A DNA stretch of 64,000 nucleotides from Opitutia bacterium. Lineage in GTDB: Bacteria; Verrucomicrobiota; Verrucomicrobiia; Opitutales; Opitutaceae. A program made the translations under genes and the position numbers. Under the pieces are notes generated by a model. It was not told the origin of the DNA, ran no database searches, and worked only from the letters and a program-made list of their open reading frames with translations. The stretch lies in NCBI GenBank assembly GCA_016217545.1, contig JACRHT010000002.1, positions 248,001-312,000 of the forward strand, given 5' to 3'. Positions 1 through 64,000 of this stretch are shown here, in pieces. How positions within the stretch are numbered: position 1 is the stretch's first letter; each line of letters opens with the position of its first letter.

Positions 1-2
1 TC

Positions 3-980
3 GTCGCCATCATCGCATTCCTCGCGCTCCGCCAACTCAGCGGCGCGCCGCTCTCCGCCGCCATCGCCACGTTCGCGGGCCGCGCCCCCGAATCCAGCAC
101 GCTGCGCATGACGCGCGACGCCCTGCTCACGCTACTGTCCCCCGCGCTGCTGCTCGCCTCACTCGCAGGCGTCGTCTGGCTGGCCGCGCGCAAAAAGGGG
201 ACGCTTCTCTTGCTCCTCGCCGCCGGCCTGATCCCCACCGCGCTCGCCTACCGCGACGCGCTCGTGAGCACCAAATACCTCTACTACACTATTCCCTTCG
301 CGCTCCTCCCGGGGCTGCTGTTGCTCCGCACGCTCCTCGCCCAACGCCGCCGCACCACGCTCGCACTCCTCGCGCTCGCCGCGACCGCCGATGCGGTGGC
401 CGGCCTCCGTGTGCTGCCCAGCGAGGCGCGCTTCTTCTCCGCGCCGCCCGCTGCTTTCTCCACCTCGTTCGTCCTCGGCTCCCGCACTATCAAAGTCGTG
501 CTCGGCGGCGGCGACGTAATTCCCAACGAGGACGGCTTCCGCCTCCGCACCGGCCACCTCTTCGCCGCCGAAACGTGGCGCCGCGAGAAACTCCACCAGC
601 AAGCTCGCCTCGCAGAAATTCGCGCCTTCGTCGAAACCCACTCGAGCGAGACCCTCTACTTCGCCGGCTGGCTCCCTGAGCAACTCGCGCTGCGCGAACT
701 TTTCGCTGCCGGCTTTCTACCGCGCGACAGCGTCACGTTCACGCAATGGCACCGCGGCACGCGGTCCATCGAACTTCGTTTTCTTGGCCACGTCGGCTCG
801 CCCTACCAGCCCGCGGGACCAGCTCCTTCTCCCACTCTCGGCCGCGACCCGCTGCTCATCGGTCTCTACGGCAACCAAGTGTCTCCCACCGAACTCGCCG
901 ACGGCCGCCACTGGCGCGTCGCCACCGCACCCGCTCAAGGGTTCGTGACCCTCTATCGGCGCTCGTCCGAATCCCGCTGA
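3..980 (+). CDS. Multi-pass membrane protein, C-terminal part (possible GT39-like glycosyltransferase), truncated by window edge
   Basis: The frame is already open at the left edge, so the N-terminus lies outside the window; an internal ATG at 108 is not a convincing start. About 325 residues are visible. The first half carries roughly four hydrophobic helices, including stretches around LLSPALLLASLAGVVWL and YYTIPFALLPGLLLL. The last 200 residues are soluble. This layout resembles the end of lipid-linked sugar transferases of the GT39/PMT type, whose catalytic residues would be in the missing N-terminal loops, so the family is inference only. Its stop codon overlaps the start of the next glycosyltransferase by one base, placing it in the polysaccharide operon. 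Confidence 0.45.
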   Translation, partial: VAIIAFLALRQLSGAPLSAAIATFAGRAPESSTLRMTRDALLTLLSPALLLASLAGVVWLAARKKGTLLLLLAAGLIPTALAYRDALVSTKYLYYTIPFALLPGLLLLRTLLAQRRRTTLALLALAATADAVAGLRVLPSEARFFSAPPAAFSTSFVLGSRTIKVVLGGGDVIPNEDGFRLRTGHLFAAETWRREKLHQQARLAEIRAFVETHSSETLYFAGWLPEQLALRELFAAGFLPRDSVTFTQWHRGTRSIELRFLGHVGSPYQPAGPAPSPTLGRDPLLIGLYGNQVSPTELADGRHWRVATAPAQGFVTLYRRSSESR

Positions 981-2203
981 TGGCCCGCATCGTCATCCTC
1001 GGACCCAACCAACTCGGCAGCAACCCGCGCCTCGTGCGCAACGCCGATTGCCTCGCCGCGGCCGGACACGACGTCACCGTCATCTACCCGGATCACCTCG
1101 CGCGCTTCCGCGGCCACGACGATGCGCTCATCGCCGCCGCGCGCTGGAAGGCCGTCGCGCTCGATTTCTGCCGCACGCCGCGCGGCCGACTCCACGCTCG
1201 GTTCGCCCGCCTCCGCCGCCGCCTCGCGGAAAAACTCCCGCTCTCGTCCGACTTCGCTCGCAATCGCGCCTACGGCTACTTCGGCCCCGAGCTCGCCCGC
1301 GCCGCCCGCGCCGTCCCCGCCGACCTCTACCTCGCCCAGCAGCAAATGGTCGTGCTCCCCGCCGTCGCCGCCGCGCAAGCCCACCGCGCGCGCTTCGCCG
1401 TCGACGTCGAGGACCTCGTCTCCGATTGCACCGACGAACCCACCGCACTCGTCCGCGCGATCGAAGACCGGCACTTCCCGCGCGCCGCGTTCCTCACGAC
1501 GATGTCCGACGCCGCCGCAGATCGCCTCGCCGAGCTGCATCGCCTCCCACGTCCGCCCGTCGTCCTGCACAACTGCATGACGCTCGCCGAGCGTGCCGCG
1601 CTGCCGCCGCCCGCCGCGCGCCCTGCGCACGCTCCGCTGGCGCTTTACTGGTTCGGCCAAACCGTCGGCCCGCACGCGTGCGCCGAAGTCATCCTCCGCG
1701 CGATCGCTAGCCTGCCCTTCCCCGCGCGCCTCACGCTCCGCGGCGCGAACCCGCGCCCCGATTACCTCGCGCAACTCCGCGCCCTCGCCGCCGAGCTGCG
1801 CATCCCCGACGCCCTCGCGCTCGCCCCCGGCGCTCCGCCGCGCGACATGGTGCCGCTCGCCGGCGAACACGACATCTGCTTCGGCACGCAGCCCGGCACG
1901 CAGCTCTTCCACCAACTCGCCGTCGGCAACAAGGTCTTCACCGGCTTGATGGCCGGCTGCGCCCTCGCGCTCACCGACACCGCCGCGCACCGCCGATTGC
2001 TCGCCGCGCACGACGGCTGGGCGTTCACGTTCTCCAACGCCGACCCGCTCACGCTGGCCGACCAGCTGACCCAACTCGCCGGCACGCCAGCGCGCCTCGC
2101 CGCCCTGCGCGACCGCGCGTGGTCGCTCGCGACCAGCGTCTACAACTGGGAAACCGAAAGCACCCGCCTCGTCGCCGCCGTGCGCGAAACCCTCACCGCC
2201 TGA
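980..2203 (+). CDS. Glycosyltransferase, GT4-like (GT-B fold)
   Basis: A protein of 407 residues starting MARIVILGPNQLGSNPR, with the usual GT-B N-terminus in which a short strand is followed by a loop and an 'LAAAGHDVTVI' helix-strand unit. The N-terminal acceptor domain runs to about residue 205 and ends at a 'PVVLHN' strand, where GT4 enzymes pass into the nucleotide-sugar domain. The C-terminal domain has the fold's spacing but lacks the classical EX7E glutamate pattern in clear form, having 'GTQPGTQLFHQLAVGNKVFTGL' in that region, so donor and linkage cannot be predicted. The ATG at 980 overlaps the upstream stop by one base and is preferred to longer in-frame extensions lying inside the previous gene. 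Its N-terminal half resembles the truncated protein at 5692-6348. Confidence 0.8.
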   Translation: MARIVILGPNQLGSNPRLVRNADCLAAAGHDVTVIYPDHLARFRGHDDALIAAARWKAVALDFCRTPRGRLHARFARLRRRLAEKLPLSSDFARNRAYGYFGPELARAARAVPADLYLAQQQMVVLPAVAAAQAHRARFAVDVEDLVSDCTDEPTALVRAIEDRHFPRAAFLTTMSDAAADRLAELHRLPRPPVVLHNCMTLAERAALPPPAARPAHAPLALYWFGQTVGPHACAEVILRAIASLPFPARLTLRGANPRPDYLAQLRALAAELRIPDALALAPGAPPRDMVPLAGEHDICFGTQPGTQLFHQLAVGNKVFTGLMAGCALALTDTAAHRRLLAAHDGWAFTFSNADPLTLADQLTQLAGTPARLAALRDRAWSLATSVYNWETESTRLVAAVRETLTA

Positions 2204-2204
2204 C

Positions 2205-3347
2205 ATGCTCCACGTCGCCCTCGTCCTCGGCACCCGCCCCGAAGCCATCAAGCTCGCGCCGCTCATCCTCGCGCTCCGCGCCGAGCCGCGCCGCTTCCGC
2301 ACCACCGTTGTCCTCTCCGGCCAACACGCCGACCTCGTCGCACCGATTCTCGCATTCTTCGACATCCGCGCCGACATCGACATCAACCTCATGCAGCCCA
2401 ACCAGTCGCTCGCGTCGCTCACCAGCCGCGCCGTGACCGAGCTGCACCGCGTCCTCGGCGAACTGGAGCCCGATTGGGTCGTCGTCCAAGGCGACACCAC
2501 CACCGCGATGGCCTGCGCCCTCGCCGCCTTCTATCTCAAAATCAAGGTCGCCCACCTCGAAGCCGGTCTGCGCACCAACCGCATCGACTCGCCCTTCCCC
2601 GAGGAAATCAATCGCCGCTTCATTAGCCAGATCGCCGCGCTCCACTGGGCGCCGACCGCCGCCTCCGCCCGCGCGCTCCGCCGCGAAGCGATGCCGCTGC
2701 CCCACGCCCGCATCGTCGTCACCGGCAACACCGTCATCGACGCCCTCCTCCTCGGCGTCGCCCGCCTCCGCACTGCGCCCGTGCCTGACGCCGACCGCGA
2801 TCGCATCGCCGCCTTCCTCGCCGCCGACCAGCGCCACCGCTTCGTGCTCGTCACCGGCCACCGCCGCGAAAACTTCGGCGAACCGCTCCGCCAAATCTGC
2901 CGCACGCTCGCCCGCCTCGCCGCCGCCGACCAGCGCGCACTCTTCCTCTACCCGGTCCACCCGAACCCGAACGTCCGCACCACCGTCGATGAAATGCTCG
3001 GCCGCGTCCCCAACATCGTCCTCACCGCGCCGAAGAACTACCCCGAGTTTCTCCAACTCCTCGATCTCAGCCACGTCATCGTCACCGACAGCGGCGGCGT
3101 GCAGGAGGAAGCGCCCGCCCTCGGCAAGGTCGTGCTCGTCACGCGCGACACCACCGAGCGCCCCGAGGGTTTGAAAACCGGCCTCGTGAAACTCGTCGGC
3201 CACCAACCCACGCGCCTCCTCGCCGCCGTCCGCTCCGCGCTCGTCGCCAGCCGCCGCGCCCGCCGCGCGCCCAAACCCGCGTTCCCCTACGGCGACGGCG
3301 CCGCCGCCGCGCGCTGCGTGAAGTCGCTCCTCGCGAAGTCTCCGTGA
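2205..3347 (+). CDS. wecB: UDP-N-acetylglucosamine 2-epimerase (non-hydrolysing)
   Basis: Interconverts UDP-GlcNAc and UDP-ManNAc in the cytoplasm, supplying a sugar for the polysaccharide built by the surrounding transferases. The 380-residue length is normal for the family. Recognisable motifs in order are GTRPEAIKLAP (residues 9-19), QGDTTTAMA, HLEAGLRT, PFPEEINRR, VTGHRRENFG, YPVHPNPNVR and the UDP-binding segment TDSGGVQEEAPALGK followed by RDTTERPEG. All are the conserved positions of WecB-type epimerases, so the assignment is firm. It begins one base after the previous stop. No UDP-ManNAc dehydrogenase (wecC) follows, which suggests ManNAc rather than ManNAcA is used, although the dehydrogenase could be elsewhere. 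A 136-base gap with a palindromic element separates it from the next gene. Confidence 0.95.
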   Translation: MLHVALVLGTRPEAIKLAPLILALRAEPRRFRTTVVLSGQHADLVAPILAFFDIRADIDINLMQPNQSLASLTSRAVTELHRVLGELEPDWVVVQGDTTTAMACALAAFYLKIKVAHLEAGLRTNRIDSPFPEEINRRFISQIAALHWAPTAASARALRREAMPLPHARIVVTGNTVIDALLLGVARLRTAPVPDADRDRIAAFLAADQRHRFVLVTGHRRENFGEPLRQICRTLARLAAADQRALFLYPVHPNPNVRTTVDEMLGRVPNIVLTAPKNYPEFLQLLDLSHVIVTDSGGVQEEAPALGKVVLVTRDTTERPEGLKTGLVKLVGHQPTRLLAAVRSALVASRRARRAPKPAFPYGDGAAAARCVKSLLAKSP

Positions 3348-3379
3348 CGTTGTCCTCCAGCTTCCGACTCTCGCCGCGT

Positions 3380-3417
3380 GCGGTAGGGCGCGACCGCCGG
3401 GCGCGCCGAGCCCGCGG
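3380..3417. repeat. Palindromic GGTAGGGCG-type intergenic element
   Basis: In the 136-base gap between wecB and the next glycosyltransferase there is a GC-rich element beginning GCGGTAGGGCGCGACC and continuing into GCCGGGCGCGCCG, able to fold into an imperfect hairpin. The same GGTAGGGCG core occurs at 63291 and, inverted and attached to a perfect 8-base hairpin, at 63402-63428. I infer a dispersed REP-like family; it could also attenuate transcription between wecB and the downstream operon. Confidence 0.5.
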
Positions 3418-3483
3418 CATCAGTCGTTCAACCCGTTCGGCGATAGCACCGCCTTCGATCCCGTTCCGCTCCGTCTAACCCGC

Positions 3484-4434
3484 GTGCCGACCGTCTCGAT
3501 CATCGTCCCCTGCTACAACGCCGCGCCGTGGCTCGCGGCCGCGCTCGAATCGTGCCTCGCGCAAACCGGCGCGACGCTCGACATCATCGTCGTCGACGAC
3601 GGCTCGCGCGACGACAGCCTCGCCGTCGCTCGCCGCTTCGAGGCTCGCGGCGTCACCGTCATCGCCCAGCCCAACCGCGGCGCCTCCGCCGCGCGCAACC
3701 GCGGCCTCGAAGCCGCGCGCGGCGAGTTCATTCAGTTCCTCGACGCCGACGACCTCCTCGCTCCCGGCAAAATCGCCGCGCAACTCGCCCGCGCCGCCCG
3801 CGAACCCGCCGGCACCGTCTTCACCGGACGCTGGGGCCGCTTCACCACCGATCCCGCGCAACTGCACTTCCACGACGCGAACCCGCTCTTCGCCGATCTC
3901 TCGCCCGAGGAATACCTCATCCGCTTCGCCTCGCACGATTGCATGATGCATCCCGCCGCGTGGCTCGTGCCGCGCGCCATCGCCGATTCCGCCGGCCCGT
4001 GGGACGAGCGCCTCTCACTCAACGACGACGGCGAATACTTCGCGCGCGTCGTCACCGCCGCCTCGCGCATCGCCTACAGCGCCGATGCCGTCTCGCTCTA
4101 TCGCTCGGCGATGCCCACCAGCCTGAGCGCCCAACGCAGCCGACGCCACCTTGAGTCCGGCCATCTCGCCGTCCAGCTCATCGTCGACGAGATGACGCTC
4201 CTCGCCGACACGCCGGCCATGCGCGCCGCCGCCGCAAACCTCGCGCAACGCTTCGCCTACGACTACTACCCGGCCGCGCCCGATCTCGTGCGCGACGCCG
4301 AGCGCCTCGCCCGCAGCCTCGGCGGCGCAACGTTCCAACCGCTCGGCGGCGGCTCGTTCCACCTCTTCCGTCGCTTCCTCGGTTGGAAGCTGGCGCGCCG
4401 CCTGCAGGTAGCCACCGGCCGCTTCCGCACCTGA
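3484..4434 (+). CDS. Glycosyltransferase family 2
   Basis: A 316-residue GT-A fold transferase. It starts at a GTG (the strand 'TVSIIVPCYNAAPWL' follows immediately) because no better start lies upstream. Diagnostic features are VDDGS at about residue 36-40 and the DXD-type metal site LDADD at about residue 87, both typical of inverting GT2 enzymes acting on the inner face of the membrane. The C-terminal third holds a DDGEYFARV segment comparable to the catalytic ED region. It is the first gene of the tightly packed run that continues to 21477, and the following ATG begins one base after its TGA. Substrate unknown. Confidence 0.88.
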   Translation: MPTVSIIVPCYNAAPWLAAALESCLAQTGATLDIIVVDDGSRDDSLAVARRFEARGVTVIAQPNRGASAARNRGLEAARGEFIQFLDADDLLAPGKIAAQLARAAREPAGTVFTGRWGRFTTDPAQLHFHDANPLFADLSPEEYLIRFASHDCMMHPAAWLVPRAIADSAGPWDERLSLNDDGEYFARVVTAASRIAYSADAVSLYRSAMPTSLSAQRSRRHLESGHLAVQLIVDEMTLLADTPAMRAAAANLAQRFAYDYYPAAPDLVRDAERLARSLGGATFQPLGGGSFHLFRRFLGWKLARRLQVATGRFRT

Positions 4435-4435
4435 C

Positions 4436-5695
4436 ATGAGCGTCCGTATTTTTCACCCGATGGTCGCGCCGTTTGTGCAACAAGCCGCGCGCGCGCTCCA
4501 CGAAGCCGGGCAGCTCGACTCCTACATCACGAGCATCCGCTACGCGCCCGACAGCACCGCGCAACGCGCGCTCTTCGCCGCCGGCCGCCTCGCGGGCCTG
4601 GACCTCGAGCGCGAATTCCGCCGCCGCACCGTCACGGCCGTCCCACTCGAAAAAGTGATCTCGCGCCCGTGGGGCGAATTGCTGCGCGTCGCCACCGCCC
4701 GCGCCGATCGCGACGGACGCTTGACCGACTTCGTCTGGGAGCGCGCCGAACACGCCTTCGACGCCGCCGTCGCGCGCGGACTCCATCCCGGCCTCACCGG
4801 CGTCTACGCCTTCGAATACAGTTCGCTCGCCACGATCACGCGCGCCAACGCCCTCGGCATCCGCGTCGCCTACGACATGCCCGCGCCGGAGCCGCGTTTC
4901 GTGCAGGCGCTGCTCGACCGCGAAGCCGCCAAATTTCCCGAACTCGTCACGCCGTGGCATCAATGGACCGCTGATCGCGAGGAAGGCCGCATCGCGCGCC
5001 GCCACGCGGAGTTCACGCGCGCGAATCTCGTCGTCGCCGCGTCGCAGTTCACGCGCAACAGCTTCGCGCCCGCCGGCCTCGATGTGTCGAAAGTCCGCGT
5101 CGTGCCTTACGGCGCACCGCCCGTCGTCGACCGCGAACTCGCGCTCTCCGGCGGCACGACGAGCGGCCCGCTGGAACTGGTCTGGGCCGGCACGTTCTCC
5201 GTTCGCAAGGGCGCGCATTACCTGCTCGACGCCTGGCGCACGCATCGTCTCGGCCGGCACGCACGGCTCCGCGTCTATGGCTCCGTGCCGCTGCCGGATC
5301 GCATCGTGCAACCCGTGCCCGAAGGCATCGAGTTTGCCGGCGCCGTGCCGCACTCCGAACTCATGGCCGCGCTGCACCGCGCCGACGCGCTGATTTTTCC
5401 GACGCTGTGCGACGGCTTCGGCATGGTCGTCACCGAAGCGTGGTCGCGCGGCGTGCCCGTGATCACGACGACCTCCGCCGGCGCCGCCGATCTCCTGCGC
5501 GCCAACGAAAACGGCCTGCTCATCCCCGCCGCCGACGCCGACGCGATCGCGCAAAGCGTCGAGTGGTGCGTGGCGCATCGCGCCGAGCTGCGCGCGATGC
5601 GCGAGCCCGCGCTGCGCACCGCCGCCGGCTGGCAGTGGTCCGACTACCGCGCGCGCCTCGTCACCGTGCTGCGCGAAGGAGGCCTATTCGGATGA
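4436..5695 (+). CDS. Glycosyltransferase family 4
   Basis: 419 residues. The C-terminal GT-B domain is clear: 'ELVWAGTFSVRKGAHYLLDAW' (strand plus KG loop), then GAVPHSELMAALHRADALIFPT and DGFGMVVTEAWSRGVPVI, which carries the EX7E-like glutamate pattern that binds the nucleotide sugar in retaining GT4 transferases. The N-terminal half has the short 'MSVRIFHPMVAPFVQQ' opening and an internal 'ASQFTRNSF' segment common to the family. The last codons overlap the next gene by four bases (ATGA), so translation is coupled. Acceptor and donor cannot be told from sequence. Confidence 0.88.
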   Translation: MSVRIFHPMVAPFVQQAARALHEAGQLDSYITSIRYAPDSTAQRALFAAGRLAGLDLEREFRRRTVTAVPLEKVISRPWGELLRVATARADRDGRLTDFVWERAEHAFDAAVARGLHPGLTGVYAFEYSSLATITRANALGIRVAYDMPAPEPRFVQALLDREAAKFPELVTPWHQWTADREEGRIARRHAEFTRANLVVAASQFTRNSFAPAGLDVSKVRVVPYGAPPVVDRELALSGGTTSGPLELVWAGTFSVRKGAHYLLDAWRTHRLGRHARLRVYGSVPLPDRIVQPVPEGIEFAGAVPHSELMAALHRADALIFPTLCDGFGMVVTEAWSRGVPVITTTSAGAADLLRANENGLLIPAADADAIAQSVEWCVAHRAELRAMREPALRTAAGWQWSDYRARLVTVLREGGLFG

Positions 5696-6348
5696 GCGAC
5701 GAGGCCAAGTTGATCTGCCTCGTCACGCCCGCGCCGCTCGCCGACGCCCCGCGCATCGTGCGGCAAGCCGACGCGCTGCACGCCGCCGGTTATCGCGTGC
5801 ACGTCGTCCACGGCGGCGCCGCCAACGCCTCGGGCAACTCCACGCCTTGGGCGCAAACGGCCGTGGCTTCAAACCGCACCGCAGGAGCTTTTCGCCGCGC
5901 ACTCGCACGCCGCTTGTTGCCGCTGGCGCCCTTCGCGACGATTGAAACCGCCCTGCGCGTCCACGGCCCCGAAGCGCCGCGGTTGACCGCCGCCGCCGTC
6001 GCCGTCGGTGCGCACTACTACATCGGCCACCGCGTTGCGGGCATCGCCGCTGCGGCGACAGCCGCCGAGCACACGCACGCGAAGTTCGGCGCCGATCTCG
6101 ACGCGCTCTTCGAGGATGCCTCGACCGACCCGGCCCTCGATCCCGTGCTCCGCACCGCCGTCCGCATCATCCTTGCCACCATGCTGCCTCGCGCCACTCA
6201 CCTCACGGCCGCGGCGACCGAAATCGCGACTTCGTTCGCCGAACGTTACGGGACCCAAGCCGAGACGTTAGCCGAGTTTCAGTCGGCCGACTCCGCCGCC
6301 CACGCCGACTTTTTGCGCCTGATCAAGAAATCCGCCGGACGCCCATGA
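5692..6348 (+). CDS. Truncated GT4-like protein: N-terminal domain only
   Basis: 218 residues opening MSDEAKLICLVTPAPLADAPR with an 'ALHAAGYRVHVVH' unit, the typical first strand-helix-strand of a GT-B transferase. The region FGADLDALFEDASTDPALDP followed by a 'LPRATHLTAAATEIATSFAERYG' stretch parallels the same part of the protein at 980-2203 (FAVDVEDLVSDCTDEP then FPRAAFLTTMSDAAADRL). The protein stops just where that relative enters its nucleotide-sugar domain, and no remnant of the second domain is present before the next start. It overlaps both neighbours by four bases, so the frame is maintained in the operon. It is either a decayed transferase lacking its donor site, or a half-protein that works with another subunit. 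No catalytic function can be claimed. Confidence 0.65.
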   Translation: MSDEAKLICLVTPAPLADAPRIVRQADALHAAGYRVHVVHGGAANASGNSTPWAQTAVASNRTAGAFRRALARRLLPLAPFATIETALRVHGPEAPRLTAAAVAVGAHYYIGHRVAGIAAAATAAEHTHAKFGADLDALFEDASTDPALDPVLRTAVRIILATMLPRATHLTAAATEIATSFAERYGTQAETLAEFQSADSAAHADFLRLIKKSAGRP

Positions 6349-7139
6349 GCACCTTCGCTGACTCCTTCTCACTTCGCCTTGGCCGTGCGCTCCTCTCCGT
6401 GCGCCCCGCACCGCTCGCCGTCGCCATCAAGCGCCTGCTCCTGCTTCGCCGCCGCGTCATCACGACCTCGGCAGGCACGTTCTGGATCGATCCCGCGAGC
6501 GACGCCGGCCAGCGCGTCGCCACGCACGGCCACTACGACGCGGCGACCGAGACCCTTCTCGCGCGGTTCCTCCGCCCCGGCGACACGTTCGTCGACGTCG
6601 GCGCGAACGAAGGCTTCATCTGCGTGCCCGCCGCTCGCCTCGCCGGCCCGAGCGGCCGCGTCGTCGCCGTCGAGCCGCAACTCCGCCTGCAACCGGTGCT
6701 ACAGCGCAATTTCGAGCTCAATGCCGTCCGCGTCGAAACCCACGCGGTCGCGATTTCCGACCACGCCGGCACCGCCGAACTCCAGCTCGCGCCGGACATG
6801 AACAACAGCTCGACCGGCTTCGCCACCGCGACGCGCTACCCGCTGAAAAAACAGTCGATCGAGATTCTCACGCTTTCCTCCTTCCTCGCCCGGCTGCGCA
6901 TCGACGGCCCCTTCGTCCTCAAGATGGACATCGAGAGCTGGGAGCACGAAGCGATCCTCGGCAGCCCGGAACTCTTCCGCGCGCAACGCGTCCGCGCGCT
7001 CTTCCTCGAATTGCACCCCAACCTCCTGCAACAACGCGGCCTCGATCCCGCGGCCATCCCGAACTTTCTCACATCGTGTGGCTACACGCACGCACCGGAA
7101 ACCCACGGCCTCGTCTGGATTCCCACCGCCGCCGCATGA
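6345..7139 (+). CDS. FkbM family methyltransferase
   Basis: 264 residues of the Methyltransf_21 (FkbM) type, a SAM-dependent O-methyltransferase family often found in polysaccharide loci where it caps or decorates sugars. The SAM-binding motif is FVDVGANEGFICVPAARLAG, about residues 82-101, followed by VVAVEPQ with the acidic residue that holds the ribose. Later family marks are 'LSSFLARLRID' and the metal/substrate region VLKMDIESWEHEAILGS. Overlaps the preceding and following genes by four bases each. One of three FkbM proteins in the window (see 13681 and 24349). Confidence 0.88.
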   Translation: MSTFADSFSLRLGRALLSVRPAPLAVAIKRLLLLRRRVITTSAGTFWIDPASDAGQRVATHGHYDAATETLLARFLRPGDTFVDVGANEGFICVPAARLAGPSGRVVAVEPQLRLQPVLQRNFELNAVRVETHAVAISDHAGTAELQLAPDMNNSSTGFATATRYPLKKQSIEILTLSSFLARLRIDGPFVLKMDIESWEHEAILGSPELFRAQRVRALFLELHPNLLQQRGLDPAAIPNFLTSCGYTHAPETHGLVWIPTAAA

Positions 7140-8164
7140 GAATCCTCTTCACCTGTGATCCGATGATCCCCGTGCCGCCGGTCGGCTACGGCGGCATCGA
7201 ACGCATCATCGACGCCCTCATCCGCCACTATGCCGCGGAAGGACACACCGTCGCGCTCCTCGCGCACCGCGACTCCACCGCGCCGGTCCAGAAACTTTTC
7301 GCCTGGTCCGACCAGCGCGTGGCCGGCGCGCTCCCGACCCTGCGCAACGCCCTCGCGCTGCGTCGCGCCGTGCGCGAGTTCCGCCCCGACGTCGTGCACA
7401 GTTTCTCGCGTCTCGGCTACCTGCTCCCGACGCTCGCGACACGTCAACCGGTGGTGATGTCCTACCAACGCCACACCGGCGGCCGCCAGCTCGCCCTCGC
7501 CGCACGTCTCGGTGGTCGCACGCTGCGCTTCACCGGCTGCAGCGACTTCATCTGTAGCATGGGCCGGCCTCAGGGCGGCAACTGGACCGCGATCCCGAAC
7601 TTCGTCGAGTTGGAGAAATTCTCGTTCGTGCCGCGCGTGCCCGCGGATGCACCGCTCGTGTTTCTCAGCCGCGTCGACGACATCAAAGGCCCCGACCTCG
7701 CCATCGCGATCGCGCGCCGCGCCGGTCGCCGACTCCTCATCGCGGGCAATCACGCCACTTCCGGCCCGCAAGCGGACTTCTTCCGCCGCGAAGTCGAACC
7801 GCACCTCGGCCGCGACGGCGTCGAGTGGATCGGCGAGGTCGACGACGTGCGCAAAAACGAGCTCCTCAGCCGCGCCGCCGCGATGATCGTGCCGATCCGC
7901 TGGAACGAGCCCTTCGGCATCGTCTTCCCGGAGGCGCTTGCCTGCGGCACTCCGGTGATCACCTGCGCACGCGGCGCGTTGCCGGAGATCGTTGAGGACG
8001 GACGCACGGGTTTCTTCATCACGGGCATCGACGACGGCGTCACCGCCGTCCAGCGTCTCGGCGAAATCGACCGCGCGACCTGTCGGCGCGACGCCGAACG
8101 GCGTTTCAGTCTCGCCACCGTCGCTCCGCGCTATCTGGAAGTCTACCGCTCCCTCGTGAACTGA
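7136..8164 (+). CDS. Glycosyltransferase family 4
   Basis: 342 residues, start at the ATG that overlaps the preceding TGA by four bases. The opening MRILFTCDPMIPVPPVGYGG followed by IERII is the donor-loop signature of GT4 enzymes that carry a glycine-rich N-terminal loop. The second domain shows PLVFLSRVDDIKGPDLAIAI, WIGEVDDVRKNELLSRAAAM, and PFGIVFPEALACGTPVI with the EX7E-type pattern. These residues support a retaining transferase using a nucleotide-diphospho sugar. Position in the operon implies a role in one linkage of the repeat unit. Exact sugar unknown. Confidence 0.9.
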   Translation: MRILFTCDPMIPVPPVGYGGIERIIDALIRHYAAEGHTVALLAHRDSTAPVQKLFAWSDQRVAGALPTLRNALALRRAVREFRPDVVHSFSRLGYLLPTLATRQPVVMSYQRHTGGRQLALAARLGGRTLRFTGCSDFICSMGRPQGGNWTAIPNFVELEKFSFVPRVPADAPLVFLSRVDDIKGPDLAIAIARRAGRRLLIAGNHATSGPQADFFRREVEPHLGRDGVEWIGEVDDVRKNELLSRAAAMIVPIRWNEPFGIVFPEALACGTPVITCARGALPEIVEDGRTGFFITGIDDGVTAVQRLGEIDRATCRRDAERRFSLATVAPRYLEVYRSLVN

Positions 8165-9519
8165 TGCCGCGCCTGCTCATCGTTTCCGCTCACTTTCCGC
8201 CGGTCAACGCGCCGGACATGCAGCGCGTGCGCATGAGCTTGCCGCACTTCGTCGACGCCGGCTGGGAGGTCGTCGTGCTCACCGTCGACGACCGCGAGCC
8301 GATGGCCCCCCTCGAGCCTGCGCTCCTCGCGACGCTGCCCAAGCCCGTGCACATCGTGCGCGCACCGATCTTCTCGCGCCGCTGGACCCGCTTCGTCGGA
8401 ATCAACAATCTCGGCCTGCGCTCGCTCCCGTTTCTCTACGAAGCCGGCAGCCGCCTGCTCACCGAGCAGAAATTCGACCTCGTTTATTTCTCCACCACGC
8501 AATTCGTCCTCTGTCCGCTCGGCCGGGTCTGGCAGCGGGAATTCGGCGTGCCTTACGTGATCGACCTCCAGGATCCGTGGCTGAACGAATACTACAGCCA
8601 ACCGGGCGCGCCGAAGCCGCCCGGCGGCTGGAAATACCTTTTCACCTACGCGTCGGCCAAGCTCCTCGAAGGCTGGACGCTGCGGAGCTGCGCGCACGTC
8701 ATCAGCGTTTCCTCAGCCTACATCGAGGTGCTGCGGCGCCGCTATCCGTGGTTCGATGCGAGTCGCGCGAGCGTCGTCACTTTCGGCGCACCGGATGCCG
8801 ATTTCGCGCTCGTGCGCGACCGGTTGCCTCGGGCGCCCCGCATCCTGCCCGAATCGTCCGAACTGAAGATAGCCTACGCCGGCCGCCTCGGGCCCGACAT
8901 GCTTCCCGCGCTCGACGCGCTCTTCGCGGGCATCGCGCGCACCCGGCTCGGTGAACGCCGCGTGGGGCTCTATTTCTACGGCACGTCCTACGCGCGCGCG
9001 GGCACCGGCGTGGCCACCTCCACGGCCCTCGCCGCGAAGCACGGCATCAGCGCCCAAGTGCACGAGCAGTCCGCCCGCATCGGTTACCTCGACGCGCTCC
9101 AAGTCCTGCTCGAAGCCGACGTCGCCCTCCTCCTCGGCTCCGAGGACCGCGCTTACTCCCCGTCGAAGGTTTATCCCACGCTCCTCTCCGGCGCACCGGC
9201 TCTCGCGGTCGCACCTCGCGACAGCATCCTCGAGGCGAAGATCAACGAACTCGGCGGCGCCGCGCTCGTCGCCTTCGACCCCGCGAACCCCACGGCGATC
9301 GCCGACCAACTCGCCGACGTCATCGCCCGGCTCGCGGAGCAGCGCGCCGCCGCCCTGCCGCCGCTCGACCGCGCTCGCCTCGAGGCGGAATACACCGCCG
9401 CCGCCGTGTCCACCCGCCAACTCCGGATCTTCAACCGCGTGCTGCGCGACGCCCTGCCGCCGGAAGACGACTTCGATGTCGACGATTACCTCTCACACCC
9501 CATCGGAGGAACGCAGTGA
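8164..9519 (+). CDS. Glycosyltransferase, GT4-like, paralogue A
   Basis: 451 residues. The N-terminus 'LLIVSAHFPPVNAPDMQRVR' is almost identical to that of the protein at 10876-12207, and both share FVGINNLGLRS/RWFGINNLGLRC, a 'YFSTTQFVLCPLGR' type strand, VIDLQDPW and a PPGGWKY segment. The second domain contains the 'KIAYAGRLG' strand, YFYGTSYA and AYSPSKVYPTLLSGAPALAV, which takes the place of the EX7E loop. These features mark a GT-B fold in which the donor-site glutamates are not in canonical form. It overlaps the upstream stop by one base. The pair probably arose by duplication and adds related sugars, which is inference. Confidence 0.8.
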   Translation: MPRLLIVSAHFPPVNAPDMQRVRMSLPHFVDAGWEVVVLTVDDREPMAPLEPALLATLPKPVHIVRAPIFSRRWTRFVGINNLGLRSLPFLYEAGSRLLTEQKFDLVYFSTTQFVLCPLGRVWQREFGVPYVIDLQDPWLNEYYSQPGAPKPPGGWKYLFTYASAKLLEGWTLRSCAHVISVSSAYIEVLRRRYPWFDASRASVVTFGAPDADFALVRDRLPRAPRILPESSELKIAYAGRLGPDMLPALDALFAGIARTRLGERRVGLYFYGTSYARAGTGVATSTALAAKHGISAQVHEQSARIGYLDALQVLLEADVALLLGSEDRAYSPSKVYPTLLSGAPALAVAPRDSILEAKINELGGAALVAFDPANPTAIADQLADVIARLAEQRAAALPPLDRARLEAEYTAAAVSTRQLRIFNRVLRDALPPEDDFDVDDYLSHPIGGTQ

Positions 9520-10250
9520 AAGAGTTTGTGCGTCTCCAGTTCGGTCGCGTGATGCGTCGCTTGCTCGTCGCCAACAGCCGGCCCCTCACACCGGACACGT
9601 CGCCCCTGCTGGTGCTCGCCCCTCACGCCGATGACGAGACGCTCGGCTGCGGCGCCTTGATCGCCTCCCGCACGACGCGCGGCGCGGCCACGCACGTCGT
9701 GTTCGTTTCCGACAGCGCCAGCGCCGAGTGGGCACCCGACCAGTTCCGCAGCGAACGCGCCGCGCGTCGTCGAGCCGAGGCGCTCGCCGCGCTCGCCGCG
9801 CTGGGTCTGCCACCGACTCAGGCCGAATTTCTCGCTGCGCCCGACGGTCAACTGGACCGGCTCGATCCCGATGTGCGGGCGCGGGTGCTGCGCGAGCTCG
9901 CGGAACTTCTCCGGCGCCACCAACCGTCGCACGTGCTCGTTCCTTTTCTCGGCGGCGGCAGCACGGAGCACGACGCCGTTTTCTGGATCGCGCGTGAGGC
10001 GTGTGCAGTCGCCGGGCTCCAGCCGCAGATGTGGGAATATCCCGTCTGGGCGTGGTGGAATCCGCTGCGCCTGCGCTCCCAACTGTTGCGCGGAGACGAA
10101 AACCATCGTCTCGCCAGCGCGCCGTGGCTGGACGCCAAGCGCCGCGCCCTGCGCGCCCACGCCTCGCAAGCCGCCGCGTTGCCCGCCGCGCTCGTCGCCG
10201 CCGCGCTCGCCGATCACGAGTTCTATTTCCATCGCCCCCACCTGCCATGA
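9516..10250 (+). CDS. PIG-L (LmbE) family N-acetyl-sugar deacetylase
   Basis: 244 residues from a GTG that overlaps the preceding TGA by four bases. An ATG at 9552 is an alternative that would keep the domain. The zinc-binding motif PHADDE (residues 36-41) begins the PIG-L domain; further along, the GGSTEHDAVFW segment supplies the conserved histidine-aspartate. The family removes acetyl groups from N-acetylglucosamine-like sugars, for example in GPI and mycothiol synthesis, and occurs in polysaccharide loci. Sitting between two paralogous transferases and beside a SAM methyltransferase, it could create a free amino sugar in the polymer. That role is inference. Confidence 0.88.
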   Translation: MKEFVRLQFGRVMRRLLVANSRPLTPDTSPLLVLAPHADDETLGCGALIASRTTRGAATHVVFVSDSASAEWAPDQFRSERAARRRAEALAALAALGLPPTQAEFLAAPDGQLDRLDPDVRARVLRELAELLRRHQPSHVLVPFLGGGSTEHDAVFWIAREACAVAGLQPQMWEYPVWAWWNPLRLRSQLLRGDENHRLASAPWLDAKRRALRAHASQAAALPAALVAAALADHEFYFHRPHLP

Positions 10251-10879
10251 ACACGCTCGCCCGCCTGAAAGACCGCCTCCTCCAACGCCTCGTCCGCGAC
10301 CCCGCCGGCTTCGGCCGTCCCATCGCGAAGGATGCGCTCGACCGCGAATATAGCTCGGGCAATTGGGATCATTTCTTCGGTTGGGACGAACTGCCGCGCA
10401 ACCTCGTGCTCGCCGGCGCGATCAATCACCACTTCCCCTCGCTGCCACGTGTGCTCGACCTCGGTTGCGGCAGCGGCCGGCTCGCCACCGTTTTCCGCCA
10501 CTACCCGTTCGCGCGTTTTCTCGGCGTCGATCTGTCCTCCGAGGCGGTCGCCCGGGCCCGCGCGCTCCAACTCGCGCGCATGGAATTCATCGAGGGCAAC
10601 TACGAGACGTGGCGGCCGGACGGCGAGTTCGACGCCATTTCGTTCAACGAGTGCATCGGCTACGCGCACGATCCTGCGGCCACGCTCGAGGCATTCACGC
10701 GGCACCTCGCGCCCGGCGGGTTGTTCTTCCTCTCCCATTTTCGCTTCGGCGCCTACGCCGCTCAATGGCGTCGCATGGCTTCCGTCTGCGAGACCGTCCA
10801 AGCCACCGCCGTCATGAGCGCCGACGGCAAACAGATCTGGGACATCCGCGTGCTGCGTCCGCGCCCCGCCCGTTCGTGA
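10247..10879 (+). CDS. Class I SAM-dependent methyltransferase
   Basis: 210 residues. The start is the ATG overlapping the deacetylase stop by four bases; the frame is open further upstream but only inside the previous gene. Motif I is VLDLGCGSGRLATVF (about residues 69-83), followed by FLGVDLSSEAVARAR (motif post-I) and FDAISFNECIGYAHDP (motif II), then a HLAPGGLFFLSHF strand (motif III). This is the Methyltransf_25/11 fold. Together with the neighbouring PIG-L protein it may modify an amino sugar or its hydroxyls. Acceptor unknown. Confidence 0.85.
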   Translation: MNTLARLKDRLLQRLVRDPAGFGRPIAKDALDREYSSGNWDHFFGWDELPRNLVLAGAINHHFPSLPRVLDLGCGSGRLATVFRHYPFARFLGVDLSSEAVARARALQLARMEFIEGNYETWRPDGEFDAISFNECIGYAHDPAATLEAFTRHLAPGGLFFLSHFRFGAYAAQWRRMASVCETVQATAVMSADGKQIWDIRVLRPRPARS

Positions 10880-12207
10880 AACGCGTCCTCATCGTCAGCC
10901 CGCATTTCCCGCCGGTGAACGCGCCGGATTGCCAGCGCGTGCGCATGAGTCTGCCCTACTATCGTGCGCATGGCTGGGATCCGGTCGTGCTCGCGGTCGA
11001 TCCGCGCCACCGCGCCGACTGGCACGACGACTCGCTGCTCCCGAGTCTGCCAGCCGACGTCCGCGTGCACTACTGCGATGCGTTTCCGCGCGAGGTGACG
11101 CGCTGGTTCGGCATCAACAATCTCGGCCTGCGTTGCGTCGCGCAGTTGAACCGCGCCGCCATCCCCTTGTTCAAGCACGAGCGCTTCGACTTGGTTTTCT
11201 TCACGACGACCCAATACCTCGTCACGCCGCTCGGCCGGCTCTGGCACCGGCGCTACGGCGTGCCGTATGTCGTCGATCTGCAGGACCCGTGGCGCAGCGA
11301 CTACTACGAGCGCCCCGGCGCGCCGCGTCCGCCCGGCGGTTGGAAATACCAGTTCGCCCGCTTCACCGCCTGGCTTTTCGAGGAAACCACCTTCTACGAC
11401 GCCGCCGGCCTGATGAGCGTCTCGCCGCACTACTTCAGCGAATTGCGCCGCCGCTACACCCGCAAGCCCCTGCCGCCGCACGCGGTCATTCCGTTCGGCG
11501 CACCGCAAGCCGACTTCGACTACCTCGCCGCCGCTCCGCCGGTGCCGCTGTCGATCGAACTGCCCGCCGACAAATTCAACTGGGTCGTCACGGGCAGCCT
11601 CGGCCCCTCATTCAGCCATTCGCTGCGCGTGCTGTTCTCCGGCCTCCGCCTGCTGCGCCAAAGCGCGCCGGAACTCGCCGCGAAGATTCGGCTGCACCTC
11701 ATCGGCACCTCCTACGCCGACCCGAGCCGCGCGACGAAATCGGCGCAACATCTCGCCGAAGCCTACGACGTCGGCGACCTCGTCCACGAAATGCCTCAAC
11801 GCGTGGGCTACCTCGAGTCGCTCCGCTTGATGCGCGCAGCGGATGGCCTGCTGCTCCTCGGCACCGACGACCTCGCGTATTCGCCCTCGAAGCTCTACCC
11901 GTATTACCTCGCCGAGCGCCCGATTCTCGCGCTCGCGCACGACGGCAGCCTGTTGCTGCGCCTCCTCGAGCGGTTGCAATGCGCCCGCGTCGTGACGCTC
12001 ATGCGCCTCGGCTACGAAGTTCAACCAGCGCGCGAGGTCGCCGCGGTCTTCCGCGCCTCCGCCGCCGGCGAACGCGCGGCGTTGCTTTCCCCGCGTTGCG
12101 ATGGTTGGTTCGCCGAGACCCTGACCGCCGCCGCGCTCGCCCGTCGCCAATGCTCCCTGTTCGACGTCGCGCTCGCCCGTTCCGCCGATGCTCCCGCAGA
12201 ATCCTGA
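10876..12207 (+). CDS. Glycosyltransferase, GT4-like, paralogue B
   Basis: 443 residues starting at GTG 10876, which overlaps the methyltransferase stop by four bases. The opening 'VLIVSPHFPPVNAPDCQRVR' and the segments GINNLGLRC, VTPLGRLWHRRYGVPYVVDL and QDPWRSDYYERPGAPRPPGG align with the protein at 8164-9519 throughout, so the two are paralogues. The second domain has 'NWVVTGSLGPSFSHSLRVLF', LIGTSYAD and AYSPSKLYPYYLAERPILAL. A GT-B transferase is the best reading, but as in its paralogue the EX7E glutamates are not obvious. Its last 20 bases overlap the start of the following membrane protein in another frame. Confidence 0.8.
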   Translation: MKRVLIVSPHFPPVNAPDCQRVRMSLPYYRAHGWDPVVLAVDPRHRADWHDDSLLPSLPADVRVHYCDAFPREVTRWFGINNLGLRCVAQLNRAAIPLFKHERFDLVFFTTTQYLVTPLGRLWHRRYGVPYVVDLQDPWRSDYYERPGAPRPPGGWKYQFARFTAWLFEETTFYDAAGLMSVSPHYFSELRRRYTRKPLPPHAVIPFGAPQADFDYLAAAPPVPLSIELPADKFNWVVTGSLGPSFSHSLRVLFSGLRLLRQSAPELAAKIRLHLIGTSYADPSRATKSAQHLAEAYDVGDLVHEMPQRVGYLESLRLMRAADGLLLLGTDDLAYSPSKLYPYYLAERPILALAHDGSLLLRLLERLQCARVVTLMRLGYEVQPAREVAAVFRASAAGERAALLSPRCDGWFAETLTAAALARRQCSLFDVALARSADAPAES

Positions 12208-13684
12208 ACCTCCTCCGCCTCCCCCTGAGCCGTCGCCCGACGCCGCGGTCGTCGACTACCTGAACGCGCCTCGCCGCCCCGGCCAGCACGAGGATCCCAT
12301 GCTGTTCCGGTTCGGCCTGGCCGGCCTGGCCTTCCTCACGCTCTACTACGCGAAGTCCGCCAAGGTCGAAGATCCATTCCACCTCTATTTCGGGCTCACT
12401 ATCCTCGCGCTCGGTTGTCTCCCGGCGCTGCTCTGGGCGCGCGGCGACAACAAGCCGTTCCCGATCTTCGAGACGTTCATGCTCACCACGGTGAACGCTT
12501 ATGCGATCCCGCTGCTCAGCGGACACCAGCAGCTCGCACTTTACCACTCCGACACCATCACCACGGCAGCCCTCAGCGTCATCCTGTTTCAGACGCTCGC
12601 TATCCTCTCCTACCTTTTCGTGCGAGGGCAGCCGCGCAAAACCGATTTCTGGACACAGCCCATCGTCACCGAAAAACTCAGTCGCTACCTCGCCTATGGC
12701 ATGACGCTGACGACGATCTACACCGCGTTCAGCACCTTCTACCGCGATCTGCTCTTCAAGTTCATCCCCACCGAGTCGGAAGGCGTGTTGCGCGCGGCCT
12801 TCTACGGCATCGGCATCGTCGCGACGTTCCTGACCTCGCGCCGCTGGGGCGCCGGCACCCTCGCCCGGCGTGACATGAGTTTCTTCGCCACGAATTTCAT
12901 CGTCCAATTCATCCTGCAGTGCGCGTCGCTCTTCCTCGTCGGCGGCATCTCCATGGTCGTGCTCGCACTGCTCGGCTACGTTTCCGCCGCCCGCCGCCTG
13001 CCGTTCGGTCTGCTCCTCGCCGTGATTCCGCTCCTGGCGATTCTCCACAACGGCAAGACCGAGCTGCGCGCCAAATACTGGGCGCCCGAAGCCCAGGGCA
13101 TCAGCATCACCGACCTTCCCTCCTTCTACGCGGAATGGATTGAAAACGGCGTCAGCATCGCCAACGACGAGGAGAAGAAGAAGGCCTCCACCACCAAGCT
13201 CCTCGAGCGCACCTCCCTCTTCCACATCATGTGCCTCGTGATCTCGTCGTGCCCCGAGCGCCAGCCCTACCTCTACGGCGAGACCTACAAGCACATCCCC
13301 GGGCAATTCGTGCCGCGCTTTTTCTGGCCCGACAAACCCGTCGGCCACATCAGCACCAACACCCTCTCGCGCTACTTCGGCCTGCAAACCGAGGAAGACA
13401 CCCAGAAAACCACCATCGGCTTCGGCATGCTCTCGGAAGCCTACGCGAACTTCGGCCTCTTCGGCGTCGGCGCGCTCGCGCTGCTCATCGGCTCCATCCT
13501 CAAAAAGGTCACCAGCTGGGGCTCGGAAAGCCCGCTCGTCTCCTACGGCGGCCTCCTGCTCGTCGTGCTGATCGCGTGGAGCTTCCAGGTCGAACTCACC
13601 CTCAGCATCTGGCTCAGCTCGCTCTTCCAAGCCTGCGTCGCCGTCCTCGGCGTGCCGATGTTCATCCGCTCCTTCGGTTCATGA
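12188..13684 (+). CDS. Polysaccharide polymerase-like multi-pass membrane protein (Wzy-type candidate)
   Basis: 498 residues with about ten hydrophobic helices separated by short loops. A proline-rich N-terminal leader (PEPPPPPPEPSPD) precedes the first helix. A large periplasmic-type loop of about 100 residues (around 305-420) sits between helices and contains FVPRFFWPDKPVGHISTNT, then a GFGMLSEAYANFGLFGVG motif; this arrangement is typical of O-antigen/exopolysaccharide polymerases. The family is too divergent for a firm name. The chosen ATG overlaps the previous gene by 20 bases; an ATG at 12301 would remove the proline-rich leader. It shares an ATGA overlap with the next gene. Confidence 0.65.
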   Translation: MLPQNPEPPPPPPEPSPDAAVVDYLNAPRRPGQHEDPMLFRFGLAGLAFLTLYYAKSAKVEDPFHLYFGLTILALGCLPALLWARGDNKPFPIFETFMLTTVNAYAIPLLSGHQQLALYHSDTITTAALSVILFQTLAILSYLFVRGQPRKTDFWTQPIVTEKLSRYLAYGMTLTTIYTAFSTFYRDLLFKFIPTESEGVLRAAFYGIGIVATFLTSRRWGAGTLARRDMSFFATNFIVQFILQCASLFLVGGISMVVLALLGYVSAARRLPFGLLLAVIPLLAILHNGKTELRAKYWAPEAQGISITDLPSFYAEWIENGVSIANDEEKKKASTTKLLERTSLFHIMCLVISSCPERQPYLYGETYKHIPGQFVPRFFWPDKPVGHISTNTLSRYFGLQTEEDTQKTTIGFGMLSEAYANFGLFGVGALALLIGSILKKVTSWGSESPLVSYGGLLLVVLIAWSFQVELTLSIWLSSLFQACVAVLGVPMFIRSFGS

Positions 13685-14523
13685 AAACACCCGAGCTCGT
13701 CCCCCTCCCGCTCCCGCTGCGCTGCCTGCGCCCTTGGGAGTTCCCCGGCAAACTCGGCCTCATGGAGCGCCTCTTCTCGCGCACCCTCGCGCGCCACGGC
13801 GTCGCGTGGATCGAGACCAATGCCGGCATCCCGTGGGAACTCGACCTCGCCACCCCGCCACACCGCTGGATCGTCTACGGTTACTACGAGGGCTACGCCT
13901 TCTGGCGCTGGCTCCTCGCCAACCGCGACCGCATCCGCACCGTCGTCGATTCCGGCGCCAACATCGGCCAGACCACGCTCTATTTCTCCCAACTACTCAC
14001 CCAGCCGCGCATCTTCGCCTACGAACCGGGCACCGACGCCCGCGCGTGGCTCACGCGCTGCGTCGAAACCAACCGCCTCACGCAAGTCTCCATCAGCCCC
14101 CACGGCCTCGCCGCCGCACCCGGCACCGCGTTTCTCCGCTCCGTCGGCGACGCCACCACCCACGGCTCGTGGAACCGCCTCGACGCCACCGAGGGCGATT
14201 CGATCCCACTCGTGACGCTCGACGACGAGATGGCGCGCCTCGGCCTCGACCGCATCGACCTCTGGAAGCTCGACATGGAAGGCGCGGAACCCGGCGCACT
14301 CGCCGGCGCCTCCCGCGCGCTCGCCGCCGGCAAGATCGGCGCGATCCACGCCGAGATCATGGGCGAATCCGGCCCCGGCGTCGGTGAAACGCTCCGCTCC
14401 CACGGCTACGTGCCCTACGTCGCGCGCCGCAATCGCCTCGTGCCCGCCGCCGGCGTCCTCTCCGGCGAGGGCGACAACGCCGTGTTCATCCATCCGTCCA
14501 GCGGCCTCCTTTCGCCCGCATGA
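13681..14523 (+). CDS. FkbM family methyltransferase
   Basis: 280 residues, start at the ATG overlapping the preceding TGA. The SAM site is VVDSGANIGQTTLYFSQLL (about residues 88-106) followed by FAYEPGTDARAWL. The later family motif DLWKLDMEGAEPGALAGASR corresponds to the KxDxEG signature of FkbM enzymes. The N-terminal 80 residues, including a WIVYGYYEGYAFWRWLL stretch, are longer than in many relatives. Methylation of a sugar hydroxyl in the growing polysaccharide is the likely role from family and context. Overlaps the following glycosyltransferase by four bases. Confidence 0.87.
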   Translation: MKTPELVPLPLPLRCLRPWEFPGKLGLMERLFSRTLARHGVAWIETNAGIPWELDLATPPHRWIVYGYYEGYAFWRWLLANRDRIRTVVDSGANIGQTTLYFSQLLTQPRIFAYEPGTDARAWLTRCVETNRLTQVSISPHGLAAAPGTAFLRSVGDATTHGSWNRLDATEGDSIPLVTLDDEMARLGLDRIDLWKLDMEGAEPGALAGASRALAAGKIGAIHAEIMGESGPGVGETLRSHGYVPYVARRNRLVPAAGVLSGEGDNAVFIHPSSGLLSPA

Positions 14524-15707
14524 CCGTGCCGCGCCGCCTCGCGATCGTCCTCTCGCACCCGGTGCAGTATTACAGCCCGTGGTTCCAATGGATGGCCGCG
14601 CAACACGCCGTCGATTTCCGCGTGTTCTACCTCTGGGAATTCGGCGTCACCGCGCAACGCGATCCCCAGTTCGAGCAGACCATCAAGTGGGACCTCGACC
14701 TGCTCTCGGGCTACGAATCCGAATTCGTCCCCAACATCGCGCGCGATCCCGGCACGCACCATTTCAACGGCCTCGACAACCCCGCGCTCCCCGCGCGCCT
14801 CGCCGCGTGGCAACCCGACGCGCTGCTCCTCTTCGGCTACAACTGGCGTTCGCACCTCCGCGCCCTCTGGTGGGCCCGCCGCGCGCGCGTGCCCGTCATC
14901 CTGCGCGGCGACTCGCACCTGCTCGGCCGCGGCGCGCCCAACCTCCTCCGCCGCCTCGCCCTCGGCACGCTCTTCCGGCAGTTCGCCGCCTTCGCCAGCG
15001 TCGGCACCGCCAATCGCGACTACTTCCGCGCCTTCGGCGTGCCGGAGAAAAAGATCTTCTTCGCCCCTCACTCCGTCGATGCCGAGCGCTTCGACGCGGG
15101 CGACGCCGCCACGCGCGCCGCGGCCGCGCGCCTGCGCAGCGACCTCGGCCTCGACAGCCGCCGCGTCGTCCTCTTCGCCGGCAAATTCCACGAGCGCAAG
15201 CAACCGCTCGAACTCCTCCAAGCCTTCCACGCCGTCGGCACGCGCGGCGATGCGCTGGTCTTCGTCGGCGACGGTCCTGAGCGCTCCCGCCTCGAGGAGC
15301 TCGCCCGCACGCGCCGCGACCGCGACGTGCGCTTCCTGCCTTTTGCCAACCAGACCGAGATGCCGTCGCGTTACCTCTCCGCCGACATTTTCGCTCTCCC
15401 CTCTCGGGGCTTCTACGAAACCTGGGGACTCGCCGTGAACGAAGCGATGCACCTCGGCCTGCCCTGCCTCGTCTCCGACCTCGTCGGCTGTCAGCGGGAT
15501 CTCGTCGTGCCCGGCGAAACGGGCTGGGTTTTCCCGGCCAACGATTCCGCCGCGCTCGGCGAGACGCTGCGCGCCGCCTTGCGCGCACCACGCGAGGAAC
15601 TCGACCGCCTCGGCCAAGCCGCCCGCGAGCGCGCGGCCGGTTACACTTATCCGCAAACCACCGCCGGGCTCGTCGCTGCCCTCTCCAGCCTGCCCGCCCG
15701 CGCATGA
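14520..15707 (+). CDS. Glycosyltransferase family 4
   Basis: 395 residues. N-terminal domain opens 'RRLAIVLSHPVQYYSPWFQW', a form seen in GT4 proteins that begin with a 'HPVQYYSP' loop. The second domain shows VVLFAGKFHERKQPLELLQA, FVGDGPERSRLEELA, PFANQTEMPSRYLSADIFAL and GLAVNEAMHLGLPCLVSD, containing the EX7E-like donor site. All expected GT4 elements are present, so it should be active. It shares four-base overlaps with both neighbours. Substrate not predictable. Confidence 0.9.
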   Translation: MTVPRRLAIVLSHPVQYYSPWFQWMAAQHAVDFRVFYLWEFGVTAQRDPQFEQTIKWDLDLLSGYESEFVPNIARDPGTHHFNGLDNPALPARLAAWQPDALLLFGYNWRSHLRALWWARRARVPVILRGDSHLLGRGAPNLLRRLALGTLFRQFAAFASVGTANRDYFRAFGVPEKKIFFAPHSVDAERFDAGDAATRAAAARLRSDLGLDSRRVVLFAGKFHERKQPLELLQAFHAVGTRGDALVFVGDGPERSRLEELARTRRDRDVRFLPFANQTEMPSRYLSADIFALPSRGFYETWGLAVNEAMHLGLPCLVSDLVGCQRDLVVPGETGWVFPANDSAALGETLRAALRAPREELDRLGQAARERAAGYTYPQTTAGLVAALSSLPARA

Positions 15708-16861
15708 AGATCTCGATCGTCAACGGCTTCTTCCTGCCGGTGCCTCCGATCAGCGGTGGCTCGACCGAGAAAACATGGTTCGCCCTCGGCCGCGAGTTCG
15801 CCGCCCGCGGGCATGAGGTCGTCTCGATCTCGCGGGAATGGACCGGCCACCCTTCGCTCGAGAAACTCGACGGCGTCACCTATCGCCGCCTGCCGGGCCA
15901 CGATCACCGCTCGCAACTCTGGAAGAATCTCGTCCACGACTTCGTCTGGAGCTGGCGCGCCTACCGCGCCTTGCCGCCGGCCGACATCGTGATCTGCAAC
16001 GCCGTCTCGCTGCCCATGTGGCTCGGACGCTGGAGCCCGTCCTCTGGCCGCATCGTCGTGATGTGCGGCCGCATGCCCAAGGGCCAATACCGCCGCTACC
16101 GCGCGCTCGCGCGCGTGCTCGCCCCGAGCAGCCTCGTCCGCGAGCGCCTCATCGAGGAGAGCCCCGCCATCGCCGACGCCATCCGCGTCACCGGCTACCC
16201 GATCAACTGGTCGCAGCTCTCGACTCCGCAGCCCGAACCCGCCTCGCTGCCGGCGCGCGTGCCCGACGAACTGACGATCGGCTTCGTCGGCCGCATCCAT
16301 TCGGAAAAGGGACTGATGCTCCTTGCCGAAGCCGCCAAAATCCTCGCCGCCCAATCCGATCTGCCGCCGTGGCGCGTGCTGCTTTGCGGCCCGGCCGACG
16401 TGGCCCGCGGCGGTTCCGGTTCGGCCTTCCGCAACACGCTGCTCCAAAGACTCTCCGTCGCGCTCCCGAGCAAACGCTTCCACCTCCTCGACCCGCAATT
16501 CAACGACCGGATCCTCGCCGCGATCTACCAGCGGATGGATGTCTTTTGCTACCCGAGCCTCGCCGCCGAAGGAGAAACGTTCGGCGTCGCCGTTGCCGAG
16601 GCGATGGCCGCCGGCGCCGTGCCGGTCGTCTCAAATCTCGCCTGCTTCCGGGACTTTGTTCGCGACGGCGAGAACGGCTTCATCTTCGACCACACCGCAC
16701 CCGACGCCGCGGAGCGTCTCGCCGGCGCGCTCGCCTCGGCGCTGCGCGATGGCGACCGGCGGCGGCGAATCGCCACCACGGCGCGCGCCGATGTCCGCCG
16801 GTTCGATTTCCCGGTCTTCGCCGACGCGCTGCTCGAAGATTTCGCCTCGTTGATCCGCTGA
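15704..16861 (+). CDS. Glycosyltransferase family 4
   Basis: 385 residues starting MKISIVNGFFLPVPPISGGS, with the glycine-rich acceptor loop close to the N-terminus. The donor domain contains TIGFVGRIHSEKGLMLLAEA, an ILAAIYQRMDVFCYPSLAAE segment and GETFGVAVAEAMAAGAVPVV with the paired glutamates of retaining GT4 enzymes. The start overlaps the previous stop by four bases and the stop overlaps the next ATG by one. It resembles mannosyl- or glucosyltransferases of capsule loci at the fold level only. Confidence 0.9.
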   Translation: MKISIVNGFFLPVPPISGGSTEKTWFALGREFAARGHEVVSISREWTGHPSLEKLDGVTYRRLPGHDHRSQLWKNLVHDFVWSWRAYRALPPADIVICNAVSLPMWLGRWSPSSGRIVVMCGRMPKGQYRRYRALARVLAPSSLVRERLIEESPAIADAIRVTGYPINWSQLSTPQPEPASLPARVPDELTIGFVGRIHSEKGLMLLAEAAKILAAQSDLPPWRVLLCGPADVARGGSGSAFRNTLLQRLSVALPSKRFHLLDPQFNDRILAAIYQRMDVFCYPSLAAEGETFGVAVAEAMAAGAVPVVSNLACFRDFVRDGENGFIFDHTAPDAAERLAGALASALRDGDRRRRIATTARADVRRFDFPVFADALLEDFASLIR

Positions 16862-17970
16862 TGCCGCTCTGCCACGTCGTGCCCAGCCTCGAAGACCGCC
16901 ACGGCGGTCCCTCGAAATCCGTGCGCGCGCTCGCCAACGCCATGGCCGCGCGCACGCCGACCGCGCTGCTCACCACGCTCGAGCCGGGCCAATCGATGGC
17001 GCCCGCGGGCCCCCACGACGCCGCACCCGTCACCGTGTTTCCGCGCGAGATGCCGCGCTGGCTCTGTCGCTCGGCCGGCCTCGCCGCCCATCTGCGCGTC
17101 ACGCGCTACGAAGTCGTCCATTCGCACGCGCTGTGGCTGCTCACGCTGCGCTACGCGCACGACGCCGCGCGCCGTCACGGCGCCCCGCTCGTGATTTCAC
17201 CGCGCGGCATGCTCACCGACTGGGCGTGGCAGCACCGCCGCTGGCGCAAGCAACTCGCCAACACCCTCGTCCATCCCGGCGCTCTCCGCAACGCCGCCGG
17301 CTGGCACGCCACGAGCGACGACGAGGCGAACGACATCCGCCGCCGCGGATTCACCCAACCGATCTGCGTCGCGCCGAACGGCGTCGAAATCCCCTCTCCG
17401 GCCGAACTCGCCACCGCGCGCGCCGCCTGGCGCGAAGCGTTCCCCGCGCTCCGGGAACGCCGCGTCGCGGTGTTCTATTCGCGTTTCCACCGCAAGAAAC
17501 GCCTCCGCGAACTCATCGAACTCTGGCTCGCGCGCGCACCCGCCGACTGGCTGCTCCTCGTCGCCGGCGTGCCGGAGGACTTTTCCGTGGAGCAAGTCCG
17601 CCAGTGGACCGACGCGAATCGCGTGCTCGTGGCGGACGGTCGCGAACGCCCGCCGCCCTTCGCCGCCGCGGAGCTGTTCCTGCTGCCGTCGCACTCCGAG
17701 AATTTCGGCCTCGTCGTCGCCGAGGCGCTGGCCGCCGGCGTGCCTGCGTTGGTGACGGACACGACGCCGTGGCAGGGCCTCGACCGCCACGACGCCGGCG
17801 CTTGTGTTGCGTGGGAGAAGTTCGACACTGCGCTCACGCGCGCGCTCGCCGCCTCTTCCGCAGAGCTCGCCGCCCAAGGTGCGCGCGGCCGCGACTGGGT
17901 GGCGCGCGAGTTCACTTGGGCGAGCGCCGCCGGCACGTTGCTCGATTTCTACGGCAGCTTGAAACGATGA
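16861..17970 (+). CDS. Glycosyltransferase family 4
   Basis: 369 residues, starting at the ATG that shares one base with the upstream stop. The opening CHVVPSLEDRHGGPSKSVRA has the GGPS loop of many GT4 acceptor domains, and VVHSHALWLLT and the GMLTDWAWQHRRWRKQLAN segment are typical of WaaG-like relatives that carry an ISPRGML strand. The donor domain has VAVFYSRFHRKKRLRELIEL, LLPSHSENFGLVVAEALAAG and VPALVTDTTPW. The C-terminus ends in an ATGA overlap with the O-antigen ligase-like gene. Confidence 0.9.
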   Translation: MPLCHVVPSLEDRHGGPSKSVRALANAMAARTPTALLTTLEPGQSMAPAGPHDAAPVTVFPREMPRWLCRSAGLAAHLRVTRYEVVHSHALWLLTLRYAHDAARRHGAPLVISPRGMLTDWAWQHRRWRKQLANTLVHPGALRNAAGWHATSDDEANDIRRRGFTQPICVAPNGVEIPSPAELATARAAWREAFPALRERRVAVFYSRFHRKKRLRELIELWLARAPADWLLLVAGVPEDFSVEQVRQWTDANRVLVADGRERPPPFAAAELFLLPSHSENFGLVVAEALAAGVPALVTDTTPWQGLDRHDAGACVAWEKFDTALTRALAASSAELAAQGARGRDWVAREFTWASAAGTLLDFYGSLKR

Positions 17971-19442
17971 TCCCCGCGCCGTCCAGCGACCGCACTTTCC
18001 GCCCGGCGCCCATCCGTTCCCGCCGCGAGGGACTCTGGGAAAGCGTCATCGTCGCGCACGTCTCGCTGCTGGTTGTCGCGATCTCGTGGGGCTACGGCGG
18101 CCAGGCGCCGTTCTCCCGCCATCTGCTGCTCGTGCTCGGATCGATCGGCATCGCGCTGTTCCTGATGACCGCCGGCCGCCGCTCGTCGCGCGGCGACGCC
18201 ACGCGCGCGCTGGTGCGCCACCTGTGGCCACTGCTCTTGTTCGACGTGCTGGTGCTGATCAGCGTCTTCAATCCCAGCACGCAGAAGGTCCTTTTTCAGG
18301 GCGAGGCGATGTTCCGACACCTCACCCCGCGCTGGCCTTGGCTGCCGAGCAGCGCGCGGCCCGAACTCTCGCTCCGCGAACTCTGGCAGTTCAACGGCAT
18401 CGTGCTCTCGGCCTACAACATCCTGTTCGTCATTCAGGCTCGGCGGCATCTGCGGCGGCTGCTCGTGGTGTTTGCCGCGAACGCCGTGGTGCTCGCCGTC
18501 TTCGGCACGTTTCAAAAGCTCCTTCACTCGGATGGCCTCTGGTTCGGTCGCGTGAAGTCCCCGAACGAGTTCTTCTTCGCCTCGTTCATCTATCACAACC
18601 ACTGGGGCGCCTTCACCGTGCTGAACACCGCGGCGTGCCTCGCGCTGCTTTTCCACGCCATGCGCCGGGAGAATTCCCGCGACCTCTGGCACTCGCCCGT
18701 CCTGTCGGGTGCGGTCGCCACCGCCCTCCTCGCCGCCACCGCCCCGCTCAGCGGCTCGCGCTCGAGCTCGGTGCTGCTGGCGGTCTTCGTGATGGGAGCC
18801 GTGATTCATTTCCTCTTCCGCCTCGTCCGCACGCGCCGCGAGCATCACGAGTCGCTCGTGCAGCCCTTCGCCGGCGTCGTGCTCGTGACGCTCATCGCCG
18901 CCGTCGGCATCGTCGCGCTGAGTCGCAAGGTCATCGCCGTCCGCGCGCAGGCCACGGTGCGCCAGCTCCAGGAGATCCACGGCGAGGCGACGCTGAACTC
19001 CCGCCTCCGGCTCTACCGCGACACGTGGAACATGGCATCGGAAAAACCCGCGTTCGGCTGGGGCCTCGAGACCTACGCGAACGTTTTTATGATCTACAAC
19101 TCCGCGCCCGATCCCGGCCCGGGCGGCTGGAAACCGTTCTATTCCGAAGCGCACAACGACTGGCTGCAATCGCTCGCCGAGGTCGGTTTCGCCGGCACCG
19201 GCCTCCTCCTCCTCCTCGGCGTCATGCCGCTTTGGAACGTCCCGTGGCGCCGCGTCGAATCGCACGTGCCGCGCTACCTGCTCGCGGGCTGCGGCATCGT
19301 GTTGGTGTATGCGTGGGTGGAATTCCCCTTCGCCAATCCTTCCGTGATGATCGCGTTCTGGGTCACGCTCTACACCGGCGCCGCCTACGCTCGACTCGAT
19401 CTCATCGGCCAGCGCCGCGACGGCGCTCCTGTCCATGACTGA
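17967..19442 (+). CDS. O-antigen ligase/polymerase family membrane protein (Wzy_C-like)
   Basis: 491 residues with about ten transmembrane helices and a large extracytoplasmic loop towards the C-terminus. The loop contains FGWGLETYANVF and the family motif SEAHNDWLQSLAEVGFAGTG, equivalent to the HNxxLxxxxExG signature of the Wzy_C/WaaL domain (about residues 400-415). Proteins of this group either join polymer to lipid A core or polymerise repeat units at the outer face of the inner membrane. A second, unrelated-looking polymerase candidate lies at 12188, so one of the two may be polymerase and the other ligase. ATGA overlap upstream and an eight-base overlap downstream. Confidence 0.85.
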   Translation: MIPAPSSDRTFRPAPIRSRREGLWESVIVAHVSLLVVAISWGYGGQAPFSRHLLLVLGSIGIALFLMTAGRRSSRGDATRALVRHLWPLLLFDVLVLISVFNPSTQKVLFQGEAMFRHLTPRWPWLPSSARPELSLRELWQFNGIVLSAYNILFVIQARRHLRRLLVVFAANAVVLAVFGTFQKLLHSDGLWFGRVKSPNEFFFASFIYHNHWGAFTVLNTAACLALLFHAMRRENSRDLWHSPVLSGAVATALLAATAPLSGSRSSSVLLAVFVMGAVIHFLFRLVRTRREHHESLVQPFAGVVLVTLIAAVGIVALSRKVIAVRAQATVRQLQEIHGEATLNSRLRLYRDTWNMASEKPAFGWGLETYANVFMIYNSAPDPGPGGWKPFYSEAHNDWLQSLAEVGFAGTGLLLLLGVMPLWNVPWRRVESHVPRYLLAGCGIVLVYAWVEFPFANPSVMIAFWVTLYTGAAYARLDLIGQRRDGAPVHD

Positions 19443-20292
19443 CCGCGCCCCGATCTCCGTCCTGATCCCCGCCAAAAACGAGGCCGCCAACCTCGCCGCA
19501 TGCCTCGCCTCGGTCGCCTTCTGCGACGAGGTCGTGGTCATCGATTCGCGCAGCACCGACACCACGCGCGCCATCGCCGAAGCCGCCGGAGCGCGCGTCG
19601 TCGACTTCGCGTGGAACGGCGAGTTTCCCAAAAAGAAGAACTGGGCCCTCGCCAACGTCCCGTGGCGCAACGAATGGGTCTTCATCATCGACGCCGACGA
19701 GCGCGCGACGCCCGAACTCGCCGCCGAGATGCGCGCCATCGCGACGAGCGCCACCCCGCCGCACGCCGGCTACTACGTGAACCGCCGCTTCTGGTTCCTC
19801 GACGGCTGGCTCAACCACTGCGGCTACTACCCGAGTTGGAACATGCGCTTCTTCCGCCACCGGCTCGGCCGCTACGAACGCCCCGCCGCCACCGGCGACA
19901 CGGGCAGCGGCGACAACGAGGTCCACGAACACGTGCTCCTCGAAGGCACCGCCGGCTACTTGCGCGGCGAGATGGAACACTACGCCTTCCCCGACATCGC
20001 CACGTGGGTCGAGAAACACAACCGCTACTCGAACTGGGAAGCCCGCCAGCAACTCGCCGTCTCCGGCGGTCCGCGCGACCCGGCCATCGACGCCGCGCTC
20101 GCCCGCAAACGCCGCCTGCGCCAGCTCGCGTGGCGCCTGCCGTTCCGTCCGACGCTGCGTTTCCTCTACCACTACGTCTGGCGCGCCGGCTTCCTCGACG
20201 GCTACCGCGGCTTCGTCTTCTGCCGTTTGATGGGCTGGTATGAATTCCTCAGCGCCGCCAAGGCCGCCGAGCTCCGCCGGGAAAAAAATTAA
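19435..20292 (+). CDS. Glycosyltransferase family 2 (WaaE/KdtX-like)
   Basis: 285 residues. The GT-A core opens ISVLIPAKNEAANLAACLAS and carries VVVIDSRSTDTT and the metal-binding FIIDADERATPELAAEM, where DAD is the DXD equivalent. The 'FPKKKNWALANV' stretch between them is a hallmark of the LPS core glucosyltransferase group (WaaE/KdtX). The C-terminal region FLDGYRGFVFCRLMGWYEFL is the amphipathic membrane-proximal end of the same group. I therefore favour a core-linked or lipid-carrier sugar acceptor, though exact chemistry is unknown. Overlaps the upstream gene by eight bases. Confidence 0.87.
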   Translation: MTDRAPISVLIPAKNEAANLAACLASVAFCDEVVVIDSRSTDTTRAIAEAAGARVVDFAWNGEFPKKKNWALANVPWRNEWVFIIDADERATPELAAEMRAIATSATPPHAGYYVNRRFWFLDGWLNHCGYYPSWNMRFFRHRLGRYERPAATGDTGSGDNEVHEHVLLEGTAGYLRGEMEHYAFPDIATWVEKHNRYSNWEARQQLAVSGGPRDPAIDAALARKRRLRQLAWRLPFRPTLRFLYHYVWRAGFLDGYRGFVFCRLMGWYEFLSAAKAAELRREKN

Positions 20293-20295
20293 CCC

Positions 20296-21477
20296 TTGGG
20301 CCGCGGGAAAATCATCTTCGTCAATCGCGTCTTCTGGCCGAGCGAAGCCGCGACTGCGCAACTCCTCACCGATCTCGCCGTCGGCCTCGGAGCGCACGGC
20401 TGGGACGTCCATGTGATCGCCAGCGGCGAGGCGACGACGACCGGCGCGCCGGCGAGCGTGACGATTCACCGCACCGGCGCGGAGCCGGCCGGTCGCCTCG
20501 GTCGCTATTCGCAGTTTCTGCTCGCCGCGCGCCGCGAGCTCGCCGCACTCGTCGCACCCGGCGACGTCGTCGTGCTGAAAACCGATCCTCCGCTCCTCGC
20601 CGTGGCGGCCACGCGACTCGCCCGCGCCCGCGGAGCCCGGGTGGTGCAGTGGATTCAAGACACCTACCCGGAAGTCGTTTGGCGGCACCTCGGCGCATGG
20701 GCCGCGCCGCTCCTTTGGCCCTTGCAGCTCGCACGCAACGCCGCGTGGCGCGCCTCGGACGCGTGCGTAGTCTTGAGCGATGACATGCTCGAGGCCGTGC
20801 ACGCCGCCGGCGTGCCGCGCGAACGCTCGCTGATTTCGAACAACTGGGCGCCGCGCGAACTCGAGACGCCTGCCACCGCCGAGCAGATCGCCGCGGTGCG
20901 CGCCGAGTGGCAGGTCGGTGACGGCTTCGTCGTCGCCTACTCGGGCAACTTCGGCCGCGTGCACGAGATGGACACCCTGCTCGCCGCCGCCCTGCAGCTC
21001 CGCGACGAGCCTTCGATTCATTTCGTGCTCAGCGGCTCGGGCGCACGCTGGCAGGAGGTCGCGGACTTCGTCGCCCGTCATGCGCTCGTCAACGTCCGCC
21101 TGCTGTCGCCCCAGCCCCGCGCACGGCTCGCGGCGACGCTCGCGGCGGCCGACGCGCATTTCGTGACGTTGCGCCCCGGTTTCGAGCGGTGCGTTTTTCC
21201 AAGCAAACTCGCGGGCATCTTCGCCGCCGGCCGCGCGGTCATCTTCGTCGGCGCCCCCGATTCCCAATGCGCGACGCTGGCCCGGCGCGCCGGCCGGGCT
21301 TTCGCGCCGGGCGAGGCCGCGGAGATTGCCCGGACGATCCGCGTCTGGCGGGCCGACCGCAACGCGATGGCGCGGCTGCACGAAGCGGCGCGCGCTGAAT
21401 TCGCGAACGGTTTCGCGTTTGGCACTCGACTGGCTGAGTGGGAGCGATTGCTCGGCTCGCTCGCCCGTTCGTCTTAA
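20296..21477 (+). CDS. Glycosyltransferase family 4 (WcaI/WbuB-like)
   Basis: 393 residues. The only start close to the N-terminal strand is TTG 20296, four bases after the preceding TAA. It opens KIIFVNRVFWPSEAATAQLL, the 'FWP(S/D)xxAT' form of the WcaI/WbuB transferases that act on undecaprenyl-linked sugars. Further family features are LKTDPPLLAVAA, VQWIQDTYPEVVWR, VAYSGNFGRVHEMDTLL and FPSKLAGIFAAGRAVIFVG. It is the last transferase of the coupled run; a 50-base gap separates it from the sugar-phosphate transferase. A second-sugar transferase acting after the WbaP-like enzyme is a reasonable inference. Confidence 0.87.
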   Translation: MGRGKIIFVNRVFWPSEAATAQLLTDLAVGLGAHGWDVHVIASGEATTTGAPASVTIHRTGAEPAGRLGRYSQFLLAARRELAALVAPGDVVVLKTDPPLLAVAATRLARARGARVVQWIQDTYPEVVWRHLGAWAAPLLWPLQLARNAAWRASDACVVLSDDMLEAVHAAGVPRERSLISNNWAPRELETPATAEQIAAVRAEWQVGDGFVVAYSGNFGRVHEMDTLLAAALQLRDEPSIHFVLSGSGARWQEVADFVARHALVNVRLLSPQPRARLAATLAAADAHFVTLRPGFERCVFPSKLAGIFAAGRAVIFVGAPDSQCATLARRAGRAFAPGEAAEIARTIRVWRADRNAMARLHEAARAEFANGFAFGTRLAEWERLLGSLARSS

Positions 21478-21527
21478 ACGACATTGCCTCGACCATCTCC
21501 CGCCCGCTTAGCTGCTACCGCCCCCGC

Positions 21528-22907
21528 ATGACCAAAGCCCGCCAAGTCACGATCGCGCTCGTCTTCCTCGACGCCCTCGCGGTCGTGCTTTCGTTCAACC
21601 TGATCGCGTGGCTTTACGGCGTCTCCGATGGGCACGGATGGATCCTGGCGCCGCTGTTCCTTCCGGTGGTGATCCACTTCCTCGGCGTCTATCTCATCGA
21701 CGGCTACAGCGCGCGCACCGACATGCTGTCGATCACCTACGCCTCGTTGCACGTGATTGCGCAGGCGGGTGTGCTCATGCTGACGCTGCTGCTCACCTAC
21801 GCGTTCATCCCCGCGGGCTTCGAGCTGCAATCCAGCCGCTTCGTCACGTCGGTCTCATACTTGGCGATCATCCCGGTTTCGCTCTGGTATCGCCGGATTT
21901 TCTACCAAGGCGTCCACCAAGGCGAACAGCAGCGCTATTTCCTTTTTCTGGGCAGCCCGGAAGCGTGCCTCGCGTTCAAGGAAGAGTGCCGGAAGAACGC
22001 GATGAAGCAGTCGGTGCTCTACGCCACGCACGAGACCTTCGTTCGCTCCACGGTCGCGCGCCCTCGCAATGAGAGCGTGTCGACCCCGCCGTTCGGCGAC
22101 GTCGTCGACTACCTCGAGGAATACTCCGGGCAAATCGACGCCATCATCCTGCGCGAATCCAGCCACGAGCTGCCTTCCGCCGTCGCGCAACGACTCGTCC
22201 AGCTGAGCTTTTCCGGCGTGCCGACTTACACGCTCGAACTCTTCCATCAGGTCTACTGGCGCAAAATTCCCCTCTACCGGCTCAACCAGACTTGGCTGTT
22301 CCAGGAGGGTTTCCAGATCGCGCGCGAGCCGGTGTTCGAGCGCATGAAACGCCTGAGCGACATCGTGCTTTCGGGCATCGGTCTGCTCTTGTTCGCGCCG
22401 TTGCTGCCGATTCTCGGAGCGATCATCTGGCTGACTGATCGCGGCCCGATCTTCTTCCACCAGACCCGCGTCGGGCGCAACCGCGTGCTCTTCGAAGCCT
22501 ACAAACTGCGCTCCATGCGCGTGCACCACGCCGGCGATCCCTACACCCGCGAGAACGACGACCGCATCACGCCGATCGGGCGCTTCATCCGCGCCGTCCG
22601 CCTCGATGAGGCACCGCAACTCTGGAACGTCTTCCGCGGCGACATGAGCCTGATCGGCCCGCGCGCCGAGTGGGTGAAACTCGTCGAGGAATACGAGCAG
22701 AAGATCCCTTGCTACCACTTCCGCCACCTCGTGAAGCCCGGCATCACCGGTTGGGCGCAGGTCAATTATCCCTACGGCGCCAATCTCGAGGACACGATGC
22801 GCAAGCTCGAGTATGACCTCTACTACATCCGGTTCTTTTCCTTCGTGCTCGATGCGTCGATCGTGCTGAAAACGATTCACGTGATGCTCTTCGGCAAAGG
22901 GCGCTGA
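21528..22907 (+). CDS. Polyprenyl-phosphate sugar-1-phosphate transferase (WbaP/ExoY family)
   Basis: 459 residues, start at ATG 21528. The first 130 residues contain four to five hydrophobic helices, a middle region of about 130 residues is soluble, and the last 190 are the bacterial sugar transferase domain. Within it are RMKRLSDIVLSGIGLLLFAP, the catalytic-region GPIFFHQTRVGRNRVLFEAY, then KLRSMRV, RLDEAPQLWNVFRGDMSLIG, 'GPRAEWV' and LVKPGITGWAQVNYPYG. These are the standard positions of WbaP/WcaJ enzymes that move a hexose-1-phosphate from UDP-sugar to undecaprenyl phosphate, starting repeat-unit synthesis at the cytoplasmic membrane. Its place at the end of the locus matches this. Confidence 0.93.
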   Translation: MTKARQVTIALVFLDALAVVLSFNLIAWLYGVSDGHGWILAPLFLPVVIHFLGVYLIDGYSARTDMLSITYASLHVIAQAGVLMLTLLLTYAFIPAGFELQSSRFVTSVSYLAIIPVSLWYRRIFYQGVHQGEQQRYFLFLGSPEACLAFKEECRKNAMKQSVLYATHETFVRSTVARPRNESVSTPPFGDVVDYLEEYSGQIDAIILRESSHELPSAVAQRLVQLSFSGVPTYTLELFHQVYWRKIPLYRLNQTWLFQEGFQIAREPVFERMKRLSDIVLSGIGLLLFAPLLPILGAIIWLTDRGPIFFHQTRVGRNRVLFEAYKLRSMRVHHAGDPYTRENDDRITPIGRFIRAVRLDEAPQLWNVFRGDMSLIGPRAEWVKLVEEYEQKIPCYHFRHLVKPGITGWAQVNYPYGANLEDTMRKLEYDLYYIRFFSFVLDASIVLKTIHVMLFGKGR

Positions 22908-22954
22908 ACCGGTCGCGCGCTGGAATAAACCGCGCGTCTGCGTATCCGTTACCT

Positions 22955-24352
22955 GTGGCTCGCTCCAAACACTACGATCTCATCTGCCTCGGCGGCGGCT
23001 CCGCCGGCTTCAACGCCTCCCGTCTCGCGGCCTCCCTCGGCAAGCGCGTCGCCATCGTCGATGGCGCCAAGGAACTCGGCGGCCTCTGCATCCTCAAGGG
23101 TTGCATGCCTTCGAAGACGCTGCTCTACAGCGCCGAAATCCTCCACCACGCGCGCCACGCCGCGAAATTCGGCCTGCGCGTGCGCGGCGCCGAAGCCGAC
23201 ATGAAGGCGGTGCACGCCCGCAAGGTGAAGATCATCGGCGAATTCGCCGCCTACCGGCAGCAGGCGCTGGCCAACGGCAAATTCGACCTGCACCGCGCCT
23301 TCGCAAAATTCGTGGACGTGCACACCGTCGAACTCTCGAACGGGAAGCGGCTGTCCGCCGACTTTTTCCTCATCGGCACCGGCTCGAAGGTCGCCGTGCC
23401 GCCGGTCCCCGGGCTGGCCGAGGCGAAATTCTGGACAAGCGACGACGTGCTCGACCTCGATTTCCTGCCCAAAAGCGTGATCGTGCTCGGCGGCGGCATC
23501 GTCGCGTGCGAGCTCGCGCAATTCCTCAGCCGCATGGGCAGCAAGGTCACGCTCGTCCAGCGCAGCCGCAACATCCTGCGCGATCACTCCGAGTCCGCCT
23601 CGACCGTGGTGCAACGCGCCTTCGTTGACGAAGGCATCGAGCTCTTCGCCGGCACGCAGATCACCGCGATCAAACAGGACGCGCGCGGCACCACCGTCGA
23701 ATTCCAACACGACGGCAAGCACGTCGTCCGCCGCGCCGCGCATCTCTTCAACGCGCTCGGCCGCGAACCAAACACCGCCAACCTCGGACTCCCGGCCGCG
23801 GGCGTCCGCACCAGCCCCGGCGGCCAGATCGTCATCAACCGCTGGCAGCAATCGACCGCGCCGCACATTTACGCCGCCGGCGACTGCTCCGGACCGGCGG
23901 AGATCGTCCACATCGCCATCCAGCAGGCCGAACTCGCCGTGCGTCACGCGTTCGGCGTCAAGGGCATCAAGCCCGTCGACTATTCGCTCCTGCTCAACGT
24001 TGTCTTCACGGACCCGCAGCTCGCCACCGTCGGCCGACTCGAATCGCAATTGCAGGAGGACGGCGTGGACTACGTGACCGCGTCCTACCCGTTCGACGAC
24101 CACGGCAAATCCATCCTGATGGAGGCGAAATACGGCTACGTGAAGGTCATCGCCGAACCGAAGCGCGGCCGCATTCTCGGCGCGGAAATCGTCGGCAAGG
24201 ACGCCGGCGAACTCATCCACTGTTTCTCCGTCGCCATGGCGCAGCGCGGCACCGTCTTCGATCTGCTGCGCGCGCCGTGGTATCACCCGACCCTCGCGGA
24301 AATCATTACGTATCCGCTCGAGGAGATCGCGGACCAAATCCGCGGGCGTTGA
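22955..24352 (+). CDS. FAD-dependent pyridine nucleotide-disulfide oxidoreductase (dihydrolipoyl dehydrogenase/mercuric reductase-like)
   Basis: 465 residues from GTG 22955. The N-terminal FAD site is LICLGGGSAGFNASRLAASL, followed by the redox-active cysteine pair in GGLCILKGCMPSKTL (CX4C), then the NAD(P) site VIVLGGGIVACELAQFLSRM and the second FAD motif IYAAGDCSG. The C-terminal dimer-interface motif YHPTLAEI supplies the catalytic His-Glu of the family. All residues for a disulfide reductase are present, but sequence alone does not separate lipoamide, mercuric or related substrates; no 2-oxoacid dehydrogenase genes are nearby. Its stop overlaps a TTG start of an FkbM methyltransferase. 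Confidence 0.88.
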   Translation: MARSKHYDLICLGGGSAGFNASRLAASLGKRVAIVDGAKELGGLCILKGCMPSKTLLYSAEILHHARHAAKFGLRVRGAEADMKAVHARKVKIIGEFAAYRQQALANGKFDLHRAFAKFVDVHTVELSNGKRLSADFFLIGTGSKVAVPPVPGLAEAKFWTSDDVLDLDFLPKSVIVLGGGIVACELAQFLSRMGSKVTLVQRSRNILRDHSESASTVVQRAFVDEGIELFAGTQITAIKQDARGTTVEFQHDGKHVVRRAAHLFNALGREPNTANLGLPAAGVRTSPGGQIVINRWQQSTAPHIYAAGDCSGPAEIVHIAIQQAELAVRHAFGVKGIKPVDYSLLLNVVFTDPQLATVGRLESQLQEDGVDYVTASYPFDDHGKSILMEAKYGYVKVIAEPKRGRILGAEIVGKDAGELIHCFSVAMAQRGTVFDLLRAPWYHPTLAEIITYPLEEIADQIRGR

Positions 24353-25110
24353 ACCAGGCGCTGCATCGTTGGCTCGCCGCCGGCTTGCGACTCACCCGGG
24401 CGGAGCTTTTCCCGGTCCGCGCGCGCGGCGGCTACAACGCCGGAGCCCGATGGACGCTCCACCCGTGGACCGCCTATTGGCAGGGCCGCCATGAGCCCGT
24501 CGTCAGCAACGCGCTCGCACAACTCGGCGATCTCCGCGGCCAAGTTTGTTGGGACCTCGGCGCACATTTTGGCTACTACGCGGTCGGCTTCGCCCAGCGC
24601 GTCGGCCCCGCGGGTCAGGTCCTCGCGGTCGAGCCGTTGCCGTCCAATTTCGCGCGCCTCCTGCGGCACCGAAATCTGAATCGGCTCGACGGGATGAAGT
24701 GCCTCTGCGCCGCGGCCTCCGATCGCGACGGTGAATCGGAACTGATCGCGGATCCCGTCGACGGCGACACCGGCGGTCACCTCGCCTACGACGCCAACGA
24801 ACGCGCACGCCCCGGTGTGCCCGTCCTGCGCATTCGCACGCTCCGGCTCGACGGCGTCGTCGAGCGGGGCGAGGCACGCCCACCCGCTCTCGTGAAAGTT
24901 GATGTCGAGGGCCACGGACATCGCGCGCTCGCCGGTGCAGCGGAAACGATCCGCCGCGCCCGCCCGCTGATCGTCATGGCATTTCACAGCCGCATCGAAG
25001 TCGACGGGACCGCGGCGCTGCTGGATCCGCTCGGCTACGACTGGCACGCGCTGCAGCCCGGCCCTGACGGCGGCAAGGAAGGCGGAGACTTTTTGCTCCG
25101 GCCCACGTGA
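24349..25110 (+). CDS. FkbM family methyltransferase
   Basis: 253 residues if started at TTG 24349, which overlaps the oxidoreductase stop by four bases; the frame is open upstream only inside that gene, and no ATG or GTG occurs before the conserved domain. The SAM site is VCWDLGAHFGYYAVGFAQRV (about residues 64-83) with VLAVEPLPSNFARLL after it, and the KxDxEG motif appears as LVKVDVEGHGHRALAGA. It is a genuine FkbM protein, separated from the polysaccharide operon by the oxidoreductase. The coupling with a redox enzyme is unusual, and its acceptor is unknown. Confidence 0.82.
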   Translation: MNQALHRWLAAGLRLTRAELFPVRARGGYNAGARWTLHPWTAYWQGRHEPVVSNALAQLGDLRGQVCWDLGAHFGYYAVGFAQRVGPAGQVLAVEPLPSNFARLLRHRNLNRLDGMKCLCAAASDRDGESELIADPVDGDTGGHLAYDANERARPGVPVLRIRTLRLDGVVERGEARPPALVKVDVEGHGHRALAGAAETIRRARPLIVMAFHSRIEVDGTAALLDPLGYDWHALQPGPDGGKEGGDFLLRPT

Positions 25111-25166
25111 CGCCGTCGGCGATTTTCCTTTTGCGGCACGCGCCGCGTTGAAACACAGGTAGAGCC

Positions 25167-26234
25167 ATGTCGAACTACGTCGCACCCGCTTTTCTCACCG
25201 AGTTGCTCAAAGCCAAGTCGCCCTCCGGCGCCGAGGCGCAGGCTCAGGCCGTCTACGACAAATTCGTCGAGCCGCACGCCGACGCTTACGCCAACGACCC
25301 GCTCGGTTGCCGCTACGCGACTTTGAACACCAAGGGCGCGCCGACGCTGATGTTCGCCGGCCACATCGACGAACTCGGCCTCATCATCACCTACGTCAAC
25401 AAGGACGGCTACCTCTACTTCGACACGATCGGCGGCCACGACCTGAGCATCATCTCCGGCCGACGCGTGATCATCCAGACGGCGAGCGGCCCCGTGAAGG
25501 GCGTCACCGGCAAGCGCGCGATCCACCTCATGGATGACGAGGACCGCAAGAAGGTCCCGAAGAAGCACGAGATCTGGATCGACATCGCCGCCGGCTCGAA
25601 GGCGGAGGCTCTCCAGCGCGTGGCGATCGGCGACGTCGCGACCTACGACCACGAATTCGAGCTGATTCACGGCAGCGTCGGCACCGCCCGCGCCTTCGAC
25701 AACAAAGTCGGCGCCTACGTCGTCGGCGAAGCGCTCGTCCGCCTGAAGAAGGAAAAGGCGAAGCTCGGCGCGAAGCTCGTTTCGGTCGCGACCACGCAGG
25801 AAGAAATCGGCGTGCGCGGCGCGACCACGTCGGCGTTCGCGGTTGACCCGCACGTCGCGCTCGCGGTCGACGTCGGCCACGCGACCGATCACCCCGACTG
25901 CGACAACCGCCGCTTCGGCGAGACCAAGCTCGGTGGCGGACCGATCATCTGCCGCGGACCGAACATCAACCCGAAGGTCTACACGCGCCTCGTCGAATGC
26001 GCGAAGAAGGCGAAGATTCCCTACCAACTCGAAGCCGACCCGCGCCCGACGGGCACCGACGCCCGTGCCATCCAGATGGCCCGTGGCGGCGTGGCGTGCG
26101 GCCTCGTCTCAATTCCGCTGCGCTACATGCACACGCCAAGCGAGGTCGTGGATCTCGAGGATGTGGAGAACTGCGTGAAGCTGTTCGTCGAGTTCGCGAA
26201 GTCCGTGAAGAGCGGCGAGAGCTTCAACTGGTGA
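25167..26234 (+). CDS. M42 family metallopeptidase (glutamyl aminopeptidase/FrvX-like)
   Basis: 355 residues, the normal size of the M42 family of cytoplasmic, tetrahedral aminopeptidases. The zinc and catalytic positions can be followed: GHIDELG (first histidine and aspartate), AFDNKVGAY (bridging aspartate), TTQEEIGVRGA (catalytic glutamate pair), AVDVGHATDHPDCD and, near the C-terminus, RYMHTPSEVVDLEDV with the last histidine. No signal peptide. It is a monocistronic unit, ending two bases before a palindromic element and a strong terminator that also faces clpX from the other strand. Likely releases N-terminal residues from short peptides. Confidence 0.93.
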   Translation: MSNYVAPAFLTELLKAKSPSGAEAQAQAVYDKFVEPHADAYANDPLGCRYATLNTKGAPTLMFAGHIDELGLIITYVNKDGYLYFDTIGGHDLSIISGRRVIIQTASGPVKGVTGKRAIHLMDDEDRKKVPKKHEIWIDIAAGSKAEALQRVAIGDVATYDHEFELIHGSVGTARAFDNKVGAYVVGEALVRLKKEKAKLGAKLVSVATTQEEIGVRGATTSAFAVDPHVALAVDVGHATDHPDCDNRRFGETKLGGGPIICRGPNINPKVYTRLVECAKKAKIPYQLEADPRPTGTDARAIQMARGGVACGLVSIPLRYMHTPSEVVDLEDVENCVKLFVEFAKSVKSGESFNW

Positions 26235-26235
26235 C

Positions 26236-26292
26236 GTAGCGCAGGCGTCTCGCCTGCAATCACGTCCGAGGCAGGCAAGATGCCTGCGCTAC
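26236..26292. repeat. Palindromic GTAGCGCAGGC element (REP-like)
   Basis: Inverted arms at 26236-26257 (GTAGCGCAGGCGTCTCGCCTGC) and 26271-26292, matching at 19 of 22 positions, separated by 13 bases. Each arm also contains its own small palindrome (GCAGGCG..CGCCTGC). A near copy lies at 63327-63383. It starts two bases after the M42 peptidase stop. Confidence 0.75.
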
Positions 26293-26293
26293 T

Positions 26294-26342
26294 CTCGGAA
26301 ACGAACAAGGCGCGGTTTTCACCGCGCCTTTTGTTTTCCGAG
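26294..26342. terminator. Bidirectional Rho-independent terminator
   Basis: Perfect 9-base stem AAGGCGCGG (26307-26315) and CCGCGCCTT (26322-26330) with loop TTTTCA, extended by a further partly paired CTCGGAAAC/GTTTTCCGAG shell. T-rich bases follow on both strands. It sits between the convergent M42 peptidase and clpX genes and should end both transcripts. Confidence 0.88.
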
Positions 26343-26354
26343 TGTCGCGACCGC

Positions 26355-27665
26355 TCAGGCCGCGTCCTTGCTCGTGGATGTCGCCGCGCCTTTCGCGGCC
26401 TTCTTCAACGTCGGGCGCTTGCGTCCCTCGACGACCGCCTGATCGATCACGACCTCGACGACATCGTCGCGCTGCGGAAGCTCATACATCACTTCGAGCA
26501 TGAGTTTCTCGAGGATCGCGCGGAGCGCACGGGCGCCGGTCTTCAGTTCGATGGCCTTCTTGCCGATGGCGCGCACGGCGTCGCGCGTGAAGCTGAGTTG
26601 CACGCCGTCCATCGCGAAGAGCTTCGAATACTGCTTCACCATCGCGTTCTTCGTCTTCAGCAGCACTTGCTCGAGGTCTTCGACCTTGAGCTCGTCGAGC
26701 ACGGAGACGACCGGCAGACGGCCGATGAATTCCGGGATCATGCCGAAGCGCACGAGATCTTCGGGAGCGACGGAACGCATCATCTCGTCGGGCGACAGTT
26801 CGTGGTCCTTGTCGTTGATGTGGAAGCCGAGCGAACGGTGACCGACGCGCTTCTTGATGACCTGATCGAGGCCAACGAACGCGCCGCCGCAGATGAAGAG
26901 GATGTTCGAGGTGTTGACCTGGATGTATTCCTGGTTCGGGTGCTTGCGGCCGCCCTGCGGCGGGACGTTGCACACGGTGCCTTCGAGAATCTTGAGCAGC
27001 GCCTGCTGCACGCCTTCGCCGGAGACGTCGCGCGTGATGGAGACGTTTTCGGTGGTGCGGCGGATCTTGTCGATTTCGTCGATGTAGATGATGCCGCACT
27101 CGGCCTTCTTCACGTCGTAGTTCGCCGACTGGAGCAGGCGGAGCACGACGTTCTCGACGTCTTCGCCGACGTAGCCGGCTTCGGTGAGCGTCGTGGCGTC
27201 GGAAATGGCGAAGGGCACGTCGAGGATCTTCGCGAGCGTGCGGGCGAGCAGAGTCTTGCCGGAGCCGGTCGGGCCGACGAGCAGGATGTTGCTCTTCTCG
27301 ACCTCGACGTCGGTGAACTCGGCGGGCATCTCGATGCCGTCGCGGGCGGCCTGGCTCGGGTCGAAGTTGAGGCGCTTGTAGTGATTATAGACGGCGACCG
27401 AGAGGACCTTCTTGGCGTGGTCCTGGCCAATGACGAAATCGTCGAGGACCTTCTTAATCTCGGACGGCTTGACCAGGCGGAACGCCGGTTTGTTGGCCGC
27501 CGGAGCGTCGGCCGGGGTGGATTTCACCTCTCGGTCGATGATCGTCTTGCAGACGTTGACGCACGAGTCGCAGATGTAAACTCCTGGGCCCGCGATAATT
27601 TTGCGGACCTCCGCCTGCGATTTGCCGCAGAACGAGCACAGGGTCATGCGCGACGATTTGGCCAT
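26355..27665 (-). CDS. clpX: ATP-dependent Clp protease ATP-binding subunit ClpX
   Basis: 436 residues. Unfolds tagged proteins and feeds them into the ClpP barrel in the cytoplasm. The N-terminal zinc-binding domain has CSFC (residues 10-13) and CDSCVNVC with the second cysteine pair. The AAA+ module shows Walker [17 protein letters not shown], the substrate-gripping pore loop in [12 protein letters not shown], Walker [11 protein letters not shown] and sensor-2 [12 protein letters not shown]. The ClpP-docking loop reads SLGF where most ClpX proteins have IGF. It lies 77 bases downstream of clpP on the same strand, the usual tig-clpP-clpX order, and is closed by the terminator at 26294-26342. 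Confidence 0.97.
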
Positions 27666-27742
27666 GGTGTAATCAGATATCGGCCCCTAGAGCCGCTTAG
27701 TCGAGGGATTTTTCCCGTCAGAATTGGCCCTATGCCGGGCGT

Positions 27743-28363
27743 TTATACCGCGGGGGTGCCGGCAATCTGCTGCGCGTCGCGGGTAGAGCTGACCACGTGA
27801 TCGACGATACCGTAGGTCTTGGCCTCTTCGGCGCTCAAATAATAGTCGCGGTCCGAGTCCTTCTCAATCTGCTCGGCCGTCTTGCCGGTGTGCTTGGCAA
27901 TCGTCTGGTTGAGCGTCTGGCGCCAGCGCAGGATTTCCTTGGCCGCGATGGCGATGTCAGCCGCCTGGCCGCCCGCGCCACCGCTGGGCTGATGGATCAT
28001 CACGCGGCTGTTCGGGAGCGCGAAGCGCTTGCCCTTCGTGCCGGCGGCGAGGAGCACCGTGCTCATGCTCGCGGCCATGCCGATGCAATAAGTGACGACG
28101 TCGCACTGCAGGAAGTTGATCGTGTCGTAGATCGCCATGCCGCCGGTCACGACGCCGCCGGGCGAATTGATGTAGAGATGGATGTCCTTCTTCGGGTCCT
28201 CCATCTGCAGAAACAGCATCTGCGCGATCACCAAGTTCGCGACCACGTCGTCGATAGGGGTGCCGATGAAGATGATGCGATCCTTCAACAGGCGGCTGTA
28301 GATGTCCATCGACCGCTCGCCGCGGCCGGTGTTTTCGAGGACAATGGGAACGTAGTAGCTCAT
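27743..28363 (-). CDS. clpP: ATP-dependent Clp protease proteolytic subunit ClpP
   Basis: 206 residues, a full-length serine peptidase subunit forming the double-heptamer barrel. The triad can be assigned as Ser99 (GMAASMS), His124 (MIHQPSGG) and Asp173 ([11 protein letters not shown]). The oxyanion strand [14 protein letters not shown] and the handle helix ([12 protein letters not shown]) are intact. Unlike many homologues the N-terminal propeptide is very short. The ATG overlaps the trigger factor stop by four bases, so the two should be co-translated; clpX follows. Confidence 0.97.
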
Positions 28364-29682
28364 TTGGTGGCGGCTGCCGGTTTGACGGTAGCCTTGGACA
28401 CCAGGAAATCAAGGGACTTGTCGAAAAGGATCTGCTGCTGGATCGCGCGGAACTGCTCGCGGTCCTTGCCGATCTCCTTGACGAGCTTGTCGGGCTTCTG
28501 GCCGGAGCGCATCGCTTCGCGCATGAGCCAATTGTTGAGATCCTTCTCGTCGACCTTGAGCTTCTCGACTTCGGCGATCTTCGCGAGCACGAGCTGCACC
28601 TTCACGCGCGAGAGCGCGGCTTTCGAAGCGCTGTCGTAGAGTTCCTTCTTGTTCTTCTCGAATTCCTCCTGCGGCACGCCGCGGCGCATGTTTTCCTCGA
28701 TGAACTGGCGCAGCACGCCGTCGCGCTCGCTGGCGATGAGGCTTTCCGGAACCGGGAAGTTCGCCTGCGCGATCAACGCGTCGGTGATCTGGCGGCGCTG
28801 GTTGGCCTTGTTCTCGTATTCCTTGCGGCCGGTGAGGCTCGCCTTGATCTGGGCCTTCAGCGCGTCGAGCGAGTCGACTTGGTTGTCTTTGAAAAACTTT
28901 TCGTCGAGCGGCGGCAGCGCGCGCTCGCGGACTTCCTGCACCTCGACCGCGTAGACGACCGCTTTGCCGGCCAGCGCCGGGACTGGTGCGAAATCCGCCG
29001 GGAACGTCACCGTGACGTCCTTCTTGTCGCCGGCCTTCACGCCCGCGATCTGCTTGCTGACGCCGGGGAGCAGGCCCTCGTTGGCGCCTTCGACTTCTTC
29101 CCAAGTCTGCGGAGCGGCGGCGTAGATCGCCTTGTCACCCACGATCTCGGTCAACGGTTTGCTCTCAAGCGTGCCGGTGTAGCCGAAACGCACGTAGTCG
29201 CCCTTCGCCGCGGGACGTTCCGCGACCTTGAAATCCGCCCGCTCGCTGCGGAGACCCTCGATCACCTGATCGATCTCGGTCTCGGTGGGCTCGGTCGGCG
29301 CGACCTCGGTCGCGATGCCGACGTATTCGGGGAGCGTGATTTCGGGACGGACATCGACCGTGACCTTCACGGCGGCGGACAGGCCGGGCGCGAACTCGCC
29401 TTCCTCCACGTCGACGATCGAGATGACGTCGAGCTTCGACTCCTCGAGGCCCTGACGGTAAGCCTTGCTCACCACGCGGCCCTTGAATTCTTCCTTCAGC
29501 TCCTTCGCGAAGCGCTTCTCGATCATCGCGGCCGGCGCCTTGCCGGGACGGAAGCCCGGGAGGCTCGCCTGCTTGGCGAATTCGCCGACGAGCGTCTTGT
29601 ATTCGGCGTCCACCTCGCCCTTGTCGAGCGTCACGGTGAGAATCTTGCGGGTTTCGTTGGTGTCGGTGATTTGAACGTTCAC
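28360..29682 (-). CDS. tig: Trigger factor, ribosome-associated chaperone/prolyl isomerase
   Basis: 440 residues from GTG 29682 ([13 protein letters not shown]). The frame is open for a further 900 bases upstream, but that part is antisense to tsaB and has no chaperone features, so the GTG is chosen. The ribosome-docking signature GFRPGKAP (residues about 43-50) is intact. The FKBP-type domain occupies the middle ([16 protein letters not shown] and [15 protein letters not shown]), followed by the long helical C-terminal arms. It binds nascent chains at the tunnel exit. It leads the tig-clpP-clpX unit, which places folding and degradation genes together. Confidence 0.95.
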
Positions 29683-29780
29683 GGCTTTAAATTCGGGCGT
29701 TTTCTGAATGAAAAGAGGTCGAGGTAAGTCGTCGCTCGCAGCCCGGTCAAGAGCCGTTTCTGGCCCGCACGCCGCGCGGG

Positions 29781-29896
29781 CAAGCTCCAAGCGCCAAGGG
29801 CCAAATCCCAAAGAAACGGGACACCACTCTTTCCGGTGCCGGACCGCCTGCATTTTGGCGTTTGGACTTTTGGAGTTTGAGATTTGAGGGCTTGGA
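29781..29896. repeat. Short-period CCAA/TTGG repeats in the tig-tsaB divergent region
   Basis: The 249 bases between tig and tsaB contain a run of short CCAA-bearing units on the + strand (29781-29816, CTCCAAGCGCCAAGGGCCAA) and, about 35 bases on, the same kind of run in inverted form (29852-29896, with TTTGGACTTTTGGAGTTTGA). The two arms are degenerate inverted copies. The AT-richer part would also have to hold the promoters of both divergent genes; I could not assign -35/-10 boxes with confidence. Confidence 0.55.
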
Positions 29897-29931
29897 GCGC
29901 TCGCTTCTCCGCCCCATTGTCGTCCGCGCTG

Positions 29932-30612
29932 ATGGCCTCCCTCGCTCAACTCCTTGCCACTCACGGCTGTATCCTCGCCGTCGATGCCGCCTCGACCACG
30001 ATCCAAGTCGGCCTCCTCCGCACTGGCCAGCCGCCACTCTGGCGCACCAGCACCGACGAAGCCGGCAAAGCGCTCTTCGCTCTCGCCGACGACGTCCTCC
30101 GCGCCGCCGACCTGACTCTCTCCGAGGTCCGCGCCTTCGTGTTCGACGCCGGCCCGGGCTCCATGCTCGGCGTGCGCACGGTCGCGATGGCGCTCCGCAC
30201 GTGGCAGGCGCTCGCCGCACGGCCCGCCTATCAGTTCCAGAGCCTCGCGCTCCTCGCCCACGAACTCGCCCGCACCGGACAAACCGGCGCCGTCATCGCC
30301 GACGCCCGCCGCGAGAGCTGGCACCTCGTCGCCTTCGCCGCGCCCGACCGCATCGAACCGCTCCGCCGCGCGATGTCCGCCGAAGTCGCCGCCACCGCCG
30401 CGCTTTGGCAACCCGCCGCCTTCCGCGCCTGGAGCAAGTCGCCCCGCGCCACGCAGGACTGCGCGTTCGACCTCGCGACCCTCTTCGCCGCGCACGCCGA
30501 CGCCGATCTCTTCACCGCCACCGACGCCCCCGACGCCTTCCAGCACGAAGCGCCCGAATACAAGAAGTGGTCCGCGCAAGTCCACAGCGCCGCCACCGCG
30601 AATCCGAAATGA
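29932..30612 (+). CDS. tsaB: tRNA threonylcarbamoyladenosine biosynthesis protein TsaB (divergent)
   Basis: 226 residues from ATG 29932; the frame extends 48 bases further but into repeat sequence. TsaB is the inactive ASKHA-fold partner of TsaD needed for t6A modification of tRNAs reading ANN codons. The fold opens ILAVDAASTTIQVGLL, where most TsaB proteins have DTS, and the nucleotide-proximal loop is FDAGPGSMLGVRTVAMAL in place of the usual GPGSFTGLRIG. Length and order of strands fit. No tsaD or tsaE is in the window. ATGA overlap with alr downstream, a neighbour found with tsaB in other bacteria. Confidence 0.82.
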   Translation: MASLAQLLATHGCILAVDAASTTIQVGLLRTGQPPLWRTSTDEAGKALFALADDVLRAADLTLSEVRAFVFDAGPGSMLGVRTVAMALRTWQALAARPAYQFQSLALLAHELARTGQTGAVIADARRESWHLVAFAAPDRIEPLRRAMSAEVAATAALWQPAAFRAWSKSPRATQDCAFDLATLFAAHADADLFTATDAPDAFQHEAPEYKKWSAQVHSAATANPK

Positions 30613-31760
30613 GCTCCGCTCAACTTCCGCTGCGTTGCTGGGCGGAGATCGATCTCGCCGCCCTCGAGCGCAACCTCCGCCTCATCCGCGCCTCGCTCCC
30701 GCCGCACATCCGCTACGTCGCCGTCGTCAAAGCCGACGCCTACGGTCACGGCCTCCCGCAAACCGCCGCGCGTCTCATGCACGCCGGCGCCGATCTCCTC
30801 GCCGTCGCCAACATCGCCGAGGCCGCCGCCATCCGCGAACTCAGCCCCGATTTTCCCGTCCTGCTCCTCGGCGCGACGCTGCCCGACGAGGAACGTTACC
30901 TCGCCGAGCTGGACCTCGCGGCCACCGTTTCCAGCCTCGAAGAAGTGCAGCGCTTCGACGCCGCCGCCCGCACCGCCGGCAAAGCCATCGCGGTCCACCT
31001 CAAGATCGACACCGGCATGGGCCGCCTCGGCGTCTGGGCCGACCGCGCGCCCGAACTCTACCGCGCCATCGTCGAATCCCAGCACCTACGCCTCGCCGGC
31101 GTGTTCACGCATTTCGCCAGCGCCGACGACGATCCGCAATTCACCGCCGACCAACGCGGTCTCTTCCTCCGCTCGATCGCGCTCTTCCCCGGCCTCGATC
31201 CGCGCCGCGTGCTCATCCACGCCGACAACAGCGCCGGCCTCGCCTCCACTCCCGGCGACGACAGCCCGTTCAACGCCGTGCGCGTCGGCTTGCTGCAATT
31301 CGGCGTCCTCCCCCACCCGAATTCGCTCCTCGCGCGCGTCCGCACGGAACCCGTGTTCAGCTTCCACGCGCGCATCGGCCTCGTGAAAGAGCTCCCCGCC
31401 GGCGCCACCGTCAGCTACGGCCGCACCCACCGCCTCGCCCGTCCCTCGCGCGTCGCGGTCGTCACCGCCGGCTACGGCGACGGTCTCCCGCGCGCCGCCA
31501 GCAATCGCGGCACGGTCCTCGTCCGCGGCCAACGCTGTCCGATCCTCGGCCGCGTTTGCATGGACCAGACGATCGTCGACGTCACCGACTTGCCCGCGCC
31601 ACCTGCCGCCGGCGAGTCCGTCGTGCTGGTTGGCCGCCAAGGCGACGCGCAGATCACGCTCGCCGAATTCAGCGCCGCCGCCGACACGATCCCCTGGGAA
31701 ACGCTCACCTCCGTCACCAAACGCGTCGCCCGCCGCTACAAGACCGCGCTCGGCGTGTGA
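30609..31760 (+). CDS. alr: Alanine racemase
   Basis: 383 residues of the PLP-dependent barrel family that makes D-alanine for peptidoglycan. The N-terminal CWAEIDLAALERNL and the PLP-lysine motif VVKADAYGHG (Lys41) are canonical. The opposing catalytic tyrosine is Tyr270 in TVSYGRTHRL. Other conserved blocks are KIDTGMGRLG, THFASADDD, AVRVGLLQFGVLP, TAGYGDGLPR and GRVCMDQTIVDVTD. It overlaps tsaB by four bases, and 46 bases separate it from the DUF1800 gene. Confidence 0.96.
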   Translation: MSSAQLPLRCWAEIDLAALERNLRLIRASLPPHIRYVAVVKADAYGHGLPQTAARLMHAGADLLAVANIAEAAAIRELSPDFPVLLLGATLPDEERYLAELDLAATVSSLEEVQRFDAAARTAGKAIAVHLKIDTGMGRLGVWADRAPELYRAIVESQHLRLAGVFTHFASADDDPQFTADQRGLFLRSIALFPGLDPRRVLIHADNSAGLASTPGDDSPFNAVRVGLLQFGVLPHPNSLLARVRTEPVFSFHARIGLVKELPAGATVSYGRTHRLARPSRVAVVTAGYGDGLPRAASNRGTVLVRGQRCPILGRVCMDQTIVDVTDLPAPPAAGESVVLVGRQGDAQITLAEFSAAADTIPWETLTSVTKRVARRYKTALGV

Positions 31761-31806
31761 AACTTCCGTGCGGCGCAGCGCGTCTCATGGACAACCTCCC
31801 GCGCTC

Positions 31807-33303
31807 ATGGCCACTGCCGTTCCTTCGCTTCGTTCCCTTTCTCCGCAAGAAGCCTGGCAACCCCTCCCCGCCACCGAGTGGGACGAGGCCGCCGCCCGCC
31901 ACCTCCTCCGCCGCATCGGCTGGTCGGCGACACCCACCGAGACCGCCCGCGCGCTCAAGGACGGCCCTGTCGAAACCCTGAAGCGCGCCTTCTCGCACGC
32001 CGTCGCTTTCCCGAAACCCGCCCTCATCGCCCAGCTCGAAACCGACGGCCCCGAACTCCTCCGCGCCATGGCCCGCGGCGACGCCGAGCAAAAACGCCTC
32101 GCCGCGCAGGACGCCCGCGAACGCTCCCGCGAGGCACTCGCGGACATGACCGTCCAGTGGCTGCAACTCGCCGCGAAGCCCGAGCACGCGCCCTTTGAAA
32201 AATGGTGCCTGTTCCTCCATGACGTCTGGGTCGTCGGGGCCGAGAAGGTCAAGAACTCCGCCCTGCTCTACCAACACCAGGACTGGATCCGCCGTGCCGC
32301 ACTCTCGTCCGCGCCGGTGCTCGCCAAGGCGATGTCCCGCTCGCCTGCGATGATCGTCTACCTCGACCTGCAACAGAGCAAAGCCGAGGCGCCCAACGAG
32401 AATTTCGCCCGCGAACTCTTCGAGCTCTTCACCCTCGGCGAAGGCAACTACACCGAGAACGACATCAAGCAGGCCGCGCGCGCCTTCACCGGCTACCGCC
32501 AGGTCGCCGGCAAATTCGTTTTCCAGCGCCGCCAGCACGACACCGGCGCGAAAACCGTCTTCGGCCAAACCGGCAACTTCGACGGCGACGGCATCATCGA
32601 CCTCGTCTTCCGCCAGAAAGCCGCCGGCACGTTCCTGCCGCGCGAGATGGTGAAGTTCTACCTCAGCGAAACCGCCCTGCCCGCCGACTACACCGACGCC
32701 CTCGGCGCGTGGTGGGCGCAACAAGGCTACAAATTCGGCTCCCTCCTCGGCGCCTTCTTCGGCAGCCGCCTCTTCTACGCCGAGGAATTTCGCGGCAACT
32801 TCATCAAGAGCCCGCTCCAGTATTTCCTCGGCCTCACGCAGGACCTCGACCTCACGCCCGCGCCGCTCGCCCGCCAGATCATCGGCGCGCTGCGCTCGAT
32901 GGGCCAGATGCCGTTCAATCCGCCGAACGTCCGCGGCTGGGTCGGCGGCCGCAACTGGATCAACTCCGCCACGCTCTCCACGCGCCGCGCCGTCGCCAAC
33001 GCCCTGCTCAACCCGCTCAACGAGTCCACGCTCAACGCCGACGAACTCTTCGAACTCGACGTCGCCGCCACCAACGGCGTCTCGAACTTCACGCTCGCAC
33101 CGAGCCGCCTCGACGCCTGGGCCAAGCTTCCGCCCGCCGAAGCCGCCCGCGCGTTGCTTCAAGTCGCGCTTCCCGCGCAAGCCGACCCCGCGCTCGCCGA
33201 CGAACTCGCCGGTTTCCTCGCCAAGGGCAACGCCGCGCCCCGCGCCCGCGTCCGCACCGCCCTCGCCACGCTCCTCGAGTCGCCCAACTACCAGCTCTGC
33301 TGA
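31807..33303 (+). CDS. DUF1800 family protein
   Basis: 498 residues starting at ATG 31807. DUF1800 proteins are large, mostly helical and usually encoded directly upstream of a DUF1501 protein, as here; their biochemical role is not known. Recognisable blocks are DEAAARHLLRRIGWSATPTE near the N-terminus, the conserved NENFARELFELFTLGEGNYT followed by DIKQAARAFTG, and the C-terminal FNPPNVRGWVGGRNWINSAT. No Sec or Tat signal is visible at this start, although other members are secreted. The TGA at 33301-33303 is followed by a 112-base gap with short-period repeats. Confidence 0.9.
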   Translation: MATAVPSLRSLSPQEAWQPLPATEWDEAAARHLLRRIGWSATPTETARALKDGPVETLKRAFSHAVAFPKPALIAQLETDGPELLRAMARGDAEQKRLAAQDARERSREALADMTVQWLQLAAKPEHAPFEKWCLFLHDVWVVGAEKVKNSALLYQHQDWIRRAALSSAPVLAKAMSRSPAMIVYLDLQQSKAEAPNENFARELFELFTLGEGNYTENDIKQAARAFTGYRQVAGKFVFQRRQHDTGAKTVFGQTGNFDGDGIIDLVFRQKAAGTFLPREMVKFYLSETALPADYTDALGAWWAQQGYKFGSLLGAFFGSRLFYAEEFRGNFIKSPLQYFLGLTQDLDLTPAPLARQIIGALRSMGQMPFNPPNVRGWVGGRNWINSATLSTRRAVANALLNPLNESTLNADELFELDVAATNGVSNFTLAPSRLDAWAKLPPAEAARALLQVALPAQADPALADELAGFLAKGNAAPRARVRTALATLLESPNYQLC

Positions 33304-33308
33304 GCGAG

Positions 33309-33336
33309 CAGTCAGCCGTCAGCGTTCAGTGATCAG
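33309..33336. repeat. Short-period TCAG repeat
   Basis: The 28 bases following the DUF1800 stop are an irregular series of 6-8 base units each carrying TCAG (CAGTCAGCCGTCAGCGTTCA followed by GTGATCAG). It shares the CAG/TCAG theme with the CTCAGCT repeat 40 bases downstream. Confidence 0.45.
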
Positions 33337-33374
33337 CCCGCGCTCCCACACCCCCCCTTAACTCTGAGCAACCG

Positions 33375-33406
33375 TCTCTCAGCTCTAGACTCTCAGCTCT
33401 CAGCTT
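33375..33406. repeat. CTCAGCT short-period repeat, copy 1
   Basis: Three to four 7-base units of the form CTCAGCT, one degenerate (CTAGACT), directly upstream of the DUF1501 start. Copies of the same motif lie at 48301-48332 inside a gene and at 48779-48815 across a stop codon. Confidence 0.7.
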
Positions 33407-33415
33407 TTCTTCCCG

Positions 33416-34681
33416 ATGAACAACCCGCACCCGTTCCTCCCCTCCACGCGCCGCGAGTTTCTCAAATACACCAGCCGCGGCATCGGCCTGCTCGCGTTCA
33501 GCCGCTTCGCCCCGTCGTTCATCGTCGAGTCCGTCGCCGCCGAGGCGCCGGTCGCGGAAAAGGACCGCACGATTCTCGTCCTTGTCCAGCTCGCCGGCGG
33601 CAACGACGGCCTGAACACCGTCGTCCCCTTCGCCGACCCGAACTACCGTCGCCTCCGCCCCAGCCTCGGCTTGGCACAGGCCGATCTGCTGCCCGTCACC
33701 GACGGCATCGCGCTGCATAAGGCCTGCGCGCCGCTCCACGCGTTGCTCAAGGACGGCAAGCTCGGCATCGTGCAAAACGTCGGCTACCCCAACCCGAACC
33801 GCTCGCACTTCCGCTCGACCGAGATCTGGGAGACCGCCGCCGATTCCGACAAGACGCTCGCGACCGGCTGGCTCGGCCGCTATTTCGACAACGCCTGCGC
33901 CGGCACACCGGCCGGCACGCCGTGCGCCGTCAGCATCGGCAACGAGGTGCCGCAAGCCTTCCTCAGCGAGCAAAACCACGCGACCTTCAACCTCGCCGCC
34001 GGCGCCCGCGGCAGCCGCGGCTCGCGCGAAAATCTCGCACTGCTCGAGCACATGCTCCAACGCCCGGCCGCCAGCGCGGGCAACCACGACGACCACGAGC
34101 ACGACAACACGAGCTACCTGCGCCACACGATGATGGACGCGCTCGTCACCGAGAAACGTTTCCAGCAGATCCTCGCCGATTACCGGCCCGGCGCCGAGTA
34201 TCCCGGCAACGCCTTCGCCGGCTCGCTGCGCAACGTCGCCGCCCTCATCGCCGCCGGCAACTCCACCCGCGTTTACTACGTCTCGCTCGGCGGCTTCGAC
34301 ACCCACGCCAACCAAGCCGGCCAGCACGCGCAGCTCCTCAAGCAACTCAGCGAAGGACTCGCCGCCTTTCAACGCGACCTCGAGAGCAAGAAGCTCGACG
34401 GGCAAGTGCTGACGATGACGTTCTCCGAATTCGGCCGCCGCCCGAGCGAAAACGAAAGCAAAGGCACCGACCACGGCACCGCCGCGCCGCTCTTCGTGCT
34501 CGGCTCGCACGTGAAGTCCGGCCTGCACGGCACCGCCCCGAGTCTCGCGGTCGAGCACAACCAGGATCTCACCTTCTCGACCGACTTCCGCACCGTCTAC
34601 GCGACCGTCCTCGACCGCTGGCTCGCCTGCGACTCCCAGAAAATCCTCGGCACGAAGTTCGCCCCGCTCACCTTCGTCTGA
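33416..34681 (+). CDS. DUF1501 family secreted protein with Tat signal
   Basis: 421 residues. The N-terminus has a twin-arginine signal (STRREFLKYTSRGIGLLAFS, arginines at residues 12-13), so the protein is expected to be exported folded. The body belongs to DUF1501, a family related to the alkaline-phosphatase/sulfatase superfamily: LVLVQLAGGNDGLNTVVPFA near residue 55, a NRSHFRSTEIWET block, YYVSLGGFDTHANQAGQHAQ and TFSEFGRRPSENESKGTDHG, ending in a VYATVLDRWL segment. The histidine/aspartate pattern suggests a metal-dependent site, but substrate is not established for the family. It pairs with DUF1800 upstream; the two are commonly neighbours. Confidence 0.9.
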   Translation: MNNPHPFLPSTRREFLKYTSRGIGLLAFSRFAPSFIVESVAAEAPVAEKDRTILVLVQLAGGNDGLNTVVPFADPNYRRLRPSLGLAQADLLPVTDGIALHKACAPLHALLKDGKLGIVQNVGYPNPNRSHFRSTEIWETAADSDKTLATGWLGRYFDNACAGTPAGTPCAVSIGNEVPQAFLSEQNHATFNLAAGARGSRGSRENLALLEHMLQRPAASAGNHDDHEHDNTSYLRHTMMDALVTEKRFQQILADYRPGAEYPGNAFAGSLRNVAALIAAGNSTRVYYVSLGGFDTHANQAGQHAQLLKQLSEGLAAFQRDLESKKLDGQVLTMTFSEFGRRPSENESKGTDHGTAAPLFVLGSHVKSGLHGTAPSLAVEHNQDLTFSTDFRTVYATVLDRWLACDSQKILGTKFAPLTFV

Positions 34682-34704
34682 GCGCAGGCTCGAAGCGGAA
34701 ATTC

Positions 34705-34733
34705 CGGCTCAGTCCACATCGAGGACTGAGCCG
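34705..34733. terminator. Hairpin terminator between convergent genes
   Basis: A perfect 11-base stem, CGGCTCAGTCC (34705-34715) and GGACTGAGCCG (34723-34733), with loop ACATCGA, lies in the 69-base gap between the DUF1501 and UDP-glucose dehydrogenase stops. The minus strand continues into GAATTTCC, giving a weak U tract; the plus strand has none. It is probably the end of the minus-strand transcript and perhaps of both. Confidence 0.65.
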
Positions 34734-34750
34734 ACGAAACGAATCCGCAG

Positions 34751-36118
34751 TTACTCCGTCGGCTTGCCGATGCCGGAGGCTTTGAAGCCGATCTTCCGCA
34801 GCGCGGCGAGGTCGAGGATGTTGCGGCCGTCGAAGATGAACGCGGGCTTCGGCATCGAGGCGTAGATTTTCGCGTAGTCGAGTTTCTTGAACTCGTCCCA
34901 CTCCGTCACGATGGCGATGGCGTGAGCACCGACGCAGGCTTCGTAGGCCGAGGACGCGATGCTGAGGCGCGCATCAGCGCCGCCTTTGCCGAGGACATCC
35001 GTCACGATCTCGTCGGCAGGAACCTTCGGGTCGTAGACGCACACCTTGGCGTGCTCGGCAAGCAGGTCGCGGCACACGTTGATCGCGGCCGTCTCACGCG
35101 TGTCGTTGGTGTCCTTCTTGAAGGCGAAACCGAGCACGGCGATTTTCTTGTCGGCGACGGTGTTGAAGAGCTCCTTGACGATGCGGGCGGCGAAACGGCG
35201 TTTCTGCCAATCGTTGATGCCGACGACGCTCGTCCAATAAGCGGCGACTTCCGGGAGGCCGAACGACTCGCAGAGGTAGGTCAGGTTCAGGATATCCTTC
35301 TGGAAGCAGGAACCACCGAAGCCGACCGAGGCTTTGAGGAATTTCGGGCCGATACGGCTGTCCTTGCCGATGGCGTTGGCGACTTCGTCGACGTCGGCAC
35401 CGGTGGCTTCACACAGGGCCGAGATCGAGTTGATCGACGAAATGCGCTGCGCGAGGAACGCGTTGGCGACGAGCTTCGAGAGCTCCGAGGACCACAGGTT
35501 CGTCGTGATGATGCGTTCGCGCGGCACCCAGCGGGCATAGACCGACACGAGTGATTCCACAGCCTTGTCGCCTTCGGGCGTGCGCTCGCCGCCGATGAGC
35601 ACGCGGTCCGGCGCGATGAGGTCCTGCACCGCCGTGCCCTCGGCGAGGAACTCGGGATTCGAGAGCACTTGCGCCTGCAAGCCGGTGCCGTTCGACGCGA
35701 GGATGGATCGGATGGTGTCGGCGGTTTTGACCGGAATCGTGGATTTCTCGACGATGATCTTCGAACCCGTGGCGTGCTGCGCGATCATGCGGGCGACGGA
35801 CTCAATGTAACGCAGATCGGCCGCGCGGCCGGCACCGACGCCGTAGGTTTTCGTGGGGGTGTTGACCGCGACGAAGATGATGTCGGCCGACTTGATGTTG
35901 CCGGCGACGTCGGTGGTGAAATGGAGGTTCTTCCCCCGCGCCTGCCGCACGACCTCGTCGAGGCCCGGTTCGTAGATGGGCAGCTGGCCGCTGTTCCACG
36001 CGGCGATGCGCGCGGCGTTCATGTCGACGACGTTGACCTGGATGTCGGGGCACTTGAGCGCGATCATGGCCATGGTCGGCCCGCCAACGTAACCCGCACC
36101 GATACAGCAGATTTTCAT
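34751..36118 (-). CDS. UDP-glucose 6-dehydrogenase, animal-type
   Basis: 455 residues, start at the ATG coding [13 protein letters not shown]. It oxidises UDP-glucose to UDP-glucuronate with two NAD, supplying uronic acid for polysaccharide. The NAD-binding loop, [37 protein letters not shown] and [10 protein letters not shown] are conserved, as is the catalytic cysteine, Cys271, in [10 protein letters not shown]. The wording of these blocks ([44 protein letters not shown]) follows the animal enzymes rather than the shorter bacterial Ugd. It lies 72 bases downstream of an aminotransferase on the same strand and 12 kb from the polysaccharide operon it could serve. Confidence 0.94.
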
Positions 36119-36190
36119 AGGGGAAAGAAGCAGGTTGGCTGCCGCGCGGCGCGAATCCAAGGAAGATTTTCCCGGCGGGACGGCCCCCTC

Positions 36191-37450
36191 TCAGGCAGAA
36201 AAGCGGCGCGCGACCGCAACGAACCGCCGCGCGGCCTCGCGCAGTTGCTCGGGCGCCAACACGCCGAAGCTGGCGCGCACCCAGTTCTTTTCGGGCTGGT
36301 CTCCGAAGAACAAATCTCCGGGGACATAGAGCACGCCCGCCTCGACGCACGCGCGACAGAAGGCGGCATCCATGCCCGTGTCGACGTGCGCCGGCGCACG
36401 CAGCCAGAGATAGAGACCGCCCGCCGGCTCGTCCCACATCCAGCCGAGTTCCCGCAAGCCGGCCGCGACAAACTCGTCGTGCAGCACGCGCATCTTCGCG
36501 TGGTAGCCGGCGCGGACTTTCGGCAGGTGCGTCTCGAACGCCCCGGCGCCGAGCACCTCCTCGAAGAGCGCCTGCGCGTAGTTGGCCGTGCCGAAGTCGT
36601 GCGTGCCCTTGATCGCGAGCATCTGGTGGAGCCAGCGCTCGTCCGTGCAGTAGGCGTAGCCGACCTTGGCGCCCGTGGAGAAAGGCTTCGTAAGCGTGGC
36701 CAGATAGAGCTGCGGAAACTCCCGCCACTCCGGGAGCGTCAGCGCGCTGCGCGCGGGATGCGGTTCGGTGAAGAACAGCTCGCGGTAGGCCGCATCCTCG
36801 AGCAACGGCACGACCAAGCCGTGAGTCGCGAGCGCGCGACCGAGCGCGGCTTTGTCACTTTCGCTCATCGATCGGCCGGACGGGTTCGAGAAATAGCTCA
36901 CCAGATAGACCGCCTTCACTCGGCGTGCCTCGCCGGTTTCGCGCAGCCGGCGCAGCAGCGCATCCAGTTCGGCGATTTGCAGCCGACCGTCGGTCGCGAA
37001 CGGCAGCGTGATCGCGCGCACGCCGAGTCCCGCCAGCACGTCGAGAAAAACGAAGTAAGTCGGCCGGTCGACGAGCACGATGTCACCGCGGTCGCACAGC
37101 GCCTGCACTGCGAGGTAAAGGGCTTGCTGCGAGCCGTTCGTGATCATCACGCGCCGTTCGAGGTCGGCGCCCCCAAGCTCCGGCTCCCAATGGCGCAAGC
37201 GCTCCGCCAGCTGGGCGCGCAGGCGCGGACGGCCCTGGGTTGACCCGTATTGCAGATACTCCGGTTCGCCCGGTCGCGCCGCGAGCGCGCGCGCCGCGGC
37301 GGCGAACTCCGCCGCCGGCAGCGTCGCGTTGTCCGTGAAGCCGACCGCCAGCGACAGCAGGTCGGGATTGTCGAGGGCCGCCTTCATGAGGGCGGCAACC
37401 GCGGGGAAGCGCGCCTCGCGGCCCATCTGGGAAAACGCAATGGAAGACAT
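36191..37450 (-). CDS. PLP-dependent class I/II aminotransferase
   Basis: 419 residues, fold type I. The order of blocks, LLSLAVGFTDNATLP, YLQYGSTQGRPRLRAQLAER, MITNGSQQALYLAVQALCDR, VDRPTYFVFLDVL, YLVSYFSNPSGRSMS and the PLP-lysine segment LATLTKPFSTGAKVGYAYCT, matches the 2-aminoadipate/valine-pyruvate group related to MocR C-terminal domains; there is no N-terminal DNA-binding domain here. The C-terminal arginine for the carboxylate is in VRASFG. Substrate not determined. It follows the ftsH terminator and so should have its own promoter; UGDH lies downstream. Confidence 0.88.
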   Translation of the reverse strand: MSSIAFSQMGREARFPAVAALMKAALDNPDLLSLAVGFTDNATLPAAEFAAAARALAARPGEPEYLQYGSTQGRPRLRAQLAERLRHWEPELGGADLERRVMITNGSQQALYLAVQALCDRGDIVLVDRPTYFVFLDVLAGLGVRAITLPFATDGRLQIAELDALLRRLRETGEARRVKAVYLVSYFSNPSGRSMSESDKAALGRALATHGLVVPLLEDAAYRELFFTEPHPARSALTLPEWREFPQLYLATLTKPFSTGAKVGYAYCTDERWLHQMLAIKGTHDFGTANYAQALFEEVLGAGAFETHLPKVRAGYHAKMRVLHDEFVAAGLRELGWMWDEPAGGLYLWLRAPAHVDTGMDAAFCRACVEAGVLYVPGDLFFGDQPEKNWVRASFGVLAPEQLREAARRFVAVARRFSA

Positions 37451-37483
37451 CCTCGCCCACTACGCCGGCAAATCCGACGCGGG

Positions 37484-37515
37484 GAAAACAAAAAAGCCGG
37501 ACGCATGGTCCGGCT
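37484..37515 (-). terminator. Rho-independent terminator of ftsH
   Basis: Reading on the minus strand, an 8-base stem AGCCGGAC with a 5-base loop CATGC and GTCCGGCT is followed immediately by TTTTTTGTTTT. It lies 25 bases beyond the ftsH stop and 34 bases before the aminotransferase start, so it separates the two units. Confidence 0.9.
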
Positions 37516-37539
37516 CGATGAGGCAGCGTGTTCCCGCGC

Positions 37540-39549
<2,010 letters not shown>

Positions 39550-39643
39550 TCGGGTTTTGGGACTGGAGCGGCAACGTGGAGGTTCCCCTCGGATAAGTCA
39601 AATGAAGGCCCGGAGGAATTTCATCCCGAAATCGGAACGAAAT

Positions 39644-40693
39644 TCATCTCCCGCGCAGGGACAGTTTCCCGGCGCGAACGACCGCAAAATCCTTCGCTCC
39701 CAAACTGAATTTCGTGTCCCGTCCCCGCCTGATCGCGGCGAGGAGCTGGTCGAAACCCTGGCGGGAAAGGTCCGTCGCCGGCTGGTTCGCCAGCATCCAA
39801 CCGTGCAGCGCCCGACGCCACAGCGCCACCGGCTTCCCGGCGAGCCGACTCAAGTCGAGCGTGCGCCCGCGGAGCGGCGCCACCTCTGCCAGCCAGGCCT
39901 CGAGTGCCGCGTCGTCCTCCTCGAGGCGTTCGCGCGCCAACGCGGCTCCCGCCAGGGCGTCGCGGCCCGCGGCTTTCGTCCACGCGGGAACGACGGAGCG
40001 GCGAACGCGGTTGCGAGTGTAGGCATCGCCGGCGTTCGTGGCGTCCTCGCACCAACGGGCGCCGCTTGCGCGGAGCGCCGCGACGAGCTCGGCTTTTTTC
40101 AAAGTCAGCAGCGGCCGCAAGTGCACGCGGCCATCGGCCTGTTCCTGCACCGGGCGCGGCGCGGCGAGCCCGCCGGTGCCGCTGCCGCGGGCGAGGCGCA
40201 TCAACATCGTCTCGGCAATGTCGTCCTGCTGATGTCCGAGCCAAAGCAGGCGCAGTTTCCGCCGCTTCATTTCCCGGGCGAAGAACGAGTGGCGTGCCTC
40301 GCGCGCGGCGGCCTCGCTGGCGTGCCCGCCGACGTTCGCCCACTTGGCGCTGACAAACTTCACGCCGAGCGCGGTGCAGACCTTGCGGCAAAATCTCTCA
40401 TCCGCCTCTGCCTCCCGCCCGCGCAGACGGTGGTTGAAATGCAACGCGACGAATTCCCGGCCCCACCGGCCCTCGGCCTCGGCCCAGAAAATCAGCAACA
40501 GCGCCAGCGAGTCCGCGCCGCCGGAAAACCCGATCGCCCAACGCGGGACTTTCGCCCGCGGGCGGCGGCGCTTCTCGCGCTGCCAGTCCGCGAGCGCGTA
40601 GTTCATCGCGGCCGGGTGCAGCGCACCGTGCGAGATGCGTCGCGCAAACGCCGCAGCGATGGCGGGCCAATCGAGTTGTTTCCGAGTTGCCAC
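39644..40693 (-). CDS. tilS: tRNA(Ile)-lysidine synthetase TilS
   Basis: 349 residues; attaches lysine to C34 of tRNA-Ile(CAU) with ATP so that it reads AUA. The PP-loop motif is FSGGADSLALLLIF (SGGADS at about residues 57-62), followed by VALHFNHRLRGREAEADERF and the LGHQQDDIAETMLMRLARGS block typical of TilS. The YTRNRVRRSVVPAW segment is the conserved C-terminal end of the catalytic domain. The protein is short compared with E. coli TilS (432 residues), lacking most of the C-terminal tRNA-binding domain, which is common outside proteobacteria. It lies between serS and ftsH. Confidence 0.93.
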   Translation of the reverse strand: MATRKQLDWPAIAAAFARRISHGALHPAAMNYALADWQREKRRRPRAKVPRWAIGFSGGADSLALLLIFWAEAEGRWGREFVALHFNHRLRGREAEADERFCRKVCTALGVKFVSAKWANVGGHASEAAAREARHSFFAREMKRRKLRLLWLGHQQDDIAETMLMRLARGSGTGGLAAPRPVQEQADGRVHLRPLLTLKKAELVAALRASGARWCEDATNAGDAYTRNRVRRSVVPAWTKAAGRDALAGAALARERLEEDDAALEAWLAEVAPLRGRTLDLSRLAGKPVALWRRALHGWMLANQPATDLSRQGFDQLLAAIRRGRDTKFSLGAKDFAVVRAGKLSLRGR

Positions 40694-40735
40694 GCGCGTT
40701 TCAACGGAGGGCCCGTGTCACCACGGGCCGCCCGC

Positions 40736-42007
40736 TTACTTGAAGCTCAGGAACTCCTTGCCGAAATACGGCACGAGCGCCGCGGGAATCTTCACGCGAC
40801 CGTCGGACTGCAGGTTGTTCTCGAGCAGCGCGGCGAGCACCCGCGGCACGGCGAGACCGGAGCCGTTGAGCGTGTGCACGAGCTCGGGTTTGCCAGTTTC
40901 CTGATTGCGGAAACGGATCTGCGCGCGGCGCGCCTGGAAGGCTTCGAAGTTCGAGCAGCTCGACACCTCGAGCCAGCGCTTCTGGCCGGCGGCCCAGACC
41001 TCGAGGTCGTATTTCTTCGACTGGGAGAAGCCGAGGTCGCCACCACACATCAGCAGCACGCGGTAGGGCAGCTCGAGCTTGCGCAGCAGGCGCTCGGCGT
41101 CGTCGCGGAGCGCGTCGAGTTCCTCGTAGCTGCGCGTCGGGTGCACCCACTTGAGCAGCTCGACCTTGTCGAACTGGTGCAGGCGGTTCAGGCCGCGCAC
41201 GTCCTTGCCGTAGCTGCCGGCCTCGCGGCGGAAGCACGGCGTGTAGGCGCAGCGCTTGATGGGCAGCGCGGCCTCGTCGACGATCTCGTCGCGGAAGAAA
41301 TTCGTCAGCGGCACCTCGGCCGTCGGCACCGCGAAGAGCCGGTCGGGCGTCGTCTCATACATCTGACCTTCCTTGTCCGGCAGCTGGCCGGTGGCGGTGG
41401 CGCTGGCGGCGTTGACGAAGATCGGCGGCGCGACCTCGGTGTAGCCGGCCTTCACGTCCTCATCCAAGAAGAACTGCAGCAGCGCGCGCACGATCTTGGC
41501 GCCGTCGCCGACGTAGAACGGGAAACCCGCGCCCGTGACCTTCGCGCCGCGACCGAAATCCAACAGGTTCTCGAAGCCCTTGATCTCCCAGTGTGGCTGC
41601 GCGGCGGGCGAGACGGCGTTCACGTCGCCGTGCGTGGCGAACACCACGTTCTGCTCCGGCGTCTTGCCCTCGGGCACGGAGGCGTGCGGGACGTTGGGCA
41701 GCGTGAGCATCGCGTCGCGCCACTTCTCCTCGACCGTCTTCAGTCCTTCTTCGCGCGCCTTCACTTCGGCGGACACGGCCTTCATTTCCTGCACCTTGGC
41801 CAGGAACTCGGGCGAGCCTTTCTTCAGCGCAGCCATCTCGTTGTTGGCCGCCTTCTGCTTGGCGCGGAGCTGCTCGACCTCGCCGAGCTGCGAGCGCCAC
41901 GCGTGATCGAGCGCCAGCACGGCGTCGAGATCGACGTCGAGGTGCTTCTTGGCAATGGCGGCGCGGACGACTTCGGGCGTTTCGCGAAGGACTTTGGGAT
42001 CGAGCAT
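40736..42007 (-). CDS. serS: Seryl-tRNA synthetase
   Basis: 423 residues from the ATG giving MLDPKVLRETPEVVRAAIAK; a 13-codon in-frame extension upstream is not needed. The N-terminal antiparallel coiled coil that holds the tRNA long arm runs from about residue 25 to 105. Class II motif 2 is FRREAGSYGKDVRGLNRLHQ followed by FDKVEL, and motif 3 includes GLAVPRVLAALLENNLQ. The serine-binding TAEVPLTNFFRDE region is present. First gene of the serS-tilS-ftsH unit, 42 bases upstream of tilS. Confidence 0.97.
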   Translation of the reverse strand: MLDPKVLRETPEVVRAAIAKKHLDVDLDAVLALDHAWRSQLGEVEQLRAKQKAANNEMAALKKGSPEFLAKVQEMKAVSAEVKAREEGLKTVEEKWRDAMLTLPNVPHASVPEGKTPEQNVVFATHGDVNAVSPAAQPHWEIKGFENLLDFGRGAKVTGAGFPFYVGDGAKIVRALLQFFLDEDVKAGYTEVAPPIFVNAASATATGQLPDKEGQMYETTPDRLFAVPTAEVPLTNFFRDEIVDEAALPIKRCAYTPCFRREAGSYGKDVRGLNRLHQFDKVELLKWVHPTRSYEELDALRDDAERLLRKLELPYRVLLMCGGDLGFSQSKKYDLEVWAAGQKRWLEVSSCSNFEAFQARRAQIRFRNQETGKPELVHTLNGSGLAVPRVLAALLENNLQSDGRVKIPAALVPYFGKEFLSFK

Positions 42008-42151
42008 AGGAGCGACGATTAACCGGGGAACGCCACGCCCCAGCAAGGCGATTTTGAGAGCTAGAATGCGGGCCGCTCGGCAAGGCGGCCCCAGCCGGTG
42101 CGCCCTGTCCGCTCCGGCCGCGCACCGCGACTTCGGCGCCCGGCCCCGCGG

Positions 42152-43549
42152 CTATTTCTTCTCGCTGAAGAGGTGGTTGACGAGGTCGTCGGGCCAGCCG
42201 GCGCTGATCACGCGGTCCTTGCCTCCGGCGCGAAGCACGATCTCGGCCTTGCGCACGGCGGCTTTGTCGGTGGCGCGACGCGTGTAACTGAACTCGCCCG
42301 CCGCCCGCCACACCGGCTGACCCTGCAAGTGGTCCTTCGCCGCGTCTTGCACCTCCTCCACTTCCCCGCTGGCGAGCGTGAGCACCGCCACGGCGCCGTT
42401 GAAATCGCCGAAGAGCACCTGCTTCTCGTCCGGGCTCACTTCGAAGAAGGCGAGCGACTTCGGCAGATTGGCTTCGCGCTTGCGCGGCACCAGACGCCCC
42501 AGCGTGGCCTGGCGGGCCGGGTCCAGTGCGAACAACTGTTCGCGAGTCTCCCCGAAGTCCTCCGCGGCGATCGGCAGGCTCAGTTCGACGCCGTTGAACA
42601 GGATGCGGCCATCGCGCAGGCAGCGCACGCGCACCCGATCGGAGAACAGAAAACCCGCGAGTTCGCGCAGCTCCGGTTTCTCGATCCAACCGCCAGCCGC
42701 GTCGAACACCGGCCGCTGCACCAGCGTGCCGAGTCGCAACTGATCGCGCTCCGCGCCCGAGTTCGCCTGGACATAGGCCACGTCGCGCCCGTCCGCGGTC
42801 CAATCCGGATAAGCCGCGACACGCGCCGCGATCAACTCCGCGCCCGCCGACGAGTCCAAGCGCGCGACCCACAACTGGAGTTCGTCGTCCGCCTGTCCCG
42901 GCAACGCGTAACCCGGCGTGGCCACGAAGGCGACCGCGCGATCGCCCGCCGCCACGCGGACTTCCTCGATCTCGCCCGCACCGCCAAAAAGCGTGGCGTC
43001 CCACACCAGCGATTCGGCTTCAATCTTCGCGAGCGCCAGCACGTGCGCATCGACTTGCACGGACTGCCACATCTTCCACGCATCCGGATCGAGTTGGGCG
43101 CGCACGTCCGACCCATGTCGGTCGCGGAGGTAGATTTGCCACAACGACGTCTCGGTCTTCTCGACTTTCTCGACGCGCAACTTCGCCAACGTATCCGTCG
43201 GCGATTTTTGCCACAGCTCCTCAACGCTCGCCGCGAGCTTGCCGGCACGTTCTGCACCGAGGAGCCGCGCCGCTTCGTCCCACGTGCCTGCGCGGATGCG
43301 GCGCGCGATGACGAGCTGGCGCGAATCGCCGAGCCACGCCGCGCGGTAGGCGCCCGGCGCGAGCAAGGAGGACAAGCGCCCGTCCCCGTCGGTCAGATAA
43401 AGTCCTTCCGGGGCGAAAACGACCGCACGACGCCCGTCGGGCGACCACAGAATGTTCTTCTCCAAACATCCCGCCAAAAGCAGGAGCACCGCCACCAACG
43501 GCAGGGCGCAGAGCCGGCGGACGCCGGCGAACAGGGCAATGGTCTTCAT
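42152..43549 (-). CDS. Lipoprotein with predicted beta-propeller, third gene of sigma/anti-sigma operon
   Basis: 465 residues. The N-terminus is a lipoprotein signal ending in LLLLAGCLE, with the lipid-bearing cysteine at about residue 28. The rest has repeated blade-like units such as NILWSPDGRRAVVFAPEGLY, YRAAWLGDSRQLVIARR, AYPDWTADGRDVAYVQ and FFEVSPDEKQVLFGDFNGA, the WSPDG form seen in TolB/WD40-like propellers. I do not recognise a defined family. It overlaps the anti-sigma gene by four bases, so it may sense or report an envelope condition to that system, or be the chief target. That role is inference. Confidence 0.7.
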   Translation of the reverse strand: MKTIALFAGVRRLCALPLVAVLLLLAGCLEKNILWSPDGRRAVVFAPEGLYLTDGDGRLSSLLAPGAYRAAWLGDSRQLVIARRIRAGTWDEAARLLGAERAGKLAASVEELWQKSPTDTLAKLRVEKVEKTETSLWQIYLRDRHGSDVRAQLDPDAWKMWQSVQVDAHVLALAKIEAESLVWDATLFGGAGEIEEVRVAAGDRAVAFVATPGYALPGQADDELQLWVARLDSSAGAELIAARVAAYPDWTADGRDVAYVQANSGAERDQLRLGTLVQRPVFDAAGGWIEKPELRELAGFLFSDRVRVRCLRDGRILFNGVELSLPIAAEDFGETREQLFALDPARQATLGRLVPRKREANLPKSLAFFEVSPDEKQVLFGDFNGAVAVLTLASGEVEEVQDAAKDHLQGQPVWRAAGEFSYTRRATDKAAVRKAEIVLRAGGKDRVISAGWPDDLVNHLFSEKK

Positions 43550-44091
43550 GGTTTTTCCTCCGAAATCGAATGGGCGCGAGCAGGCAGCCAACGCGGCGCC
43601 GGCAGCCCGGCCGCCCCGCCGGCTGGGCGGGCCGCGGGCTGCAGCAACTCCGCCGTGCGACGCGACGCCGACCAAAAGCGCGTGGCTGGCACCGCGCGCT
43701 CGTGGGGCGTCTCGCTCGCGACGGCCCCCGCGGACGCGGCGACCTGAGCCGGCACGCGCTCCGGTGCACGCAGCGTCAAACCCACGCCGGTTCCCACTGA
43801 CAAGCCGACGACGATCGCAGCGGCCAGGCGCAGCCATTCACCGCCAAACGCACGCCCCACGCGCGGGACCGCGACGGGCGCGGGCGCGAAGGGCCGGAGC
43901 GGCGGCAGTGATTCCGGCGCACGCACCGACACGGCGGCGCGGGCCAGTTGCATTGTCGCGTGCAGCTCAGCCGCCCGCGCGGCGGCAATCGGATCGCGCG
44001 CGAGGTGTTCCTCCAGCAAAGCGGCCACCTCCGGGGCGAGTTCTCCGGCGGCGCGATCGATGAGCAGGCAGTCGAGTTCTTCGGATTTCAT
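43546..44091 (-). CDS. Putative anti-sigma factor, single-pass membrane protein
   Basis: 181 residues. The N-terminal 55 residues (LDCLLIDRAAGELAPEVAAL and following) have the helical pattern and position of an anti-sigma domain, but lack the HxxxCxxC zinc ligands of the ZAS group. A single hydrophobic helix, LRLAAAIVVGLSVGTGVGLT, lies at about residues 87-106. The C-terminal 75 residues are periplasmic if the N-terminus is inside, and are rich in Ala, Pro and Arg with no domain I know. Four-base overlaps with the sigma gene upstream and the lipoprotein downstream strongly support the role by context. Confidence 0.7.
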   Translation of the reverse strand: MKSEELDCLLIDRAAGELAPEVAALLEEHLARDPIAAARAAELHATMQLARAAVSVRAPESLPPLRPFAPAPVAVPRVGRAFGGEWLRLAAAIVVGLSVGTGVGLTLRAPERVPAQVAASAGAVASETPHERAVPATRFWSASRRTAELLQPAARPAGGAAGLPAPRWLPARAHSISEEKP

Positions 44092-44576
44092 GGGCGCGTG
44101 GGTGAAGGGGGATTGAGAGTGGCGCGCAGCGAGTGCACGGCGGCGTGCAGCCGGGAGCGCACGGTGCCGATCGGGATCTCCAGTGCCTCGGCGATTTTCT
44201 CGTAGCTGAGGTCGTGGCGCAGTTTCAGCAAGAGCGTCTCGCGCTGCGCCGGCGGCAACTGCGCGACCGCTTCCCGCATGTCGGCCAGCCGGGCATCCTC
44301 GACCTCGCCGACCAAAGGCTCGTCGTCGGTCAACGCCACGGCGACCTGCGAGCGCCGCAACGCATCGTGTCCGACGTGCCGCGCGATGCCGAAGAGATAC
44401 GCGCGCGGTGAGAGCGCGGCAGTCAACCGTTCCGGATTTTGCAGCGCTCGCGCAAAGGTTTCCTGCAACAGATCCTCCGCCTGCGGCGCCAGCGTCGGTC
44501 GGCCGCGAAAGTAGGCGAGCAAGTTCGCGCCCGTCTCCCGGTAGAGAGCCTCGAGTTGGCGGTGCGAAGGGTTCAT
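44088..44576 (-). CDS. RNA polymerase ECF-type sigma factor
   Basis: 162 residues from the ATG giving MNPSHRQLEALY; a 16-codon extension upstream has no conserved residues. Region 2 contains LLAYFRGRPTLAPQAEDLLQ followed by ETFARAL, the DLxQETF form of the polymerase-binding helix, and SPRAYLFGIARHVGHDALRR. Region 4 shows LPPAQRETLLLKLRHDLSYE, then IAEALEIPIGTVRSRLHAAV, the -35 recognition helix-turn-helix. Such factors usually transcribe their own operon and are held by the adjacent anti-sigma protein. Target genes are unknown. Confidence 0.92.
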   Translation of the reverse strand: MNPSHRQLEALYRETGANLLAYFRGRPTLAPQAEDLLQETFARALQNPERLTAALSPRAYLFGIARHVGHDALRRSQVAVALTDDEPLVGEVEDARLADMREAVAQLPPAQRETLLLKLRHDLSYEKIAEALEIPIGTVRSRLHAAVHSLRATLNPPSPTRP

Positions 44577-44706
44577 CGAACGGGAGCGCAAAACGGTGTG
44601 CCTTTCTACCCCACTAACTCGCAAAAGACGGTCCGAAAGTTCGCCCGCGCGCGAAAAAAAACTGCCCGACGGACCGCCGTTGCGAACGCCCTGCCCGCCC
44701 CTTCCG

Positions 44707-45765
44707 TCAGCGCGCGCCGCGATCAGCCACCAGGCGATCCACTTGCGCGCACACTTCCTCGACGGTGATCAAGTCCATCGCCCGCGCATCGTGCACGCGC
44801 TGGTGCCAGCCAGGTTGACTCGTGCCGAGGAATTGTCGCGCAGCGTCCGCGTAGCGATCCACGCAATAGCGCTGCTCCGGCCACGGTCCGGTCAACGCCG
44901 ACCGCGCCACCGCGTAAAGTCCCACAACCGGCGTGCCCACCGCCGCGGCCAGATGCACCGGTCCCGTGTCCGGCGCGAGCAGTCCTTCGGCGCCAGCGAG
45001 CACCGCCGCGAGCGTGCGCACGGAGGTGCGGCCCGCGAGATTGAGCGCCGGCACCGAGTTGTCGTTCAACCGCACGGCGACCGCGTCGGTCAACGCTTTC
45101 TCGCTCGGACTCGCGCCGCCCGTCAGCACGACGCGCCAACCGGCCATGCGCGCGACATGCTGCGCGACGGCCGCGTAGCGTTCGGCGCGCCAGTTGCGCT
45201 CCGGTTTGCTCGCGGCCGGATTGATCACGAAGTATTTCCCCTCGCCCACCAGCGCGCGCGCCGCCGCGTGGTCGGTCGAGCCGAGCGGCAGCACGAGACT
45301 CCGCACGTAATTTTCCGGCGCGACGCCGAGCGCGCCGGCGAACGCCAGGAAACCCTCCGCGAGGTGCTCGTCGCGATATGGCACGCGCTCGTTGACGAAC
45401 AGCCCGTGCAGGTCGCGACCGCGCCGCGCGTCGAAACCGATCTTGCGCGCCGCCGGCACGCACGCGTGCACGAGGTTGGCGCGGAAGCTCGCCTGCGCCG
45501 CGAGCAACACGTCGAAGTCGCGCCCGCGCAGCGTCCGGCGCAGCGCGAGGTAGTCGCCGGGCTTCATCGGACGCGGCACGGTGACGAACTCCACGCCATC
45601 GAGGCCGAGGAGCAGCTCGCGCGTGATGCCGCTCGTTATCCAAGTGACCGTCGCGTTCGGAAAATTCTTTCGCAGCGTTTGCACGAGCGCCGTCGCAAGC
45701 ACGACATCGCCAAGCGCCGAGAGGCGCACGAGACAAATGCGGCGCGGGGCGGCGGGCGGTTGCAC
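44707..45765 (-). CDS. Glycosyltransferase family 9 (heptosyltransferase-like)
   Basis: 352 residues. The GT9 opening ICLVRLSALGDVVLATALVQ includes the SALGD acceptor loop, and the C-terminal domain holds LAGRTSVRTLAAVLAGAEGL, then APDTGPVHLAAAVGTPVVGL, the D-T-G-P-H signature that binds the ADP-heptose-like donor. INPAASKPERNW is the conserved start of the second domain. GT9 enzymes add heptoses or related sugars to LPS inner core on the cytoplasmic face. The gene starts directly after the stop of the preceding GT9 gene, so both form a unit. Confidence 0.92.
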   Translation of the reverse strand: MQPPAAPRRICLVRLSALGDVVLATALVQTLRKNFPNATVTWITSGITRELLLGLDGVEFVTVPRPMKPGDYLALRRTLRGRDFDVLLAAQASFRANLVHACVPAARKIGFDARRGRDLHGLFVNERVPYRDEHLAEGFLAFAGALGVAPENYVRSLVLPLGSTDHAAARALVGEGKYFVINPAASKPERNWRAERYAAVAQHVARMAGWRVVLTGGASPSEKALTDAVAVRLNDNSVPALNLAGRTSVRTLAAVLAGAEGLLAPDTGPVHLAAAVGTPVVGLYAVARSALTGPWPEQRYCVDRYADAARQFLGTSQPGWHQRVHDARAMDLITVEEVCAQVDRLVADRGAR

Positions 45766-46755
45766 TCAGCTCGTCCGACCGGACGGAAACGGCACGCGCG
45801 CGGGGCCGCTCTCGGCTTCCATGCGACGCTTGAGGCGCGCAAACACGTCGCGCGCGGCGAGCAGGCGCAGATCGCCGACCGGCGCCTGGATGTAGAAATT
45901 CGATGTGCTCGTCAGCGGATACGGCCCGGACAACCGCGGATCGGTCGGACCGAAAATGCCGAGCGTCTTCACACCCAGCGCGGCGGCGAGTTGGAGCGGA
46001 CCGGTGTCATTCGAGATCACCCACTCGGCGTGCGTGATGAGCGCCGCGAGCGAGTTGAGGCTGGTGTTGCCCGTGAGGTTGACGAACGCACCGTCGGGGA
46101 ACGCCTCCTTGCAAGGCAGGTAGTGCGAGCCGGCCCACACGACCTTGCGGCCGGCCTCGCGCACGAGCAGCGACGAGAGCTGCGCGAACTCCGGCCAGCG
46201 TTTGTCGTCGCGGCGGCTCTCGGGAAACATGAGCACCGGACGCAGGCCGTTGCGCTTCTCCATGAACGAGAGGTTCAGCTTGCCGAAATCGCGGAAATGC
46301 AGCGGGCCGTGCAGCTCGGGCTGGGCGTCGACCGCCACGAGGAACTGCAGCAGCGTCTCCAGCGGGTGATGCGGGCCGGGCGTCGGCGCGGCGATTTTCT
46401 CCGAATAGAAAAACGTGGCGCCCTCGCGCGCGTCGGCGCGGCCGAGCTTTCGCTTCGCGTGCGTCCACTTCACCATCAAGCCGGAGCGAATCAGGCCCTG
46501 GAAATCCATCACGACGTCGAACTGCCGCGCACGCACCTCGCGCATGAGCTGAAAAAATCCGCGCACGCCGCCGAGCCGCCGGAACACGAAGATCTGGTCC
46601 ACCACGCTGCTCGAGCGCACGAGCGGGGCGAAGACGTCGCGCACGATCCACGACACGCGCCAGTCGGGCTGTTGGGCCTTCAGCGACGCCGTGACTTGCA
46701 AGCCGTGCACGATGTCGGCGAGCGAGGCGGGTTGGATGATGAGCAGTTCGCGCAT
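45766..46755 (-). CDS. Glycosyltransferase family 9 (heptosyltransferase-like)
   Basis: 329 residues from the ATG giving MRELLIIQPASLADIVHGLQ; an in-frame ATG 48 bases upstream is possible but lengthens the protein beyond the first strand. The acceptor loop reads PASLADIVH instead of the usual SxxGDxxx form. The second domain has PVLMFPESRRDDKRWPEFAQ and LTGNTSLNSLAALITHAEWV, then ISNDTGPLQLAAALGVKTLG and IFGPTDPRLSGPY, where most members have TGPMH; the histidine is replaced by glutamine. The fold is GT9, but the donor or mechanism may differ. First gene of the minus-strand pair; a 133-base region separates it from the divergent fusion gene. Confidence 0.87.
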   Translation of the reverse strand: MRELLIIQPASLADIVHGLQVTASLKAQQPDWRVSWIVRDVFAPLVRSSSVVDQIFVFRRLGGVRGFFQLMREVRARQFDVVMDFQGLIRSGLMVKWTHAKRKLGRADAREGATFFYSEKIAAPTPGPHHPLETLLQFLVAVDAQPELHGPLHFRDFGKLNLSFMEKRNGLRPVLMFPESRRDDKRWPEFAQLSSLLVREAGRKVVWAGSHYLPCKEAFPDGAFVNLTGNTSLNSLAALITHAEWVISNDTGPLQLAAALGVKTLGIFGPTDPRLSGPYPLTSTSNFYIQAPVGDLRLLAARDVFARLKRRMEAESGPARVPFPSGRTS

Positions 46756-46888
46756 GGAGCCGGTGGAGAAATTCCTTTCAACCACCCGCGAGTTAGGTTT
46801 CATCCGACTTCGCCGAAGGCAAATTCAATCACCTTGAGCCGGAAAAATTTGAGGCAATTTAGCGCATTCGACCATCGGCCCGCCCGAC

Positions 46889-48805
46889 ATGGTTAAGCTC
46901 GCGCTCCAACTCGCGGGCTGGGTCCTCGCTCACCTGCCTCTCGCGGCGCTCCGCGCGCTCACCTGGCTGGTCGCAGTCGCGTTCTACTACCTCGTGCCGA
47001 GCCGCCGCCGGCTCATGCACGCGAACCTGCACCACGCGTTCCCCGAACGCTCGTCGGATTGGCGGCGCGCGACCGCCCGCGAATGCATCCGGCGCTTCGT
47101 CGAGACGGCGTTCTACTCGCTCGCCACCCCGTATCTGAGCGCCGCGCGCGTGCGTGAGATCGTGCGTGGCACCGACTCGCTCCGCGCCGCGTTCGCCACC
47201 CACCGCGCGCAGCCGCAAGCCACGCTGTTCTGCTCGCCGCACTTCGCGCACTGGGAGGCGCAGACGGCGCTCTCGCTCCTCGTCGACGGGCCGTTCCCCG
47301 AGTTCGCCTCGATCTTCCGGCCGATCGACAACCCGTCCGCGGACGAGTTCATCCGCCAAACGCGCGAACGCTTCGGCATGCGCCTGCTGTCGCGCAAACA
47401 GGGCTTTCAGGAGGCGGTGAAAATCCTCCGCCGCCACGGCTTCATCGGCATCCTGCACGACCAGAACGCCGGCGACCAAGGCGCGCTCACGCTCCTCTTC
47501 GACCGCGTCTGCTCCACCACCGAGCTGCCCGGGCTTCTCGCCACGAAGTTCAACGCCGCGGTCTACGTCATCTACCCGCGCTACCTCGGCTTCTGGCGCG
47601 TCGAGCTGCACGTCGAGCGCATCGCGCATGAAGGCACGCCGGAGGGCGTGACGATCGCGCTCAACCGCTGGCTCGAGGACAAACTCCGCGCGGACGACAA
47701 CCAATGCACCTCGTGGCTCTGGGGTCACCAACGCTGGAAAAACCAGGACGCGCCGCACGCGCGCTTCCGCCTCGCGCAGAAGCGTAACTTCCTCGCCGAC
47801 GAACTCCGCCTGCGCGGCCTCGCCGCCCTGCCCCGCCGCACGCGCCTGTGGGTGCGTCTGCCCAACTGGCTCGGCGACGTCGTCATGGCGCTGCCGCTGC
47901 TCCGCGCGATCCGCGCCGCGCGGCCGGACGCCGAGATCACATTCATCGCCAAAGCGGCCTACCTGCCCCTCCTCGAAAAACTCTCCCTCGCCGACCGTCA
48001 TCGCGCGCTTCCAAAGACCGGCGGCCTCGCCTACTTCGCGGAGTTCCGCCGCGCCCGCGAGGAATTTCCCGACTGCTACCTGCTCTTCACGAACTCCCAG
48101 CGCGGCGACCTCGAGGCGTGGTGCACCGGCGCGCGCCAGCGCTTCGGCCTCGTGCGGCGCGGCCACCCGCGTCCGCTGCTCACGCACCGTTTCGAGCTAC
48201 CCGCCGACTACGACGAAGCGCAGAACCACCAGCTCGCGCTCTGGACGGATTTCCTCCGGCGCTTCGGCCTCGAGCAGCCCGCGGACTTATCGCCGCTGCA
48301 GCTCTCAGCTCTCAGCCCTCAGCTCTCAGCTTCTTCACCCATTGGTCTGATTTGCGGTTCGGAAAACACGCCCGAGAAGCGCTGGCCCGTGGAGCATTGG
48401 CGCGCGCTGATCGCTGCGTTGCCCGAGCGAAAATTCGCGCTCTTCGGCACGCCGAACGACCGCGCCATCACCGACGCCGTCGCCGCCGGCTTCGGCGAGC
48501 GCGTGGAAAATCTCGCCGGCAAGACGGGCCTCGTGGAGTTCGCCGGACGCCTCCAATCCTGCGCGCTCCTCGTCGCCAACGACACCGGCGGCATGCACCT
48601 CGCCAATGCGCTCGGCGTGCCGGTCATCGGTCTCTTCGGCCCGACGAATCCCGTGCGCACCGGCCCCGTGTTCGACGCGCCCCGCACGCTGCTCCAACCG
48701 CCCGGCTGCCCGCCGACCGGCGGCGGTTCGCTCGCCGACCTCACGCCGGAGACGGTCGTCGCTGCCGTCCGCGATCAACTCTCAGCTCTGGACTCTGGAC
48801 TCTAA
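46889..48805 (+). CDS. Fused lipid A acyltransferase (LpxL/HtrB-like) and GT9 glycosyltransferase
   Basis: 638 residues. Residues 1-300 form a lysophospholipid/lipid A acyltransferase: a membrane-anchoring N-terminal helix, RRRLMHANLHHAF, the catalytic HX4E in SPHFAHWEAQ (His118, Glu123), and ILHDQNAGDQGALTLLFDR. From about residue 318 a complete GT9 domain follows, beginning WVRLPNWLGDVVMALPLLRA and ending with VANDTGGMHLANALGVPVIG and LFGPTNPVRTGP. Thus one polypeptide could acylate lipid A and extend core sugar. Between the two Rossmann lobes of the GT9 part (about residues 470-485) is a serine-leucine rich stretch encoded by the CTCAGCT repeat, and a second repeat copy encodes the last residues and the stop. 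Divergent from the two GT9 genes. Confidence 0.9.
   Translation: MVKLALQLAGWVLAHLPLAALRALTWLVAVAFYYLVPSRRRLMHANLHHAFPERSSDWRRATARECIRRFVETAFYSLATPYLSAARVREIVRGTDSLRAAFATHRAQPQATLFCSPHFAHWEAQTALSLLVDGPFPEFASIFRPIDNPSADEFIRQTRERFGMRLLSRKQGFQEAVKILRRHGFIGILHDQNAGDQGALTLLFDRVCSTTELPGLLATKFNAAVYVIYPRYLGFWRVELHVERIAHEGTPEGVTIALNRWLEDKLRADDNQCTSWLWGHQRWKNQDAPHARFRLAQKRNFLADELRLRGLAALPRRTRLWVRLPNWLGDVVMALPLLRAIRAARPDAEITFIAKAAYLPLLEKLSLADRHRALPKTGGLAYFAEFRRAREEFPDCYLLFTNSQRGDLEAWCTGARQRFGLVRRGHPRPLLTHRFELPADYDEAQNHQLALWTDFLRRFGLEQPADLSPLQLSALSPQLSASSPIGLICGSENTPEKRWPVEHWRALIAALPERKFALFGTPNDRAITDAVAAGFGERVENLAGKTGLVEFAGRLQSCALLVANDTGGMHLANALGVPVIGLFGPTNPVRTGPVFDAPRTLLQPPGCPPTGGGSLADLTPETVVAAVRDQLSALDSGL
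48301..48332. repeat. CTCAGCT short-period repeat, copy 2 (inside coding sequence)
   Basis: Four consecutive 7-base units of CTCAGCT type, one with CTCAGCC, lie in frame within the fusion gene and encode the LQLSALSPQLSAS stretch. Units match copies at 33375 and 48779. Confidence 0.75.
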
Positions 48806-48815
48806 GCTCTCGGCT
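48779..48815. repeat. CTCAGCT/CTGGACT short-period repeat, copy 3 (contains stop codon)
   Basis: Five 7-base units (CTCAGCT, CTGGACT, CTGGACT, CTAAGCT, CTCGGCT) span the 3' end of the fusion gene. The TAA stop at 48803-48805 is part of the CTAAGCT unit, so the repeat determines the protein's C-terminus. Confidence 0.75.
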
Positions 48816-48823
48816 TCCTCGCC

Positions 48824-49800
<977 letters not shown>

Positions 49801-49804
<4 letters not shown>

Positions 49805-50781
49805 GCGAAGCTCTCCTCGAACTCCGCGACGTGCGAACCCACTTCCCGGTCGAGTCCGGCTTCCTGCTGCGCAAACAGACCGGCGTCGTGAAAGCCGTGG
49901 ACGGCGTCTCGCTCGCCATCGCGCGCGGCGAGGTCGTCGGCCTCGTGGGCGAGTCCGGCTGCGGCAAATCCACCCTCGCCCGCACGATCATGCAGCTCGT
50001 GCCGACGACCGGCGGCAGCGTGATCCTCGACGGCAAGAACCTGACCACCGCCTCCGCGTCCGAGGTGAAGGCCGCGCGCCGCGGCATGCAGATGGTTTTC
50101 CAAGATCCGTTCGCATCGCTCAATCCGCGCATGACGGTGTTCGACGCGCTCGCCGAGCCGCTGCGCGTGCACGCGGTCTGTCCGCCCGCCGAGATTCCCG
50201 CGCGCGTCGGGCGGTTGATGGAGCTCGTTGGACTCGCTGCCCGCTACGCGCGGAAATACCCGCATGAGTTCTCCGGCGGACAGCGCCAGCGCATCGCCAT
50301 CGCGCGCGCACTCGCCCTCGAGCCCCAGCTCATTATCGCCGACGAGCCGGTCTCGGCGCTCGATGTTTCGATCCAAGCGCAGATTCTCAATCTCCTCGCC
50401 GCGCTCGTGCGGCAGATGAACCTCACGCTGCTGTTCATCGCGCACGATCTCTCCGTGGTGAAACACATCAGCGACCGCGTCGCGGTGATGTATCTCGGCA
50501 AGATCGTCGAGCTCGGGCCCGCCGCCGCGGTCATCGACCACCCGCGGCATCCCTACACGCGCGCCCTGATCAGCGCGATTCCCACCGTGCGCCCCGAGGA
50601 CGGGCGCGAGCGCATCGTGCTCGCCGGCGATCCGCCCTCGCCGATGAATCCGCCCCGCGGCTGCACGTTTCATCCGCGCTGTCCCTATGTCCGCGAGCAA
50701 TGCCTCGCCACTCTGCCGCCGCTCCGTCCGGCCGACCCGGGTCATACAGCCGCCTGCGTGCGCCTCGATGAAATCGGCTGA
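49801..50781 (+). CDS. Oligopeptide/dipeptide-type ABC transporter ATP-binding protein (OppF/DppF-like)
   Basis: 326 residues from the ATG overlapping the preceding stop. Walker A is GESGCGKSTL, the Q-loop MVFQDPFASLNPRMTV, signature EFSGGQRQRIAIARALALEP, Walker B LIIADEPVSALDVSIQ and H-loop IAHDLSVVKHISDRVAVMYL. The C-terminal HPYTRALISAIP and CTFHPRCPYVREQC segment matches the same subfamily as its partner. The two would form the heterodimeric motor of a peptide importer; permeases must be elsewhere or the pair may serve other subunits. Confidence 0.93.
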
Positions 50782-50805
50782 GGCGGCCCGGCGTCTTTCC
50801 CTCCG

Positions 50806-51525
50806 ATGCACACCTCCCGCTCGCTGTCCCGTTGGATGAGACTCGCCACGCTCGCCCTCGCGCTTGTCGGCGCGTCGGTGCTGCGCGCCGAAGCCCCGGC
50901 CGCCGCGCCGCAGAAGTTCGAACCCGCCATCTTCAAGCGCGCTGCGGCCTGGGTCGGTGAACTCGGCCTGACCGATCCCGCTCAGGCGGAGCGCGTCCGC
51001 ACCGTCATTGCCACGCACCTCACCGCGGTCCGCGACTGGCACAACGCCCATCCCTACACCACCGTGCCCGAGGGTGTGAACCCCGCAACCGGCAAACCGC
51101 TCAGCAAACTCGACCGCGAGATGATCGCCGACGGCGCGATGCCCAAGACCGTCCACGCCGCGCTGATGGCCGGCCTGCGCGCCGACCTGACCGAGGCGCA
51201 GGTCGAGGCGATCCTCGACAAATACACGATCGGCAAGGTCGCCTTCACCCTCAAGGGCTACCACGCGATCGTGCCCGACCTCACCGCCGAGGAGGAAAAA
51301 GTGATTCTCGGCTTCCTGAAACAGGCGCGCGAAGAGGCCGTCGACTACAAGAGCATGCCGCAGATCTCCGCCATCTTCGAAATCTACAAGACGAAGTCCG
51401 AGCAGTATCTGATCTCGCGGGGCCGCGACTGGAAGGCCCTGTTCCGCGCCTACGTTCAGAAGGTCCAGGCGGAAAAAGCCGCGAAGCAGGCCGCGCCGCC
51501 GGCAGCGCCCGCGAAAACCAACTGA
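50806..51525 (+). CDS. DUF3826 family secreted protein
   Basis: 239 residues with a Sec signal peptide (LATLALALVGASVLRAEA, cleavage near residue 28-30). The mature part is mostly helical. I assign DUF3826 from overall layout: a FKRAAAWVGELGLTDPAQAE start, HNAHPYTTVPEGVNPATGK, then KYTIGKVAFTLKGYHAIVPD with EEEKVILGFLKQAREEAVDY, the pattern of this family in Bacteroidota and Verrucomicrobiota. Function unknown; relatives sit near carbohydrate-use genes. It follows the ABC ATPase gene by 24 bases and could be in the same transcript. The last 15 residues are Ala/Pro/Lys-rich. Confidence 0.72.
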   Translation: MHTSRSLSRWMRLATLALALVGASVLRAEAPAAAPQKFEPAIFKRAAAWVGELGLTDPAQAERVRTVIATHLTAVRDWHNAHPYTTVPEGVNPATGKPLSKLDREMIADGAMPKTVHAALMAGLRADLTEAQVEAILDKYTIGKVAFTLKGYHAIVPDLTAEEEKVILGFLKQAREEAVDYKSMPQISAIFEIYKTKSEQYLISRGRDWKALFRAYVQKVQAEKAAKQAAPPAAPAKTN

Positions 51526-51562
51526 CAGGCCGTTGTCAGGGGACCCGGCTAAACTCGGCGCC

Positions 51563-51847
51563 ATGAAAACCGATCCCCTTGCCGCCCGTCGGGAATCGCT
51601 GCGCGAGCTGCGCACGATTCCGGGCATCGGCCCGAGCCTCGCGCTCGATCTCTACTCCCTCGGCATCCGCCGGGTCGCCGATCTCAAAGCCAAGGACCCC
51701 GAGAAGCTCTACCGCCAGCTGGAGCAGCTGACCGCATCGAAGCAGGACCGCTGCGTGCTCTACACCTTCCGCTGCGCGGTCTACTTCGCGAAGACGAAGC
51801 GCCCGCGCCCGGAAAAGTTGCTCTGGTGGAATTGGCAGGACGTGTAG
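51563..51847 (+). CDS. Small helix-hairpin-helix protein (Cdd1/'pathogenicity locus' family)
   Basis: 94 residues from ATG 51563; an in-frame TTG at 51533 is less likely. Residues 15-40 form a helix-hairpin-helix, LRTIPGIGPSLALDLYSLGI, a DNA-binding element, followed by VADLKAKDPEKLYRQLEQLT and a C-terminal CVLYTFRCAVYFAKTKR. Helix-hairpin-helix proteins of about 90 residues with this layout are annotated as Cdd1 family; their biology is poorly known. It ends 44 bases before the AT-richer membrane gene. Confidence 0.8.
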   Translation: MKTDPLAARRESLRELRTIPGIGPSLALDLYSLGIRRVADLKAKDPEKLYRQLEQLTASKQDRCVLYTFRCAVYFAKTKRPRPEKLLWWNWQDV

Positions 51848-51891
51848 AGATTTTATTCGCCCATTTCTCACCGTGTTGCGACAAGTGCGAT

Positions 51892-52557
51892 GTGGATCCA
51901 ACGAGGCAAATCCGGTTTCTTTATCCACCGCTCATTTGTTTGGGTTATCTGCTATGGCTTTTGCTTTCGAATGCCCGGACTGCCGAGGTCTTTTCCCAAG
52001 TTTTCCGCGACGCGCCAACGCCAACAATCACTTTTGTGGGAACGCTGGTTGCTGGTGGTGTTGTCGTAGTGGTCATCGGGTTTATTTTGGGCACGTTCAC
52101 TTACTCGGTAATGCGACTGCTCTCGTTGCTGCGCGGGATCAAAAGCCACCGCCCCTCCGAATGGATTGGATGGCAAACACATGAAGCGTGGTTCAGCGAA
52201 GACGATGCGAACGATATCTGGAGAAGATCCGTCGGGCTTTGGGCTGACCTAAAGAAACGAGATATCCATTTGGCAACCGTTCGCCTCGACTTCGCGTTGA
52301 TTGACGAACGAGTCCACCAGTGGATTGAAAGGCGATGGAACGCGTTCAATATCTCGCTCAATACCGTTATTGGAATTTTGCTGGTAAAAGGTGGCGCGCA
52401 GTATTTCGCCCCATCGTTGCCTCGTCCAAATTTGTGGGCGGAAACAGGGTGGGCTCTGGTGGCGATGTTTCTGATTAATGCGTTTCTTGCATTCAAAGAC
52501 TCTGGAAGAATGCTGGTATTTTGCTCCCAACTCCCCGAGGAAAAGAAAACTCGTTAA
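51892..52557 (+). CDS. Membrane protein of unknown function, AT-richer than its surroundings
   Basis: 221 residues if started at GTG 51892 (MDPTRQIRFLYPPLICLGYL); a GTG at 51826 would overlap the previous gene. Hydrophobic segments lie at about residues 11-26 (PPLICLGYLLWLLL), 46-68 (FVGTLVAGGVVVVVIGFILG), 153-167 (LNTVIGILLVKGG) and 184-200 (ALVAMFLINAFLAF), separated by a long charged region containing WQTHEAWFSEDDANDIWRRS. I do not recognise the family. The base composition and codon use differ from the GC-rich genes around it, with many A/T third positions, which suggests acquisition from another source. It converges on trmL with stops that overlap by two bases. Confidence 0.7.
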   Translation: MDPTRQIRFLYPPLICLGYLLWLLLSNARTAEVFSQVFRDAPTPTITFVGTLVAGGVVVVVIGFILGTFTYSVMRLLSLLRGIKSHRPSEWIGWQTHEAWFSEDDANDIWRRSVGLWADLKKRDIHLATVRLDFALIDERVHQWIERRWNAFNISLNTVIGILLVKGGAQYFAPSLPRPNLWAETGWALVAMFLINAFLAFKDSGRMLVFCSQLPEEKKTR

Positions 52558-53018
52558 GGCGGCATTCCGATCTGCCGCAGCGCCTCGTAGGCGGCCACAC
52601 CGGCGGCGGTCGACAGATTGAGCGAGCGCAGTTCGCCGTTCGCGTGCGGGATTTTCAGCCGCCGGTCGTCGCCGAACTCCGCATGCAGCCACTCCGGCAC
52701 GCCGGCGCCTTCGTTGCCCATCACGAGGCCGTCGCCGTCGGCGAATTTCACTTCCCAGAAAGTGCGCGTCGCATGCGTCGTGAACAGCCACAAACGCTGC
52801 GGCGCGGCCGGGCTGGCCTTGAAGGTTTCCCAGTTCTCGTGCTGGTGCACGTCGAGCGAATACCAGTAGTCCATGCCCGCGCGGCGGAGGTTCGCGTCGG
52901 TGATTTTGAAACCGAGCGGATGAATGAGGTGCAGGCGCGACTTCGTCACGGCACACATGCGGCCGATGTTGCCGGTGTTGGGCGCGATTTGAGGTTGGAA
53001 AAGGACGACGTGGAGCAT
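52554..53018 (-). CDS. trmL: tRNA (cytidine/uridine-34-2'-O)-methyltransferase TrmL
   Basis: 154 residues, the normal TrmL length, from the ATG giving MLHVVLFQPQIAPNTGNIGR. The SPOUT deep-knot motifs are present: NTGNIGRMCAV (motif 1), the VMGNEGAGVPEWL strand-loop (motif 2) and IPHANGELRSLNLSTAAGVA followed by AYEALRQ (motif 3), where the knot forms the SAM pocket. It methylates the wobble nucleotide of leucine tRNAs. The longer in-frame extension upstream lacks conservation. It converges with the unknown membrane gene. Confidence 0.95.
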   Translation of the reverse strand: MLHVVLFQPQIAPNTGNIGRMCAVTKSRLHLIHPLGFKITDANLRRAGMDYWYSLDVHQHENWETFKASPAAPQRLWLFTTHATRTFWEVKFADGDGLVMGNEGAGVPEWLHAEFGDDRRLKIPHANGELRSLNLSTAAGVAAYEALRQIGMPP

Positions 53019-53112
53019 GGCGCGGCGAGCGGATTTAGGCTGGCCAGCCCCGGGCGCATATTCCATCCCATTGTGACCCGGCGCCCGGGCCTGGGACCGC
53101 CGCGCCAACCCC

Positions 53113-53574
53113 ATGCAGCCCGCGTCTTCGTCCTCGCCCAGTTCGCAGTCGGCCGCCGTGTCCGACAGTGGCGCACCGTTTGGCCTCGGCGTCATGCTGC
53201 TCGACGACGAGGTGGCCTACATCGACTTGCTCCAGCAGCTGCTCGTCGAACACCTCGCGTGCCCGGTGCACAGTTTCTCGCGGCCCGCAGCGGCGCTCGC
53301 CGCGCTGCCCACGCTGAACATCGGACTGATCGTCACCGACTATCACATGCCGGGCATGGACGGGCTGGAATTTCTCGCCGCGGTCCAAGCGATCAGGCCG
53401 CACCTGCCCGCGGTCATGATTACCGCGCACGAGATCGAGTTGGGCGTCGGACGCGCCGCCCGCGTGCCGACGCTGAAGGCGGTCGTGCGGAAGCCGTTCA
53501 AGTGGACGGTGCTCGCGGAAGAGATCAACCGCTACTGGACCGGCTCGCGTCCGCCCTTCCCGTTCAACCGCTGA
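53113..53574 (+). CDS. Single-domain response regulator (REC)
   Basis: 153 residues. A serine-rich 25-residue leader is followed by a receiver domain: acidic pair LLDDEVAY (about residues 29-36), phosphoacceptor aspartate in LIVTDYHMPGMDGLEFL, the switch threonine in VMITAHE and the conserved lysine in VVRKPF. There is no output domain, so it probably acts through protein contact in a phosphorelay like CheY/Spo0F. No histidine kinase is near. A strong terminator follows at 53593-53621. Confidence 0.9.
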   Translation: MQPASSSSPSSQSAAVSDSGAPFGLGVMLLDDEVAYIDLLQQLLVEHLACPVHSFSRPAAALAALPTLNIGLIVTDYHMPGMDGLEFLAAVQAIRPHLPAVMITAHEIELGVGRAARVPTLKAVVRKPFKWTVLAEEINRYWTGSRPPFPFNR

Positions 53575-53592
53575 GCGCCGCGCCGCGAAATG

Positions 53593-53621
53593 AAAAAGCC
53601 CGCCTCGCGGCGGGCTTCGTT
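53593..53621. terminator. Bidirectional Rho-independent terminator
   Basis: Perfect 8-base stem AGCCCGCC (53597-53604) and GGCGGGCT (53609-53616), loop TCGC, followed by TCGTTTTT on the plus strand; the minus strand continues into a T run opposite AAAAA at 53593-53597. It lies between the convergent response regulator and prolyl oligopeptidase genes. Confidence 0.88.
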
Positions 53622-53647
53622 TTTGCGGGAGCAGTTAAAGAGCGCGC

Positions 53648-55783
<2,136 letters not shown>

Positions 55784-55880
55784 GCGGCCAAGGCAATGCA
55801 CGGTCGCGCCCGGCGCAAGCCGAAGAGGCTGATTGCTCCCTTCGGACCAACGAAGCGGTCGTTTTGCAGGATGAACGGAC

Positions 55881-55908
55881 AAAAAAGGCGACGCCCGCGC
55901 GTCGCCTT
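55881..55908 (-). terminator. Rho-independent terminator of prolyl oligopeptidase copy 2
   Basis: On the minus strand an 8-base stem AAGGCGAC pairs with GTCGCCTT across an 8-base loop, followed by TTTTGTCC. It lies 25 bases past the stop of copy 2 and upstream of copy 1, so the two copies have separate transcripts. Confidence 0.85.
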
Positions 55909-55932
55909 CGCTCCGGAATCGTGGTGCGCCGG

Positions 55933-58068
55933 TCAGTTCCTGCCCCAGCCCGCGAAGTGCGCGCCGAAGCCCATGCGCAGCGCCCAATCCGCGATCGTCT
56001 TCGAGACCGGCGACGTGCCGCTCGAGCCGCCGTGGCCGGCGTTGGCCTCGATGTGAATCAGGATCGGACCGCTGTTCGCCGCCGCGCCGGCCTGCGCCGC
56101 CGCGGTGTATTTGTAGGAATGCGCGGGGTAGACGCGATCGTCGTGGTCGCCGGTCGTGACGAGCACCGCGGGATATTTCGCGCCGATCTTCACGGTGTGC
56201 AGCGGCGAATAGGCACGCAGGTAGGCGAAGCCCTCGGGCGTGTCCGAGTTGCCGTAGTCGCTCGCCCACGCGGCACCGACAGTGAATTTGTGATAGCGCA
56301 ACATATCCATCACGCCGACCGCAGGCACGGCCGCGGCGCAGAGGTCAGGGCGCTGGTTCACGACCGCACCGAGCAGCAGGCCGCCGTTGGAACGGCCGTC
56401 GAGCACGAGCTTATTGTGCGAGGTGTAGCCGTTCGCGCAGAGCCAGTCGGCCGCGGCGATGAAGTCGTCGAACACGTTTTGCTTCCGCTCCTTCGTGCCC
56501 GCTTTGTGCCACTCTTCGCCGTATTCGCCGCCGCCGCGCATGTTCACCATCGCATAGACGCCGCCGCGCTCGATCCAGACGAGCGGCGGCACGGCGAACG
56601 ACGGCTTGAGCGAGACGTTGAAACCGCCGTAGCCGTAGAGCCAACCGGCCGCGGAGCCGTCGAGCTTGAGGCCCTTCTTGTGGACGAGGAACAGCGGGAT
56701 CTTCGTGCCGTCCTTCGACGGATAAAACACCTGCTTCACCTCGTAGGCCGAGAGTTCGAAGCCAACCTTCGTCTCCGAAAAGGTCTCGGTCTTGCCGCTG
56801 CCGAGATCGTGCCGCAGCACCGTGCCGGGCGCGAGGAACGACGCGAAGCCCACGAACAGCTCGGGGCTCTTGAACTTGCCCGAGACACTCGTGACCGAGC
56901 CGAGACCCGGCAACGCAATCTCGCCCGCGGCTTTGCCGTCGAGTTCGAAGAGCGCGATGCGGTTCGCCGCGTCGTGCATGTAAGTCGCGACGATCTTGCC
57001 GGCGGAGATACGAACGCCCTCCAGCGTGTCCTTCGACTCGGGCACGATCGTCTTCGCCGCCGCGACACCCGCGTCGAGGTCGACCGCGATCACCTTGCCG
57101 CGAGGCGCGCCGGCGTTGGTGGAGAAATAGAGCGTGCGGCCCACGTTGCCGATGAAGCCGTAGCTCGAGACGAAATCGTCCACGAGCTTCACGACCGCGC
57201 CGCCGAGCTGCGGGGCGTGGCCATCCACGAGATCAATGTAGTAGACCGAGTTGCCGAGCTTGCCGGGCTGCGTGACGCCGATGACGAGGTAGCGGCCATC
57301 CGACGAGACTTGTCCGCCGAAGCCCCACTCCGGGTGCTCAGGGATCGCGAAGATCAACGGGTCATCGCTCTGCGCCGTGCCCACGCGGTGGTAGTGCAAC
57401 TTGCGGTTCTCGATCTTGGAAAAAACCTTCGCGTTGCCGCCCGGAGGCTCCGGCAGGCGCGTGTAGAAAAAGCCCTTCGCGTCGTGCGACCAGCTCATGC
57501 CGGAAAACTTCACCCACTTGATCTGGTCTGGCGCGTCCTGACTCGTCGCGATGTCGCGCAGATAAAACTCGTTCCAATCCGATCCGGCGCGCGCGAGACC
57601 GTAGCCGAGCCACTTGCCGTCCGGCGAAGGCGACGTGACGGTGACCGCCACGGTGCCGTCGGCCGCGAGCGTGTTCGGATCGATCAGCACGCGCGGCGTG
57701 CCGGCGAGACCTTCCTGCACGAACAGCGGCGACTGGTTCTGCAGGCCGTCGTTGCGGGTGAAGAAATACCAGTTGCCCTCCTTGAACGGCACGCCGGCGC
57801 GCGGGAAGTTCCACAGTTCGGTCAGGCGGCGACGCACCTGATCCACCTCGGGCATCTGCGCGAGTTGCGCGTCGGTGAATTCGTTCTGCGCCTTCACCCA
57901 CGCCTTCGTGTCCGCGGAGTCAATGTCCTCGAGCCAGCGATACGGATCGGCGACCTTGGTGCCGTGATAGTCGTCGACGTGCTCGACGGTCTTGCTGACG
58001 GGATAATTCGCGGCGAGTGCCAGCGCAGGCACCAGCGCCGCCAACGGGGTAAGAGCGGTGAGTCGCAT
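55933..58068 (-). CDS. Prolyl oligopeptidase family S9A serine peptidase, copy 2
   Basis: 711 residues, exactly the length of copy 1, with a signal peptide ([20 protein letters not shown]). The N-terminal [20 protein letters not shown] and the propeller blocks such as [20 protein letters not shown] match copy 1. The active site has [10 protein letters not shown], with arginine before the serine where copy 1 and most S9A enzymes have glycine; the acid ([14 protein letters not shown]) and histidine (EANAGHGGS) are intact. It should still form the triad, but the oxyanion-turn substitution may alter substrate choice or rate. Copy 1 lies 150 bases downstream behind a terminator. Confidence 0.93.
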
Positions 58069-58214
58069 CCGGCGGACAAAAACGGAAAGCCGCGCGCCCG
58101 CAAGCCCGCGCCCCGAGTTTGCGACGAACGCGCAACCGGCGAAAAACCGCACGAACTTCCGCCCGACACCGACATTGCACGGAACCAACGGTTCCTCGCC
58201 GCGCACACACAGAC

Positions 58215-59369
58215 ATGCCCGCCACGTCCGGCCATGCTCGCGACCACCGCTTCGACTCGTTGCGGGGCCTGCTGATCGTGCTGATGGCCACGAACCACAT
58301 CGAATCGGACTTGCACGTGGCGACGGACCAAGCGCTCGGCTTCGTCGGCCCGGTCGAAGGATTCGTCTTCCTGTCCGGCCTCGCCGCCGGCTGGCTGTAT
58401 GCGCGCCACATGCTCGAGCGTGGATTCGCCGGCGCGTGCGCCACGACCGCGGGACAGGCGGGAACGGTTTATCGCACCCATTTGCTAACCTACTTCGGCG
58501 CGCTCGCCTGGACGCTGTTCTACACGTTCCAGACCCGCCATGTGTCGCCGTCTTTGCCGCCATGGTTCGCCGCGGAGCCGCTCAACTCCGTCTGGCTCGG
58601 CCTCACCCTGCTCTACCAGCCGAGCCTGCTCGACCTTCTCCCGCTGTATTGCGTCTTCCTGCTCGCGCTTCCGTGGGTGCTGCGCGCCTGCCTGAGTGGC
58701 CGCGGATACGTCGTGCTCGCGCTGAGTTTTCTCGCGTGGGCGCTGACCCAATCCGCCTCCGGCGGCATCGTTGCGTGGGGCGGACGGATCGAGCTCGGCG
58801 CGTTTCATCCGCTCGCATGGCAATTGCCCTTCGTCGTCGGCGCGGTCCTCGGCGCGCACAAGGCGATGGGCGTGCGCCTGCTCGAGCCGCGCGTCTGGCC
58901 GCTCGCGCTGGCTTTCGCGGCGGCGGTGCTGCTGTGGCTCGTGCGGCACGGCGTGGTGCCGGCCCCCTTCCCCGGCGAACAACTGGCGGTGCTCACCCAC
59001 GCGAACACGCTCGGCGCGCTGCGGCTGGCCAACTTCGCGCTCGTCGCCTACCTCGTCGCGAGCGCCGCCCAGGTTTTCCCGCGCGCCTTCGAATGGCGCG
59101 CGTTCGCGATCGTCGGCGAATCCGCGCTGCCGGCCTTCGCCGCGCAGTGCCTCGTAGCCATCGTGATCGGCACCTACCCGGAGCTCTTCGCGACGACGAC
59201 GCTCGGACGCGCGGTCGGCACGGCGGCGATGCTCGGGATCGTGTTCGGCGTCGCCGGCATCAACCACTGGCGACGCACCCGCCGCATCGAAGCGGCGATC
59301 GCGCGGCTGCTCCGCACTCCCGCGCCCAAGCCTCCACCGCGCGACCTCGCGCACGCGGCACCGCGCTGA
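58215..59369 (+). CDS. OpgC family membrane protein
   Basis: 384 residues from ATG 58215, giving MPATSGHARDHRFDSLRGLL; the frame is open upstream for 96 bases without features. It has about ten hydrophobic helices. The N-terminus HRFDSLRGLLIVLMATNHIE is the OpgC/acyltransferase-like D-x-x-R-G-L start, and GFVGPVEGFVFLSGLAAGWL is the second conserved helix pair. OpgC proteins succinylate periplasmic glucans in proteobacteria; the group is broad, so only membrane-bound acyl transfer to an envelope glycan is a reasonable expectation. Divergent from prolyl oligopeptidase copy 2. Confidence 0.82.
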   Translation: MPATSGHARDHRFDSLRGLLIVLMATNHIESDLHVATDQALGFVGPVEGFVFLSGLAAGWLYARHMLERGFAGACATTAGQAGTVYRTHLLTYFGALAWTLFYTFQTRHVSPSLPPWFAAEPLNSVWLGLTLLYQPSLLDLLPLYCVFLLALPWVLRACLSGRGYVVLALSFLAWALTQSASGGIVAWGGRIELGAFHPLAWQLPFVVGAVLGAHKAMGVRLLEPRVWPLALAFAAAVLLWLVRHGVVPAPFPGEQLAVLTHANTLGALRLANFALVAYLVASAAQVFPRAFEWRAFAIVGESALPAFAAQCLVAIVIGTYPELFATTTLGRAVGTAAMLGIVFGVAGINHWRRTRRIEAAIARLLRTPAPKPPPRDLAHAAPR

Positions 59370-59414
59370 TTTTCGCGGCTTTTCGTGCCGTGCGTTTCGT
59401 GCTTCGCTGCGCCC

Positions 59415-60032
59415 GTGAGCCCACTTTCGCCCGCCGAGCGCCTCGCGCGCCAGATGCAGTTCATCATCGAAGCCGACAAGCTGAAGGAAGTTTTCCGCCA
59501 GACGCTGTGCACCCAAAGCCGGCGCGCCGAAAACAGCGCCGAACACTCGTGGCACTTCGCGCTCATGGTCATCACGCTGGCCGAGCATTCGAATCACCAG
59601 CCGCTCGACGTGCTGCGCGTGCTCAAGATGACGCTCATCCACGACCTCGTGGAAATCGACGCGGGCGACACCTACGCCTACGACACGAAGAACATGGCCG
59701 ACCAGCACGAGCGCGAGGCGCGCGCCGCCGACCGCATCTTCGGCCTGCTGCCACCTGATCAAGCCGCCGAATTCCGCGCGCTGTGGGATGAGTTCGAGGA
59801 GCGCGCGACGCCCGAGGCGAAATTCGCCGCGGCTTGCGATCGTTTCCACCCGATGCTGCTCAACTGCCTCACCGGCGGCGAACGCTGGCGCCATCACGGT
59901 GTCACCCACGACAAGGTCGTCGCCCGCAACCAGCACACGCGCGAAGGCTCGACCGCCCTCTGGGCTTACGCGCAGCAGATGCTCGACGAGGCGGTCGCGA
60001 ACGGATCCTTGGCGAAAACTCCGACCCGGTAA
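59415..60032 (+). CDS. HD domain hydrolase (YfbR-like 5'-nucleotidase family)
   Basis: 205 residues from GTG 59415 (VSPLSPAERLARQMQF). The metal-dependent HD fold has the first histidine in ENSAEHSWHFALM, the paired histidine-aspartate in MTLIHDLVEIDAGDTYAYD, and a final aspartate in ACDRFHPMLLN. This arrangement is that of YfbR/HDDC2-like nucleotidases, which dephosphorylate deoxynucleoside monophosphates. Substrate cannot be fixed from sequence. It follows the OpgC-like gene by 45 bases and converges with a predicted outer-membrane protein. Confidence 0.85.
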   Translation: MSPLSPAERLARQMQFIIEADKLKEVFRQTLCTQSRRAENSAEHSWHFALMVITLAEHSNHQPLDVLRVLKMTLIHDLVEIDAGDTYAYDTKNMADQHEREARAADRIFGLLPPDQAAEFRALWDEFEERATPEAKFAAACDRFHPMLLNCLTGGERWRHHGVTHDKVVARNQHTREGSTALWAYAQQMLDEAVANGSLAKTPTR

Positions 60033-60068
60033 CCGCGCCGCCGCGCCGGGCTCCCCTCGCCGACGGAT

Positions 60069-61334
60069 TCACCACGTGCCCGTCGCACCGAGCGCGCACA
60101 GCCAGCGCGTGTAGGCCCGGCCCGGAGTGTTGGGCAGCAGACCCTTGCCGGCTTCGCGCGCGATCGAGGCGTCGAGCACCACATGCTTGCTCCAGCGATA
60201 CTCCGCCGCGCACGTCGTCGTGAGGATCTGGTCGTGCCACGGCTTCGTGCCTGGATACGCGTCGCGGTGGTTGTCGGCATCGGCGAACTTCTGCGCCGTG
60301 CGCAACGACCACGCCTTGCCGAGCACGTGCTTCCAACCGAGTTCCCACGTCGAATCCTCATAGTCGCCGCGGCCGCTCGAAGCCGGCCAGAGCCGATGCA
60401 GGCCGCTGAGCGAGATCGTATCCGCCGCGTCCGGCGTCCACGTGACCGCGGCTTCCACGTAGGGCGGCACGCGATTCCGGCCGAGCGCCGCCGGTTGCGC
60501 CGCGGTGGAGCGCCGGAAATCGGGCCCGGCGCGCAGGTCGATTTTCCACTGCGGCGAGAACTTGCCCTCCAAACCCGCCAGCACGCGCACGAGATGGCTG
60601 GTTGAATTGAGCGCCACGGTCGGCGGGCGGTCCTTCTGCTCCTGTCGGCCGGCGCGCGCGCCGATCACCCATGCCAGGCCCGGACGCAGCTCGCGCGCGA
60701 ACTCCGCGCCGGCGGTGTATTCGGCGCGGTCGACATACGAGGCGCAACCGCTCGCAAATCCCGTGTGGAAATTCTGATCGAGCCCCGCAGCGGTCAACCG
60801 CCACCACCCGCCCGGCCGCGTCCAGGTGGCGCGCGCGGTGCCCTTGAAGATCGACTGCGACCGGCGGGCGCGCACCGGCTCGCCGCCGATGGCCGGGCCG
60901 CCGCCCACGACGTTGTAGAGCGGCGCCAGATGATCGCCATTCGTCCACAGCTCGCTCAACGCGACGTCCCACGTGGCCGCGCCGCGCGCACCCGACAGCG
61001 TCGCGCGCACGCGATGGTCGTCGTGGTTCTCCGTCGCGAGGCCATCGAAGCGAAACACCTCCGCGCGATAGCCGACTTCCAATTTGCCGGCGCTGCCCGC
61101 GCGCCCGATCCACGCCACGCCCGCCGCGGCGCTCGACACCCACGCGCCTTCCCGCGCCGGCGCCGTGGCCGACGCACCGGCGACGAGCGCGCCGCCATCC
61201 TGAAGAAACACGTTGGAATCATACGTGATCCGCGCCGCCGCTTCCGCGACGAACTTCGCCGGCGGCTCGGCCGCGATCAACGCGGCCGGCGCGGCGCCCA
61301 GAATTCCCACGAGAAGCAGAACACGCTTTTCCAT
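60069..61334 (-). CDS. Predicted outer-membrane beta-barrel protein
   Basis: 421 residues with a signal peptide (RVLLLVGILGAAPAALIAAE). The mature sequence is a run of alternating hydrophobic strands separated by short turns, for example AEAAARITYDSNVFLQDGGA, KLEVGYRAEVFRFD, GTARATWTRPGGWWRLTAAG and TWELGWKHVLGKAWSLRTAQ, and it ends in an aromatic residue (GATGTW), as outer-membrane barrels often do. The ITYDSNVF start resembles barrel proteins of polysaccharide export or surface systems, but I cannot name the family. Confidence 0.68.
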   Translation of the reverse strand: MEKRVLLLVGILGAAPAALIAAEPPAKFVAEAAARITYDSNVFLQDGGALVAGASATAPAREGAWVSSAAAGVAWIGRAGSAGKLEVGYRAEVFRFDGLATENHDDHRVRATLSGARGAATWDVALSELWTNGDHLAPLYNVVGGGPAIGGEPVRARRSQSIFKGTARATWTRPGGWWRLTAAGLDQNFHTGFASGCASYVDRAEYTAGAEFARELRPGLAWVIGARAGRQEQKDRPPTVALNSTSHLVRVLAGLEGKFSPQWKIDLRAGPDFRRSTAAQPAALGRNRVPPYVEAAVTWTPDAADTISLSGLHRLWPASSGRGDYEDSTWELGWKHVLGKAWSLRTAQKFADADNHRDAYPGTKPWHDQILTTTCAAEYRWSKHVVLDASIAREAGKGLLPNTPGRAYTRWLCALGATGTW

Positions 61335-61504
61335 GCTCCCAGACTAGCGCGTGGGACACAGCGGCACGGGGCGGAGTTTGGCAAATGCGCGCACTTTCTT
61401 GGCGATGACACACGCGCGACCATGACACAGTTCCGCGCGCGCACGCTTGGGTTTGGCCAAAAACTGCACAGGACATCCGCGCCTCGGACGCTACGCTGAA
61501 AAAT

Positions 61505-63187
61505 GTGGAAACCCTTACCTCACTTCTCTCCCAGGAATCGGTAGCGCGGACGGTGATGCTGCTCGCGGCGGCGGGCGCAGTCGGCACCGCCCTGGGAAAA
61601 CTGAAAGTGCGCGGCGTCGGCCTCGGAGTGGCTGGCGTGCTCTTCGCGGGATTGCTGCTCGGGCACCTGAAGCTCGCACCGAACCATGAGGTGCTGGATT
61701 TCGTGCGTGAGTTCGGACTGATTCTCTTCGTCTACACGCTCGGTCTCCAGATCGGCCCCGGTTTCTTTTCATCGCTCAAAGAGCGCGGGCTCGCCCTCAA
61801 CGGCTTTGCGGCGTGCATCGTGCTCGGCGGCTCGCTCATCGCCGCGGCGCTGATTTTCACTCACACCGTGCCGCTCGCCGCCGGCGTCGGCCTGCTCTCC
61901 GGCGCGACGACCAACACGCCGTCGCTCGCGGCCGCCGGCGAAGCGTTCAAGCAGATGGGCGCACCGCCGGACACCACCGCCATCCAGGGTCTCGCCTACG
62001 CCGTGGCCTATCCGTTCGGCATCCTCGGCATCATCATCGCCATGGTGCTGGTGCGAAAAGTATTCCGCGTCGACGTGGCCAAGGAGGTCCGCGACGCCGA
62101 GGCGGCCAACCGCCCAAACGTCCCGCCGCCGACCGGTCGCAGCCTCGAGGTGCGCAACGCGAATCTCGTCGGCCGCCGCATCGAGGCGATCCCGAGCCTG
62201 CGCGGCTCGCGGGTCGTGGTGTCGCGCTTCTCCCGCGGCGGCGTCGTGGACGTCGCCCGCCCGGAAACGGAACTCGCGCTCGGCGACGTGCTGCACGTCG
62301 TCGGACCCGAGGAGGAAGTCGACGCGCTGCGCGTGGTCATCGGCGCGGAGGCCGGCGTGGATCTGAAATCGCTGCCCGGACACGTCGCGAACCGTCGTCT
62401 GCTCGTCACCAAGGTGGCGGTGCTCGGCAAGCCCATCGGCGATCTCGACGTGTTGACGCAGCACAGCGTCGTCATCACGCGCGTCACGCGCAACGCGCTG
62501 GAATTTTCCGCGAGCCCGGGCTTCAAGCTGCAGTTCGGCGACATCCTGATGGCGGTGGGCGAAGAGCGCAGCCTCGACGCGGTCGCGTCCGCGGTGGGCA
62601 ACTCGTCCAAGGCGCTCGATCACCCGCACCCGATCCCGTTTTTCCTCGGCATCGTGCTGGGCGTGGTCGTCGGTTCGCTCCCGCTCGCGATCCCCGGACT
62701 TCCCGCCGCCGTGAAACTCGGCCTCGCCGGCGGCCCGCTGCTCGTCGCGATCTTCCTTTCGCGCCTCGCCAACACCGGGTCACTCGTCTGGCACCTGCCG
62801 CCCAGCGCCAATTTCATGCTACGCGAGATGGGCATCACCTTGTTCCTTGCGGCCGTCGGCATGAAGTCCGGCGAAAAATTCGTCAGCGTGCTCCTCGGCG
62901 GCAACGGCCTCACTTGGCTCGCGTGGGGCGCGGCGGTCACGATCGTGCCGCTGCTCATCGTCGCGTTCGTGGCGCGTGCGTGGAAGAAAGTGAACTACAC
63001 CGAACTCTGCGGCCTGCTTGCCGGTTCGATGACGGATCCGCCGGCGCTCGCGTTCTCGCAGCAATCCACCGGCAGCGACGCGCCCGCCGTCGCCTACGCG
63101 ACGGTCTATCCGCTCGTGATGCTATTGCGCGTGTTCACGGCACAACTGCTCGTCTTCATTCTCTGGCGCGTGGCCAACGGCGGCTAG
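61505..63187 (+). CDS. AspT/YidE/YbjL-type transporter with two TrkA-C domains
   Basis: 560 residues from GTG 61505. Two membrane blocks of about five helices each (residues 20-190 and 380-560) flank a soluble part. Each block has the antiporter duplication signature: FGLILFVYTLGLQIGPGFFS and LSGATTNTPSLAAAGEAFKQ in the first, MGITLFLAAVGMKSGEKFVS and LAGSMTDPPALAFSQQSTGS in the second. The soluble middle contains two TrkA-C regulatory domains (LEVRNANLVGRRIEAIP, then LLVTKVAVLGKPIGDLDVLT). The family exchanges dicarboxylates or amino acids, as in AspT; the substrate here is not known. Confidence 0.9.
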   Translation: METLTSLLSQESVARTVMLLAAAGAVGTALGKLKVRGVGLGVAGVLFAGLLLGHLKLAPNHEVLDFVREFGLILFVYTLGLQIGPGFFSSLKERGLALNGFAACIVLGGSLIAAALIFTHTVPLAAGVGLLSGATTNTPSLAAAGEAFKQMGAPPDTTAIQGLAYAVAYPFGILGIIIAMVLVRKVFRVDVAKEVRDAEAANRPNVPPPTGRSLEVRNANLVGRRIEAIPSLRGSRVVVSRFSRGGVVDVARPETELALGDVLHVVGPEEEVDALRVVIGAEAGVDLKSLPGHVANRRLLVTKVAVLGKPIGDLDVLTQHSVVITRVTRNALEFSASPGFKLQFGDILMAVGEERSLDAVASAVGNSSKALDHPHPIPFFLGIVLGVVVGSLPLAIPGLPAAVKLGLAGGPLLVAIFLSRLANTGSLVWHLPPSANFMLREMGITLFLAAVGMKSGEKFVSVLLGGNGLTWLAWGAAVTIVPLLIVAFVARAWKKVNYTELCGLLAGSMTDPPALAFSQQSTGSDAPAVAYATVYPLVMLLRVFTAQLLVFILWRVANGG

Positions 63188-63196
63188 GGCGTTTTC

Positions 63197-63275
63197 TGTA
63201 GCCGGGCTCGCTGAGCCCGGTCGGCGCTTCTTCCCTCGGGAAAGCCCCTTTCCGGGGTCAGCGACCCCGGCTACA
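63197..63275. repeat. TGTAGCCGGG inverted repeat with hairpin arms
   Basis: Arms at 63197-63220 and 63252-63275 are inverted copies, differing only by a paired change (CTC/GAG against GTC/GAC). Each arm is itself a hairpin, for example CCGGGCTC-GCT-GAGCCCGG. It begins ten bases after the transporter stop and may also terminate its transcript. Confidence 0.82.
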
Positions 63276-63326
63276 TTATTTTTGAAAATGCGGTAGGGCG
63301 TTTTAAGCGGAACTGTGGAGGCCAGC

Positions 63327-63383
63327 GTGACGCAGGCGTCCCGCCTGGGATGACGGAAGATGCAGGCCGGAGGCCTGCGCTAC
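63327..63383. repeat. GTAGCGCAGGC palindromic element, second copy
   Basis: Left arm 63327-63348 (GTGACGCAGGCGTCCCGCCT followed by GG) and right arm 63361-63383 match the element at 26236-26292 in arm sequence, spacing and overall length. Confidence 0.78.
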
Positions 63384-63401
63384 CTCCTCCGCAGCGGCCA
63401 C

Positions 63402-63428
63402 GGCGGCGAAGGGACTCGCCGCCCTACC
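63402..63428. repeat. GGTAGGGCG-type hairpin element (inverted)
   Basis: Perfect 8-base stem GGCGGCGA (63402-63409) and TCGCCGCC (63416-63423) with loop AGGGAC, followed by CTACC. Read on the minus strand it begins GGTAGGGCGGCGAG, the core also seen at 3380 and 63291. Confidence 0.65.
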
Positions 63429-63506
63429 CATGACGCCGGCCTCGGCCCTTTCAGGCCGTGCCCAATCGCTCCGCCCGAGGAGACGAACCTCCCCCGCCGC
63501 CAGCTT

Positions 63507-63583
63507 TGTAGGAGCCTGCTTGCAGGCGACCCGACCACCGCTCCAGCCCTCGTGTTTCGGTCGCCTGCAAGCAGGCTCCTACA
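63507..63583. repeat. Perfect 24-base inverted repeat (TGTAGGAGCCTGC element)
   Basis: Arms at 63507-63530 and 63560-63583 are perfect inverted copies 24 bases long, separated by 29 bases. Each arm also holds a smaller palindrome (GCCTGCTTGCAGGC). The region could fold into a large cruciform or stem and may act as a boundary between the convergent genes. Confidence 0.9.
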
Positions 63584-63607
63584 GCGCGGATCGGGGCGCC
63601 GCGCACC

Positions 63608-64000
63608 TCAGCTCAGATCCCGGAACGACCCGAACTCCGGATCGAACAGGCGGCGATACGTGCGCACGATCATGCCGTCGGTGAGACCGGCAAGGTAGTC
63701 GCAGATGCGGCGCGCCTTGCCGTCGAGCGTCTTCTCGGCGTCGATCAGGCGGCTGACGTTGCCGGGCAGGATCCTGATCACGCGTTCGCTGCGCTGCGCG
63801 TAGTTTTCCCAGATGGCGTTGAAGAGCGCGTTGAGGATGACGCGCGCCTTGTGCTCGAGTTGCTCGAGTTGCGGGCTCTCGAAAATGATGTCGTTCGCCA
63901 TCTTCTTGAAGAAGGCCGACTCCTCGAGCGCAGCCGCGTCGACCACGAGTTCGAAGGCATAGCGGTTGGTCTTTCCCGCCATGAAATTGTCGCGCTCCTT
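63608..64000 (-). CDS. Probable deoxyguanosinetriphosphate triphosphohydrolase (dGTPase), C-terminal part, truncated by window edge
   Basis: The reading frame runs off the right edge, so the N-terminus and the HD catalytic motifs are outside the window; an ATG at 63982 is internal. About 130 C-terminal residues are visible. The helix-rich end with RRICDYLAGLTDGMIVRTYR followed by RLFDPEFG is similar to the DxxAGMTD segment of dNTP triphosphohydrolases, which cleave dGTP or other dNTPs to nucleoside and tripolyphosphate. Because the catalytic part is unseen, the assignment rests on this segment and is provisional. Confidence 0.65.
   Translation of the reverse strand, partial: KERDNFMAGKTNRYAFELVVDAAALEESAFFKKMANDIIFESPQLEQLEHKARVILNALFNAIWENYAQRSERVIRILPGNVSRLIDAEKTLDGKARRICDYLAGLTDGMIVRTYRRLFDPEFGSFRDLS

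Follow-up and report, generated by a model that had tools for sequence, protein, structure and literature searches.

In the window, a 64,000-nucleotide stretch of contig JACRHT010000002.1 from an Opitutia bacterium, a single gene encodes an LpxL-type acyltransferase (AT) and a WaaF-like GT9 heptosyltransferase in one polypeptide. Positions 46889-48805 of the forward strand form one open frame of 638 amino acids, which begins with ATG and contains no internal stop codon. The initial annotation, made from the DNA letters alone, had read this frame as one protein combining a lipid A-type acyltransferase with a GT9 glycosyltransferase. A Pfam search for the two domains confirmed this reading: PF03279 was found at residues 9-284 (E 2.3e-27, 96.4 bits against a gathering cut-off of 22.3) and PF01075 at residues 399-596 (E 2.8e-32, 112.4 bits against a gathering cut-off of 22), so neither is absent. 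Judging from the sequence and the predicted fold, we consider it probable, at roughly two chances in three, that the protein is a bifunctional inner-membrane enzyme for late lipid A acylation and heptose transfer. Acylation would thereby be coupled to the addition of a core sugar in one enzyme. Both protein families are well known, and what seems new is their fusion and the decay of the GT9 half. No description of the fusion was found in the literature searched, in which few subscription journals were covered, and domain databases may list the architecture. The main text of a paper on the verrucomicrobial outer membrane (PMC3422733) contains no lpxL, acyltransferase, heptosyl, waaF or fusion.

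The N-terminal half resembles LpxL/HtrB and LpxM, such as A. baumannii LpxM (5kn7), in its fold, its HX4E motif, its N-terminal hydrophobic helices and its pathway. The HX4E motif previously noticed in this half was located at H118-E123, and E123 aligns with the Glu replaced by Ala in the LpxM E127A structure. Both residues are invariant in 41 aligned sequences, and among 118 proteins the motif is HX4E in 115, HX4D in two and QX4E in one. The top 19-residue hydropathy windows begin at residues 11-19, within the helices that probably anchor the protein in the membrane. Known LpxL/HtrB and LpxM proteins are single-domain proteins of about 300 amino acids, and the NCBIfam models of this group comprise 289-322 positions, with one of 454. 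Unlike them, the window protein carries a GT9 domain, and it scores far under their cut-offs, with 58 bits against 297.8 for LpxL/LpxP (TIGR02207) and 45.5 bits against 336.05 for LpxM (TIGR02208); the AT is therefore placed at the level of the PF03279 family only. The window genome has a single PF03279 match, and thus no second LpxL-type enzyme is seen there.

The C-terminal half shares the GT-B fold and the D/K/D catalytic positions with WaaF (RfaF, heptosyltransferase II, 1psw) and WaaC (2h1h), which are known as separate proteins, whereas here the GT9 domain is covalently joined to an acyltransferase. Although the Pfam match covers part of the domain, the heptosyltransferase II model TIGR02195 spans residues 324-597 and the fold match to WaaF extends over 318-636, so the earlier description of a complete GT9 at residues 318-638 with its DTGGMH site, which starts at D565, is right. 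D330, K497 and D565 are invariant in the 41 aligned sequences. They correspond to three residues of HepI for which the replacements D13A, K192A and D261A are reported to lower the activity about 900- to 4700-fold (PMC5713226). The best model for the window GT9 is HepII (TIGR02195), with 105.9 bits against a curated cut-off of 134.6, and by best match the domain would be named more closely as nearest to heptosyltransferase II (WaaF). Among four fused GT9s from other families of the class, three pass the same cut-off (L157, L158 and L185, with 212, 196 and 186 bits), and the fourth, L281 from a probable Akkermansia, gave no HepII match in this search. As the window protein stays below the HepII and the LpxL/LpxM cut-offs, the exact steps are not fixed by these models.

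An AlphaFold2 model built with 41 sequences reached a mean pLDDT of 91.7 and a pTM of 0.89 for the whole chain. VIA-align matched the model to A. baumannii LpxM with a Z-score of 25.8 (252 residues, 2.3 Å), to E. coli WaaF with 23.1 (305 residues, 2.6 Å, 28% identity) and to WaaC with 21.6. The GT9 fold (residues 317-632) was also matched, with a Z-score of 15.7, by chain 7wff_a of the plant chloroplast NDH-PSI supercomplex, indicating that the fold is common to a plant protein outside LPS synthesis. The weak spot of the model is the hinge between the GT9 lobes at residues 471-480, where the pLDDT is 62. The hinge contains one of three stretches of a 7-bp repeat of the CAGCTCT type; the others lie at 48776-48786, also inside the fusion gene, and at 33376-33405 of the window. 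L157, which belongs to another family, has a similar S/Q/L-rich insert, NSQLSTLNSQL, at this hinge.

Table 1. Features of the fusion gene and its neighbours, in window coordinates.
Feature	Position	Strand	Basis
Second GT9 gene, nearest to HepIII/RfaQ models	44707..45765	-	Pfam, NCBIfam best model; under curated cut-off
Divergent neighbouring GT9 gene, HepI (RfaC)-like, 85-bp gap	45766..46803	-	Pfam, NCBIfam best model; under curated cut-off
Fused LpxL-type acyltransferase and WaaF-like GT9 heptosyltransferase, 638 aa	46889..48805	+	ORF, Pfam, NCBIfam, model, fold match
N-terminal hydrophobic helices, residues 2-35, likely membrane anchor	46892..46993	+	Model helices 2-15 and 18-35; hydropathy
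Acyltransferase domain, residues 9-284	46913..47740	+	PF03279; A. baumannii LpxM, Z 25.8
HX4E catalytic motif HFAHWE (H118, E123)	47240..47257	+	Invariant in 41-sequence alignment A1; alignments to 5kn7 and 5knk
Join between the domains, residues 285-317, short helix 302-309	47741..47839	+	Model, block pLDDT 83-96
GT9 (GT-B fold) domain, residues 318-636	47840..48796	+	PF01075; WaaF 1psw, Z 23.1 over 318-636
D330, counterpart of HepI catalytic base D13	47876..47878	+	Profile alignment with solved HepI
7-bp repeat, 4.7 copies, in frame, hinge between GT9 lobes	48299..48331	+	Repeat search; block 471-480, pLDDT 62
K497, counterpart of HepI K192	48377..48379	+	Profile alignment with solved HepI
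D565, counterpart of HepI D261 (DTGGMH)	48581..48583	+	Profile alignment with solved HepI

Both neighbouring GT9 genes are located upstream of the fusion gene in divergent orientation, and a divergent GT9 neighbour is found at 58 of the 78 loci with enough flanking sequence (two further loci gave no data). The waaA gene (PF04413) is present in all 33 genomes tested, including the window genome, which also has an hldE-like kinase gene (G000:C9:48270-49208; E 6.7e-102 over positions 2-313 of 315; 341.5 bits, just under the curated 345). The neighbouring GT9 genes together with waaA and the hldE-like gene place the fusion in an inner-core LPS context. The fusion protein would probably work at the cytoplasmic face of the inner membrane. 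Its N-terminal half, with the membrane helices and the AT fold, would add a secondary acyl chain to a Kdo-lipid A precursor, with a presumed acyl donor and position. The C-terminal GT-B half would use ADP-heptose to add a heptose to the inner core, most likely the second one, in a WaaF-like step that follows the neighbouring HepI-like enzyme. Both reactions could then take place in turn on the same membrane-bound molecule.

In the sequences compared, the GT9 half has degenerated repeatedly whereas the AT is retained, and the N-lobe is usually kept; in many relatives, the GT9 half would have become a pseudo-enzyme or been reduced to its acceptor-binding lobe. Among 71 fused proteins of the order, 52 keep the WLGD motif, eight are full length without WLGD and 11 end after the N-terminal (acceptor) lobe, the latter in families f1, f3, f4, f16 and f23. 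Excluded from this count were G040, G086 and G107, in which contig ends truncate the match, G011, whose frame is interrupted at several points, G085, which encodes AT and GT9 as two ORFs, and G077, which has a weak remnant. Ten of the 11 halves end at profile positions 144-154 and one, L119, at position 123. Pfam detected GT9 in none of the five half proteins given to it, and the half domain is visible only against full-length relatives. In the 10 half proteins displayed, WLGD is always missing, RPD is always present and RFG is present in seven; two halves (L116 and L131) keep the Asp in the D330 column of the alignment. The label "half" requires seven changes on the best tree and at least three by starred branches, and the intact/non-intact label 12 changes and at least seven by starred branches, on a bootstrap that is not fully settled.

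Four ATs of the same family (L122, L123, L125 and L129) carry C-terminal extensions of 101-131 amino acids. No GT9 remnant was found in these extensions by profile comparison (probability 3%) or by hmmsearch, and we did not count them as halves; one of their four genomes (G064) has hldE. L279 may bridge extensions of this type to the GT9 N-lobe. A link to the acyltransferase model PRK05906 (NF004569, 454 positions), which we take to be of the Chlamydia type and in which a hidden GT9 remnant was suspected, found no support, as five half-GT9 proteins match it only to profile position 332. In two species of one genus (L206, 942-2943, minus strand; L228, 1286-3596, plus strand), the GT9 is divided between its two lobes: AT and N-lobe share one ORF, and the C-lobe with KRWP and NDTG lies in an overlapping ORF. 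This split may be a gene fission or a frame error.

Because the GT9 is non-catalytic in many relatives, coupling of two reactions cannot be the sole reason for the fusion. That the acceptor lobe has been retained time and again hints at a further link between the halves, in which the lobe may dock the lipid for the AT. According to this alternative, which is compatible with the bifunctional reading and which we regard as quite possible, though somewhat short of an even chance, the GT9 N-lobe would serve mainly as a lipid-substrate docking module, with heptosyl transfer second and losable. It would account for halves that end near the same domain boundary in five families and for the number of changes that the label needs, and it agrees with the reported role of the N-lobe in binding the acceptor in GT-B enzymes (PMC5713226). 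Two genomes, G087 and G094, keep the fused N-lobe despite having neither a PF01075 match nor hldE. For the half domain, the comparison of G014 with G062 gives a pN/pS of 0.29 (0.16-0.51), which indicates constraint, though less than for the AT of the same pair (0.11). In decayed lineages, the N-lobe also diverges more quickly than the AT (61% against 83% identity between G003 and G009), and few independent truncations are certain. Moreover, only 14 residues remain after the AT in G090 and G069, indicating that GT9 can be lost wholly, which speaks against an indispensable docking lobe.

The bifunctional reading of the window protein assumes ADP-heptose as the sugar donor, as for WaaF and WaaC, and the association with hldE supports this assumption. 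Among genomes of at least 90% completeness, an hldE-like gene is present in 68 of 69 with an intact catalytic triad and in 22 of 35 with a broken or halved GT9. Fisher's test gives 1e-6 when related genomes are treated as independent, whereas in a tree-aware test about four pairs agree, none oppose and three are neutral (p = 0.125, not significant, direction consistent). With so few informative pairs on the tree, the Fisher values overstate the link. The count comprises 117 proteins without G135, which has separate AT and GT9 ORFs; its halves include L205, which a contig end truncates, and L206 and L228, whose C-lobe forms an ORF of its own, and hldE is present in each of these three cases. 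Completeness below 90% was taken by hand from tables, and all other genomes were set as passing. One genus weighs heavily, since genus g87 accounts for 13 (11 full length, two halves) of the 22 hldE-positive cases in which the GT9 is broken or halved. Near-complete genomes with halves have hldE in four of 10 cases and lack it in six. Under the stricter WLGD label, hldE is found in 45/45 intact cases against 6/16 others. G103, eroded by the WLGD label and intact by the triad, is an exception without hldE, and the incomplete genome G088 combines an intact triad with no hldE match. The hldE thresholds were chosen by us (at least 300 bits for the set of 33 genomes, E ≤ 1e-50 for those of 115 and 132), the curated cut-off of 345 bits being reached in 2/33, 4/115 and 36/132 genomes; for the set of 115, the next weaker group of matches has E-values of 2.6e-34 or worse, and at E ≤ 1e-3 all 33 genomes match the profile through other kinases. 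As E ≤ 1e-50 is also positive in four of 14 control genomes, including Synechococcus elongatus and Deinobacterium chartae, an hldE match is not proof of LPS heptose.

We consider it unlikely that the GT9 half is a heptosyltransferase for another position (HepI or HepIII) or, in some lineages, uses another sugar nucleotide. The window GT9 does score under the HepII cut-off; however, its best model and its best fold match are both HepII, and HepI and HepIII are the top-scoring models for the two neighbouring genes. In family f8, no hldE was found for L250 (G103) and L252 (G079), yet the two share 71% identity in the GT9 C-lobe and 40% in the AT, a pattern that would fit conservation for a different donor, and a changed sugar donor is possible for these two proteins. 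Against this, G079 has Asn at the D330 position, and the triad-intact GT9s of the other genomes go together with hldE almost without exception.

The fusion is widespread. With the fusion protein as query, matches were obtained in 110 of 115 relatives (any GT9 match counted too), and full-length fusions are spread across the order. A second search over 132 genomes with a fusion from another part of the class found fusions in 17 families (f29, f31, f32, f33, f35, f70, f72, f74, f75, f77, f79, f82, f85, f87, f89, f97 and f99), and in f32 two of the three genomes sampled are of 0.9 Mb. How widely the fusion occurs, a question the initial annotation had left open, can thus be answered: it extends throughout the order and to many families elsewhere in the class. 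In G105 (L177), a 1.0-Mb genome with hldE, the matches listed include a GT9-only frame of 361 amino acids with 40% identity.

AT and GT9 are adjacent open frames on the same strand at 13 loci, and the fusion probably arose from such a gene pair. In a quick AT tree of 75 hand-chosen rows, all 13 ATs of adjacent pairs fall into one clade, which includes one fused row (L226; SH-aLRT 100). Most remaining fused ATs group together, with ATs without detected GT9 (L122, L123 and L125) among them, and the fused rows L198, L199 and L201 stand outside this main group on weak branches. Four changes explain the fused and unfused states. The fusion therefore seems to be of early origin in the class and to have recurred at least once later.

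The join itself is real. As the initial annotation had noted, neither a frameshift nor a stop separates the domains, and the joined frame recurs at 94% identity in genome G007. All of the best 80 of 283 confirmed loci from a contig scan have full-length AT and GT9 in one frame; loci from the named strains Cephaloticoccus primus CAG34 and C. capnophilus CV41 are included. Between the window genome and G007, pN/pS is low across the AT (0.12), the GT9 N-lobe (0.16) and the GT9 C-lobe (0.14), indicating purifying selection on both halves. An assembly or sequencing artefact uniting two neighbouring genes, for which the 13 loci of other families with separate frames could be cited, is therefore rejected as extremely improbable, given the conserved joined frame and the constraint on both sides of the join.

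Decay of the GT9 half was also seen in genus g87, probably Akkermansia, for which all 17 genomes of the class sample were inspected. Thirteen of them encode a full-length fusion with Glu at the D330 position and Ser, Asn, Asp, Cys or Thr at the K497 position; the D565 position is still Asp, the surrounding DTG..H motif is gone and HX4E is intact. Three genomes (G206, G118 and G177) have an N-lobe-sized remnant, and G135 has AT and GT9 in two overlapping frames. As hldE is present in 14 of the 17 (it was not found in G206, G233 and G335), this genus probably produces ADP-heptose despite its broken GT9. In G214, a member of this genus and a probable Akkermansia muciniphila, the AT and a catalytically broken GT9 share one frame, which contains the only PF03279 match of the genome. 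An inner core with a single heptose is reported for Akkermansia (PMC13135019), and a broken second heptosyltransferase would fit such a one-heptose core. For A. muciniphila HW07, a study describes a single potentially new acyltransferase gene, 23.7% identical to LpxL, and reports that lpxM is missing, and acylation of Akkermansia lipid A is tied to host TLR4 signalling (PMC12527988). That gene, JFJHEM_01585, is LpxL-like, as is the single GT9-fused PF03279 match of G214; unlike for the G214 fusion, a GT9 part is not mentioned in the sections of PMC12527988 available to us. We infer that JFJHEM_01585 may be the G214 fusion gene.

For the class as a whole, including A. muciniphila, we tentatively propose, as the less probable side of an open balance, that the heptosyltransferase acceptor lobe has become a lasting part of the AT that holds Kdo-lipid A for acylation. 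With this function, the lobe would outlast a loss of the heptose pathway or of the donor lobe and persist as a pseudo-glycosyltransferase. The decayed lineages represent a natural experiment, in which sugar-transfer chemistry was lost and part of the domain was kept in many lineages, and they make it testable whether acceptor binding rather than catalysis ties the halves. Two steps of LPS assembly that are normally carried out by separate enzymes would be combined in one chain across many families of a class. If the proposal is true, the only LpxL-like enzyme of the gut commensal A. muciniphila would be such a hybrid. The fusion also offers a candidate identity for the so far unexplained late acyltransferase of Akkermansia.
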